Source of the DNA: Antedon mediterranea
Taxonomy: Eukaryota > Echinodermata > Crinoidea > Comatulida > Antedonidae
Assembly (NCBI RefSeq): GCF_964355755.1
Contig: NC_092670.1
Location: 8,307,201 to 8,371,200, forward strand
Direction of reading: 5' to 3'
Length of the DNA stretch: 64,000 bases
Positions 1 to 64,000 of the stretch are shown here, in pieces. Both the position numbers and the translations under genes were made by a program. Position 1 is the first letter of the stretch. Every line of letters begins with the position of its first letter. The notes below the pieces were generated by a model, which worked only from the letters and a program-made list of their open reading frames with translations, was not told the DNA's origin and ran no database searches.

Positions 1-879
1 GTTAGGCTATCCCGCAATGCATCGTAACATACATATGCTATTTATTAGGCTTAGCCTACAGTAAGCTGCACCACAGCGATTGTACAAACAGCATAGCATT
101 GTTCAACAAGCGTCAACAGTTGACTGTATTGGCATTGTAGACGGTTTAGTTGACGGTTAGTTTTGATTTTACACCGCTCACGTTTATTTAATTGTTTGAA
201 TATGATGAAATTTTCAAATTAAAAATAAAGTTCATGTGTCTGAAGGAGAATGTTTTAAGTAATAACATTATTGAAAATTGAAAGGAAATTGATAACGTTT
301 ATGCGATATGCGCTCTATTGAATGTGACGAACTGTGTCGAAAGAGACAAAATTCCTATATTTTACATTTGTGTGGCCATACGATGTTTGACGTGCCCGTG
401 TGTCATTATTTTTTCATTCATAATTCATCAAATATGAAAGCAATATATCATAAAACTATAAAAAACAATATTCAAGCGCAAAAACGGGCTTTCTATGCTG
501 CGTACGGGCGTAAAAAGTCCTGAAACGTATAGAAAGTTGATTAGAAATTCATTTTGAGCATTTTTAACTTTCAAAGCGTGCTTACAGTACGCACGAAAAT
601 ACGAATGTTGAAAATTTTGCTGATGATACAGGAAGATGACCCTTGACATGAAGCATACATGTGTCAAGTGGTATTTAAAATATCTATTGGTTTTCAATTT
701 ATAGTCAATCTACGCGACAATATTTTCATTAAACCAAAGTTTCTTGCACAACTACATATATACGCGCATCTGCTGGCCAAGTTTCTACATCTACCGCCGT
801 TTTTTAGATCTACATGCAACAAAAAATGAGCACAAAAATTGAAATTTTTGACAATAACAATAAGCTATCGCTCTACAGA
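1..879 (-). mobile_element. Helitron-like element, family H2b, cut by window start
   Basis: This stretch is colinear with 42,439-44,733 apart from a 1.49-kb insert there. In that copy a minus-strand CTAG end and the hairpin ACTCGTCACGGTGACGAGT lie just beyond the point where this window begins, so the 3' end is probably just outside. The likely 5' end is the complement of GA at 878-879, giving A|TC, next to CTATCGCT/AGCGATAG. No transposase or helicase frame is visible. At 199/200 the sequence gaa|tatgat is the unoccupied target of the Helitron at 42,575. Assignment as a Helitron rests on end structure only. Confidence 0.4.
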
Positions 880-1428
880 TAGCGAAAGCCTAATAAAAAT
901 AGAAATCAATTTTAGAAAACAAAACTTTAAGTTTAAATTTTGCCTATTAATTGTATTTTGGAATGAAGTTATTGACATATTTTTAAAGTTTAAAGTAATA
1001 TAAGTGCATTCTAGCTTTTAGATGAACGATAAGTAAAAAGTTTTGTTTCCTTGAAAACAATTCCAGGTGGGGAAAACTAAATCGTATCCTAATAGTATTA
1101 AAAGTCAATTTTTACTTCACAAGCTGCATCTATTTCAGTTTCGGTTACTTTACAGTACCTGCTTTTGCTGTCTGGAATAATAATGCAGTACTGTACTGTA
1201 TTTAATAATGTATTATTATAAATAATTTGTAAACTATGAAAGTTTTCTTCCATAGTTATTTATAATTTTTTTAGCCTACAAGAGTTTCATTCTTTTTGCC
1301 TTTTTAGTTGTTTTTTATGGAAATATTATCTTTAAACAAATCAGTGAAAAAAAATTCTCAAACCATGATTAGTCTATTATTATTAGTTAATTTAACAACA
1401 TATTTTCTTTCAGATTACAGAATACAGC
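880..1428 (+). other. 5' flank and intron end of type I zinc-finger gene A
   Basis: AT-rich non-coding sequence, nearly the same at 44,734-45,240. It ends with a good splice acceptor (tattttctttcag, finishing at 1413), after which 15 nt of exon precede the ATG. The upstream exon or exons of this gene cannot be located with confidence. Nothing else is recognisable in this interval. Confidence 0.5.
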
Positions 1429-4400
1429 ATGAAATATAAATGTGAACACTGTGGAGTTAAGTTGGAATTCAGTGACTTGAAAGAGCATTTAGGATTATAC
1501 AATCATTCTAAAGAAATAAAATGTGAGCTCTGTGAAGATACAATTGACAAGTGTAAGCTACATAACCAGACACCATATGAATGTGATCATGAGGAGGAAG
1601 GAAATCGGAATTTGAAAAAACATTTGAGGACAAACACAGGAGAGACACCATATGAATGTGAGCATGAGAAGGAAGGAAATAGGAATTTGAAAAAACATTT
1701 GAGCACAAACATAGGAGAGACACCATATGAATGTGAGCATGAGAAGGAAGGAAATAGGAATTTGAAAAAACATTTGAGCACAAACACAGGAGAGACACCA
1801 TATGAATGTGAACATGAGAAGGAAGGAAATCGGAATTTGAAAAAACATTTGAGCACAAACATAGGAGAGACACCATATGAATGTGAGCATGAGAAGGAAG
1901 GAAATAGGAATTTGAAAAAACATTTGAGCACAAACACAGGAGAGACACCATATGAATGTGAGCATGAGAAGGAAGGAAATAGGAATTTGAAAAAACATTT
2001 GAGCACAAACATAGGAGAGACACCATATGAATGTGAGCATGAGAAGGAAGGAAATAGGAATTTGAAAAAACATTTGAGCACAAACATAGGAGAGACACCA
2101 TATGAATGTGAGCATGAGAATGAAGGAAATCGGAATTTGAAAAAACATTTGAGCACAAACATAGGAGAGACACCATATGAATGTGAGCATGAGAAGGAAG
2201 GAAATAGGAATTTGAAAAAACATTTGAGCACAAACACAGGAGAGACACCATATGAATGTGAACATGAGAAGGAAGGAAATCGGAATTTGAAAAAACATTT
2301 TAGCACAAACACAGGAGAGACACCATATGAATGTGAGCATGAGAAGGAAGGAAATAGGAATTTGAAAAAACATTTGAGCACAAAAACAGGAGAGACACCA
2401 TATGAATGTGAGTATGAGAAGGGAGGAAATCAGACTTTGAAAAAACATTTGAGGACAAACACAGGGGAGACAACATATGAATGTGAGCATGAGAAGGAAG
2501 GAAATCGGAATTTGAAAAAACATTTGAGGACAAACACAGGAGAGACACCATGTGAATGTGAGCATGAGAAGGAAGGAAATTGGATTTTGAAAACACATTT
2601 GAGCACAAAAAACAGGAGAGACACCATATGAATGTGAACATTGTGGGAAGAAATTTAAACAAAGCTGGAATTTGAAAATGCATTTGAGAAAACACACAAG
2701 AGCGACACCATATGAAAATTGTGGTATGAAATTTAAACAAAATTTAAAGATTCTATTGAGAAAATACACAGGAGAGACACCATATGATTGTGAACATGGT
2801 GGTAAGAAATTTAAACAAAATGGAAATTGGAAAATACATTTGAGAAAACACAAAAGAGAGGCACCATATGAATGTGAACATTGTGGAATGAAATTTACAC
2901 GGAATGCTACTTTGTCAGCACATTTAAAAATACATAACACACCTTATGAATGTGAACATTGTGGGAAGAAATTTAAATGGAAGCTGACTTTGGAAACACA
3001 TTTGAGAACACACAAAAGAGAGGCATCATATGAATGTGAAAATTGTGGGAAGAAATTTAGAACAAATGTAAATTTAAAAATGCATTTAAAAATACACACA
3101 AGAGAGACACCATATGAATGTGAACATTGTGGTAAGAAATTTAAACAATATGGAAATTTGAAAATGCATTTGAGAACACACACAAGAGAGACACCATATG
3201 AACGTGAACATTGTGGTAAGAAATTTAAACAAAGTGGAAGTTTGAAGATACATTTGAGAACACACACAGGAGAGACACCATATGAATGTGAACATTGTGG
3301 TAAGAAATTTAAACAAAATGGAAGTTTGAAGATACATTTGAGAACACACACAGGAGAGACACCATATGAATGTGAACATTGTGGTAAGAAATTTAAACAA
3401 AGTGGAAATTTGAAAATGCATTTGAGAACACACACAGGAGAGACACCATATGAATGTGCACATTGTGGTAAGAAATTTAAACACAATGGGGACTTGAAAA
3501 GACATTTGAGAATACACACAGGAGAGGCACCATATGAATGTCAACATTGTGGACAGAAATTTAAACTAAGCTGGAATTTGAAAATTCATTTGAGAACACA
3601 CACAGGAGAGACACCATATGAATGTGAACATTGTGGTAAGAAATTTAAACGAAGTGGAAGTTTGAAGATACATTTGAGAACACACACAGGAGAGACACCA
3701 TATGAATGTCAACATTGTGGACAGAAATTTAAACAAATTGGAAATTTGAAAATGCATTTGAGAACACACACAGGAGAGACACCATATGAATGTCAACATT
3801 GTGAACAGAAATTTAAACAAAATGGAAATTTGAAAATACATTTGATAACACACACAGGAAAGACACCATATGAATGTGAACATTGTGGAAAGACATTTAA
3901 ACAAAATGGAAATTTGAAAAAGCATTTGAGAATACACACAGGAGAGACACCATATGAATGTCAACATTGTGGACAGAAATTTAAACTAAGCTGGAATTTG
4001 AAGATACATTTGAGAACACACACAGGAGAGACACCATATGAATGTCAACATTGTGGACAGAAATTTAAACTAAGCTGGAATTTGAAAATTCATTTGAGAA
4101 CACACACAGGAGAGACACCATATGAATGTCAACATTGTGGACAGAAATTTAAACAAAATGGAAATTTGAAAATGCATTTTAGAACACACACAGGAGAGAC
4201 ACCATATGAATGTGCACATTGTGGTAAGAAATTTAAACACAATGGGGACTTGAAAAGACATTTGAGAATACACACAAGAGAGGCACCATATGAATGTGAA
4301 CATTGTGGTAAGAAATTTAAACAAAATGGGGTTTTGAAAAGACATTTGAGAACACACACTAGAAAGGCACCATATGAATGTGAACATTGTGGAACGAAAT

Positions 4401-4462
4401 TTACACGGAATGCTACTTTGAATGCACATTTAAAAACACATAACACACCTTATGAAATTTAA
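1429..4462 (+). pseudogene. C2H2 zinc-finger gene, type I copy A, single frameshift
   Basis: Probable nuclear sequence-specific DNA-binding protein; its target cannot be read from sequence. The ATG sits 15 nt after a splice acceptor, so this is the terminal coding exon. Order: N-terminal family finger (residues 5-28, CEHCG...DLKEHLGLYNH), a CELC linker, 14 tandem 25-residue degenerate units (1570-2615), then 22 finger units of about 28 residues joined by TGETPYEC linkers, ending THNTPYEI. Two early fingers are defective (YENCGMKF, CEHGG) and one has CEH changed to REH. The frame is open to 2631 and again from before 2672 to 4462. The break is an A-run (2607-2612, six A) that is five A long in the paralogue (46,044-46,048). 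With about 600 clean codons after it, the lesion is either very recent or a homopolymer consensus error. No KRAB, BTB or ZAD domain is visible. Confidence 0.85.
1570..2615 (+). repeat. 75-bp coding minisatellite, 14 degenerate zinc fingers
   Basis: Fourteen head-to-tail units of 25 codons, consensus TPYECEHEKEGNRNLKKHL followed by STNTGE. Compared with a real finger ([21 protein letters not shown]) each unit keeps the first Cys and first His, but lacks the second Cys, the core Phe and the second His and is three residues shorter. The units therefore should not bind zinc in the normal way. STNTGE and STNIGE variants alternate, which suggests expansion by two-unit steps. The same block has one unit at 16.4 kb and nine at 45.4 kb. 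Confidence 0.9.
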
Positions 4463-5790
<1,328 letters not shown>

Positions 5791-6020
5791 TGTTCTGTGT
5801 GTTGCTGTTTTTTGTTTTGTTTAAAGTACACACACACTTTCAATTCTAAATGTACACTCTTTTACTTACTAGTTAGTAAATTGTTGTTATAACATTATAG
5901 TACTATGATACCTAGGACTTAATTATTGTATTATTTTAATTTACTTTATTATAACATTATGCATTTTTGGTTTTGTTTACACTTTGTTTCGTTTGTGATA
6001 TTTTGTTGGTCAAAAATTAT

Positions 6021-6137
6021 AATAAAGCCTTTCTATGATTTATAATGTACAGTAGCCTTCCTATGTAATAAAGCCTTTCTATGATTTTTATTTCAAAGTA
6101 ACAGTTTTCTTTTATAGTCGGTTTTTGTAACAATAAA
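6021..6137 (+). terminator. Polyadenylation signal cluster, unit A
   Basis: AATAAA occurs at 6021, 6067 and 6132 in AT-rich sequence downstream of type I copy A. The first two are 46 bp apart and lie in one and a half copies of the unit that is expanded to nine signals in unit C. Likely 3' end region of the type I transcript; inferred from motif and position only. Confidence 0.5.
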
Positions 6138-6259
6138 ATCAAGTTTTATTCATATATATTCTAGATGCTGTATAATATACTATTTTCTTTGTGTATATTT
6201 GTAAACACATGGCGACACAACAAGGGATAGATAGATAGTAGTTTGTATTTTATATTTTT

Positions 6260-6364
6260 AGTCGCGTGGACGTGACTCTATAGTTCACTATGTCGGTCGG
6301 TCGGTCTGTCTAACTCTTCCCTGGTCTGTCGGTCCGGTATCACTATGCGTTTTAGCACGCGACT
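6260..6364 (+). mobile_element. Short MITE-like repeat with GTCGCGTG ends and (CGGT)n core
   Basis: Starts AGTCGCGTGGACGTGACTC and ends GCACGCGACT, with a (CGGT)n core. Related copies are at 12,227-12,309 and 31,459-31,556 (both inverted), 19,284-19,369 and 62,793-62,873. Unit C lacks it at the matching position (about 51,600), although the missing stretch there is larger than the element. No coding capacity. Confidence 0.55.
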
Positions 6365-6800
6365 TATTGCTGTTGGCCTTGTTATGTTGAAGTTGAGGTA
6401 TTGAGCAGAGGTACACTATAGGTTATGTTTTGGAAAAAAAAGTACTGTAGTTATATTATAGATAACTGATTTTGCTGCAGTTTTGCAATCGATCAGAATA
6501 TTCCAAACTTAATGTTGTTACGTGTTGTCAAAAGAATTGACACAACAATGTAACACTCTGAATCCAGAGGGTAACAACTCTCTTCTAAATCCAATTATTT
6601 AATTAAAGTGGACTTTCAATACAATTCTGCATAATTGGCGTTATACAAACTACTGTAAAGGCAGTAACGATCCACTATTGAGCTCTAGATAAAGCCTTTC
6701 CCCACCCACTATACACAATGGTAGAGTGGGTCGGTTATAATGTCTCGGGTCGTTACTCAACAAGTACTCACTTGCTTACGGCATCTAAATATATAATTCA

Positions 6801-6951
6801 ATTTGCATAATCATACTCTCAACCAATCAAATACCGTAAATAAGTACTTTTCTGCCAGTCTATGATCCTATTTATTGCTGAGGAATTCCATTCAGTTGTA
6901 TACAGTGGCAGCGAGAGAACGACTAAGGAAGACGATAATTATCATTGAGGT
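6801..6951 (+). promoter_or_regulatory. Probable promoter and first exon of type II copy A
   Basis: Octamer ATTTGCAT (6801-6808), then TCTCAACCAATCAAAT with CCAAT at 6823-6827, then about 120 bp to a GT donor at 6950 (cattgag|gt). The exon-like stretch contains ggcagcgagagaacgac. The same arrangement precedes type II copies B and C and, more diverged, both intact type III genes. Promoter role is inferred from conservation among paralogues. Confidence 0.5.
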
Positions 6952-6989
6952 ATAGGTACACGTTCCTAAATTGAAATATTGATTTGAAT

Positions 6990-7275
6990 GTTTGAATTAC
7001 CTCCGCCAAACAAAATGGCGAGAGCTGGTGAGACAATCGGCATGTGTGTTTCTTATAATTGTTAGCAGGATTACTAAAAAATGTATTGCCGATTTTCATA
7101 AGATTTTAAAGGATAGGCTCATAGCTGTATGGGAACGCGTTATTCAATTTCATATGACCAGTAGGTCAAATATCAAGCTAACCATAGCAATGGAAAGTTA
7201 CACCATAGGGATTTTCATTCCTTATTACGTATTTGTTGATATGTGGCATTGGCCCCCGCAATTAACACTCTAAAT
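6990..7275 (+). mobile_element. Relic of Helitron family H1 (5' portion)
   Basis: Begins attacctccgccaaac and contains gttagcaggattact followed by gccgattttcataag, the same order as the 5' part of the H1 element at 54,648-55,284 read on its minus strand (cctccgccaagg, then gttagcaggattactc). The open frame here is incidental. Shortened versions lie in the introns of the other type II copies (20,011-20,255; 52,184-52,430). Confidence 0.5.
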
Positions 7276-7655
7276 ATAACCTATATTTTGTTGGTAATGT
7301 ATTGTATAGGGCTTGGTTCTATTTGATACGGCTTGGTAATTAGGAGGACCCCGATTTCTGTTTCTTTCCCAAAAAAATAGTAGGCCTAAATGCCTTAAAA
7401 TAACGCAAGCTAATATCACAAAATAATCCGTTAGCATTAGGCCTCAGTACTCTAATGAAATAAAAACTTTATACACGACATTAAAGTCGAATACGTCAAT
7501 TTTAAATTCTTTGACATTATTCTGTTACAAAACTACTGTATGTACATAAGTTTGTTTTGCAATATAGTGTAGCTAACATGAATAGTACTACTAAGTATAG
7601 CCTGGAGGAAGTAGAATTATAGTTTTGACAATTGTATTTTTTTATAGATTTATTG

Positions 7656-8735
7656 ATGAATGAATACGACTTCAACAAAGAAGAATTTAACAGTGTAAAT
7701 ACCAACATGAAATGCAAATGTGAAAACTGTGGATATGAATTTGAGTTCAGAGATTTGAAAGAACATTTAGAAATACACGTACATAGTAAAGAGTTTAAAT
7801 GTGAAAACTTTGAGGATTTTCTGCTAAATGACCAAACACCATATTATGACTTTGAACATTGTAGGCCTAGAATTGAAGAAAGTAAACATTTTGGACTACC
7901 CATTGCCAATGAATTTGAACATTGTCGAAATGACGAAAGTGAGAATTCGGGAAGCACTGCCGTAGAAGCTTCGTATGAATTTGAACATTGTCGAAATGAA
8001 GAAAATGAGAATTTGCGAAACACTTCTGAGGAAACTTCGTAGAATGAATCTAATGAAAATTGTGGAACTGAAGAAAGTGGTGATTTGAGAATTCACACCT
8101 CCGAGGAAACTTTGTTTGGTTGTGAAAATTGTGGGAAACAATTTAATAAAAGTGATGATTTAAAAAAACATTTTAAAATTCACACAAGAAAGACACAACA
8201 TGAATGTGAACCTTGTGGGAAGACATTTAAACCGAATACGAATTTGAAGGAGAAGCACCATTTGAATGTGAACACTGTGGGAAGAATTTTAAAGAAAGGG
8301 GGAATTTAAGCAAATATTTCCGGATGCATACAGGAGAGAAACCATATGAATGTGAACATTGCGGTAAGAAATTTAAACAAAATGGAAGTTTGAAGATACA
8401 CTTGAGAAAACACACAGGAGTGACACCATATGAATGTGAACATTGTGGTAAGAAATTTAAACACAATGGAAATTTGAAGATACATTTGAGAACACACACA
8501 GGAGAGACACCATATGAATGTGAACATTGTGGACAGAAATTTAAACACAATGGAAGTTTGAAGATACATTTGAGAACAGACACAGGAGAGACACCATATG
8601 AATGTGACCATTGTGGACAGAAATTTAAACAAAATGAACATTTGAAAAAGCATTTGAGAACACACACAGGAGAGACACCATATGGATGTGAACATTGTGG
8701 TAAGAAATTTAAACTAAGGTGGAATTTGAAAATGC
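7656..8735 (+). pseudogene. C2H2 zinc-finger gene, type II copy A, chimeric pseudogene
   Basis: A splice acceptor (tttttttatag, ending 7646) precedes ATG 7656. N-terminal family finger CENCGYEFEFRDLKEHLEIHVH, then an acidic linker with YEFEHCRNDESEN-type half-finger repeats. The frame stops at TAG 8040-8042 where copies B and C read a Tyr codon. A 22-nt deletion near 8,249 fuses two fingers out of frame. Up to about 8,340 the fingers match type II, but from there to 8,735 they are type I (CGKKFKQNGSLKIH, CGQKFKHNGSLKIH). Recombination in the shared GEKPYE linker therefore swapped in a type I tail. The finger array is cut at atgcat (8,735), after which unrelated repeat DNA follows. Not expected to encode a functional protein. 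Confidence 0.85.
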
Positions 8736-8819
8736 ATGGTTACATTTTGAAGGGTCAGGGTCAAAGATCAAGGTCCACAAAAAACCAGAACAAAAAAAGA
8801 AATAAAAAAATAATAATAA
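8736..8819 (+). mobile_element. Repeat fragment truncating type II copy A, probably H1-derived
   Basis: The finger reading ends abruptly and is replaced by gggtcagggtcaaagatcaa and an A-rich run up to the CTAG at 8,820. With 10,390-10,611 it probably forms one H1-family element interrupted by the nested H2 copy. The link is inferred from position; no full-length intact copy is available for comparison. Confidence 0.3.
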
Positions 8820-10389
8820 CTAGAATTTAATTCGTCACTTTGACGAATTATAGGTGATCATTTTTATCATTTGATTGACATTAATATTTTTAAACATGCA
8901 CTTAATATGTTAACATACTGTACAATCGGAAAACGTTGATGTATGCCATCCTATCTTATAGTGCTGAGTTGTGCCTGTTATATGCCATATACAATATGTA
9001 CAGTATATACTGTATATCTATATACAGTGTAGCATAGGTGAAATTACGGGACACACATCATGTTCTAATTTTTTGGTATGATGGAATTATTAAAATAAAC
9101 TCAACTAAAAGTTAACAATTTCGAAAGATAATGAATTGAGCAAATAAATATAAGAATTGGAAGAGAATTTGGCACGTAGAAGCGCAATGCGCGCTTTTTG
9201 AAATTTGTATAACTTTGACTAAAGAAATTTAAAAACTACTTTTTAACTTCAACTGGCCATATGATAACATCGCAACACCCGATTATTATTTATTTTATAT
9301 GAATTCATATCTACATTTCATCAGCTTTCATAAAAAGTTATAATATTCAAGGTCACCTTTAATTCTAAAGAGCTGTAACATATTCAAATGTATGGTGTAG
9401 GTGAAATTACACGTCCTAAGTTATTCAACTTTTTACGCGTAATGACGTCATCAAAATGAAAACGCTAACCACTATTGGAAAGATAAATAATTAAGCAAGC
9501 ATATACTGAAATTTGTGCAAAATTCGAGCACAAATAACCGAGATACGCTCTGTTGAATGTGATAATCTACACAAAAAGATAAAAAATCCAAATGTTTTAA
9601 TTCAAGTGGCCTTTTGATGTCAAAACATTTTGTACGTCAAATGTGTACATGAATTCATATCTACAACTCAATGGCTTCCTGAATAAGTTAAAAAAAAAAT
9701 TGGGTCATCTTGCATTCTGAAGAGTTATTTTCATTTTAAAAAAGACCTATTTTTCACCATTTTCAGAACTTTTGTGAAATTAATGTGCGCATTTTGTCAT
9801 TTTTAACGTGCTCGTATAACGTTATTTTAAGATGGAATGACTCAAAATCGGTGAATGTACTAAGAGTTATGAGTAGAATGTAATTTATACATCAAATTTT
9901 ATATTTTCTATGCCTTTTAAGAATTGCGCGCATAAAACGTATTTTTTGCGCAGTAATTTTTTGAAACACGCAAATGGCCTAATTCATGCTCTAAATTGAT
10001 CAAAACTTAATGTTGAGCTTTTTAAATTTTTAACGCGAGATTTCACACGCATGACGACCTTGAAAGGCGCGCGTTTTTATTTGCTAATATCTTTACTCTT
10101 GACCTGAAGTTTACGTGTAGTGAATTTCATTGATATGTGATAATGAATTATGGAGATATGATTGATAGTGTGATTTCACAAAATCGCGTATTATTAACGT
10201 CACGGTTGAGTGATCACACTGAAAAGCTTATTATGGTTACGTTAAAGTATTTAAAAGACATTGTAAAATGTTTGTGATCATTGCTATTTTACTTTTTTAG
10301 ATAATTGACACAAAAAGTTTACAGAAAGAAGAATAATAACAACATTGACAACAATAACAATAAATATTTCGTACAATAACAATAGGTGA
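8820..10389 (-). mobile_element. Non-autonomous Helitron, family H2
   Basis: On the minus strand it starts A|TCACCTATTGTTATTG at 10,389 and ends CTAG|T at 8,820, with the hairpin AATTCGTCA...TGACGAATT (8,829-8,850) just inside the 3' end. These are the Helitron hallmarks: 5'-TC, subterminal hairpin, 3'-CTRR, A|T flanks and no target duplication. The body is non-coding and rich in tgaaattac and gaattcatatct modules. An inverted relative lies at 56,876-58,372, and truncated ones at 24,821-25,262 and 56,130-56,640. Confidence 0.65.
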
Positions 10390-10611
10390 TCATTTATTCT
10401 ATAAAAAAAAATAAGCTCAGTGGGACTTCAACCAGCGATCTCAACTGTGAGAGGCTAGATACATAACCATTACACCAAACTGTAGTGTGCAGTTAGCCTA
10501 TTTACACTTAGAACTAATAAAAAAATTTAAAAAATATATATATTCCGGTAAAATTTTATGTAGGGGAATTTTACAGTAGGCGGAGGTTTGTACTCTCGGA
10601 GTACCCTCTAG
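10390..10611 (+). mobile_element. 3' end of Helitron family H1
   Basis: Ends with a perfect hairpin GTACTCTCGGAGTAC, then CCTCTAG|T at 10,611, a textbook Helitron 3' end. The sequence just inside (cggagg, acagtagg, ctacataaaa) matches the start of the inverted H1 copy at 54,648. Host sequence resembling 6,940-6,965 (ttatcatt...gtaggtac) resumes immediately after. Confidence 0.65.
10413..10482 (-). repeat. tRNA-like (SINE-type) segment inside H1
   Basis: On the minus strand TTTGGTGTAATGG (box A-like) is followed about 35 nt later by GGTTGAAGTCC (box B-like), with an anticodon-loop-like CCTCTCAC as in tRNA-Glu. Acceptor-stem pairing is absent. A more decayed copy lies at about 54,808-54,850 in the other H1 element. 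Not a functional tRNA gene. Confidence 0.5.
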
Positions 10612-10619
10612 TTATCATT

Positions 10620-10754
10620 ATTACGTAGGTACATGTTCCAAAACTGAAATATTGATTCTATACTTTGTTTGTATACAATGTTTTAATTACCTCCACCAAC
10701 CAGAATGGCGAGAGCTGGTTATGAGACAATCGATTTTTGGTAATTTACTATTTA
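10620..10754 (+). pseudogene. Relic of type II 5' region
   Basis: Matches 6,945-7,310 of unit A in pieces: gtaggtacatgttccaaaac, attacctccaccaa, gagagctgg, atgagacaatcg, then ttttggtaat. Together with 12,052-12,740 it is a fourth, degraded copy of the type II gene, split by the H3 Helitron. Confidence 0.55.
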
Positions 10755-12051
10755 CTAGATGGTACGTTCGCTTCGCTCGCGTACCATCTAGGTCGTGCCC
10801 ACAGCTGGTTCTCGAATACACAGTAATTTCAGCGTAACAAAACTGGCGATTTCAAATGTACTATTGTTTACAGAAACGAATAAATAGACACGATGATTTA
10901 TGTAGTCAACAAAAATTAGCACCATGGGAATTACTTCCGAGGAGAAATTTATTACAAAATGAGTCCAAATTTTTGATTTGAACTCATTTAAAGAAACCCA
11001 ATTTGTGTTTTGTATGTAACATTAGGTTTGAGGGATGGGAAAGCGGATAAAGAGGAACAATTTTTAAATATATTCTTTATCCACTCAGTAACGAAATATT
11101 TTGTTCATGTTTTATAGGCCTATAAATAATATACCTCTAAATACAGTAACGCATTTGCGATTTAATACTTTGTTAAAACTGTCACTGTTATAATCGATTG
11201 AAATATTAAAGTACATGTCACGATACACCACTACGACGTTTATATTATTGGTAATTATTAATTAATAATTAATACAAACGTTGAGAGGGAACTGTCAGTA
11301 TAAAGCTTATTTGTATACAATAATGTGTTTATATATCTAACAGTGAAGCCTAACCACAATCTCAGTAATAAAGTTTATTTGTATATATTTTTATATTACA
11401 TCTAACAGTACGAACATTCACAGTAAGAAATGTTCGATTCAAATGAAAAATAGTTAATAGGTATTTACAGTATTGTCAAAGTATTGCAAGTTTATTCTCA
11501 AAGGGCCCATATATTTACCTACCATATGTGTTAAACCAAGGGCTCATAAATCTACCTACTTGTGTTAAACCAAACTCTGGCAGACTTAGAGATTGGGATG
11601 TTCCATTCATCGCAAATCAATACATTTGTATAATCGTATATTAAATCTATCAAAATAGTATATTTTAAAGAAAATCGGCCTGTCTTCAACATTATGATGC
11701 TGTACTCTTAGCTGTTCAACTGGTTTTCAGCTAATAAAAACAATTATCGTAGGAGGAGATAGGAAAATGCGAAGCCTCCTCGCATTTTTGTGGCGGGTAT
11801 TTTTCAAGATGGACATCCATTAGACAGTGTATACCACGATCGGAAAACACCCCTATTTGGGGCAAATCGTTGAACCTAAATTCGTTTTAATCGTCAATAA
11901 CTAATTATCTAACTTAATTTAATTAGTAAACAGGGTTACATCATGTGGTTAAAATTAGTACCGAAAGTACGAACCAACTTTACATACCATCGAGTAAAAA
12001 TTCTAGAAGTAAGGCGCGATTTACCGAATTTTGCCCTTACGTAAATTTAGA
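10755..12051 (-). mobile_element. Non-autonomous Helitron, family H3 copy 1 (1,297 bp)
   Basis: On the minus strand it begins A|TCTAAATTTACG at 12,051 and ends CTAG|T at 10,755. The 3' end is a strong hairpin: CTAGATGGTACG (10,755-10,766) pairs with CGTACCATCTAG (10,780-10,791). The whole element is the reverse complement of 42,575-44,061. Removing it rejoins host sequence (tactattta|tagtatatggc) that aligns to 7,295-7,315 in unit A. No frame long enough for a Rep/helicase. Confidence 0.8.
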
Positions 12052-12226
12052 TAGTATATGGCTTGGTTATAATTGATACGGCTTGGTAATTAGGACCCCG
12101 CTTTTTCATAAACATAACAGATACGTTAACAACGCAAGCTAAGGGTTGACCCCTGATTAGGGTTTTATAAGGCCCGAAGGTGTTCCCTTAAGTTAGGGGT
12201 TACTTTATCTAACAAGACCATAAACA

Positions 12227-12309
12227 TGGCTGCAGTCGCGTGCTCAAATTTTGAGTTAGTGTTTACCGACCATCCGACATAGTGAGCTGTAGAGTCGCAC
12301 GCGACTAAA
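12227..12309 (-). mobile_element. MITE-like GTCGCGTG repeat, inverted degraded copy
   Basis: Reads gctgcagtcgcgtgctcaaa, then accgaccatccgacatagtg, then gtcgcacgcgactaaa. It is the reverse complement of the repeat at 62,793-62,873. Confidence 0.5.
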
Positions 12310-12354
12310 ATCTCAGTTGCAGTAAATTTTCTCTAAAACTTTATTTTTTTTTAG

Positions 12355-12740
12355 ATTTATGTGAAGAAACGACATCTTAATTGATGAATGAATACGAAAA
12401 TAGATTGTAACAGCATGAAATGTGAACACTGTGGATATAAATTTGAGTTAACGGAATTGAAGGTAGATTGAGGAACACGTACATTTTAAAGAGTTAAAGA
12501 AAGAAATCTTGAGGATTTTCTGCTGAATGGCCAGAAACCATATGATTTTGAAATTGAAGAAAGTTATTATTTCGGACTACTACTACAACTACTACTACTA
12601 CGACAAATCTGAACATCAACAATTATGAAAGTGAGAATTTGGGAAACACTGCCGAAGAAACACACTTCGTATGAATCTGAACATTGTGGGAAAATATTTA
12701 ACAAAATGTCAAGATGGTCTAAGAATGTTTTTTTTCTCAA
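12355..12740 (+). pseudogene. C2H2 zinc-finger relic, type II
   Basis: Contains attgatgaatgaatacga, atgaaatgtgaacactgtgg, aatttgagttaacggaattg, gaggattttctgctgaatgg and gaacattgtgggaaaatatt in the same order as 7,650-8,160. It holds the family start, N-terminal finger, DFLLNGQ linker and first array finger of a type II gene. The N-terminal finger is interrupted by aaggtagattgagg, which brings a stop, and several indels follow. There is a (CTA)n-like run at 12,580-12,602. It is the oldest type II remnant in the window. Confidence 0.7.
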
Positions 12741-12959
12741 AAGGAAACATTTAATCTCAGACAAGAAAAAATTATCGTATCTGTGATGTTGATATTTTAC
12801 GTAAATGTTGTTTAACCTTTAGGCATATATTTAAACAAGTTACGGTGCTCAGCGATGATGTATAAAAAGAGGGGTGACCCATTTCCCAATAGTTTGATTT
12901 GCCTCCGCACTTTTTCGCTAGAAATTTCCTAAAACCAGAAACGATAGCGACATTTAAAC

Positions 12960-14175
12960 AACATTTTTCTCAATTTGAAGATGTTGTCATTTTGGAACCT
13001 GAATGGAAGTAAATTATGAGTTCGTTATCTCCTCTTTATCGACAGGAAATCCTTTATGTACCGTTCGTTCATTCTATCCTTAATCCGCGAGACGCTGTCT
13101 TTGGTGGAAGAACAAAATGCGGCGCGATTATTCTACGAGGCTAGCATAGCAAAGATCATTACGTAGATTTCACAAGCCTCTATCCGTACTGCAATAATAC
13201 GGAACATATCCCGTTGTTGGTCACCCCGAGATTTTGGCATAAAAAACATATCGACCGATATTATTGCCTAATTAAATGCATAAAACCGCACGAACATTTG
13301 TTACATCCTGCATTACCATACAGGACCAATGGTAAACTTGTGTTTTCGTTATACCGCACCTGCGTAGAAAACTAATGTGTCAAGAAAGACGTAGAGATGG
13401 GATATAACCTAACCAAAGGTCATGCAATCCTCTAACCAGTATATTACCACTTTTTAAAAAAGAACCTTCAGGGTGGCCTGAGGTGTATCTCTGACGATGA
13501 CAAGCAGAAATATATCAGTATGAAGAAAATGAGGGAAAGAAATTAAATAAATTAATTAATTTATTAAATTAAAATAGATGAAACTGTATATAACGCTGGA
13601 TTAAAAGCTTTGGCTAAACTTATGTTAAATTGTTGAGGATAGTTTGGTCAGAAAGAAAATCAAGCTAAAACCACAATCACTAATGATGCAAAATGAAGTG
13701 TACGACCTTCTATCCACACCTGAAGTTATTGATTATAATGATGTTACCCTAATTAATGCCAACTTGGTAGAAGTTAAGTATGAAATTCAATAAAAAAGCG
13801 TCACAGAAATAAGAAAGTAAACATAGCTATTGCCGCTCGTTTCTAACATTACTAACCTTGGTGAATGGCAACCACCAATTGGAGATTATCTCGGTGAAGT
13901 AAAAAATGAAATTAATCAGAAAGATGGCCAGTTTTATTTCATGTTGTGTCCGGAGATACAAAAAATTACGTATACAAATCGGGTAAAAAAAAGTTAAATG
14001 ACAAACATTCTCAATAATTCAGTGCATTTTTATTAGTTCCATTGTTAGGAGTGTTGGACCAAATAAAATATCTACATCTGATTTAAACTGTATAACCCGA
14101 AAACCAAAGTCAAGAAAAATAGTTAATGAATCATCCACTAAAGATTATTTATAGATTTGTGTATGATAAACTCAA
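12960..14175 (+). pseudogene. Decayed Polinton/Maverick protein-primed DNA polymerase B (C-terminal part)
   Basis: Short conserved PolB pieces appear in colinear order across shifting frames: NPRDAVFGGRT (about 13,082), VDFTSLYPYCN (about 13,164; family-B motif A region, DxxSLYP), LPYRTNGKLVF (about 13,312), a GWPE...DDDKQKYI stretch (about 13,470), GLKALAKLMLN (about 13,600; motif B region, KxxxN), GDYLGEV (about 13,885), VVSGDTKNYVYK (about 13,943) and VYDKL near 14,162. This combination is characteristic of Polinton/Maverick transposon PolB. At least six frame changes or stops separate them, so the copy is dead. Integrase, ATPase and capsid genes were not recognised nearby, and the N-terminal exonuclease part is absent or unreadable. 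Confidence 0.75.
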
Positions 14176-14835
14176 ATAGGCCTAATTGATATTACTGTAC
14201 CGTACCATACGGCTATGTTTGATAAACTGCATGTTTTTGCTTCACATTCTTATGTTATCTCCGGAATATAATTTGTATAGGCCTACATATGTTTTTTTTT
14301 CACATTTTTTCTTTACGATTATTTAACGATCGTTTTACGATTATTTAACGTACGGTAGTTAAAGACTGTATATTTTCATCGGTAAGAATTCCAATTTGTT
14401 CTGTAGTTTTAGTAGGCCTAATTCGTTTTTAAATACTATTTTGTGTAATATTCTTGTAAATAAGAGAATTTATTTTTTGTAACGATTTTGTAAATATTAT
14501 AACATTTTTGTAACATTTATTTATCTTTTTGTAACTAAATATACTGAAATAAAATAAATTGTTACGTATATTTCATCTTTATTTAGTGTGTCGATTAACT
14601 TCAAAAACAAAACTTACTCTCTTAAATTCATCGATTGGGATTTTCAATCGTCTTACCTTTGATGATTAAACCCAAACTTTTTAGACTGAATATTGTATCC
14701 ATGACCGTGAAATACGCTCCAGTTGAAAATAAAGTTTCAACTGATAGAAAGTTTGATTACAACATCCAAATATTGTGATGTGTGACCGCGTGGACATGCA
14801 AACAAGTTTGTCCAATACCTCAAATGCATTAATCT
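14176..14835. other. AT-rich non-coding stretch
   Basis: No gene or recognisable repeat family was seen. It contains AT-rich runs, several taggccta words and an AATAAA-like tgaaataaaataaattg near 14,545. It could be the 3' flank of the Polinton relic. Confidence 0.3.
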
Positions 14836-14980
14836 CTCTTTGCAGCTTGAGTCTTGATCTCTTTTTGCAGCTTGAGTCTTGATCTCTTTTTGCAGCTTGA
14901 GTCTTGATCTCTGTTTGCAGCTTGAGTCTTGATCTCTTTTTGCAGCTTGAGTCTTGATCTCTGTTTGCAGCTTGAGTCCA
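14836..14980. repeat. 25-bp tandem repeat, 6 copies
   Basis: Unit TGCAGCTTGAGTCTTGATCT plus CTTTT, starting at 14,841, 14,866, 14,891, 14,916, 14,941 and 14,966. CTTTTT and CTGTTT variants alternate in the later copies. The reverse-strand frame through it is incidental. Confidence 0.85.
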
Positions 14981-15169
14981 ATCCAGGTTTCACATGCATA
15001 ACATCTAATGAAAATATTCCGGGCTACTACAAACGAAAACATAATCAGATGAACAGAATTAATATTATTATTATTATTCAAACAAAGAAATAGGCATAGG
15101 GCTAAACTCTTTCAATATTACTGTAACTGTAAAAAAAAAATATATAAATTACTAGTATTCAGTTGAATT

Positions 15170-15720
15170 GACGGGGAGGATTAAATCCATATTGGCGACT
15201 CAGTACGATGGCAAAGATATAACAAGTATGATGATCCGTTGGTTGGGGACACACCACGCGACGCGCCAGGTACACAGCACGTGGTTGCAGGAGATGGAGG
15301 AGAGAGAGTAGAGACGTGTCATGCATCTTTCAACAGATTGATTTCACTGTAAAGATGTACTTATAATAGGCCTACTAATGATTGGTGAACTTAAGTTAAT
15401 GGTAGCTAGTTAGTAGTCTATACAGTACTTATAGTTAGACCTCCTAGGCATGTTAATTTATGGTTAATTAATTTACTACCTAGCAGCAGCAGAAGCTAGA
15501 ATTTCGCTAGTAACATGATATCCGATCAGTGCTACTGTACAGTTCGGTCGCGATTCAAATCGGCCGTGGTGGTACGTATTCGGTCGCTTCTTCACCGCTT
15601 GACTTATCTCTATGGCTATAATGTGAAGCGCCGCTGTCGAAATTTCTATTTCAAAGCTTGGACGTCTCAGGCAGAAATCATTTATGAAATACATCATCAA
15701 TTGGGACATTAGGGGGTACT
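15170..15720. repeat. 5' flank module of the paired unit, copy 1 of 3
   Basis: Shares gatttcactgtaaagatgta, aatttactacctagcagc, gctagaatttcgctagta and ccgatcagtgctactg with 40,930-41,470, and the middle part with 60,420-60,612. It lies about 0.55 kb upstream of type I copy B. It is probably the left portion of units B and C and may include promoter or first-exon sequence, but no clear core promoter was recognised. Confidence 0.5.
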
Positions 15721-16257
15721 ATATAATAAGTATTTATATCAGAGAGTTACAGTACCTGCTTTTGCTGTCTGGAATAATAATAATACAGTTTTCTTCCATA
15801 GTTCAACATATTTATAATTTTTTAGGCCAGCCTAGGCCTACTAAAAAGTATCAGTCTTTTTGCCTTTTTAGTTATTTTTATTTTTATTACTTTAAATAAA
15901 GTTATTCACTTTTTTAGAAAAAATAAGTTAATTAATACACATTATAAAAAAAAAATATATGATTAAATTTAACTAAAAAAACTGTCGCAATCGACTTCCA
16001 ATTGAACATTCTTACTTTAAATTATAGTTTTTAAATTAATTTTTTGGTTCAAATTTTAGTCAAACTGAATAACTATTAGATGGCATATTCAACACACAAA
16101 TTAAAAAAAAAAATTTATTGGGGGAATTGAGTGGGTGGAAATATTTCTTTAAATAAATCAGTGACAAAAAAAATTCTCAAAACCATGAATAGTCTATTAT
16201 TATCATTACCGTAGTTAATTTAACGACATATTTTCTTTCAGAATTACAGAATACAAC
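15721..16257 (+). other. Upstream intron/flank of type I copy B
   Basis: Contains ttacagtacctgcttttgct and cagttttcttccatagtt shared with 1,150-1,265, and ends in the acceptor ttttctttcag at 16,241, 16 nt before the ATG. Relative to unit A it lacks the Helitron-bearing first kilobase. Confidence 0.5.
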
Positions 16258-17328
16258 ATGAAATATAAATGTGAACACTGTGGAGTTAAGTTGGAATTCA
16301 GTGACTTGAAAGAACATTTAGGATTACACAATCATTCTAAAGAAATAAAATGTGAGCTCTGTGACGATACAATTGACAAGTGTAACCTACATAACCAGAC
16401 ACCATATGAATGTGAGCATGAGGAGAAAGGAAATCAGAATTTGAAAAAAACATTTTTGAGGACAAACACAGGAGAGACACCATATGAATGTCAACATTGT
16501 GGTAAGAAATTTAAACAAAATGGAAATTTGAAGATACATTTGAGAATACACACAAGAGAGACACCATATGAATGTGAACATTGTGGTAAGAAATTTAAAC
16601 AAAATGGAAATTTGAAGATACATTTGAGAACACACACAGGAGAGACACCATATGAATGTGAACAATGTGGAACGAAATTTAAACACAATAGAAGTTTGAA
16701 GATACATTTGAGAACACACACTAGAGAGGCACCATACGAATGTCAACATTGTGGTAAGAAATTTAAACAAAATGAGAATTTTAAGATACATTTGAGAACA
16801 CACACTACAGAGGCACCATATGAATGTGAACATTGTGGTAAGAAATTTAAACAAAATTGGGATTTGAAAAGACATTTGAGAGTACACACAAGAGAGACAC
16901 CATATGAATGTGTATATTGTGGTAAGAAATTTAAACTAAATGGAAATTTGAAGAGACATTTGAGAATAAACACAGGAGAGACACCATATGAATGTGAACA
17001 TTGTGGTAAGAAATTTAAACAAAATGGAAATTTGAAGATACATTTGAGAAAACACACAGGAGAGACACCATATGAATGTGAACATTGTGGTAAGAAATTT
17101 AAACTAAATGGAAATTTGAAGATGCATTTGAAAACACACACAGGAGGGACACCATATGAATGTTAACATTGTGGGAAGAAATTTAAACAGAATGGAAATT
17201 TGAAGATACATTTGAGAACACACACAATAGAGACACCATATGAATGTGAACATTGTGGAACGAAATTTACACGGAATGCTACTTTGAAAGCACATTTAAA
17301 AACACATAACACACCTTATGAAATTTAA
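16258..17328 (+). pseudogene. C2H2 zinc-finger gene, type I copy B, single nonsense codon
   Basis: Same architecture as copies A and C but short: N-terminal family finger, one 25-residue-type degenerate unit (with an extra residue, KKTFLRTN), then ten 28-residue fingers ending THNTPYEI at 17,328. The frame is continuous over all 357 codons except TAA at 17,164-17,166, where paralogues have CAA (CQHCG). The lesion removes the last two fingers. If translated as is, it gives 302 residues with eight fingers. Finger helices vary at contact positions (QNGNLKI, HNRSLKI, QNWDLKR, LNGNLKR). It could still be expressed as a truncated protein. Confidence 0.85.
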
Positions 17329-18790
<1,462 letters not shown>

Positions 18791-19045
18791 CTGTACTGTA
18801 TAAATGTTAATGTTCTGTGTGTTGTTGTTTTTTGTTTTGTTTAAAGTACACACACACTTTCAATTCTAAATGTACACTCTTTTACTTATTAGTTAGTAAA
18901 TTGTTGTTATAACATTTATTATAGTACTATGATACCATAGGACTTAATTATTGTATTATTTTAATTTACTTTATTATAACATTATGCATTTTTGGTTTTG
19001 TTTACACTTTGTTTCGTTTGTGATATTTTGTTGGTCAAAAATTAT

Positions 19046-19162
19046 AATAAACCCTTTCTATGATTTATAATGTACAGTAGCCTTCCTATGTAATAAAGCC
19101 TTTCTATGATTTTTATTTCAAAGTAACAGTTTTCTTTTATAGTCGGTTTTTGTAACAATAAA
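19046..19162 (+). terminator. Polyadenylation signal cluster, unit B
   Basis: AATAAA at 19,046, 19,092 and 19,157, equivalent to 6,021-6,137. Spacing of the first two is 46 bp, the same ancestral unit that expanded in unit C. Confidence 0.5.
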
Positions 19163-19283
19163 ATCAAGTTTTATTCATATATATTCAAGATGCTGTATAA
19201 TATACTATTTTCTTTGTGTATATTTGTAAACACATGGCGACACAACAAGGGATAGATAGATAGTAGTTTGTATTTTATATTTT

Positions 19284-19369
19284 TAGTCGCGTGGACGCGA
19301 CTCTATAGTTCACTATGTCGGTCGGTCGGTCTGTCGGTCCGGTATCACTATGCGTTTTAGCACCCGACT
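19284..19369 (+). mobile_element. MITE-like GTCGCGTG/(CGGT)n repeat, unit B
   Basis: AGTCGCGTGGACGCGACTCT at the left, gtcggtcggtcggtctgtcg in the middle, GCACCCGACT at the right. Same position as 6,260-6,364 in unit A, so it was present before A and B separated. Confidence 0.5.
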
Positions 19370-19830
19370 TATGGCTGTTGGCCTTGTTATGTTGAAGTTG
19401 AGGTATTCATGAGCAGAGGTACACTATAGGTTATGTTTTGGAAAAAAAAGTGTATACTGTAGTCATTAGAATTTTAAAGTACTGTAGTTATATTATAGAT
19501 AACTGATTTTGCTGCAGTTTTGCAATCGATCAGAATATTCAAAACTTAATGTTGTTACGTGTTGTCAAAAGAATTGACACAACAATGTAACACTCAATCC
19601 AAGGAGTAACAACTCTCTTCTAAATCCAATTATCTAATTATAGTGGAATTTCAATACAATTCTACATAATTGGCGTTATACAGTATACTGTAAAGGCAGT
19701 GACGATCCACTATTAGATCTCCAGATAAAGCCTTTCTCCACCCACTATACACAATGGTAGAGTGGGTCGATTATAATGTCTCGGGGCGTTACTCAACAAG
19801 TACTCTTACGGCATCTAAATAGATAATTCA

Positions 19831-19981
19831 ATTTGCTTAATTATACTCTCAACCAATCAAATACCGTAAATAAGTACTTGTCTGCCAGTCTATGATCCTA
19901 TTTATTGCTGAGGAATGCCATTCAGTTGTATACAGTGGCAGCGAGAGAACGACTGAGGAAGACGATAATTATCATTGAGGT
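19831..19981 (+). promoter_or_regulatory. Probable promoter and first exon of type II copy B
   Basis: ATTTGCTT (19,831-19,838), CTCAACCAATCAAAT with CCAAT at 19,853, then the exon-like ggcagcgagagaacgactga and a GT donor at 19,980. One base of the octamer differs from units A and C. Confidence 0.5.
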
Positions 19982-20010
19982 AGGTACACGTTCCTAAACT
20001 GAAATATTGA

Positions 20011-20255
20011 TTATGAGACAATCGGCGTGTGTGTTTCTTATAATTGTTAGCAGGATACTCGAAAATGTATTGCCGATTTTCTTAAGATTTTAACGGATAG
20101 GTTCATAGCTGTATGGGAACACGTTATTCAATTTCATATGACTAGTAGATCAAATATCAAGCTGACCACAGCAATGGAAAGTTTCACCATAGGGATTTTC
20201 ATTGCTTATTACGTATTTGTTGATATGTGGCATTGGCCCTCGCAATTAACACTCT
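20011..20255 (+). mobile_element. H1 Helitron relic in type II intron, unit B
   Basis: Starts ttatgagacaatcggcgtgt, contains gttagcaggatactcg, ends gcaattaacactctaac. Same as 6,990-7,275 but without the cctccgcc head. Confidence 0.4.
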
Positions 20256-20638
20256 AACTATCTATTTTGTTTGTAACGTATTGTATAGGGCTTGGTTCTA
20301 TTTGATACGGCTTGGTAATTAGGAGGACCCCGATTTATGTTTCTTTTCCCAGAAAAATAGTAGGCCTAATGCCTTAAAATAATGCAAGCTAATATCACTC
20401 AAATTAATCCGTTACCATTAGGCCTCAGTAAATCTAATTAAAACAAAAGCTGTATACACGACATTAAAGTCGAATACGCCAATTTTAAATTCTTTGACAT
20501 TATTCTGTTACAAAACTACTGTATGTACATAAGTTTGTTTTTCAATATAGTGTAGCTAACATGAATAGTACTACTAAGTATAGCCTGGAGGAAGTAGAAT
20601 TATAGTTTTGACAATTGTATTTTTTTATAGATTTATTG

Positions 20639-21999
20639 ATGAATGAATATGACTTCAACAAAGAAGAATTTAACAGTGTAAATACCAACATGAAATGCAA
20701 ATGTGAACACTGTGGAGATGAATTTGAGTTCAGGGATTTGAAGGAACATTTAGGAATACACGTACATAGTAAAGAGTTTAAATGTGAAAACTCCGAGGAT
20801 TTTCTGCTAAATGGCCAAGCACCATATTATGACTTTGAACATTGTAGGCCTAGAATTGAAGAAAGTAAACATTTTGGACTACCCATTGTCGAAAAATCTT
20901 CATATGAATTTGAACATTGTCGAAATGACGAAAGTGAGAATTCAAGTAACACTGCCGTAGAAGCTTCGTATGAATTAGAACATTGTCGAAATGAAGAAAA
21001 TGAGAATTTGGGAAACACCGTATACTAAATCTGATGAAAATTGTGGAACTGAAGAAAGGGGTGATTTGGGAATTCACACTTTCGAAGAAACTTCGTTTGG
21101 TTGTGAAAATTGTGGGAAAGTGATGATTTAACAAAACCATTTTAAAATTCACACAAGAGAGACACAACATGAATGTGAACATTGTGGGAAGACATTTAAA
21201 CAGAATGCGAATTTGAAAAAGCATTTGAGAATACACACAGGAGAAGCACCATTTGAATGTAAACACTGTGGGAAGAATTTTAAAGAAAGGGGGAATTTAA
21301 ACAAGCATTTGCGGATGCATACAGGAGAGAAACCATATGATTGTGAATACTGTGGGAAGAAATTTAGATCTAGTGTAAATTTGACAAAACATTTGAGAGT
21401 ACACACAGGAGAGAAGCCATACGAATGTGAACAGTGTCAAAGGAAATTTAAACACAGTGGGCAATTAAAAATACATTTTAGAACTCACACAGGGGAGACA
21501 CCGTATGGATGTGAACATTGTGGAAAGAAATTTAAATAGAGAGTGATTTTGAGAGAACATTTGATTGAGAATACACACAGGAGAGAAACCATATGAATGT
21601 ATATTTTGCGCGAAGAACTTTAGAACTAGTAGTTATTTAAATATACATTTGAGATTACACACAGGATGCAAATCGTATGAATGTGAATATTGTGGACAGA
21701 AATTTATCACTAATGGGACTTTAAAAAAACATTTGATAATTCACACCGGAGAGACACCTTATGAATGTGAGCATTGTGGAAAGAAATTTGAACATAATGG
21801 ATATTTAAAATTACATTTGAGAATACACACGGGAGAGAAACCATATAAATGTGAACAATGTGGAATACAATTTCAATGGGATAAAACCTTCAAAAGGCAT
21901 CTAAAAACACACACACACAGACACTCTTTAAATGAAAACACTGTGCTATCATCTTTAAATTCAATTACATTATTACCAATCAATCAATTACAAAATTAG
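20639..21999 (+). pseudogene. C2H2 zinc-finger gene, type II copy B, multiply broken
   Basis: Acceptor ttttttatag ends at 20,630; ATG 20,639 (MNEYDFNKEEFNSVNTNMK). N-terminal finger [22 protein letters not shown], then the DFLLNGQ linker with EHCRNDESEN repeats. Lesions relative to copy C: a 14-nt deletion near 21,019 that brings an early stop, a deletion of about 13 nt near 21,118 removing part of the first array finger, CAG changed to TAG at 21,537-21,539, and 4 extra nt at about 21,564. The remaining finger DNA is well preserved to 21,999. It retains the 8 nt at finger 7 that copy C has lost. Ends ...LPINQLQN like copy C. Non-functional as a whole, although 21,213-21,539 and 21,565-21,999 are open blocks. 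Confidence 0.85.
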
Positions 22000-22676
22000 A
22001 ACTTACATATTTCTTTTCACTCTGATTGTTAAAGCATTTGATTGAAAAGATGGAATTTCTCAATATAAAATATTGTGTTTTGGTAAAGATATGAGGCACA
22101 TATATTTTTTATTCTGTAGATGGATTCATGACAGAGAAATCAGTTAACTGAACATTTTGTTTAAGTTTTTCATATCTCCCTTTATTTTATGTTATTGTAA
22201 AGTGTATTGATTTTATGTATCGTATTCCTCGTTTTCGTCAGTCACAAAATAGTGTAATTATTATTTGTACAGTGTTACCGCTAGAATAGGCCAAAATAGT
22301 AACAATCGGTAATATTACGTGTGTTTACTCGCTTTTGAAATCTTTTCAATGCAAATTAAAGAGAAATAATATCAAATTGTACCATTCTAAAAATATTAAC
22401 AGTAAATATTCGTGCAACAATTTTTAAACAAAATTAACTAGGGCAACTACATTGTAAATTATTGCATCTCTAAATTATTTATGGAGTGCTACGATGACAT
22501 GACTGATCTATTATATTTAAGTTATTGAAATGTTATTTCAATGTGATTTCATTATAACAGTGTTTACAATGTTATAGGCTTTGATTTATTTTTATATTTG
22601 CTTTCATTTTAATTACTTATATGTATGCAATCGTGTTTTCAATCAAATAGTTTATAGGCCAGTGTGTTTTGGAGTA

Positions 22677-24258
22677 TATCGCAAAAATAATAGCAGTTTG
22701 TACAGTAGGTCAGTGGTGTAGGAAAGAGTGGTATCGCACAAAATAATAGCAGTTTGTACAGTAGGTCAGTGGTGTAGGAAAGAGTGGTATCGCACAAAAT
22801 AATAGCAGTTTGTACAGTAGGTCAGTGGTGTAGGAAAGAGTGGTATCGCACAAAATAATAGCAGTTTGTACAGTAGGTCAGTGGTGTAGGAAAGAGTGGT
22901 ATCGCACAAAATAATAGCAGTTTGTACAGTAGGTCAGTGGTGTAGGAAAGAGTGGTATCGCACAAAATAATAGCATTTTGTACAGTAGGTCAGTGGTGTA
23001 GGAAAGAGTGGTATCGCACAAAATAATAGCATTTTGTACAGTAGGTCAGTGGTGTAGGAAAGAGTGGTATCGCACAAAATAATAGCATTTTGTACAGTAG
23101 GTCAGTGGTGTAGGAAAGAGTGGTATCGCACAAAATAATAGCAGTTTGTACAGTAGGTCAGTGGTGTAGGAAAGAGTGGTATCGCACAAAATAATAGCAG
23201 TTTGTACAGTAGGTCAGTGGTGTAGGAAAGAGTGGTATCGCACAAAATAATAGCAGTTTGTACAGTAGGTCAGTGGTGTAGGAAAGAGTGGTATCGCACA
23301 AAATAATAGCAGTTTGTACAGTAGGTCAGTGGTGTAGGAAAGAGTGGTATCGCACAAAATAATAGCAGTTTGTACAGTAGGTCAGTGGTGTAGGAAAGAG
23401 TGGTATCGCACAAAATAATAGCAGTTTGTACAAGTAGGTCAGTGGTGTAGGAAAGAGTGGTATCGCACAAAATAATAGCAGTTTGTACAGTAGGTCAGTG
23501 GTGTAGGAAAGAGTGGTATCGCACAAAATAATAGCAGTTTGTACAGTAGGTCAGTGGTGTAGGAAAGAGTGGTATCGCACAAAATAATAGCAGTTTGTAC
23601 AGTAGGTCAGTGGTGTAGGAAAGAGTGGTATCGCACAAAATAATAGCAGTTTGTACAGTAGGTCAGTGGTGTAGGAAAGAGTGGTATCGCACAAAATAAT
23701 AGCAGTTTGTACAGTAGGTCAGTGGTGTAGGAAAGAGTGGTATCGCACAAAATAATAGCAGTTTGTACAGTAGGTCAGTGGTGTAGGAAAGAGTGGTATC
23801 GCACAAAATAATAGCAGTTTGTACAGTAGGTCAGTGGTGTAGGAAAGAGTGATATCGCACAAAATAATAGCAGTTTGTACAGTAGGTCAGTGGTGTAGGA
23901 AAGAGTGGTATCGCACAAAATAATAGCAGTTTGTACAGTAGGTCAGTGGTGTAGGAAAGAGTGGTATCGCACAAAATAATAGCAGTTTGTACAAGTAGGT
24001 CAGTGGTGTAGGAAAGAGTGGTATCGCACAAAATAATAGCAGTTTGTACAGTAGGTCAGTGGTGTAGGAAAGAGTGGTATCGCACAAAATAATAGCAGTT
24101 TGTACAGTAGGTCAGTGGTGTAGGAAAGAGTGGTATCGCACAAAATAATAGCAGTTTGTACAGTAGGTCAGTGGTGTAGGAAAGAGTGGTATCGCACAAA
24201 ATAATAGCAGTTTGTACAGTAGGTCAGTGGTGTAGGAAAGAGTGGTATCGCACAAAAT
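22677..24258. repeat. 56-bp satellite, about 28 copies
   Basis: Unit gtggtatcgcacaaaataat, agcagtttgtacagtagg, tcagtggtgtaggaaaga (three consecutive pieces of one 56-bp period). Copies are almost identical. Three adjacent units carry gcattttg in place of gcagtttg (about 22,974-23,100). A one-base insertion (tacaagtagg) occurs at 23,431 and again at 23,992, exactly 561 bp apart, so a ten-unit block was duplicated. Unit C has just over one copy at the matching place (55,509-55,572). Confidence 0.95.
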
Positions 24259-24352
24259 TCCAACAATGCAGAATTACCAATTTATTTGGTTATGTAGTTT
24301 GCAATGTTTAATATCTCTGTTTCATTTGATTTAGTATAAAAGTGGAAATTAC

Positions 24353-24358
24353 AATAAA
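24353..24358 (+). terminator. AATAAA downstream of satellite, unit B
   Basis: Sequence ggaaattacaataaaat is shared with 55,668 in unit C. If it serves the type II transcript, the 56-bp satellite lies inside the 3' UTR. Confidence 0.35.
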
Positions 24359-24754
24359 ATATTATGATTGCCTTATTTAAATTTAATGTTTCTTCATTTA
24401 TTTATTTGACCAAAAAACAATAATGTAAAACAAAACTGAGGAGGAGAATCGGTGGTCAGGACGGTAAAGCAAAGATTTATAATATTCAAAATCATCATAT
24501 AAAACAAGGAAAAAAATCATTTAGCGATTTAGAGAAAGATTTATAATTGCCCAGAAGGATTCAGAGTCAATTGATGATAAAATATAAAGCACTGTCTACA
24601 TAGCACTATCAACATTTTATGTGACAAAAAATGTGATGAGTGTGGACGTGATGATGTCATATACCATATTTGGGCATTTCACTACCATATTTGGGCAAAT
24701 CACACTCTTAGTTTGATAAGACAAAGCTATAGGAAGAGATTCAGAAACAGCTAA

Positions 24755-25262
24755 TTAATTTAATTCAAATTCAAACTGTTTATTGCAACAAGGTAAGCAT
24801 TGTTATATTTACAAAATAACAACTACAATTCATTTCGTCACTTTGACGAATTATTTGTGATCATTGTGAAAACACAATTTTACTGACGTTTCATTTTTTT
24901 AAAATAAACTATGAGCGCAAAACATTGATGTATTCCATCCATGACCTGATGCATAGGCCTACTATTATAGAGTGCTGCTATTAGTGTCGTATTTAATATG
25001 TACAGTATATACGGTATATCTATATACAGTGTAGTAGGTGAAATTACGTGACCCACACTATGTTCTAATGTTTTGGTATGATGATGACAATTTCGGAAGA
25101 TAATGATTTGAGCAAAAGATATAACTCTTTTAAAATGTTTAGGCCCTATAACTTTGACGAAAGACATGATAAAACTACATTTTAATTCAACTGACTATTA
25201 TTATAATGTCAACATTCAACAATTTTTATATGAATTCATATCTACATTTCAGCAGCTTCACA
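24755..25262 (-). mobile_element. Retroelement tail plus truncated H2 Helitron, unit B
   Basis: 24,755-24,820, read on the minus strand, gives gttgcaataaacagtttgaa followed by a ttgaatt run, like the 3' tail of a LINE or SINE. From 24,821 a hairpin CGTCACTTTGACG and the H2 body (gtgatcatt, ggtgaaattacgtgacc, gaattcatatctac) follow. The terminal CTAG is altered to GTAG on the minus strand. Both parts recur at 56,050-56,640. Confidence 0.45.
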
Positions 25263-25443
25263 TTTTCCCAATTGGAAAAACTCGTATCATCAACGTGGCG
25301 GCCACCGGAGCACTTTTTGGTAGTGGTTCATCTCGGCCGGTTACAGAACGCGATATTGTATTGAGCGCCAAAAGTGCCCGTTATGATAGTGTAATAGTGA
25401 CGACGTGTACAACACAGGCTTTAAAGTTAACGATGTTTTTATG
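25263..25443 (+). other. Open, GC-richer stretch, unidentified
   Basis: Frame open through about 60 codons, including GKTRIINVAATGALFGSGS and then VTERDIVLSAK, ending TGA at 25,441. Base composition is clearly richer in GC than its surroundings. No homologue is recognised. It follows a possible acceptor (atttcag at about 25,251) and precedes AT-rich sequence with an ataataaag signal, so a terminal exon or a processed insertion is possible. Absent from unit C. Confidence 0.25.
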
Positions 25444-25855
25444 ATGTATTTATTTGGATTCGATAATAAAGTACTGTATTTGAGAGTGTCTCAAATAAAA
25501 ATTTTAAACAGTTAGCCAGCTTTATATATAAAATAAATCGAATAGTACAATATGTTTTGTGTTTTAATGTTAATTAATACTTAATGAGTTACTATATTAT
25601 TACAATGTATATACTGCTATACTATTATAATATAATTTCAAGTTAACGATGTTTTTATGATGTATTTATTTTGATTTGAAAATAAAATACTGTATTTAAG
25701 AGTGTCACAAATAATATTTTTAAACAGTTAGCAGCTTTATATATAAAATAAATCGAATAGTACAATATATTTCGTTTTATGTTTAAATGTGAATTAATAC
25801 TGAATGAGTTACATTTATTACAGTAGAATGTATATACTGCTATATTATAATATAA
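25424..25855. repeat. 216-bp tandem duplication
   Basis: aagttaacgatgtttttatg starts at 25,424 and at 25,640. The two halves remain colinear through cagctttatatataaaataa and tatatactgctata. AT-rich, non-coding. Confidence 0.8.
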
Positions 25856-26388
25856 TTAGTTTAATAAAAAAACGAAATAAATGATTTAAAATGATATGAG
25901 TATCTTTGCGTTGATTCAATCTACTTAGAAAATGCAGTCAACACAACGGCATCATCAAAATGCGTGCATACTTTCTATAAAACAAATAATACTAATCCCC
26001 TATATTGTGCTAATCACAAACAAATCAAAGCAACAATATTGAACAAAAAGAAAGTATGTCTTTGTGATGACGCTTTGATTTCATTCATTATAGAAACAAT
26101 ACATCATAATTATAGGATAATTGGTCATTTGTCTTTGAGGCGCTTTGATTTAATGCATATAATAAAACACATAAGACAAAACATAATGTTCGGTTGCTTT
26201 TCGTAAACCAAAAATTCGGAAGATGTGTAAATCAAAGGTAATTTTGTGTCAATAGTAAAAAGTGTCCTTTGCGAAAGGCACACAATAGTTGCGCAAATAA
26301 TGGTCTACTCTCTGTATTAAATGGGGGGGGGGGGTGCTAGTACGTACATGTTCACTTTCAAACTGATTTATCTTCGACTGCAACAAAA

Positions 26389-26676
26389 ATGAACGACTGT
26401 ATCCAGTGTAGAGAACCTGTTAATCATCGCCAGGAGGCTGTTTTTTGCGAGGAGTGCCAACATCGAACTTGCGGTACTGGTATAACACGTGCTGCCTATC
26501 TTGCTGGTATCCGCGACGGCTACATTGATTGGACGTGTAATAAATGTGTGCGACCTGTTCCAGAGGAACCTGCAGCCCAACTAGATGTCTTTGTTGGAGA
26601 CCTTGGAGCATTTGAAGAGCCTGCAGTTGTTGAGGAACAACACTTACCAAACCCATATCGAGTACCAAATCAATAA
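26389..26676 (+). CDS. Small protein with PHD-like C4HC3 zinc cluster
   Basis: 95 codons from ATG 26,389 (tcaacaaaaATGAACG context is favourable) to TAA 26,674. Metal-ligand pattern: C4-x2-C7 (DCIQCREP), C20-x2-C23, H25-x2-C28 (CEECQHRTCGTGITR), C50-x2-C53 (DWTCNKC). This zinc module resembles the N-terminal cysteine domain seen in some MULE/FLYWCH-type transposon-linked proteins of invertebrates; that link is from memory of the family and is uncertain. The C-terminal 40 residues are acidic and Pro/Glu-rich. AATAAA follows six bases after the stop. The duplicated segment at 63,406 begins exactly at this stop, so the open frame itself is not duplicated. It may be a lone exon or a domesticated transposon piece. 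Confidence 0.55.
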   Translation: MNDCIQCREPVNHRQEAVFCEECQHRTCGTGITRAAYLAGIRDGYIDWTCNKCVRPVPEEPAAQLDVFVGDLGAFEEPAVVEEQHLPNPYRVPNQ

Positions 26677-27293
26677 GAACAATAAAATCGTTGATCGCGT
26701 CAGAATATTATTTAGCTGTTTTTTTTTTTTTTTGCTATTTTGAAATTTCCTGTCACTGGACCCTAATAGAAATTGTTTCCTTTTGTAATGATGAATTGGG
26801 TCGTCCTAAATATATTTTGATTTTGTCTAAAGCCTACATATCATTACAATTTTGTTTTGGCCTATTTATTAGTGCGTTGTGTTCCTTATCAGTTGATCTT
26901 TATCAGTGGTGCTTAATTAACAATGCAGGGCGTACCATTGGGATGTAAGTTTTAATAGAATGAGATACACAAAATGACACAAAATGACTAAAGAAAATAC
27001 TATTATTAATAGCAGTAATAGTAGTATTAATACTACTATTATTTCTTATATAACTTTATACATCTCTATGCAGTTACTAACATTGAATTAATGTTATGTG
27101 TATTTTCAGCATTTAAAATAATGATAAAGTTAGAACTATAAATTACTTATACAGTAATGTTTCATTCTTTTCTTAGTCACGGCTTGTAACAATATTTTCT
27201 GTGCCAGCGACTATTAATTGGTTTTATTGTACTTTGGTTTCCATTGATTTTGTTACCCTCATTTTTAAAATCTTTTGTTTAATTAAATTCTTG
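26671..27293. repeat. Segmental duplication shared with 63,406-64,000
   Basis: Near-identical over caataagaacaataaaatcg, tcaatgcagggcgtaccatt-like and cagcgactattaattggttt stretches, with small indels. Includes a hairpin-forming run of tattaatagcagtaatagta and its complement at 27,000-27,050. Non-coding. The second copy runs to the window end. Confidence 0.85.
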
Positions 27294-27332
27294 ACTACGT
27301 CACGTCCACATGTAGATTTTCAATAGTCTCGG

Positions 27333-27502
27333 CCAATCAAAGTACAGTAGGCCAACTATTAAGCGACGAGATGTCTTTGTCCGTCATTATTTCCGCCTGG
27401 TCTGAGTGGATGAAGGCCACTGCTACTTTATTTGTTCATTGTTATTATTTTGTATGCAGGCAGCGAAAGAAGTGGACAAAAAGGCCGGGAACTGTACCAT
27501 GG
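27333..27502 (+). promoter_or_regulatory. CCAAT module and exon-like segment 1 of type III copy A
   Basis: AGTCTCGGCCAATCAAAG (CCAAT at 27,333), then gcaggcagcgaaagaagtgg and ctgtaccatg|gtaagtac with a strong GT donor at 27,501. Similar in order to the type II upstream modules. Confidence 0.45.
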
Positions 27503-27849
27503 TAAGTACAACCACAACTTAATTGTTTTATGTATTTTTTCCCATTCACAATCTGTACAATTTAGTGCGGTTTGTTTTACACGTTTACGCATGGAGTGTA
27601 CTCCATGGTTTACGATGGTTTTCGTAACTAACTCCAAATAGTGAGAGGGAAGTCATGATTCAACGTATAAATAATTATAACTCCAGGATTTAATAATTAT
27701 CTAGCCAACCAGCTTGTCAACATTACACAAACAAAAATGGTATATTCAACAACAAACATTTTTGCTTTCATTAAAATTGTAATGTAATTATCAATAATGG
27801 CCTTGGGTTGTTATCAAACTGCACTTTTAAAGTTATTGGTTGGTCAATT

Positions 27850-28010
27850 ATTTGCCTATAGTTTCGACCAATCAAATTTAAGTACAGCATAATCTAATTA
27901 TAGGTGTTTTTTCTTTGTTAGAATATCCTTGGATAAAACTGTTGTTTGCTAAGTTTTAAGCAGGAAGTGAAACAATGGCAATCACTGAGAAGACGGCAGT
28001 GGTATAGGTA
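27850..28010 (+). promoter_or_regulatory. CCAAT module and exon-like segment 2 of type III copy A
   Basis: ATTTGCCT (27,850), AGTTTCGACCAATCAAAT with CCAAT at 27,868, then gcaggaagtgaaacaatggc and a GTAAGT donor at about 28,009. It may be a second alternative promoter for the gene at 28,578, since two such modules occur in tandem. Confidence 0.45.
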
Positions 28011-28167
28011 AGTACCAGGATTTTGTTGTGTATTTTTGTTTATGCAATTGCACTAAACAGTAACTTGTGTACATTTTAGTGTAGTAAGTTGTGGATTCCG
28101 TAAGTTGTTTAAAAATGTTTTTAAATATACATTTATTACTTTAATTCTTCCATACTTTACGATCTTT

Positions 28168-28300
28168 TATATATATATATATCGGTATATCTTTATTCAA
28201 ATGACACAAACAGCCAATGGCTGAAACCGTAGTCGTACAATATTAAAAACAATCATGATAAAAACAGGTAAAAAAAAACATTTAAAAAAGCCGGTACTAG
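28168..28300 (-). mobile_element. Probable retroelement 3' tail
   Basis: Minus strand gives gtttcagccattggctg, then catttgaataaagatatacc and a (TA)n tail, a typical LINE/SINE 3' end with simple-sequence tail. No coding portion remains. Confidence 0.35.
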
Positions 28301-28577
28301 GCTCCTTCAAGCCTAAAGTAATCGATCGATCCAAACCCACAAGTTTTTTGTTGAACAGTGCATGTTTATTCAATGTTATTGCCTACTTTACTACTCCCTT
28401 ATTCAGTACAGTATATGCCACGCTGTACCTTAGGTACATTTTATTTATATTTATTGGATTTTTTAAATTTACAGTAGGCCTATAATTATGAAGAAATTTC
28501 ATCGCAATTAGGACGAACTCAACAGCAACATTAACTTTTAAAAATCATTAAAAAAAGATTTTTTATTGAACATCAGC

Positions 28578-30779
28578 ATGGAGTTCAAATGTGAACACTG
28601 TGGAGATAAATTTGAGTTAAGTGATTTGAAGGAGCATTTAGGAATACATGTCCGTTTTAAAGAGTTAAAATGTGAAAACACAAACGATGTTGAACCACAA
28701 GATGAGACACCCTATGAGAAAGAAGGTGAGAATTTTGAAATAAACACTGCCATAGAAACTTCATATAAATGTGAACATTGTGAGAAGCAATTTGAACAAA
28801 AAGAAGATTTGAAACAACATTTGCAAATACACAAAGAAGAGAAACCATATGAATGTGAACAATGTAATAAAAGATTTAAACAGAATGCTAATTTCAAAAA
28901 ACATTTGAGAATTCACACAGGAGAAACACCATATGAATGTGAACATTGTAGGAAGAAATTTAAAGAAAGGGGGAATTTGAATAAACATTTGAGAGTACAC
29001 ACAGGAGAGAAACCATATGAATGTGAACATTGTGGAAAGAAATTTAGCTGCAGTCAGAATTTGAAAAAACATTTGAGAGTACACACAGGAGAAACACCAT
29101 ATGAATGTGAACATTGTGGGAAGAAATTTGCACAAAGCGGGGAAATGAAAGTTCATGTCAGAATTCACACAGGAGAAAAACCATATGAATGTGAACAATG
29201 TGGGAAGAAATTCGGAGCTAGTGGTTCTTTAAAAAAACATCTGAGAGTACATAGTGGAGAAAAACCATTTGAATGTAAATATTGTTCAAAGAAATTTAGC
29301 TCAAAAAAATATTTAATAGTACACACACGGTTACACACAGGAGAGCAACTATATGAATGTGAATATTGTGGGAAGAAAATTAACAATAAAGACAACTGGA
29401 GAAAACATGTGATGCTACACACAGGAGAGAGACCATATGAATGTGAGCATTGTGGAAAGAAATTTAGAGGTAATAGAAATTTAAAATTACATTTAAGAAT
29501 TCACACTGGAGAGAAACCATTTGAATGTGAATATTGTGGGAAGAAATTTAACGATAAAGGACAATGGAAAAAACATGTGATGCTACACACAGGAGAGAGA
29601 CCATATGGATGTGAGCATTGTGGAAAGAAATTTAGAGGCAATAAAAATTTAAAATTGCATTTGAGAATTCACACTGGAGAGAAACCATTTGAATGTGAAC
29701 ATTGTGGTAAGAAATTCCAATATCGGGAGACCTTCAAAAAACATTTGAGAATACACACAGGAGAAACACCTTATGAATGTGAACATTGTGGGATGAAATT
29801 TAAAGGAGGAAATCAATTGGAAATACATTTGAGAATTCACAATACAATAGCGCCACCATCGCATAATTTGGAACAGAACAAAGGTAATGTAAATTTAAAA
29901 TCACCGTTGAAAATACTCAGAGCGACACCATCTGGATCTTATGGATGTGAACAAAAATGTATAAATAATTTTATAGCACACAAGAGAGAGACTGAATCTA
30001 AATGTGAACATTGTGGAATAAAATTCAAAACTATTGAATATTTAAAATCGCATTTGAGAATACACATAAAAAAGGAAATACCGTCTTATGAATGTGAACA
30101 GAAATGTATAACTAATTTTATAACATACAAGAAAGAGACACCATATGAAATGGATTGGAAAGAAGAGACACCATATGGAATGGAACATAAAAGAGAGACA
30201 CCATATGGAAAGAAACATAAAGAGAAGACACCATATGGAATGGAACATAAAGAAAATAGTACACCACATGAAATAGAACATAAAGGAGATATACCATATG
30301 AAATGGAACATAAAGGAGAGACACCATATGAAATGGAACATAAAGGAGATATACCATATGAAATGGAACATAAAGGAGATATACCATATGAAATGGAACA
30401 TAAAGGAGATATACCATATGAAATGGAATATAAAGGAGATATACCATATGAAATGGAACATAAAGGAGAGACACCATATGAAATGGAATATAAAGGAGAT
30501 ATACCATATGAAATGGAACATAAAGGAGAGACACCATATGAAATGGAATATAAAGGAGAGACACCATATGAAATGGAACATAAAGGAGAGACACCATATG
30601 AAATGGAATATAAAGGAGAGATACCATATGAATATGAACATACAGGAGACACATCATATGGAATGGAACATTTAATACACAGAACACAGATACCATATGA
30701 AATGGAACAATTAATAGGCATAGGCCTACACACAGGAGAAACACCATATGAGATGGGAACATTGTGGGATCGAATTTAA
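28578..30779 (+). CDS. C2H2 zinc-finger protein, type III copy A
   Basis: 733-residue predicted nuclear DNA-binding protein. ATG 28,578 follows the acceptor ttgaacatcag (28,576). Order: N-terminal family finger (residues 5-28, [22 protein letters not shown]), acidic linker, 13 consecutive C2H2 fingers (about residues 60-425), a separate finger ([20 protein letters not shown]), then about 18 decapeptide units of the type [20 protein letters not shown] (30,137-30,665). The units are linker sequence ([10 protein letters not shown]) without fingers. Fingers 8-9 and 10-11 are a duplicated two-finger module (NWRKHVMLH, then CGKKFRGN). The frame ends in TLWDRI. Just past the shift, the DNA still reads [11 protein letters not shown] in another frame, so the original C-terminus was longer. 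The exon is uninterrupted, and promoter-like modules lie at 27.3 and 27.9 kb. Confidence 0.9.
30137..30665 (+). repeat. 30-bp coding minisatellite of zinc-finger linker
   Basis: About 18 units, consensus gaaatggaacataaaggaga plus taccatat with tataccatat/gacaccatat variants. They encode alternating EMEHKG and EMEYKG with DIPY or ETPY. The match to the linker core GETPYECEH shows the origin, with Cys replaced by Met so that no zinc ligand remains. Confidence 0.9.
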
Positions 30780-31451
30780 CCAGAATGACAATTACATTAT
30801 ACTATTAATTTAACCATATCAAGTTTACTAGGGGGCCATATAAAGTTTATCCTACTGCCGTAACTACACTTAGGCATACTTGTAGGAGGGATCGAGGGGA
30901 GGGTGTAATGTTTATCGCAGTGACTATCTCAAATAACCTCATCCGTTCAGTAGTATAACTTTTGACCTGATCCTTAATTTTACTGTAAATATATTTAGAA
31001 GAATACATTGGTTAGATAATGTTTAAACTATAAGTTACTAATAAGTTACTAATACTGTAAAGATGTATTGTCCCCCAAACCGGTTAAAATCAATCAAAAA
31101 CACATTGTCTTCCAGACAATTTGTCTGCTTTAGCTTACAGTTTTTTTTACGTTTATATTTTTTTTCCGATCCAATTTGTGGTGAATAGTGAAGTGAATAA
31201 CTATTATGTAACATTAAAATGGCATATTCAACAAAACATTTAACAAAATTATTTTTTTCAGATTCAAAATATACCTTTAAACAATTAATTAATTTGTGCA
31301 GACATATGTCTTTTTTTCGTTTATAAACAATTAGCGTCATTATGACAGGGTACAGATGATGGTTGAAGTTAAACATGTTTGACATTAAATCTTTCGTTTT
31401 TTGATCATTTTTCTTTGTCTTTTTGTTTCAATTTAAAACAAGGCCATATAG
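30780..31451. other. 3' flank of type III copy A
   Basis: AT-rich sequence, no gene seen. Includes finger-like debris only in the first 20 bases. No clear AATAAA was found close to the stop. Confidence 0.4.
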
Positions 31452-31458
31452 GTGGCTG

Positions 31459-31556
31459 GCTGCAGTCGCGTGCTCAAGTTAGTGTTTATGACCAACCTAC
31501 CGACCAACCGACGGACCGACATAGTGAGTTGTAGAGTCGCGCTGCACGCGACTAAA
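31459..31556 (-). mobile_element. MITE-like GTCGCGTG/(CGGT)n repeat, inverted
   Basis: ggctgcagtcgcgtgctcaa, accaacctaccgaccaaccg, then gctgcacgcgactaaaaac. It is the best preserved inverted copy. Short open frames across it are incidental. Confidence 0.55.
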
Positions 31557-32039
31557 AACTTCAGTTCCTGTTTTAATACGGAGGTTGGAGAAAACGTTAG
31601 AAAATGTATTCGTACGTTCATGAAAAGCGGAATAATATCTAATTTTTCTACATAATTGCAAGACGTTCAGCGTACATTCGAACACTGTAGCCTACCTTTT
31701 ACAATTATTATAACAATTGGTAACGTAACAAAAGTCAACCACTAAAGTAAAAACAGTACTTTTTTGTAAGTGTGTGTGTGTCTATTTTCTATTGTTTGTT
31801 TCTTCTGTTGGATATTAATGGTGCTAAATCTTTTACATGAACGGAAGATGGAATCGTATTAATAGTAATAAAAGAGTATGCAAATTATGATGAATACTTT
31901 CGTTTGTCCCTTTTATTCAGATAATATTAGAACTAAATATATGATTTCCTTTAATTCAAATAACACAAATTGAAATATATTTATCGTTGTCTGCTACAAA
32001 TACTAATCTAGTGTTGTTTTAATTTAGACGTTCTAAAAG

Positions 32040-32900
32040 GAAAGCATGATGGTCAAATGAACAATGTGTAAGTTTATTTGTAGTTATTTGAATTACTGAA
32101 ACAAATTGTAATACAGTAATTCGTATTAAAAATATATAATTTGCTATTTACCACTTTCAGCTGAATATGCCTCACTTTAGTCAAATGAACAATGTGTAAG
32201 TTTATTTGTAATTATTTGAATTACTGAAACAAATTGTAATACTTCTTCTTCTCTAGACTTCTGGTCAAGGGCATTTATACAGCACATAGGCCAGAGGCCC
32301 GAAGTAAACCGATATCTTTTCTCCTTTCTGCCCACAGGTATCAGGAGACATCAGCGACATTCATCCAGATGAGCACCATGAAATAATATGTAATAATATG
32401 TTCTTGTTGTGAGTTTTTAATATTGGTATTGTTGTATTGTCATGTTATTTTATATATTGTAATTATGATGTATTTGAAGACGAGCAATGTAAATTTTCTC
32501 CTTGTGGGAACGAATAAAGATTATACTTGATACTTGATACTTGATACTTGTACATATTATTATATTATTTACAAAAATTAGATGCAGAAAGAAATATTTC
32601 TTTTTTTAATTCACAAAAAATGTATTTAGACATATTTTCCATTAAAGTGATATTTCTGGAAGCCATTAAAATAATGAACTTACTTTCAGAAGGGAAATTA
32701 TAAAACTAAACTGGTAATAACTCATGACGTAACTTATTTAGAATGGACAAATTAACAGAAAGTGATATTCATCATCTATGTTATTGCTATGACATAATTT
32801 ATATATTCTATAGTAATTCGTATTAAAAATACATAATTTGCTTTTTACCACTTTCAGCTGAATATGCCTCACTTTTTATTGAGGGTAAGTGTTCAATTAA
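32040..32900 (+). other. Duplicated mini-exon-like segments upstream of type III copy B
   Basis: gtcaaatgaacaatgtgtaa occurs at 32,052 and 32,180 (period 128 bp), each followed by a GTAAGT donor. tttaccactttcag|ctgaat acceptors precede the second copy and a third segment at about 32,857 (ctgaatatgcctcacttttt, then attgagg|gtaag). These could be small 5' UTR exons of the gene at 34,166. Inferred from splice consensus alone. Confidence 0.3.
32243..32812 (+). mobile_element. Insertion with retroelement 3' end
   Basis: Interrupts taatac|agtaattcg of the 128-bp repeat. Contains tggtcaagggcatttataca and ggccagaggcccgaag, and ends its retroelement portion with gggaacgaataaagattata followed by a (TTGATAC)n tail at about 32,525-32,552, typical of non-LTR or SINE 3' ends. 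Confidence 0.45.
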
Positions 32901-33181
32901 AACAGATCAGATGATAATTTAAAAGTTATATTGTTCTGTTTCAAAACAAATTGACTTAATATATAATAGTCAATTAACACAACCTTTACAATTATACACA
33001 AATATTTTTTTGAAAAAGTAGAATTTCAAAAGTATTATAAAGGCGTGTATCCTACTGTATTATGCAATTTCTATTGTAGTGTTCAATCAAGTCCACCCAA
33101 TTTCATCGCCACGCCACTCTAACAATTGTTTTATGTTATTGTCCCGGTGGGTGCATTACAATCAATTAGTAAAATAATCTA

Positions 33182-33300
33182 ATTTGCATATACAGTCTCA
33201 GCCAATTACGTGTCCTGCCGGTCTTGCTGAAGACTTCTTTTCCTCCCATTCCATTAATAGGCAGCAAGTGGACGACTGATGAGAGACGATAATTAGGTAG
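33182..33300 (+). promoter_or_regulatory. Probable promoter and first exon of type III copy B
   Basis: ATTTGCAT (33,182-33,189), CAGTCTCAGCCAATTACG (CCAAT at 33,202), then aggcagcaagtggacgactg and gacgataattag|gtaggt, with the donor in a (GTAG)n run. Matches the type II module at 6,801-6,951 piece by piece. Confidence 0.5.
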
Positions 33301-33795
33301 GTAGGTAGGTAGGGTTGCCACAACTAAGTTTAAACTTTTATACGTTAATTGTTGCCCTTCCAAGTTTTTACGAATTGTTGTGTTTGCCTAAATTGTCTAT
33401 ACTCTACACCCATTTCTGTTGTTTTCTTTTTCTCCTTACTTTTTGAAAAGTTTACTTGTGTTCAACATTCTAAATACTATTAGCAGCATAAACATTGAGG
33501 TACTCAATTGAGGGACTGTGTATTAGCAAAGGAAAAGAGGAGTTTTTTTATGATTCGTACACATTTAAATATTTTAGATGTATTCACTATTTCTTTCAAT
33601 TGAGGCAATCACGGTGTATAATGTTACATGTATGTATTTGGACCATGTTTCTTACGACGATACGAGAACTACAGTACTGTATAGATTAAAAACAGGTTTT
33701 CCGATTCCCTATACATTTTCAGTGTAAATATAAATTATTCTAATTTATAAATAATAGCGGAACCAGAAGGCAGGATATAAAAGTTGTAAAATGAA

Positions 33796-34020
33796 GTGAA
33801 GTGTCCAATATTTTACATTAAAATTGAGGGGTGTGGGGCTTCCCCTTCCTTCTGGATCCATGACGTGAAAAGTTACCCACTGCGTCCGTTCTTCGATTCT
33901 TTCTGGAAAGCTTGGACAGCTTTACCTCAGGCGGCTGGTGAATGTTGTTACATCTCCCTGGTTAAATGTACTAATGGGAACTTTTCCACTTTGATCCACG
34001 TGTACCAGTACGTGTACTGA
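33796..34020 (+). other. Open stretch of unknown meaning
   Basis: A frame of about 70 codons (includes FWIHDVKSYPLRPFFDSFWK), somewhat GC-richer than its surroundings and directly upstream of the acceptor of type III copy B. No family recognised, and it is not shared with paralogous loci. Probably not a gene. Confidence 0.15.
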
Positions 34021-34165
34021 AAAATACAGGGTTTATTATTTCCATTCTTTTTATATTCTTTTTCTTTCAAATTTTTATTTAGATATATGTGGAGAACGAC
34101 GATTGAAATTTGACTTTATTGATAAACAAAAACTAATCGATCAAGTAAAAAAGAGGAAAACCAAC

Positions 34166-35338
34166 ATGAAGTACAAATGTGAACACTGTGGAGATAAATT
34201 TGAGTTAAGTGATTTGAAGGAACATTTAGGAATACATGTGCATTTTAAAGAGTTAAAAGACTACGAGCATTTTCAACTACATGATCAAAAACGAAAAGAA
34301 ATTGAGAATTTGGAAATACACACCACCGAAGAAACTTCATTTGAACATTTTGGGAATAAAGAAAATGAGAATTTAGGAGTATGCACCGATGAAGAAACTT
34401 CGTATGAATGTGAAAATTGTGGAATGCAATTTAACAAAATTGATGTTTTAAATAAACATTTGAAAATACACACAAGCGAGACACCATATGAATGTGAACA
34501 TTGTGGAAAAAATTTTAAACAGAATGCTAATTTCAAAAAACATTTGAGAATTCACACAGGAGAAACACCATATGAATGTGAACATTGTAGGAAGAAATTT
34601 AAAGAAAGGGGGAATTTGAATAAACATTTGAGAGTACACACAGGAGAGAAACCATATGAATGTGAACATTGTGGAAAGAAATTTAGCTGCAGTCAGAATT
34701 TGAAAAAACATTTGAGAGTACACACAGGAGAAACACCATATGAATGTGAACATTGTGGAAGAAAATTTAAACAAAGTGGAAAATTAAAAGTACACGTTAG
34801 ATCTCACACGGGAGAGACGCCATTTGAATGTGAACAATGTGGTAAGAAATTCAAAGCTAATGCAAATTTGAAAGATCATTTTAGAGTACATACAGAAGAG
34901 ACGCCATATGAATGTATATTTTGTACAAAGAAATTTAAGTCTAATGGGTCTTTAAACTCACATTTGAAATTACACACAGGAAACTTACCATATGAATGTG
35001 AACAATGTGGGAGGAAATGTGCCTCTAATGGAATATTAAAAAAACATTTGAGAATTCACAGAGAAGAGAGACCATATGAATGTGAACATTGTGGGAAGAC
35101 ATTTAAAACAAATGAAGGATTAAAATCACATTTGAAAACACATGGAGAGCCACGGTATAAATGCGAATATTGTGGAGTGAAATACCAAGATAAAAGGTGC
35201 TTCCAAATGCATTTGGAAAGACACACAATAGGGAATGAATGTGAAGATTATATTATCAAATCCAATTGCAATGATATGTTTAACTTACGCACAGAAGAGA
35301 CATCGCATGGTAACATTTATAACTTGCATACATTTTAA
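34166..35338 (+). CDS. C2H2 zinc-finger protein, type III copy B
   Basis: 390 residues from ATG 34,166, chosen because [20 protein letters not shown] is the start shared by the family; upstream in-frame codons lack an ATG. An acceptor (tttttatttag) ends at 34,082. N-terminal family finger, acidic linker with [15 protein letters not shown] repeats, then ten C2H2 fingers (about residues 80-365). Finger 8 has the core Phe replaced by Cys (CGRKCASNG). The last finger is [21 protein letters not shown], followed by an acidic tail. Fingers 2-4 are the same at DNA level as those of copy A over about 245 bp, while neighbours differ, suggesting gene conversion. A 5'-truncated relative lies at 60,618. 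Probable nuclear DNA-binding protein; no effector domain visible. Confidence 0.9.
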
Positions 35339-36379
35339 ATAACATGTGAGAATACACACAAGAGAGCCGAACATTGTGTACACAATGTGTAATGTCTCTA
35401 TTTTAATTTTACAGCGAATAATATTAAGATACCAGTGCATTTTAGAATAACAGAAGAAATTGAGCGTTATTTATTTTTTCCATTAAAAGTATTTTTCTTG
35501 TATTAAATAAGTTTTAATTTGATTGGCCTTGATTGATTTCTTGTAGGAAAGAACATCTATGAATTTTACATCATTTTTAGGAGGTTGATGTTATGACATA
35601 GGTTTTAAACGAATAATACTGCTTTTTAATAAGTGTCAATTTTATCATACAATGTGAATACTGTACGTTGTATTACTATTTCAAATCGTTTTGTTTAATA
35701 TCTGCTTCTTTTTTGTTATGTTTGCCCATTTTTGAGCAACAGTAGTTTTGGCCAATCACAAAACAGTACAAGTTCTACCGTACAGTGTGTACTGTATGAA
35801 ATCGCACACAATTTCAATACTGGTATGTTATGTATCGTACTGTATTTGTTAAGTTATGTTGTTGTGAAGTGTTGGACTTAAACCACACAAAATGATTCAT
35901 TTTCGTTCTATTGTATATAGCTTTGGTTTTTATTATTTATTGTTCTAATTTTGTGGCTGTAACGCTTAACCCTCTACTACAATAAATTGAAGATGTCCTA
36001 TACCATTCTCTATTTGCCTTTACTAATCGCACCGATTTTTCTTTACGATAGCTAAATGTGTTAAAATAATATTACACAAAAGACAACACAGGCACACTTA
36101 AGTTATGTCGTTATTGCTATTTTAATTATATTTAATTTGGTATATGATGCAAAGGCAAAGTTATTCTTTATTTGCTACTTAAATTTAAAGTTACAAAATT
36201 CATCACTGATCACTCAGTAGAAATTGTTATTTTCATTTGCAAGCTTGCATTAAACCTTAAGAAATAACATTTTCATAAATAGGCCTAAAGACATTTTTAT
36301 AAAATTTCTTAATTTAAAACAATAAAAGGCGTAGGCCTATAATTGAAAAAAGAATGAGGCCTAAAATGGATTTTTTTTT
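35339..36379 (+). other. 3' flank of type III copy B with polyadenylation signal
   Basis: AT-rich. Two finger-linker fragments (acacacaagagagcc) lie just after the stop. AATAAA at 35,981-35,986 is a candidate 3' processing signal. A ttttggccaatcaca CCAAT-like word occurs at about 35,745 without an associated exon. Confidence 0.4.
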
Positions 36380-36590
36380 TTAAATAATTATAACATAGAG
36401 GAAATGTTTTTCCGATGGCTGACGGCTATAGTGACAATGAATTGAGACGGATCGCCAACTTGGTCGGTCTTCAGTAAGTTGATATATTATATGAGTAGGC
36501 CTAGGTTGTCCAATTTTTATTCTATCAAACCATCTTGACTTTGGTCGTCCTGGTCTCGAGCACTTTTCTATTTTTCCTTGCATTCTAGTA
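36380..36590 (-). pseudogene. Non-LTR retrotransposon reverse transcriptase, C-terminal remnant
   Basis: Minus-strand codons read GKIEKCSRPGRPKSRWFDRI, then an EDRPSWRSVSIHC segment and SRQPSEKHF. This is the usual C-terminal tail of LINE ORF2 proteins (GKIEG-R-GR-R--W-D-I...DR--WR). No upstream reverse transcriptase motifs remain, so it is a 5'-truncated insertion of about 200 bp. Confidence 0.6.
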
Positions 36591-37544
36591 AAATTTTCGA
36601 AATAATATACAGTAAGCCTATATAGGCTCCTACAAAACGAAAATTATTATGAACAGAATAAATTATTCAAATGAAGAAACTCTTTGAATCCTACTATAAT
36701 TTCATTTAAATCTAAACTACTAGTAGTATTCGGTTGACGTTAATTAATTCCTTTGATGCCTCATCATGTTTGCAAGATAAAATAGGCCTCCCGGGATAGG
36801 CCTATATGCTCTTTTGGTTGAGGCAAAGAATATATCACAAGAATGAGTATTCCGCGATTTTTGCATGATTAATTTTTAACAGAGAGCTGAGCTCCAGAGA
36901 GTGATGCCCGCCCTCATAAGGGCGGATGTATACATACTAAATAAGACTTGATTTAATAGATTATACATGTCACATTAAATAGAATTATAATATGATAATA
37001 TATTTTGCAATTGTAAACTATTTTATAATACATATTTATTAAGAAACTAGTGTACATTCACTTTTACAGACAATTATTTACTAACATGCTAAATTAGTTC
37101 ACAAAAAAGGCCTAACACAGCAACACCAAAAATCAACGAATCGTTACTCAACACGGCCTATTCTTTACCATTGCCGCGTACTACTCTACGCCCGGTAAAT
37201 TAAGTATTGTTTTTATGATATAAATTAGTATAAAATACATGTTATTAACAGGATAAAATGTTAAATTTCATTAACATTTATTTTGTTTTACCAGAAACAA
37301 GTTAAATATAGGAATATTATTAAACTATCCTTCGTGAAAACGCGTAAACACCAACACGCCCGGTCACGCTATCGTAGCGCCCGGTTGATAAAGCGAACTG
37401 TTTATACGGCAGTTTTTACTAAATAAATTGCCTAAAACGAACAATTAAATATCCAAACAGCATTTAACATGATGTTGGCATGTAGTTGATAACATTTTTT
37501 AATGATGAAAATACTACCGGTGGTCCAGCCTTTGATTAGTGAAA
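36591..37544. other. AT-rich intergenic stretch
   Basis: No gene or recognised repeat apart from many taggcctat words (for example 36,785-36,802) and a few CG-containing words near 37,130-37,390. Confidence 0.3.
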
Positions 37545-37637
37545 CCAAAGATAGTGTAAGTAGGAAGATGTTACACTTCGCTAAAAAATTAGAGAACCGC
37601 TCGAGATAGGGCGCCTCTCACGACGAGTAGAGATAGA
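37545..37637. repeat. Inverted repeat arm, partner at 40,696-40,814
   Basis: ccaaagatagtgtaagtagg, aagatgttacacttc, then gggcgcctctcacgacgagt. The partner arm reads the complement of the same words in reverse order. The arms enclose about 3.1 kb that includes the hAT-like element. Confidence 0.6.
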
Positions 37638-38860
37638 CGAATCTGAAACATGAGGAGCGCAATGGCAAAGGCCAATGAAAATGGTGTTTTCGGCAATAAA
37701 TTGTAGAAATAAGCTACAAAAAACAAACAAAAACTTCTTTTTTGTCTTTATTATACAAAGTTAAAAACTAATATGATGTTTTCATACTGTTTTTGGATCT
37801 TTTTAATTGTTAATACATTTATTTGGAGTGAGTTTTGTCATGACATGACTGTAAACACTGAGCTAGGATCAGGAGGAGGCTTACGCGCGCCTGTAGACGC
37901 ATTCATGAATGGATGCTGGTCATCTCGTACCCAAACCAACCCGTACCCAAACCAACCCGTACTCAGGGGTGGCGCCAGGATCTTCCCGACGCGGGGGCTA
38001 CATTCCCCGACGAGGGGGCTATGCGAGCGAAGCGAGCATCACTAGGCTGGGGGCCAGGGGGCCGCCAAGGGCCCCCGGTTGGGGTCCAGGGGGCGACGCC
38101 CCCGGAAGCAACGCGTTCTAGCGTCATTTGAGGTCATTTTAATCAGATTTAGGGTAGCCATTTTTTCCATTTTTTATAATGCATAAATAAAATACTGCGT
38201 GCAAAAAAACGATGCGCGATGACTGTTTCAATCTATATTTTTCAATTTAAAAAATAAAAGTTCAAAGAAAATTTAGAAAAATAGAGTTGGAGGTCCCGGA
38301 AATTGGACTTATTATACTTCAAAACATGAAACAAAATATATAAGTCCCTATCAAGGTTGTGACTGAGCTAAGAAATGTTTGAAAAATAGAGATGTTAGGT
38401 CCCGGAAAATGCACTTCTTGTACTTCGAAATATGACCAGCTTTATTGTTGGGGCTGAGCTAAGAAACTGTTTAAAACTAGAGCTGCAGGTCTTCAAAAAA
38501 TTGCATTTTATACTTCGGAAACATCAGGCCTAGAGGCTTAAAAAACGCAAGCGTAGACCTTTTTCAGTCGGGGAAATAAGTTTATTCCTCCCAAGTGTAT
38601 GCGTGCGTACCATCTGGACTCCCGAGTGGTGAGAAATTCATGACATACAGGACATTGAAAATGTAATAACTTAGCTATAATAAGATGTTGGCTAAGCGAA
38701 AATGGCATGTTTTTTTGTTTAGTAATGGATGAAAAATGTTTTTTAGGTGCCCCACGGTACAGAAGGTTACTTGTAAATTTAAAAAATTGGTGAACATACG
38801 AACAATTAACATAATTCGTTTTTGCTGTAGTGTAGCGTACGTCGACGCAGTACACGATGT

Positions 38861-39516
38861 AACCGTCAGTAAACTTCGCCTGGAAAATAACTACAGTACA
38901 CATTTTGGTCCCTGGATGGAACATGATATCACGCGTCTCGACCCAACGTTGAACGATTCGTACAAAGGGATACCGCCAGACAAGTGCGAACCTAGCTATT
39001 GTTTAGTAGTAAGTTAGATCGCTGGCAATAATGAATGCATATAAAGTGCATAATATCACTCTGACGTACTCTCACGGTCAATGAAACGTCGCGGTTTTCT
39101 AGGTGCTGAAGCTAGCTACGAAGTGAACGCGAACGCTTTTTACTGTATATTATATTCCCCGACAAAAAGTACCCGTGTTCCCTTCGGTAACCGTCGGTAA
39201 ACTTCGCCTAGAAAATAACTACATTACACATTTTGGTCCCTGGATGGAACTTGATATCACGCGTCTCGACCCAACGTTGAACGATTCGTACTGAGGGATA
39301 CCGCCAGACAAGTGCGTACCTAGCTAATGTTTAGTAGTAAGTTAGATCGCTGGCAATAAAATGAATGCATAAAAGTGCATAATAGCCCTCTGACGTACTC
39401 TCACGGTCAATGGAACGTCGTGGTTTTCTAGGCGCTGAAGCTATATGAAGTGAACGCGAACGTTTTTTACTGTATATTATATTCCCCGACAAAAAGTACC
39501 CGTGTTCCCCGACGGG
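38861..39516. repeat. 328-bp tandem duplication inside the hAT-like element
   Basis: aaccgtcagtaaacttcgcc at 38,861 and aaccgtcggtaaacttcgcc at 39,189, colinear through gtagtaagttagatcgctgg and ttccccgacaaaaagtaccc. A weaker relative of its middle part occurs at 60,050-60,150 (gaacgattcgtacaaag). Confidence 0.85.
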
Positions 39517-39534
39517 GGGAGGGGGGCTAGAGCC

Positions 39535-39576
39535 CCCGTAGCCCCCCCCCCCATCCCCCCCCCCCCCCCCCCCCCG
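39535..39576. repeat. Poly-C tract
   Basis: Two long C runs separated by AT just inside the right end of the hAT-like element. The length is likely unreliable in the assembly. Confidence 0.8.
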
Positions 39577-39599
39577 CTGGTGCCACCACTGACCCGTAC

Positions 39600-40695
39600 C
39601 CATAAAAACTCTTACCTATTGGTAAACCCCAGTTAAGTCTGAAGTCATAATGCAAATTTTACAGTATACAGTATTGTTGTTGACAAACAATATATGATTT
39701 ATGAACAAATGATAGCAATTCTTCTGCAATTTCTATAAAACTCTAGGGGTAGAATCTGTAAATTCATTTCTATAGAAATTATCTGTTTCTATAGATTAAC
39801 ATAGAATTAAAAACTTCTATAGATAGAACATTTTTTGTAAGGGTAGTATAATGAAAGAGGGTAAAGTAGGCCTCCCCACGGATATTTTTTTCTTGATATA
39901 ACCTTACCAATAATGAACTCATTGGCTTATAATTAATAGTATCAATAATGTTAGGCGTTACATAATCAGGGCATATACAATTACGATGAATGCACGAAAG
40001 TTCGGAGTGTTACAAGCATAATATAAAAATTAGTTACAGTATTATTAAATTATTAAAATTAATAGATAATTAACAATAATTGGTTTTTTTTTCAGTAAAA
40101 AAACATACTCGTAGTCCTAAATTCCTATAATGTACAAGCCTACTGGTACCGTATTCAGTGTATGCAGATCGACTATTTGTATGATATTATTGATTATAAT
40201 AAATATTGATTGATTGATTGATTATTGATTACATGCCATAAACTACCTATTCTCTTTTATTACCCATTTAAATATCAACCAAACGTAATCGATTATTATA
40301 TAGGCATACACATTGTAGGCCTATTTACCACTCTATAAGCTCCTAATATATTTATTCACTCTGATGAAGAAGTGTTTCTAAAGCTAGGTATTAAATTTTC
40401 TATCTCTGTCCAATGATAAACAATTAAATGTAAATAATTTTAAAAGGTTCAATTGATTTGCAAATAAAAACATTAAAATAAAAGAAATAAAATACGGGTA
40501 GATAAATTCCAGGTACCTAAACAATTCCAGGTAATTGAAACACACATTTGTATTCCAAAGCATGTAAATATGATTCATTTGCACTTTCTATAAAGATAAA
40601 ATTACATTTTATATGTTAATTCGTATTAAATCTTAATTTTACAATCATATTATTCTACTGTTATAATAGCCTATTTCCTATACAATAACTTTCCG
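39600..40695. other. AT-rich intergenic stretch
   Basis: No gene seen. Contains a short (TTGA)n microsatellite at about 40,200-40,225 next to taataaatattgattgatt, possibly a retroelement tail, and nothing else recognisable. Confidence 0.3.
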
Positions 40696-40814
40696 TATCC
40701 CTACTCGACGTGCGAGGCGCCCTTTAAATTTAGCTCCATGTTGATTGTTGTCTCGCTTTTATTTGCATTGAACGAATAGGAAGTGTAACATCTTCCTACT
40801 ACACTATCTTTGGT
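40696..40814. repeat. Inverted repeat arm, partner at 37,545-37,637
   Basis: tatccctactcgacgtgcga, ggcgcc, then gaagtgtaacatcttcctac and tacactatctttgg. Its inner spacer differs from the partner arm. Confidence 0.6.
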
Positions 40815-40929
40815 GAAATTAACCGTCACAAAAAGTTGTATACATCCCGGATACATCCTCACTTATGGCGGCGCCCTACCACATGGACAATATTATTGTT
40901 ACAGGGAAAATCGCGGATTACTAATTCTT

Positions 40930-41470
40930 GTGATATTTATTCTTTGGTTCTTGAGGACACACACACCACGCCACACGACACGTGGTTGGAGGAGAATAGA
41001 GAGACACATGTGACATACACATTTCAACGGGTTGATTTCACCAAAGATAGTGTTTGATTTCACTGTAAAGATAATGTACTTACAATACTAATGATTGATG
41101 AATATTTAAGTTAAGGTAGCTATGCTAGTTACTATACATTACTTCTAGGTATAGGCCTCCTAGGCATGTTATTTCATGAAGTGATATACTCAATGGTTAA
41201 GTAATTAATTTACTACCTAGCAGCTAGAATTTCGCTAGTATAGTAGTAACATGATAACCGATCAGTGCTACTGAAAGGTCGCAATTCAAATCGGCCGTGG
41301 TGTTACGTATTCGGTCGCTGCACCGCTCGACTTTCAGTTTCAGGAAAATATATCTATGGCTATTATTAGTATTACTAATATTTATGACGAAATTTCTCAG
41401 GCAGAAAAATCATAAATCATTCATGAGATTAAAGCATCAATTAGGACATTACCAGGTCCGTAACCAACCA
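40930..41470. repeat. 5' flank module of the paired unit, copy 2 of 3
   Basis: Colinear with 15,230-15,720: acacgtggttggaggagaat, tgatttcactgtaaagataa, ttactacctagcagctagaa, then ccgatcagtgctactg. In this unit the flank is separated from type I copy C by the nested Helitrons at 42.4-44.7 kb. Confidence 0.55.
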
Positions 41471-42411
41471 GGTTTGATGGCGGGGTGGATTGTTTAAATT
41501 GTTTAGTGGAACAGATTCGTGTTTCTGGACTATATAATTTGGTGTAATTTCTTCACTATTTATAGAGCGCCATATGCCATTTTTGAAGAATGTGACACTG
41601 CCAGACATACGGACGAAAAAGTATTGAAATAAGAAAAAAAGTTCATTGCGGCCTACCACGACACACTCGACGCACACCCACCACAGATGATACGGCAACT
41701 CCCTGCTGTTATCGTTAAAAAGAGCCTGTCATAAACTCGTGCATCCACTTTAGACTAACTGACTGCGCGAAGTAGGCCTACACGACGTACACGCACGCGC
41801 CAGGTGATACATCCTTCCTGCGCGTTCCATAAGTTCTTTTTAAAAGATCCAAACGTCTTGGTGTTTGGTAGTTCAAATTTGTATTTTTAAGCGTAAAACT
41901 AATAATTAGTAGTAATAAATGGTTTTGGTTGTAATTAGGCTATTGACTTGTAAAATAAATTCGTAAGTCTTTTGCTAAATGAATGTCGATTTAAATTGAA
42001 TAATCTCTTTTTATTAAGGCTTGACTAGGCCTGTAGTATAAAATCGTAGTGTTAGTATGCCCAGCAAAAAAAAAAGTGGGAGGCCAAACAAAACCCTGAT
42101 CCCCCTGAGCCTATACCGGACTATATAATAAGTATTTATATCAGCCTTATTATATATATACAGTATATTAAAGAACTACAACATCGTTTTAGTCATATGG
42201 TACACTACCAGCCATCTTTGAGTGACTATTCCACTGGAGTTGAATCCTTTGTTATAAAAAAAAATGCATACCGTTCACAAATTTAATATTAAAACAATCC
42301 ATTTGTTTAAATGGTTTTGTTAAAATAAGTGGTACAGTAATTGGAAATATAACAAACATAATAAAGTAAAGAAAAAGAGTAATCAAAATTATAAATAGAG
42401 AAAATATACAA
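41471..42411. other. Intergenic stretch between flank module and Helitron
   Basis: No gene seen. tatataataagtatttatat at about 42,122 matches 15,720 in unit B and marks where the unit is interrupted. Confidence 0.35.
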
Positions 42412-42574
42412 CTAGATTTGAACTCGTCACGGTGACGAGTTAGGCTATCCCGCAATGCATCGTAACAGTAAGCTGCACCACAGCGATTGTACAAACAGCA
42501 TAGCATCGATCAAAATCGTTTAGTTGACGGTTAGTTTTTATTTTACACCACTCGCGTTTATTTAATTGTTTGAA

Positions 42575-44061
42575 TCTATATATAAATTTACGTAAGGGCA
42601 AAATTCGGTAAATCGCACCTTACTTCTACAATTTTTACTCGATGGTATATAAAGTTGGTTCGTACTTTCGGTACTGATTTTAACCACCTGATGTAACCCT
42701 GTTTACTAATTAAATTAAGTTAGATAATTAGTTATTGATGATTAAAACGAATTTAGGTTCAACGATTTGCCCCAAATAGGGGTTTTTTCCGATCGTGGTA
42801 TACACTGTCTAATGGATGTCCATCTTGAAAAATACCCGCCACAAAAATGCGAGGAGGCTTCGCATTTTCCTATCTCCTACGATAATTGTTTTTAATAGCT
42901 GAAAACCGGTTGAACAGCTAGAGTACACCATCATAATGTTGAAGACAGGCCGATTTTCTTTAAAAAATACTATTTTGATAGATTTAATATAAGATTATAC
43001 AAATGTATTGATTTGCGATGAATGGAACATCCCAATCTCTCAGTCTGCCAGAGTTTGGTTTAACACAAGTAGGTAAATTTATGAGCCCTTGATTTAACAC
43101 ATACGGTAGGTAAATATATGGGCCCTTTGAGAATAAACTTCACAATACTATAAATATCTATTAACTATTTTTAGTCCTCATTTGAATCGAACATTTCTTA
43201 CTGTGAATGTTCGTACTGTTAGATGTAAAGTACTGTTAGATGTAATATAAAGTACGGTTAGATGTAAAGTACTGTTAGATGTAAAGTACTGTTAGATGTA
43301 AAGTACTGTTAGATGTAATATAAAGTACTGTTAGATGTAATATAAAGTACTGTTAGATGTAAAGTACTGTTAGATGTAAAGTACTGTTAGATGTAAAGTA
43401 CTGTTAGATGTAATATAAAAATATATACAGATAAACTTTATTAGTAAGATTGTGGATAGGATCTACTGTTAGATATATAAACACATTATTATATACAAAT
43501 AAACTTTATACTGACAGTTCCTTCTCAACGACGTTTGTATTAATTAATAATTACCAATAAAATAAACGTCGTAGTGGTGTATCGTGACATGTACTTTAAT
43601 ATTTCAATTGATTATGACAGTGACAGTTTTAAGAAAATCGCAAATGTTTTACTGTATTTAGAGGTATATTATTTATAGGCCTATAAAACACGAAAACAAT
43701 ATTTCGTTACTGAGTGGATAAAGAATATATTTAAAAATTGTTCCTCTTTGTACCTATCCGCTTTCCCATCCCTCAACCCTAATATAAAAAAACCCATACA
43801 AAACACAAATTGGGTTTCTTTAAATGAGTCCAAATAAAAAATTTGGACTCATTTTGTGATGAGTTTCTCCTTCGGAAGTAATTCCCAGGGTGCTAATTTT
43901 AGTTGACTACTGTACATAAATCATCGTGTCTATTTATTCGTTTCTGTAAACGACAATGTATTATAGTCCTGCGGTACGTACATTTGAAATCGCCAGTTAT
44001 TCGAGAACCATCTGTGGGCACGACCTAGATGGTACGCGAGCGAAGCGAGCGTACCATCTAG
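42575..44061 (+). mobile_element. Non-autonomous Helitron, family H3 copy 2 (1,487 bp)
   Basis: Begins gaa|TCTATATATAAATTTACG at 42,575 and ends with the hairpin CTAGATGGTACG...CGTACCATCTAG, with the final CTAG at 44,058-44,061 followed by tatgat. The duplicate at 199/200 reads gaa|tatgat, so the insertion is exactly between A and T with no target duplication, as expected for Helitrons. Reverse complement of 10,755-12,051. The extra length is mostly the 17/22-bp array. Confidence 0.85.
43214..43420. repeat. 17/22-bp minisatellite inside H3 copy 2, 11 units
   Basis: Units TACTGTTAGATGTAAAG (17) and the same with an inserted TATAA (22), in the order 17,22,17,17,17,22,22,17,17,17,22. H3 copy 1 has a single unit at about 11,390-11,412 (complement). 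The array accounts for about 185 of the 190 bp length difference. Confidence 0.9.
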
Positions 44062-44733
44062 TATGATTAAATTTTCAAATTAAAAATAAAATTCATGTGT
44101 CTGAAGGAGAATTTTTTAAGTAATAACATTATTGAAAATTGGAAGGAAATTGATAACGTTTATGCAATATGCGCTCTATTGAATGTGACGAACTGTGTCG
44201 AAAAGAGACAAAATTCCTTTACATTTGTGTGGCCATACGATGTTTGACGTGCCCGTGTGTCATTATTTTTTCATTCATAATTCATCAAATATGAAAGAAA
44301 TATATCATAAAACTATAAAAAACAATATTCAAGCGCAAAAACGGGCTTTCTATGCTGCGTACGGGCTAAGTGCGTAAAAAGTCCTGAAAGTTGATTAGAA
44401 ATTCATTTTGAGCATTTTAAACTTTTAAAGCGTGCTTACGCACGAAAATACCAATGTTGAAAATTTTGCTGATGATACTGGAAGATGACCCTTGACATGA
44501 AGCATACATGTGTCAAGTGGTATTTAAAATATCTATTGGTTTTCAATTTATAGTCAATCTACGCGACAATATTGTCATTAAACCAAAGTTTCTTGTACAA
44601 CGACATATATACGCGCATCTGCTGGCCAAGTTACAACATAACTGCTACCGCCGTTTTTTAGATTTGCATGCAACAAAAAATGAGCAAAAAAATTGAAATT
44701 TTTGACAATAACAATAGGCTATCGCTCTACAGA

Positions 44734-45240
44734 TAGCGAAAGCCTAATAAAAATAGAAATCAATTTTAGAAAACAAAACTTTAAGTTTAAATTTTGCATA
44801 TTAATTGTATTTTGGAATGAAGTTATTGACATATTTTTAAAGTTGAAAGTAATATAAGTGCATTCTAGCTTTTAGATGAACGATAAGTAAAAAGTTTTGT
44901 TGCCTTGGAAACAATTCCAGGTGGGGAAAACTAAATCGTATCCTAATAGTATTAAAAGTCAATTTTTACTTCACACGCTGCATCTATTTGCTTTTGCTGT
45001 CTGGAATAATAATACAGTACTGTATTTAATAATGTATTATAAATAATTTGTAAACTATGGAAGTTTTCTTCCATAGTTATTTATAATTTTTTTAGCCTAC
45101 AAAAGTTTCATTCTTTTTGCCTTTTAGTTGTTTTTTATGGAAATATTATCTTGAAACAAATCTGTGAAAAAAAATTCTCAAACCATGAATAGTCTATTAT
45201 TATTAGTTAATTTATTTTCTTTCAGATTACAGAATACAGC
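44734..45240 (+). other. 5' flank and intron end of type I copy C
   Basis: Nearly identical to 880-1428. The acceptor tttattttctttcag ends at 45,225; 15 nt of exon precede the ATG. Confidence 0.5.
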
Positions 45241-48200
45241 ATGAAATATAAATGTGAACACTGTGGAGTTAAGTTGGAATTCAGTGACTTGAAAGAACAT
45301 TTAGGATTACACAATCATTCTAAAGAAATAAAATGTGAGCTCTGTGAAGATACAATTGACAAGTGTAAGCTACATAATCAGACACCATATGAATGTGATC
45401 ATGAGGAGGAAGGAAATCGGAATTTGAAAAAACATTTGAGCACAAACACAGGAGAGACACCATATGAATGTGAGCATGAGAAGGAAGGAAATCGGAATTT
45501 GAAAAAACATTTGAGCACAAACACAGGAGAGACACCATATGAATGTGAGCATGAGAAGGAAGGAATTCGGAATTTCAAAAAACATTTGAGCACAAACACA
45601 GGAGAGACACCATATGAATGTGAGCATGAGAAGGAAGGAAATAAGAATTTGAAAAAACATTTGAGCACAAACACAGGAGAGACACCATATGAATGTGAAC
45701 ATGAGAAGGAAGGAAATTGGATTTTGAAAAAACATTTGAGCACAAACACAGGAGAGACACCATATGAATGTGAACATGAGAAGGAAGGAAATTGGAATTT
45801 GAAAAAACATTTGAGCACAAACACAGGAGAGACACCATATGATTGTGAGTACGAGAAGGGAGGAAATCGGACTTTGAAAAAACATTTGAGCACAAACACA
45901 GGGGAGACAACATATGAATGTGAGCATGAGAAGGAAAGAAATCTGAATTTAAAAAAACATTTGAGCACAAACACAGGAGAGACACCATGTGAATGTGAGC
46001 ATGAGAAGGAAGGAAATTGGATTTTGAAAACACATTTGAGCACAAAAACAGGAGAGACACCATATGAATGTGAACATTGTGGGAAGAAATTTAAACAAAG
46101 CTGGAATTTGAAAATGCATTTGAGAAAACACACAAGAGCGACACCATATGAAAATTGTGGTATGAAATTTAATCAAAATTTAAAGATTCTATTGAGAAAA
46201 TACACAGGAGAGACACCATATGATTGTGAACATGGTGGTAAGAAATTTAAACAAAATGTGAATTGGAAAATACATTTGAGAAAACACAAAAGAGAGGCAC
46301 CATATGAATGTGAACATTGTGGAGTGAAATTTACACGGAATGCTACTTTGTCAGCACATTTAAAAACACATAACACACCTTATGAATGTGAACATTGTGG
46401 GAAGAAATTTAAATGGAAGCTTACTTTGGAAACACATTTGAGAACACACAAAAGAGAGGCATCATATGAATGTGAAAATTGTGGGAAGAAATTTAGAAAA
46501 AATGTAAATTTAAAAATGCATTTAAGAATACACACAAGAGAGACACCATATGAATGTGAACATTGTGGTAAGAAATTTAAACAATATGGAAATTTGAAAA
46601 TGCATTTGAGAACACACAAAATAGAGACACCATATGAACGTGAACATTGTGGTAAGAAATTTAAACAAAGTGGAAGTTTGAAGATACATTTGAGAACACA
46701 CACAGGAGAGACACCATATGAATGTGAACATTGTGGTAAGAAATTTAAACAAAGTGGAAGTTTGAAGATACATTTGAGAACACACACAGGAGAGACACCA
46801 TATGAATGTCAACATTGTGGACAGAAATTTAAACAAAATGGAAATTTGAAAATGCATTTGAGAACACACACAGGAAAGACACCATATGAATGTGAACATT
46901 GTGGTAAAAAATTTAAACAAAATGAACATTTGAAGATACATTTGAGAACACACGCAGGAGAGACACCATATGAATGTGAACATTGGGGTATGAAATTTAA
47001 ACAAAGTGGAAGTTTGAAGATACATTTGAGAACACACACAGGAGAGACACCATATGAATGTGAACATTGTGGTAAGAAATTTAAACAAAATGGACATTTG
47101 AAAATGCATTTGAAAACACACACAGGAGAGACACCATATGAATGTCAACATTGTGGACAGAAATTTAAACGAAATGAACATTTGAAAAGACATTTGAGAA
47201 CACACACAGGAGAGACACCATATGAATGTGAACATTGTGGTAAGAAATTTAAACAAAATGGAAATTTGACAATTCATTTGAGAACACACACAGGAGAGGC
47301 ACCATATGAATGTGCACATTGTGGTAAGAAATTTAAACACAGTGGGGACTTGAAAAAACATTTGAGAATACACACAGGAGAGGCACCATATGAATGTGAA
47401 CATTGTGGTAAGAAATTTAAACAAAATGGGGTTTTGAAAAGACATTTGAGAACACACACAAGAAAGGCACCATATGAATGTCAACATTGTGGACAGAAAT
47501 TTAAACAAAATGGAAATTTGAAAATGCATTTGAGAACACACACAGGAGAGACACCATATGAATGTGAACATTGTGGTAAGAAATTTAAACAAAGTGGAAG
47601 TTTGAAGATACATTTGAGAACACACACAGGTGAGACACCATATGAATGTCAACATTGTGGACAGAAATTTAAACAATATGGAAATTTGAAAATGCATTTG
47701 AGAACACACAAAATAGAGACACCATATGAACGTGAACATTGTGGTAAGAAATTTAAACAAAGTGGAAGTTTGAAGATACATTTGAGAACACACACAGGAG
47801 AGACACCATATGAATGTGAACATTGTGGTAAGAAATTTAAACAAAGTGGAAGTTTGAAGATACATTTGAGAACACACACAGGAGAGACACCATATGAATG
47901 TCAACATTGTGGACAGAAATTTAAACAAAATGGAAATTTGAAAATGCATTTGAGAACACACACAGGAAAGACACCATATGAATGTGAACATTGTGGTAAA
48001 AAATTTATACAAAATGAACATTTGAAGATACATTTGAGAACACACGCAGGAGAGACACCATATGAATGTGAACATTGTGGTATGAAATTTAAACAAAGTG
48101 GAAGTTTGAAGATACATTTGAGAACACACACAGGAGAGACACCATATGAATGTGAACAATGTGGTAAGAAATTTAAACAAAATGGACATTTGAAAATGCA

Positions 48201-49494
48201 TTTGAGAACACACACAGGAGAGACACCATATGAATGTCAACATTGTGGACAGAAATTTAAACGAAATGGACATTTGAAAAGACATTTGAGAACACACACA
48301 GGAGAGACACCATATGAATGTGAACATTGTGGTAAGAAATTTAAACAAAATGGAAATTTGAAAATACATTTGATAACACACACAGGAAAGACACCATATG
48401 AATGTGAACATTGTGGAAAGAAATTTAAACAAAATGGAAATTTGAAAAAGCATTTGAGAATACACACAGGAGAGACACCATATGAATGTGAACATTGTGG
48501 TAAAAAATTTAAACAAAATGAACATTTGAAGATACATTTGAGAACACACACAGGAGAGACACCATATGAATGTCAACATTGTGGACAGAAATTTAAACTA
48601 AACTGGAATTTGAAAATTCATTTGAGAACACACACAGGAGAGACACCATATGAATGTCAACATTGTGGACAGAAATTTAAACAAAATGGAAATTTGAAAA
48701 TTCATTTGAGAACACACACAGGAGAGACACCATATGAATGTGAACATTGTGGTAAAAAATTTAAACAAAATGAACATTTGAAGATACATTTGAGAACACA
48801 CACAGGAGAGACACCATATGAATGTCAACATTGTGGACAGAAATTTAAACAAAATAGAAATTTGAAAATTCATTTGAGAACACACACAGGAGAGACACCA
48901 TATGAATGTGAACATTGTGGTAAGAAATTTAAACAAAGTGGAAGTTTGAAGATACATTTGAGAACACACACAGGAGAGACACGGTATGAATGTCAACATT
49001 GTGGACAGAAATTTAAACAAAATGGACATTTGAAAATGCATTTGAGAACACACACAGGAGAGACACCATATGAATGTGAACATTGTGGTAAGAAATTTAA
49101 ACAAAATGGAAATTTGAAAATACATTTGATAACACACACAGGAGAGACACGGTATGAATGTGAACATTGTGGTAAGAAATTTAAACAAAATGGAAATTTG
49201 AAAATGCATTTGAGAACACACACAGGAGAGACACCATATGAATGTGCACATTGTGGTAAGAAATTTAAACACAATGGGGGCTTGAAAAGACATTTGAGAA
49301 TACACACAAGAGAGGCACCATATGAATGTGAACATTGTGGTAAGAAATTTAAACAAAATGGGGTTTTGAAAAGACATTTGAGAACACACACTAGAAAGGC
49401 ACCATATGAATGTGAACATTGTGGAACGAAATTTACACGGAATGCTACTTTGAATGCACATTTAAAAACACATAACACACCTTATGAAATTTAA
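45241..49494 (+). CDS. C2H2 zinc-finger protein, type I copy C, 41 finger units
   Basis: Intact 1,417-codon frame, a giant predicted DNA-binding protein. N-terminal family finger (residues 5-28), CELC linker, nine 25-residue degenerate units (45,382-46,056), then 41 finger units of about 28 residues. Units 2, 3, 8, 12 and 21 have lost a Cys ligand (for example CEHGG, REHCG, CEHWG); the other 36 look intact. Units 7-14 recur as units 20-27, exactly 1,092 bp (13 fingers) apart, so a block was duplicated internally. Variation concentrates at helix positions -1, 3 and 6 (QNGNLKI, QSGSLKI, QNEHLKI, HNGGLKR, LNWNLKI) on a nearly constant scaffold. It ends THNTPYEI. No KRAB/BTB/SCAN/ZAD domain. The start follows an acceptor, so a non-coding upstream exon is likely. 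Confidence 0.92.
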   Translation: MKYKCEHCGVKLEFSDLKEHLGLHNHSKEIKCELCEDTIDKCKLHNQTPYECDHEEEGNRNLKKHLSTNTGETPYECEHEKEGNRNLKKHLSTNTGETPYECEHEKEGIRNFKKHLSTNTGETPYECEHEKEGNKNLKKHLSTNTGETPYECEHEKEGNWILKKHLSTNTGETPYECEHEKEGNWNLKKHLSTNTGETPYDCEYEKGGNRTLKKHLSTNTGETTYECEHEKERNLNLKKHLSTNTGETPCECEHEKEGNWILKTHLSTKTGETPYECEHCGKKFKQSWNLKMHLRKHTRATPYENCGMKFNQNLKILLRKYTGETPYDCEHGGKKFKQNVNWKIHLRKHKREAPYECEHCGVKFTRNATLSAHLKTHNTPYECEHCGKKFKWKLTLETHLRTHKREASYECENCGKKFRKNVNLKMHLRIHTRETPYECEHCGKKFKQYGNLKMHLRTHKIETPYEREHCGKKFKQSGSLKIHLRTHTGETPYECEHCGKKFKQSGSLKIHLRTHTGETPYECQHCGQKFKQNGNLKMHLRTHTGKTPYECEHCGKKFKQNEHLKIHLRTHAGETPYECEHWGMKFKQSGSLKIHLRTHTGETPYECEHCGKKFKQNGHLKMHLKTHTGETPYECQHCGQKFKRNEHLKRHLRTHTGETPYECEHCGKKFKQNGNLTIHLRTHTGEAPYECAHCGKKFKHSGDLKKHLRIHTGEAPYECEHCGKKFKQNGVLKRHLRTHTRKAPYECQHCGQKFKQNGNLKMHLRTHTGETPYECEHCGKKFKQSGSLKIHLRTHTGETPYECQHCGQKFKQYGNLKMHLRTHKIETPYEREHCGKKFKQSGSLKIHLRTHTGETPYECEHCGKKFKQSGSLKIHLRTHTGETPYECQHCGQKFKQNGNLKMHLRTHTGKTPYECEHCGKKFIQNEHLKIHLRTHAGETPYECEHCGMKFKQSGSLKIHLRTHTGETPYECEQCGKKFKQNGHLKMHLRTHTGETPYECQHCGQKFKRNGHLKRHLRTHTGETPYECEHCGKKFKQNGNLKIHLITHTGKTPYECEHCGKKFKQNGNLKKHLRIHTGETPYECEHCGKKFKQNEHLKIHLRTHTGETPYECQHCGQKFKLNWNLKIHLRTHTGETPYECQHCGQKFKQNGNLKIHLRTHTGETPYECEHCGKKFKQNEHLKIHLRTHTGETPYECQHCGQKFKQNRNLKIHLRTHTGETPYECEHCGKKFKQSGSLKIHLRTHTGETRYECQHCGQKFKQNGHLKMHLRTHTGETPYECEHCGKKFKQNGNLKIHLITHTGETRYECEHCGKKFKQNGNLKMHLRTHTGETPYECAHCGKKFKHNGGLKRHLRIHTREAPYECEHCGKKFKQNGVLKRHLRTHTRKAPYECEHCGTKFTRNATLNAHLKTHNTPYEI
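45382..46056 (+). repeat. 75-bp coding minisatellite, 9 degenerate zinc fingers
   Basis: Nine 25-residue units in frame, consensus CEHEKEGNRNLKKHLSTNTGE. Compared with unit A, nearly all carry STNT, and internal variants differ (GIRNF, GNWIL, ERNLN). This points to independent expansion or homogenisation after the duplication. Confidence 0.9.
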
Positions 49495-50780
<1,286 letters not shown>

Positions 50781-51033
50781 ACTGTACTGTATAAATGTTA
50801 ATGTTCTGTGTGTTACTGTTTTTTGTTTTGTTTAAAGTACACACACACTTTCAATTCTAAATGTACACTCTTTTACTTACTAGTTAGTAAATTGTTGTTA
50901 TAACATTTATTATAATACTATGATACCTAGGACTTAATTATTGTATTATTTTAATTTACTTTATTATAACATTATACATTTTTGGTTTTGTTTACACTTT
51001 GTTTGGTTTGTGATGATATTTTTTTCAAAATTT

Positions 51034-51425
51034 ATAATAAACCCTTAATAAGATTTATAATGTACAGTAGCCTTCCTATGTAATAAAGCCTTTCTATGAT
51101 TTTTAATGTACAGTAGCCTTCCTATGTAATAAACCCTTACTAAGATTTATAATGTACAGTAGCCTTCCTATGTAATAAAGCCTTTCTATGATTTTTAATG
51201 TACAGTAGCCTTCCTATGTAATAAAGCCTTACTAAGATTTATAATGTACAGTAGCCTTCCTATGTAATAAAGCCTTACTAAGATTTATAATGTACAGTAG
51301 TAGCCTTCCTATGTAATAAACCCTTTCTATGATTTATAATGTAGAGTAGCCTTCCTATGTAATAAAGCCTTTCTATGATTTATAATGTACAGTAGCCTTC
51401 CTATGTAATAAAGCCTTTCTATGAT
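51034..51425 (+). repeat. 46-bp tandem repeat carrying nine AATAAA signals
   Basis: AATAAA at 51,036, 51,082, 51,128, 51,174, 51,220, 51,266, 51,315, 51,361 and 51,407. The unit is taataaagcctttctatgat, ttataatgtacagtag, ccttcctatg. Sub-types with aagcctttctatgat and acccttactaagat alternate in the first half, suggesting a 92-bp higher-order step. Units A and B have one and a half copies. Confidence 0.9.
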
Positions 51426-52003
51426 TTTTAATTCAAAGTAAGAGTTTTCTTTTATAGTCGGTTTTTGTAACAATAAAATCAAGTTTTATTCATATATATT
51501 CAAGATGCTGTATAATTTACTATTTTCTTTGTGTATATTTGTAAACACATGGCGACACAAGAAGGGATAGATAGATAGTAGTTTGTATTTTATATTTATA
51601 TATGTTATGTTTTGGGAAAAAAGTGTATACTGTAGTCATTAGAATTTTAAAGTACTGTAGTTATATTATAGATAACTGATTTTGCTGCAGTTTTGCAATC
51701 GATCAGAAAATTCAAAACTTAATGTTGTTACGTGTTGGCAAAAGAATTGACACAACAATGTAACACTCAATCCAAGGAGTAACAACTCTCTTCTAAATCC
51801 AATTATTTAATTAAAGTGGAATTTCAATACAATTCTACATAATTGGCGTTATACAGTATACTGTAAAGGCAGTGACGATCCACTATTAGATCTCTAGATA
51901 AAGCCTTTCCCCACCCACTCTACACAATGGTAGAGTGGGTCGGTTATAATGTCTCGGGTCGTTACTCAACAAGTACTCTTACAGCATCTAAATAGATAAT
52001 TCA

Positions 52004-52154
52004 ATTTGCATAATTATACTCTCAACCAATCAAATACCGTAAATAAGTACTTGTCTGCCAGTCTATGATCCTATTTATTGCTGAGGAATGCCATTCAGTT
52101 GTATACAGTGGCAGCGAGAGAACGACTGAGGAAGACGATAATTATCATTGAGGT
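52004..52154 (+). promoter_or_regulatory. Probable promoter and first exon of type II copy C
   Basis: ATTTGCAT (52,004-52,011), CTCAACCAATCAAAT (CCAAT at 52,026), ggcagcgagagaacgactga, donor GT at 52,153. Confidence 0.5.
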
Positions 52155-52183
52155 AGGTACACGTTCCTAAACTGAAATATTGA

Positions 52184-52430
52184 TTATGAGACAATCGGCG
52201 TGTGTGTTTCTTATAATTGTTAGCAGGATTACTCGAAAATGTATTGCCGATTTTCATATGATTTTAAAGGATAGGTTCATAGCTGTATGGGAACACGTTA
52301 TTCAATTTCATATGACTAGTAGATCAAATATCAAGCTGACCACAGCAATGGAAAGTTTCACCATAGGGATTTTCATTCCTTATTACGTATTTGTTGATAT
52401 GTGGCATTGGCCCTCGCAATTAACACTCTA
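52184..52430 (+). mobile_element. H1 Helitron relic in type II intron, unit C
   Basis: atgagacaatcggcgtgtgt, gttagcaggattactcg, and gcaattaacactctaac in order, as in units A and B. The open frame is incidental. Confidence 0.4.
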
Positions 52431-52823
52431 ACTATCTATTTTGTTGGTAACTTATTGTATAGGGCTTGGTTCTATTTGATACGGCTTGGTAATTAGGAGG
52501 ACCCCGATTTATGTTTCTTTTCCCAGAAAAATAGTAGGCCTAATGCCTTAAAATAACGCAAGCTAATATCACTCAAATTAATCCGTTACCATTAGGCCTC
52601 AGTAAATCTAATTAAAACAAAAGCTGTATACACGACATTAAAGTCGCAATTTAATCGAATACGCCAATTTTAAATTCTTTGACATTATTCTGTTACAAAA
52701 CTACTGTATTTACATAAGTTTGTTTTTCAATATAGTGTAGCTAACATGAATAGTACTACTAAGTATAGTTGGAGGAAGTAGATTTATAATTTTGAAAACT
52801 GTATTTTTTTTATAGATTTATTG

Positions 52824-54198
52824 ATGAATGAATACGACTTCAACAAAGAAGAATTTAACAGTGTAAATACCAACATGAAAGGCAAATGTGAACACTGTGG
52901 AGATGAATTTGAGTTCAGGGATTTAAAGGAACATTTAGGAATACACGTACATAGTAAAGAGTTTAAATGTGAAAATTCCGAGGATTTTCTGCTAAATGAC
53001 CAAACACCATATTATGTCTTTGAACATTGTAGGCCTAGAATTGAAGAAAGTAAACATTTTGGACTACCCATTGTCGAAAAAACTTCATATGAATTTGAAC
53101 ATTGTCGAAATGACGAAAGTGAGAATTCAAGTAACACTGCCGTAGAAGCTTCGTATGAATTAGAACATTGTCGAAATGAAGAAAATGAGAATTTGGGAAA
53201 CACTTCTGAAGAAACATCGTATACTGAATCTGAGGAAAATTGTGGAACTGAAGAAAGGGGTAATTTGGGAATTTACACTTTCGAAGAAACTTCGTTTGGT
53301 TGTGAAAATTGTGGGAAACAATTTAATAAAAGTGATGATTTAAAAAAACATTTTAAAATTCACACAAGAGAGACACAACATGAATGTGAACATTGTGGGA
53401 AGACATTTAAACAGAATGCGAATTTGAAAAAGCATTTGAGAATACACACAGGAGGAGCACCATTTGAATGTAAACACTGTGGGAAGAATTTTAAAGAAAG
53501 GGGGAATTTAAACAAGCATTTGCGGATGCATACAGGAGAGAAACCATATGATTGTGAATACTGTGGGAAGAAATTTAGATCTAGTGTAAATTTGACAAAA
53601 CATTTGAGAGTACACACAGGAGAGAAGCCATATGAATGTGAACAGTGTAAAAGGAAATTTAAACACAGTGGGCAATTAAAAATACATTTTAGAACTCACA
53701 CAGGGGAGACACCGTATGGATGTGAACATTGTGGAAAGAAATTTAAACAGAGAGTGATTTTGAGAGAACATTTGAGAATACACACAGGAGAGAAACCATA
53801 TGAATGTATATTTTGCGCGAAGAACTTTAGAACTAGTAGTTATTTAAATGAGATTACACACAGGATGCAAATCGTATGAATGTGAATATTGTGGACAGAA
53901 ATTTATCACTAATGGGACTTTAAAAAAACATTTGAGAATTCACACCGGAGAGACACCTTATGAATGTGAGCATTGTGGAAAGAAATTTAAACATAATGGA
54001 TATTTAAAATTACATTTGAGAATACACACGGGAGAGAAACCATATAAATGTGAACAATGTGGAATACAATTTCAATGGGATAAAACCTTCAAAAGGCATC
54101 TAAAAACACACACACACAGACACTCTTTAAATGAAAACACTGTGCTATCATCTTTAAATTCAATTACATTATTACCAATCAATCAATTACAAAATTAG
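52824..54198 (+). pseudogene. C2H2 zinc-finger gene, type II copy C, one frameshift
   Basis: Best preserved type II copy. An acceptor (tttttttatag) ends at 52,815; ATG 52,824. N-terminal family finger (MKGKCEHCGDEFEFRDLKEH), linker with FEHCRNDESEN and LEHCRNEENEN repeats, then seven fingers in frame to FRTSSYLN. There, 8 nt (atacattt, present in copy B at 21,642) are missing, and the frame ends at TGA 53,879. The last three fingers and the LPINQLQN terminus remain open in another frame (53,848-54,198). As it stands it would encode a protein of about 351 residues with six and a half array fingers, which might still be made. Confidence 0.85.
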
Positions 54199-54647
54199 AA
54201 CTTACATATTTATTTTCACTCTGATTGTTAAAGCATTTGATTGAAAAGATGGAATATCTCAATATAAAATATAAGATATGAGGCACATATATTTTTTATT
54301 CTGTAGATGGATTCATGACAGAGAAATCAGTTAACTGAACATTTTGTTTAAGTTTTTCATATCTCCCTTTATTTTATGTTAATGTAAAGTGTATGGATTT
54401 TATGTATCGTATTCCTCGTTTTCGTCAGTCACAAAATAGTTTAATTATTATTTGTACAGTGTTACCGCTAGAATAGGCCTAAATAGTAACAATCGGTAAT
54501 ATTACGTGTGTTTACTCGCTTTTGAAATCTTTTCAATGCATATTAAAGAGAAATAATATCAAATTGCACCATTCTAAAAATATTAACAGTAAATATTCGT
54601 GCAACAACTTTTTTAAACAAAATTAACTAGGGCAACTACATTGTAAA

Positions 54648-55284
54648 CTAGAAAGCCACTCCGAGAGGGCATACCTCCGCCTACTGTAAAATTCTCCTAC
54701 ATAAGATTTCTCCGGTAAACAAAAATATATATATATATATATTTGTGTGTGTCTTAATGCTGTTTGTGATTTAGGTTAATTTCAGTACAAGCATGTGTAT
54801 GCGAGTTTGGTGTAATGGTTATGTAACAAGCCTTTCAGTTAACAATAGCTTCAGTTGACTAACAATAGCAACGCGAAAATCAAACGAGTGAATTTGAAAA
54901 GAAATAGGTTTTCTACTCGCATCAAAAAATGTGCACATTAAATCAAATTATGTTTCAAAATTACAAATCACAAATTATAACTCTTGCCTCTTGTTCAAAA
55001 ATTAAGTTTTTTGGACAAGTAGTTCTCGAGAAAATTTAAGTTTACTTGTTACTTTAAGACTGCTCGCCGGCTTTTGAAAAATTCTGTCCTATCTTTTAAC
55101 ACTAGCAGGTCTAAAAAAGTATACTAAAAAGGGGTCCAAATTTAATGGAATGGTCCTTGACCACATATCTATCTGTCTATTCATTTTGGTAAAGATCTTG
55201 TAATTACTTTTTGAGTAATCCTGCTAACAAACAAACAAACAAACACACGCTACCGATTACATATACCTCCTTGGCGGAGGTAAA
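54648..55284 (-). mobile_element. Non-autonomous Helitron, family H1 (637 bp)
   Basis: Present in unit C, absent at the same point in unit B (cattgtaaa|ttattgc at about 22,456). Minus strand: starts TTTACCTCCGCCAAGG and contains (GTTT)n gttagcaggattactc. It ends ctctcggagtggctttCTAG|T, a typical Helitron 3' end with an imperfect hairpin. The 5' dinucleotide is TT rather than TC. It contains a decayed tRNA-like segment (about 54,808-54,850). Confidence 0.65.
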
Positions 55285-55508
55285 TTATTGCATCTCTAAA
55301 TTATTTATGGAGTGCTACAATGACATGACTGATCTATTATATTATTTAAGTTATTGAAATGTTATTCCAATGTGATTTCATTATAACAGTGTGTACAATG
55401 TTATAGGCTTTGATTTATTTTTATATTTGCTTTCATTTTAATTACTTATATGTATGCAATCGTGTTTTCAATCAAATAGTTTATAGGCCAGTGTGTTTTG
55501 GAGTATAT

Positions 55509-55572
55509 CGCAAAAATAATAGCAGTTTGTACAGTAGGTCAGTGGTGTAGGAAAGAGTGGTATCGCACAAAA
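55509..55572. repeat. Single ancestral unit of the 56-bp satellite
   Basis: gcaaaaataatagcagtttg through gagtggtatcgcacaaaatt: just over one copy, flanked by the same sequences that flank the 28-copy array in unit B. Confidence 0.9.
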
Positions 55573-55667
55573 TTCCAACAATGCAGAATTACCAATTTAT
55601 TTGGTTATGTAGTTTGCAATGTTTAATATCTCTGTTTCATTTGATTTAATATAAAAGTGGAAATTAC

Positions 55668-55673
55668 AATAAA
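55668..55673 (+). terminator. AATAAA downstream of type II copy C
   Basis: Same context as 24,353 (ggaaattacaataaaat). Candidate 3' end of the type II transcript. Confidence 0.35.
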
Positions 55674-56049
55674 ATGTTGATTGCCTTATTTAAATTTAAT
55701 GTTTCTTCATTTATTTATTTGACCAAAAAACAATAATGTAAAACAAAACTGAGGAGGAGAATCGGTCAGGACGGTAAAGCAAAGATTTATAATATTCAAA
55801 AACAGCATATAAAACAAGGAAAAAAATAATTTAGTGATTTAGAGAAAGATTTATAATTGCCCAGAAGGACTCAGAGTCAATTGATGATAAAATATAAAGC
55901 TCTGTCTACATAGCACTATCAACATTTTATGTGACAAAAAATGTGCGGACGTGATGATGTCATATACCATATTTGGGCATTTCACTACCATATTTGGGCA
56001 AATCACACTTTTAGTTTGATAAGACAAAGCTATAGGAAGAGATTCAGAA

Positions 56050-56640
56050 ACAGCTAATTAATATTCAAATTAAAACTGTTTATTGCAACAAGGTAAGCAT
56101 TGTTATATTTACAAAATAACAACTACAATTCATTTCGTCACTTTGACGAATTATTTGTGATCATTGTGAAAACATAATTTTACTGACGTTTCATTTTTTA
56201 AAAATAAAATATGAGCGCAAAACATTGATATATTCCATCCATGACCACCTGATGCATAGGCCTACTATTATAGAGTGCTGCTATTAGTGTCGTATTTAAT
56301 ATATACAGTACATTATATACGGTATCTATATACAGTGTAGCATAGGTGAAATTACGTGACCCACACTATGTTCTAATGTTTTGGTATGATGATGACAATT
56401 TCGGAAGATAATGATTTGAGCAAAAGATATAACTCTTTTAAAATGTTTATAACTTTGACGAAAGACATGATAAAACTACATTTTAATTCAATTGACCATT
56501 CATATCTACATTTCAGCAGCTTTCTAATAAGTTATAAACATCATTAATTCTGAGGAGATGTAAGATATTCAAATATACGGTGTAAGTAAAAGTACGTAAT
56601 AACATTTTAATTTTGTAGGCGTGACGTGACGTCATAAAAT
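56050..56640 (-). mobile_element. Retroelement tail plus truncated H2 Helitron, unit C
   Basis: Counterpart of 24,755-25,262: cgtcactttgacgaattatt hairpin, then ggtgaaattacgtgaccc and tcatatctacatttcagc. Diverges from unit B after about 56,520. Confidence 0.45.
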
Positions 56641-56875
56641 TTGAAACTTATGAGTAATATTGGTTGAGCAAGCACACATTTTTTCAAACATATAAATATT
56701 AGGCCTATTGTTTTTAAAACTAATAATATTAACATAAAAATATTTTTTAATTGGATATAATAACTTTAAAAGACCTCTACAAAACAAAAATGCAATAAAA
56801 AAAAACATGATTTGTTTTAATTTACACGTTTTATTAAGAAATTATATTATTAGGTGATCATTTAGAATAAAATGA

Positions 56876-58372
56876 TCACCTATTGTTATTGTATGAAATC
56901 TTTAAAGTTATTATTGTTTCTGTACACTATTTTGTGTAACAATTATCTCAAAAAGTTTAATGTCAATGATTACCAACATTTTACAATATCTTTCAAATAC
57001 CGTAACTTAGTCCTAATAAGCTTTTCAGCGTGATCACTTATCCGTGACGTCATTTATACGCCATTTTCTGAAATCACATTATCAATCATATCTCCATAAT
57101 TCATTATCATATATTAATGAAATTTATTACACGTAAACTTCAGGTCAAGGGTAAAAATATTGGCAAGTAAAAACGCACGCGCACGTAGGGTCATGCGCGT
57201 AAAATCGCGCGTTCAAAATTTAAAAAGCTCAAAATTAAGTTTTAATCAATTTAGAGCATGAATTAGGCCATTTGCGTGTTTCAAAAAATTACTGCGCAAA
57301 AATACGTTTTTGAGCGCGCGATTTTTAAAAAGCGTAAAAATACGAATCCTTAGTACATTCACCGAATTTGAGTTTGTTCCGACTTAAAATAACGCTATAC
57401 GAGCATGTTAAAAATGACAAAATGCGCACATTAACTGCAGAAAAGTGCTGAAAATGATGAAGAATAAGGCATTTTTAAAATGAAAATCATTCTTCAGAAT
57501 GCACGATGACCCCAATTTTTTTTAATTATTCTAGAAGCCATTGAGTTTTAGATATAAATTCATTTACACATTTGACGTACAAAATGTTGTGAGGTCACCA
57601 AAAATGGCCACTCGAATTTAAAAATTTGGTTTTTTTCTCTTTTGTCATAGATTATCACATTCAACTGAGCGCATCTCGGTTATTTTGTGCCCGATTTTCG
57701 CTAAATTTTTTGTATATGTTTGCTCAATTAATTATCTTTCTCATGAGTTGTCAAAATTTTCATTTTGATGACGTCATCACGCGTAAAAACTTGAATAACG
57801 TAGGTCGTGTAATTTCACCTACACCATACATTTGAATATCTTACAGCTCTTCCGAATTAAATGGGACCTTGATGATTATAATTTATCATGAAAGCTGATG
57901 AAATATATATGAATTCATATAAAAATTAAGCCTATCGGATGTTTTGACGTTATGAAATGGCCAGTTGAAGTTAAAAAGTAGTTTTTTTTCTCTCTTTCGT
58001 CAAATTTATACAAATTTCAAAGAGTGCGCAGTGCGCTTCTACGTGCCAAATTTTCTTCCAAATCTTATAATATTTTGCTCAATTCATTATCTTTCGAAAT
58101 TGTGATCTTCAAATTTATTTTGACAACGTCATCATTCCAAAAAGTTAGAACATGATGTGGGTCCCGTAATTTCACCTATTCTACACTGTATATGGATATA
58201 CAGTATACTATACATATTATATATGACATATAATAGGAACAACTTGGCACTATAAGCATTATATGCATCATGTCATAGGATGGCGTACATCAGCTTTTTA
58301 CGATCGTATTTTAACGTATGCATGTTTAAAAATTTCAATAAAATGATAAAAATGATCACCTATAATTCCTAG
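56876..58372 (+). mobile_element. Non-autonomous Helitron, family H2 (1,497 bp)
   Basis: Starts aaatga|TCACCTATTGTTATTG and ends tcacctataattcCTAG|T at 58,372. It lacks the terminal hairpin that the inverted relative at 8,820-10,389 carries. Internally, two diverged modules of about 0.4 kb follow each other (tcaattaattatcttt / tcaattcattatcttt, each followed by a gacgtcatc / aacgtcatc word and a tgtaatttcacct / cgtaatttcacct word). Non-coding. Confidence 0.6.
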
Positions 58373-59400
58373 TTATTATTATATTATTAGACGTGAAATT
58401 ACACACATTTAAGGGACGGATGGAGGGACATGGTAGACATTTTTTTTGGCCGTTTTACGAATAATTTTTCGATAATAATTCATCTAAAAAAGCTACACCC
58501 ATTCCATTTGTATTGTGGTGACAATAAACAATAGACATAAAAAAGTAAAATAGACAATTCGCCTTATTTCTTTATTTCTGTTTTTACTGTATTTCATAAC
58601 AATAAGCATACAAAGTCAACAGACAATATGGTTTCATTCTAATTCAATAGCACGAGACATAATGCGACACGTCAATGAATTATGATTTTTAAAAAATGTA
58701 TTACATAATCGTAATAATATCTTTCAGTGCAATATAGTGTATAAAAAAGCTCAGTAAAGTCTCTCACTGATGATTTTAACTGGCACCCAAACAAATATTC
58801 CCAATTTACTCATTCATAATTATTAACATATTGAAGTCTTCTTCGTAAGCTACTGGTTGTGTCCTGAAAATATAGATAAAAATCGTTACAAATGCAAACA
58901 GGTTTATAAATTCGAACTGCTACACGTACCGACTGCTGAAAGAGAGTTAAATCTGACAGTTAAGTCTCAATCCTACAATAGCATCCATTTTCGTATGCTT
59001 TATGCATAATTGACGCGCCATACACCACGATCGATATTGTTAAAAATTGACCTTGTCAGTTCAATGGTATTGTAGTTACTGTAGTTGAATTGTTTTGACA
59101 TGTTGACCTACGTCGACTTTTTATTGTAATTGTTATTTTCTATATCATGTTTTTTGTTGTTGTATATTTCTCTTGGATGCACCTTCCATTTGGTCGAGTG
59201 CCACTGTTGTAAAAGTGTAATCTCCAAATAAATTATTATTATTATTATTGACACGCGACCGAAATGAAACGCGATCGAGATGATCGTATTCCCTTTAGGT
59301 ATGGGTATAACTATGCCTTTTGTTTGTTAACATCTTTGATTGGCTGATTTGTTTTATTATGTAATTTTGTGACTTATATATGTTATCCTTTGTTACAATT
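58373..59400. other. Intergenic stretch with possible retroelement tail
   Basis: No gene seen. At 59,185-59,250 tcgagtgccactgttgtaaa is followed by ccaaataaatt(att)n, the look of a LINE/SINE 3' tail. Confidence 0.35.
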
Positions 59401-59444
59401 CTTTTCAGCTGATGATGGGCTATGCCCGAAACATGTCGTTAAAA
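59401..59444 (+). ncRNA. Hammerhead-like ribozyme motif (Penelope type), plus strand
   Basis: CTGATGA (59,409-59,415), a GGGC-TAT-GCCC stem, GAAA (59,428-59,431), palindromic ACATGT and then C at 59,437, the predicted cleavage base. These are the boxes of a type I hammerhead with a tiny self-complementary stem III, as reported in Penelope-like elements. Stem I is poor (G-G at the first pair), and one extra T lies between CTGATGA and stem II. Probably a decayed copy. Confidence 0.45.
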
Positions 59445-59675
59445 TAAATCTATATTGAGGCAGTTTTAACTTATTTGATCTTGATTTTTTTCTATATCCT
59501 GCCTATGCAGCTCTTTGATTCATAAATATATATATATATAATTATATAAATCCAAAGGCAAATTACTGAAAAAAATGACAATGCTGTGGGTATCAGTGGC
59601 TGGATCTCAATGGAGATACAAAAATAAAAAGCGAAAAGCTAAATCAAAACGATAAAGTAAACAGCCAGAAAAGTT

Positions 59676-59716
59676 AGCAGAGCTTTCGGGCAACACTAGC
59701 CCTTCATCAGTGCAAG
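59676..59716 (-). ncRNA. Hammerhead-like ribozyme motif (Penelope type), minus strand
   Basis: On the minus strand: GCA|CTGATGA, then an AGGGC...GCCC stem with loop tagtgtt, GAAA, palindromic AGCT, and C|TGC. Stem I pairs GCA with TGC, stem II pairs GGGC with GCCC, and stem III would form between two molecules. One unpaired A precedes stem II. Better formed than the plus-strand motif 270 bp away; the pair probably marks the ends of Penelope-like fragments. Confidence 0.5.
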
Positions 59717-60419
59717 TGAAGGAATTTGGATAACGTCATAGTATAAAGCTGGCAAGTGCAACCTGGGTGGACAGGAATAAAAGAAATATAACAAAGGGAG
59801 CCAGGGTGGAGTCTGAATAAGAGTAGAAAACAAAGAAGGTAGCTTGGTAGAGATATAGAAAAAATTTGGAATTGTATATATATATATTTTTTTATAACAA
59901 AATATATGTCAACAGTAATTTGAAACTGATAGTGTATTAACAACAAGGGTCAAAATTATCTCGCATTTTGGTCTCTTGATGTAACATATCGACACGTGTA
60001 TAGGGTCTACTGTAGGCCATACCGCAGTAGGCCTACAGCGAACTGGGCCATGAACGATTCGTACAAAGAGACAACTGCATACCTATAATTGTTTAGTAGC
60101 CTAGATTGTTGACGTACGTCACAAATGGAACGGTTGCGGTTATACCTACAGTATTTATGTGTGGCTAAGAAGTGTATCATTATTATACCTATAGGCCTAG
60201 AGATATAGTGAATATTAATACTCATATCCATGCTCTATCTATGGTATCATGTAGGCTACTACTCCTACTACTCCTCCGATATTTTTTTTCTAGGCCGCCC
60301 GCCGATACGTAGGCTACTCAACTGTATCAATATTTTTACATTGATATATTTAATTTCCTCGACATTTCCTCTGTCTCAAGTATTTTATCAGTTATCAGTT
60401 CACCAAATATATATTCACG

Positions 60420-60612
60420 ATATATTTACTTACAATACTATAATGATTGATGAATATTTAAGTTAAGGTAGCTAGTTACTATACAGTATTTTCAGGTAGA
60501 CATCCTCGGCATGTTATTTCATGAAGTAATATTACTCAATGGTTCATTAATTTACTACCTAGCAGCTAGCGTTTCGCTACTGGCTAGTAATAACCAAACA
60601 GTGGTAGGCCTA
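60420..60612. repeat. 5' flank module of the paired unit, copy 3 of 3 (partial)
   Basis: tgatgaatatttaagttaag, catgttatttcatgaagtaa and ttactacctagcagctagcg match 41,090-41,250. It ends abruptly where the zinc-finger fragment begins. Confidence 0.55.
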
Positions 60613-60617
60613 CTGTA

Positions 60618-61094
60618 CAAAGTGGAGAATTAAAAGTACACGTCAGATCTCACACGGGAGAGACGCCATTTGAATGTGAACAATGTGGTAAGAAATTCAA
60701 AGCTAATGCAAATTTGAAAGATCATTTTAGAGTACATACAGAAGAGACACCATATGAATGTATATTTTGTACAAAGAAATTTAAATCTAATGGGTCTTTA
60801 AACTCACATTTGAAATTACACACAGGAAACTTACCATATGAATGTGAACATTGTGAAAGGAAATGTGCCTCTAATGGACTATTAAAAAAACATTTGAGAA
60901 TTTACAGAGAAGAGAGACCATATGAATGTGAACATTGTGGGAAGATATTTAAAACAAATGAAGGATTAAAATCACATTTGAAAACACATGGAGAGCCACG
61001 GTATAAATGCGAATATTGTGGAGTGAAATACCAAGATAAAAGGTGCTTCCAAATGCATTTGGAAAGGCACACAATAGGAATGGGAACAGCTTAA
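60618..61094 (+). pseudogene. C2H2 zinc-finger fragment, type III, 5'-truncated
   Basis: Frame starts inside a finger ([20 protein letters not shown]) and continues through five more fingers to [21 protein letters not shown], matching the last six fingers of the gene at 34,166. It ends MGTA with TAA at 61,092. The N-terminal finger and first array fingers are missing; the break lies at about 60,617, directly after a type I-unit flank module. No start codon in a suitable context, although an internal frame without stops could be translated if spliced to an upstream exon. The tail after 61,094 still resembles the paralogue (aatgatatgtttaac). Confidence 0.8.
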
Positions 61095-61624
61095 TGAATA
61101 GGAAGATTGTATTCTAAAATTTAATTGTAATGATATGTTTAACATACACACAGACATCATAAGGTGACATTGTCAACAGAAATTTAGAACTTGCAAACAT
61201 TTAAAATAACGTTTGAGGAACAGACAGAGGGCGAGACACCATGATGTGAATACGAACATTGTGTCTATTTTTTTCTATTTCTAATCTACAGAGAATACCA
61301 TCAATATACCAGTGTATTTTAGAAGGCTATAAATTAAATTGTCCATTATACGTTTTAATTGCATCGGCCCTTTTTCAACATAGATTTTTCCCTCTTTTAT
61401 GTGGTTAACTACTGTACTATACTTTTATTCATATCACAATCAAAACGATAAACACAATGATTGAATAATATTCAACGTTTTAATGATGTTCATGAACATA
61501 ATGAGTTTAAAATAAATGTATTATAATTATATTTTAGGTGTTTTTTTATTCATTCCATAGAAATATAGAAACAATGTTGATTTCAATCCCTAAAAAATAT
61601 ACTTTGCTCCACTAAATCTTGGTA
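61095..61624. other. Non-coding, decayed 3' part of the type III fragment
   Basis: The first 150 bp match 35,240-35,420 with indels (aatgatatgtttaacatac, then acagacagagggcgagacac). The rest is AT-rich with nothing recognisable. Confidence 0.4.
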
Positions 61625-61740
61625 ACTGGTACGCAACGCAAAGTGGTTTGACCGATCTCAAGCGATAGACTATTCGAACAGTGGCGTGTGATTGGTCAAC
61701 TCGCTTGCGTTGTGTCTCCGTCCTTGCGTTGCGTCCTAGT
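61625..61740. mobile_element. Short MITE with ACGCAACGCAA terminal repeats
   Basis: Left end ACTGGTACGCAACGCAA, right end (reversed) ACTAGGACGCAACGCAA, 116 bp in total. Internal cttgcgttgtgtc is a further copy of the repeat word. Clear target duplication not seen. Confidence 0.5.
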
Positions 61741-62792
61741 GCTTAAGCTTTTTTTTGTCTTGTGTGAGTTCATCTCACGTTTATTTAAATTCTCATTGGT
61801 GAATATATTATATACGTATAAGTACATTTGTGACAATTAAAAGTAAGTGTTTAAAGTAGTTAAAATACAGGTATATTTACACAATAAGATGCTTGAATTC
61901 AGTATTAACCATATTTGTTTTCATTAAAATTTTAGATACGATGTTAATTAAATTGTAAAAATGAAAAATGTCGGTAAAATACATGATTAAAATTTTCTTG
62001 TTAAACTATCTTATTTGTGATCTTATTTGTGTTCGAGTAGAGAGGCTATAAACTCAGGGGAGGAAAATGTAGTATCCTCCCTTTTCACCAAGATAAAAAG
62101 GATGAAATGAAAAAAGAGGAATGCAAAAGTTTGAAAGTTAGATATTTAGAATGATAGCATGCAATGATATATTTAATGAAAACCGTAAAGTTAGAGTCCA
62201 TACACTGTGCAAGTCCAAGATGCGATTTTGGCTCTGTGCGTATGTGAGACGCTTCATACCCGATGTCACCATGGTACAACTACTACTAACAATTTGTATT
62301 TACGATATAAAATACTGCAAATATAGAAAAATATATACATTGCTTAAGCTTAACGCACTCTATCTAACTTGCTCTAACTATGGTAACGAAAATAGCAAAA
62401 CAAAATAACTAACGTCTATAATTTGCGATTTTTTTTTCTGTTTGTACGTACGTTTGTTGATATGAATGAAATTTTCGAAATAAATGAAATTAATTGAAAT
62501 AGTCATTTTTGACTGAGGGATGCCTGATTGAGCTGAGGTCGCTGCTTAACAAGCATGGTAACTTGAAGTTGGTAAAGATCTGTGTTGCCACATTCTAATA
62601 TCGTAGTATAAAGTAGTATTGTTATTCACCTTGCTGAGAAAAAATGTAATTTAATTCATTAAATTTCAAAAGACACACAAGCAAGAAATGTAGGATAGAA
62701 GTAGTAGTGCCAATTAAGGTCATATAGAATAGACCTTTAAAACACCTCCTTCCCAATTAGGCCTACATTTACACAATAAAAAAATGCATTTT
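61741..62792. other. Intergenic stretch
   Basis: No gene seen. AT-rich, short incidental frames only. Confidence 0.3.
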
Positions 62793-62873
62793 AGTCGCGT
62801 GCAACTATGTCGATCGGTTGGTTGGTCGGTCGGTCGGTCGGTTGGTTGGTAAACACTACTTGGGCACGCGACT
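62793..62873 (+). mobile_element. MITE-like GTCGCGTG/(CGGT)n repeat
   Basis: agtcgcgtgcaactatgtcg, ggtcggtcggtcggtcggtt, and ggcacgcgactgcagccatg. It adjoins the SINE-like sequence at 62,874. Confidence 0.55.
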
Positions 62874-63130
62874 GCAGCCATGGGTTCGAGCCTGTCTGTA
62901 CCATACAAACTGTATTCTTAGGCAAGATGCTTTACTCGTATTGCCTCGTCCTTCGGATGGAACGTAAAGCCGTTGGTCCCATGTTTATAGTGCACGTTAA
63001 CGAACTTGGTACACTATTCGCAAAGAGTAGTGGATCGTCTCCCGGTGTGCTGAACTGGTAGGCGCTGCACTACTGGGTCCGTGGAGGGCCTACTCCGAAT
63101 TTCCTCAGTTTCCAGTTAAACTTGAGGAAA
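62874..63130 (+). mobile_element. SINE-like repeat
   Basis: Box B-like GGTTCGAGCC at 62,883, then taggcaagatgctttactcg, gtccttcggatggaacgtaa, agccgttggtccc and tccagttaaacttgag. This resembles a dispersed repeat common in marine invertebrate genomes (recalled, not searched). The adjoining MITE-like part may be its 5' head. Confidence 0.45.
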
Positions 63131-63405
63131 ACTACAGGTTCATTATTTATTGCTTTATTGAAGTAGATTGCTTAGTTATTACTCAGTAGGCCGCGGTTAC
63201 GGAGTTACCGAGTAGTTTATTTGTTTTATTTATATATTTTATTTATTAAGCTTCAAAAGACAAATTAGAAAGGAGAATGTATGTATAGAATTATAGACAT
63301 ATGACGCATATAACGATCGACGATATCAAGATAAACGTACATTTTTCTTACATAAAACAAAAGAAATTTTCATTCTAGAACCATAGATAACCATTTTTTT
63401 TAAAG

Positions 63406-64000
63406 CAATAAGAACAATAAAATCGTTGATCGCGTGAGAATATTATTGAGCTGTTTTTTGTTTTTTTTTTGCTATTTTGAAATTTCCTGTCACTTTAAGG
63501 ACCCTAATAGAATGATGAATTGGGTCGTCCTAAATATATTTTGATTTTTTCTAAAGCCTACATATCATTACAATTTTGTTTTGGCCTATTAAATATTAGT
63601 GCGTTGTGTTCCTTATCAGTTTATCCGTGGTGCTTAATTAACCATGCAGGGCGTATATACCATTGGGATGTAAGTTTTAATAAAATGAGATACACAAAAT
63701 GACTAAAGGAAATACTATTATTAATAGCAGTAATAGTAGTATTAATACTACTATTATTTCTTATATAACTTTATACATCTCTATGCAGTTACTAACATTG
63801 AATTAATGTTATGTGTATTTTCAGCATTTAAAATAATGATAAAGTTAAAACTATAAATTAGTTATAATGTTTCATTCTGTTTCTTAGTCACGGCTTGTAA
63901 CAATATTTTCTGTGCCAGCGACTATTAATTGGTTTGATTGTATTTTGGTTTCCATTGATTTTGTTACCCTCATTTTTAAAATCTTTTGTTTAATTAAATT
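63406..64000. repeat. Segmental duplication shared with 26,671-27,293
   Basis: Starts at caataagaacaataaaatcg, exactly where the small open frame of the other copy ends, and stays colinear to the window end. A further type III-like gene may follow outside the window if the colinearity continues. Confidence 0.85.

Follow-up and report, generated by a model that had tools for sequence, protein, structure and literature searches.

Decayed C2H2 zinc fingers amplified as an in-frame coding repeat in a zinc-finger gene cluster of Antedon mediterranea

The window analysed here, a stretch of 64,000 nucleotides at positions 8307201-8371200 of contig C1, contains clustered C2H2 zinc-finger genes whose open frames are long. 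Three of these genes carry a repeat unit of 75 bp, or 25 amino acids, in 14, 1 and 9 copies (Table 1). The same copy numbers, which an earlier note on this DNA had given, were obtained by a DNA scan blind to reading frame. TRF places the two period-75 arrays at 1568-2641 (14.3 copies, 95% matches) and 45380-46077 (9.3 copies). The fingers directly after the arrays are damaged (2705-2860 and 46141-46296; TPYENCGMKF...LLRKY, DCEHGGKK), in a pattern that looks as if decay grows toward the N-terminal end. Elsewhere in the window, a satellite of 56 bp (22677-24258; 28 copies, 99% matches) lies between genes, and an open frame at 26341-26676 contains a Cys-rich segment (DCIQCREPVNHRQEAVFCEECQHRTC) with no Pfam match at 0.01. 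An Rfam scan of the window returned no match.

Table 1. Features of the window (positions count from its first base).
Feature	Position	Strand	Remarks
Start of coding sequence, with N-terminal finger and worn second finger (KCELCEDTIDKCKLHNQ)	1429..1569	+	
14 tandem decayed-finger units of 75 bp	1570..2619	+	TRF, DNA scan
Run of six A, five in three paralogues	2607..2612	+	shifts the frame relative to the fingers that follow
Open frame of C2H2 fingers after the 14-unit array	2603..4462	+	different frame
N-terminus of 16-kb paralogue	16258..16398	+	
Single decayed unit, 78 bp	16399..16476	+	+1 A and +2 T relative to unit of L015, net in frame
N-terminus of 45-kb paralogue	45241..45381	+	
9 tandem decayed-finger units	45382..46056	+	in frame with downstream fingers; TRF, DNA scan
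Finger array of 45-kb paralogue	46057..49494	+	same frame as units; 1427-aa stop-to-stop frame 45211-49494
10-residue linker-like repeat, C-terminal part of 28.5-kb gene	30134..30671	+	
66-bp decayed-finger repeat (SYELEHCRNEENEN...) of sister gene, at matching position	53075..53222	+	also 7909-8045

The unit has the consensus TPYECEHEKEGNRNLKKHLSTNTGE, where the working fingers have a consensus of 28 residues, and its origin from a C2H2 finger, judged by sequence similarity, is secure. Aligned with the finger DNA consensus of the same family, it is identical at 64 of 75 bases, with 9 bases deleted; the alignment scores 93.9, and the maximum among 1000 shuffles was 31.4. A profile built from the window units finds C2H2 chains in the PDB, the best being CTCF (5t0u, 5.5e-16), and the linker TGETPY is retained as in working fingers. 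What is missing relative to a C2H2 finger is the second Cys (Cys2), the core Phe, the second His (His2) and those nine bases, just as the earlier note had described in reporting the loss of these residues and of three residues of length.

Ligand loss is nearly uniform among the 165 clean units. This set derives from 170 units by removal of the out-of-frame unit of locus L013, the last unit of the 14-unit window copy (which contains a frameshift) and three units of 26 residues that had been truncated to 25 (L014, L015, L018); the single unit at 16.4 kb, likewise of 26 residues, was missed by the motif and stands outside the set. None of the clean units has a His at the His2 position or a Phe at unit positions 9-12, and two have any second Cys, so that the Cys-x2-Cys / His-x3-5-His ligand set of a PF00096 finger is not complete. 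Correspondingly, PF00096 has no match in the 411-residue open frame of the 14-unit copy (limit 0.01) or in two slices of the decayed array (limit 1); a control slice of real fingers matches at 1.2e-29. The linker-centred model PF13465 matches the 411-residue frame at 71 bits (cut-off 40) and the two array slices at 25 and 32 bits, under the cut-off. The same frame exceeds the cut-offs of PF12392 (29.5 bits, cut-off 22.1) and PF08308 (21.4 bits, cut-off 20.8), but no single stretch passes for either model, and both scores were taken as sums over the repeat. Judged by their missing ligands, the units would not bind zinc in the manner of a finger.

The first ligands of each pair persist (Cys1 in 163 and His1 in 162 of the 165 clean units), and Cys5, His7 and His18 occur together in 149. 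These three residues (C-x-H-x10-H) might bind zinc in a different way, within one unit or between neighbours, but such a new metal site is extremely unlikely. Among fingers of the parent type, 282 of 303 already have His7 as an ordinary non-ligand residue, so that no new role is needed; with three non-synonymous changes, it varies at 0.60 per opportunity, more than the 0.46 found on average. Nor is a fold predicted. AlphaFold was run on a decayed four-unit block and a four-finger control, with 16 window rows each. The control reached a best pLDDT of 87.5 (71-86 in the other models) and formed four helices, whereas the decayed block reached 56.4 (31-36 in the other four) and formed strands only, without a helix. 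In this prediction the decayed block does not look like a finger. Such a structure prediction had been proposed in the earlier note; for the decayed block it is of low confidence, which is no proof of disorder or of an absent beta-beta-alpha fold, and the models contain no zinc.

The unit is not confined to the window. At least 13 genes in a single C1 cluster carry it, as does one gene on contig 8 (C8). A whole-genome unit search gave 205 matches (best 150 of 1437 candidates scored), and those listed at 84% identity or more fall either between 8.09 and 8.51 Mb of C1 or in the one C8 gene; the remaining matches were interpreted as ordinary fingers or stretches of mixed character. Searching by pattern yielded 249 matches, compared with 46 in a reversed control. 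Among the matches listed, which lack some known units of L020, L022 and L023, the 52 exact ones all come from the C1 cluster or from the C8 gene; another two, with a single mismatch, lie on C3 and C9. Besides the window, 12 regions around strong unit matches were taken for reading. By DNA scan, the copies number 23 in L013, 1 in L014, 2 in L015, 10 in L016, 18 in L017, 1 in L018, 22 in L019, 28 in L020, 21 in L022, 17 in L023 and 4 in L024, the C8 gene; L021 has none. Across the genes read, a gene thus holds 0, 1, 2, 4, 9, 10, 14, 17, 18, 21, 22, 23 or 28 units, with at least nine in nine C1 genes, and L013, L017, L019, L020 and L022 carry additional unit blocks within the finger array. Near position 2684 of L024, downstream of the open frame and outside its count of four, lies one more decayed unit with an extra A.

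The genes with decayed units belong to a wider family. A single N-terminal finger (for example at window positions 28578-28700 and 34166-34300) marks a large group of zinc-finger genes; as a query it gave up to 108 matches on nine contigs (best 150 of 1222 candidates scored), the weakest of which may be ordinary fingers. This finger shows weak similarity, under cut-off, to zf_UBZ and other zinc models, and Pfam scans of proteins from the family gave no KRAB match. Eighteen further members were added to the family table; 34 starts fit the N-terminal motif, including 16 of those 18, and the motif missed L029, L043, L015 and the 7.6-kb gene. Of the 34 tabulated members, 31 have a canonical finger in the frame read, and the first one starts anywhere from residue 31 to residue 626: at residue 31-32 in L031, L032 and L033, and at residue 44 to 626 in the other 28, whose second and third elements are variably worn. 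For L013 and for two window loci, at 1.4 kb and 20.7 kb, the frame read shows no canonical finger. Judged from within the family, the canonical state would be ancestral to the worn state.

The units have the build of a coding minisatellite: their length is a multiple of three, they stand in tandem, and they lie inside an open frame, with copy number differing between paralogues of the one genome examined. An open array alone proves little, because any stop-free 75-bp consensus stays open when repeated, and this one is open in four of its six frames. The frames might then be a by-product of the consensus and the genes pseudogenes carrying dying sequence. The frameshifts in the 14-unit window copy and in L013 fit such decay, as does a second decayed-finger repeat, of 22 residues, which a sister subfamily carries after its N-terminal finger and ahead of its array; of the 18 matches to this repeat in the genome, at 14 loci by position, 5 have an in-frame stop, which in four is a TAG in related copies. 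The 75-bp units differ from this sister repeat in the very respect that the earlier note had named as a sign of dying sequence, the gain of stops: 0 of the 165 clean units in this genome has one in the sense frame, while the three antisense frames that the consensus leaves open contain stops in 16, 29 and 6 of 165. The 10 distinct antisense stop variants correspond to about 4.7 expected in the sense frame by opportunity, for which P(0)=0.009.

Indels point in the same direction. The spacing between successive units is 75 bp in 148 of 150 cases, with one of 78 and one of 79. On spanning-tree edges below 3.5% divergence, flanking DNA of the same paralogues shows 105 substitutions beside 44 indels, of which 29 break the frame. 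The arrays have two net frame breaks, in L013 and in the window copy at 2607-2612, or four if the compensated pair (+1, +2) at 16.4 kb is counted; relative to the 98 substitutions on the tree, or to the 68 unique changes, they are rarer than in the flanks (Fisher p 3e-6 to 0.0025; the further L024 unit beyond the open frame is excluded), although part of this contrast may be mutational, since sequence make-up differs. In eight genes (L016, L017, L019, L020, L022, L023, the 45-kb gene and L024), an open frame of 471-1684 aa extends from the N-terminus across the array and on into many fingers, and changes in the working fingers concentrate at DNA-contact positions (2 synonymous versus 58 non-synonymous tree steps at helix positions -1, 1, 2, 3 and 6). 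As an account of the whole set, the pseudogene reading is rejected on the sense-only absence of stops and the depletion of frame-breaking indels; it may apply to the 14-unit window copy and L013, and dying sequence as the general explanation is very unlikely. On the evidence of the sequence, selection appears to act on the open frame.

The 14-unit copy of the window has six A's in the run near the end of its array, compared with five in the 45-kb copy, L016 and L023. Because of the sixth A, the fingers that follow, though open, are in another frame. The open frame of the array itself stops at 2629-2631. This copy would encode repeats without fingers, or be a pseudogene, or reflect an assembly slip. 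The earlier note's statement that the block is kept in frame accordingly holds inside the array and fails at its 3ʹ end in this copy, where the note missed the frameshift.

Amino acids within the units appear to be hardly constrained. Unique changes in the 165 units comprise 19 synonymous and 49 non-synonymous (omega 0.82, interval 0.48-1.48), and a spanning tree with edges of at most three changes gives 25 and 73 (omega 0.93, 0.59-1.53); the dN/dS comparison across units that the earlier note had proposed thus finds amino-acid changes no rarer than expected, with an interval that includes moderate constraint. The 303 working fingers of the same loci found by motif give 24 and 167 on the tree (omega 2.01, 1.30-3.22) and 23 and 99 as unique changes (omega 1.15, 0.72-1.89). 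The contrast between decayed and working fingers (tree p 0.008; unique changes Fisher p 0.20, not significant) is only suggestive because exchange between units makes trees approximate, a point also raised for Prdm9 in the cited part of PMC3890296. A near-neutral rate for the decayed units is the safer statement. Changes are unevenly distributed: codons have 0 to 11 non-synonymous tree steps each, and in 169 units Tyr3, Cys5, Leu15 and His18 change at 0.29 per opportunity (5 changes) versus 0.49 at other sites (42), both comparisons being descriptive.

The relationships among units are compatible with exchange. Divergence is 6.4% within genes and 7.0% between genes, and homogenisation within a gene is not evident; either units have therefore moved from gene to gene, or the genes themselves are of recent origin. 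Duplicates have a common order of unit variants, as in L016 and the 45-kb gene, which are one unit apart.

These data bear on the idea, raised in the earlier note, that the block is selected as a spacer or a new acidic/basic domain. Under this idea, the protein would profit from the length of the block or from its acidic and basic halves, for example because the block keeps the N-terminal finger apart from the DNA-bound array. Such selection would agree with the nine C1 genes that have nine or more units, with the further blocks inside five finger arrays, and with the retention of Cys5, His7 and His18 in most units. Paralogues, however, have nearly the same N-terminus even where they go on to 0 units (L021), 1 (16.4 kb, L014, L018) or 2 (L015); net charge per unit runs from -3 to +3 (169 units, before cleaning), omega is not significantly below 1, and the predicted models show no fold. 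With copy number ranging from 0 to 28 as well, a conserved domain is unsupported, and selection for a particular length or charge is unlikely. The note's other proposal, neutral expansion while tolerated, is the favoured reading, and a spacer tolerant of its own length is compatible with the evidence.

Decay followed by amplification may have happened more than once in this family. In addition to the 22-residue repeat of the sister subfamily, the 28.5-kb gene has, after its fingers, a coding repeat of 30 bp (10 residues, about 18 copies) that resembles a finger linker; strong matches occur in six further C1 genes, with an in-frame stop in none of the matches. A broader proposal would join these observations: decayed fingers and linkers of 25, 22 and 10 residues would repeatedly become length-tunable segments, and the frameshifted 14-unit copy would encode a protein made of repeats alone that has its own function, such as competing with the full-length paralogues. 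Taken as a whole, this proposal is very doubtful. If true, dead fingers would be raw material for amplified segments between or after working domains.

Known systems offer partial parallels. The Prdm9 array, as described in the cited part of PMC3890296, is likewise a tandem in-frame finger-derived repeat with copy-number turnover, and its changes concentrate at DNA-contact positions as in the working fingers here. However, Prdm9 units are working fingers, whereas the 75-bp remnant lacks Cys2, Phe and His2 and changes at a near-neutral rate. KRAB zinc-finger clusters, according to the cited passages of PMC2865497, contain fingers without a hallmark Cys or His within their arrays; in ZNF252, complete and degenerate fingers stand in a row beyond the stop codon. 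The genes here resemble them in being clustered and in having degenerate fingers within arrays. They differ in their N-terminus, a single finger without a KRAB match, and in that those passages describe no single degenerate finger multiplied, as here 9-28 times in nine C1 genes. In the cited part of PMC9647903, the conserved linker DNA between fingers is considered a possible substrate for finger rearrangement in KRAB-Zfp clusters, a suggestion relevant to the TGETPY linker of the decayed unit; a decayed-unit array like the present one goes unmentioned in that part. A literature search over titles and abstract openings, mostly of open papers and thus a weak negative, found no description of an amplified non-zinc-binding finger unit.

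Probably, then, dead C2H2 fingers have been amplified between the N-terminal finger and the DNA-binding array and are kept open as a tolerated in-frame spacer. One finger at an early position would have lost Cys2, Phe, His2 and nine bases, the difference that the alignment shows. This decayed finger would then have multiplied by unequal exchange or slippage between near-identical linkers, the process that presumably multiplies working fingers as well; such a mechanism is suggested because the structure is tandem, unit order is common to duplicates and copy number varies. By ligand loss and structure prediction, the units would no longer fold or touch DNA. The block appears to share an open frame, putatively within a single exon, with the working fingers that follow it, and because it precedes them in this frame, stops and frameshifts would be removed by selection. 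Amino acids within the block would be hardly under selection, and the block would therefore grow and shrink as tolerated, probably as a flexible spacer, a behaviour that the sequence suggests.

On this reading, the genes document a route from a folded domain to a long, apparently unstructured, in-frame linker. Within the same genes, working fingers that change at DNA-contact positions stand beside dead fingers that are equally tandem and near-neutral. The dead fingers and the working fingers would thus form a natural control that separates repeat mechanics from selection in zinc-finger evolution.
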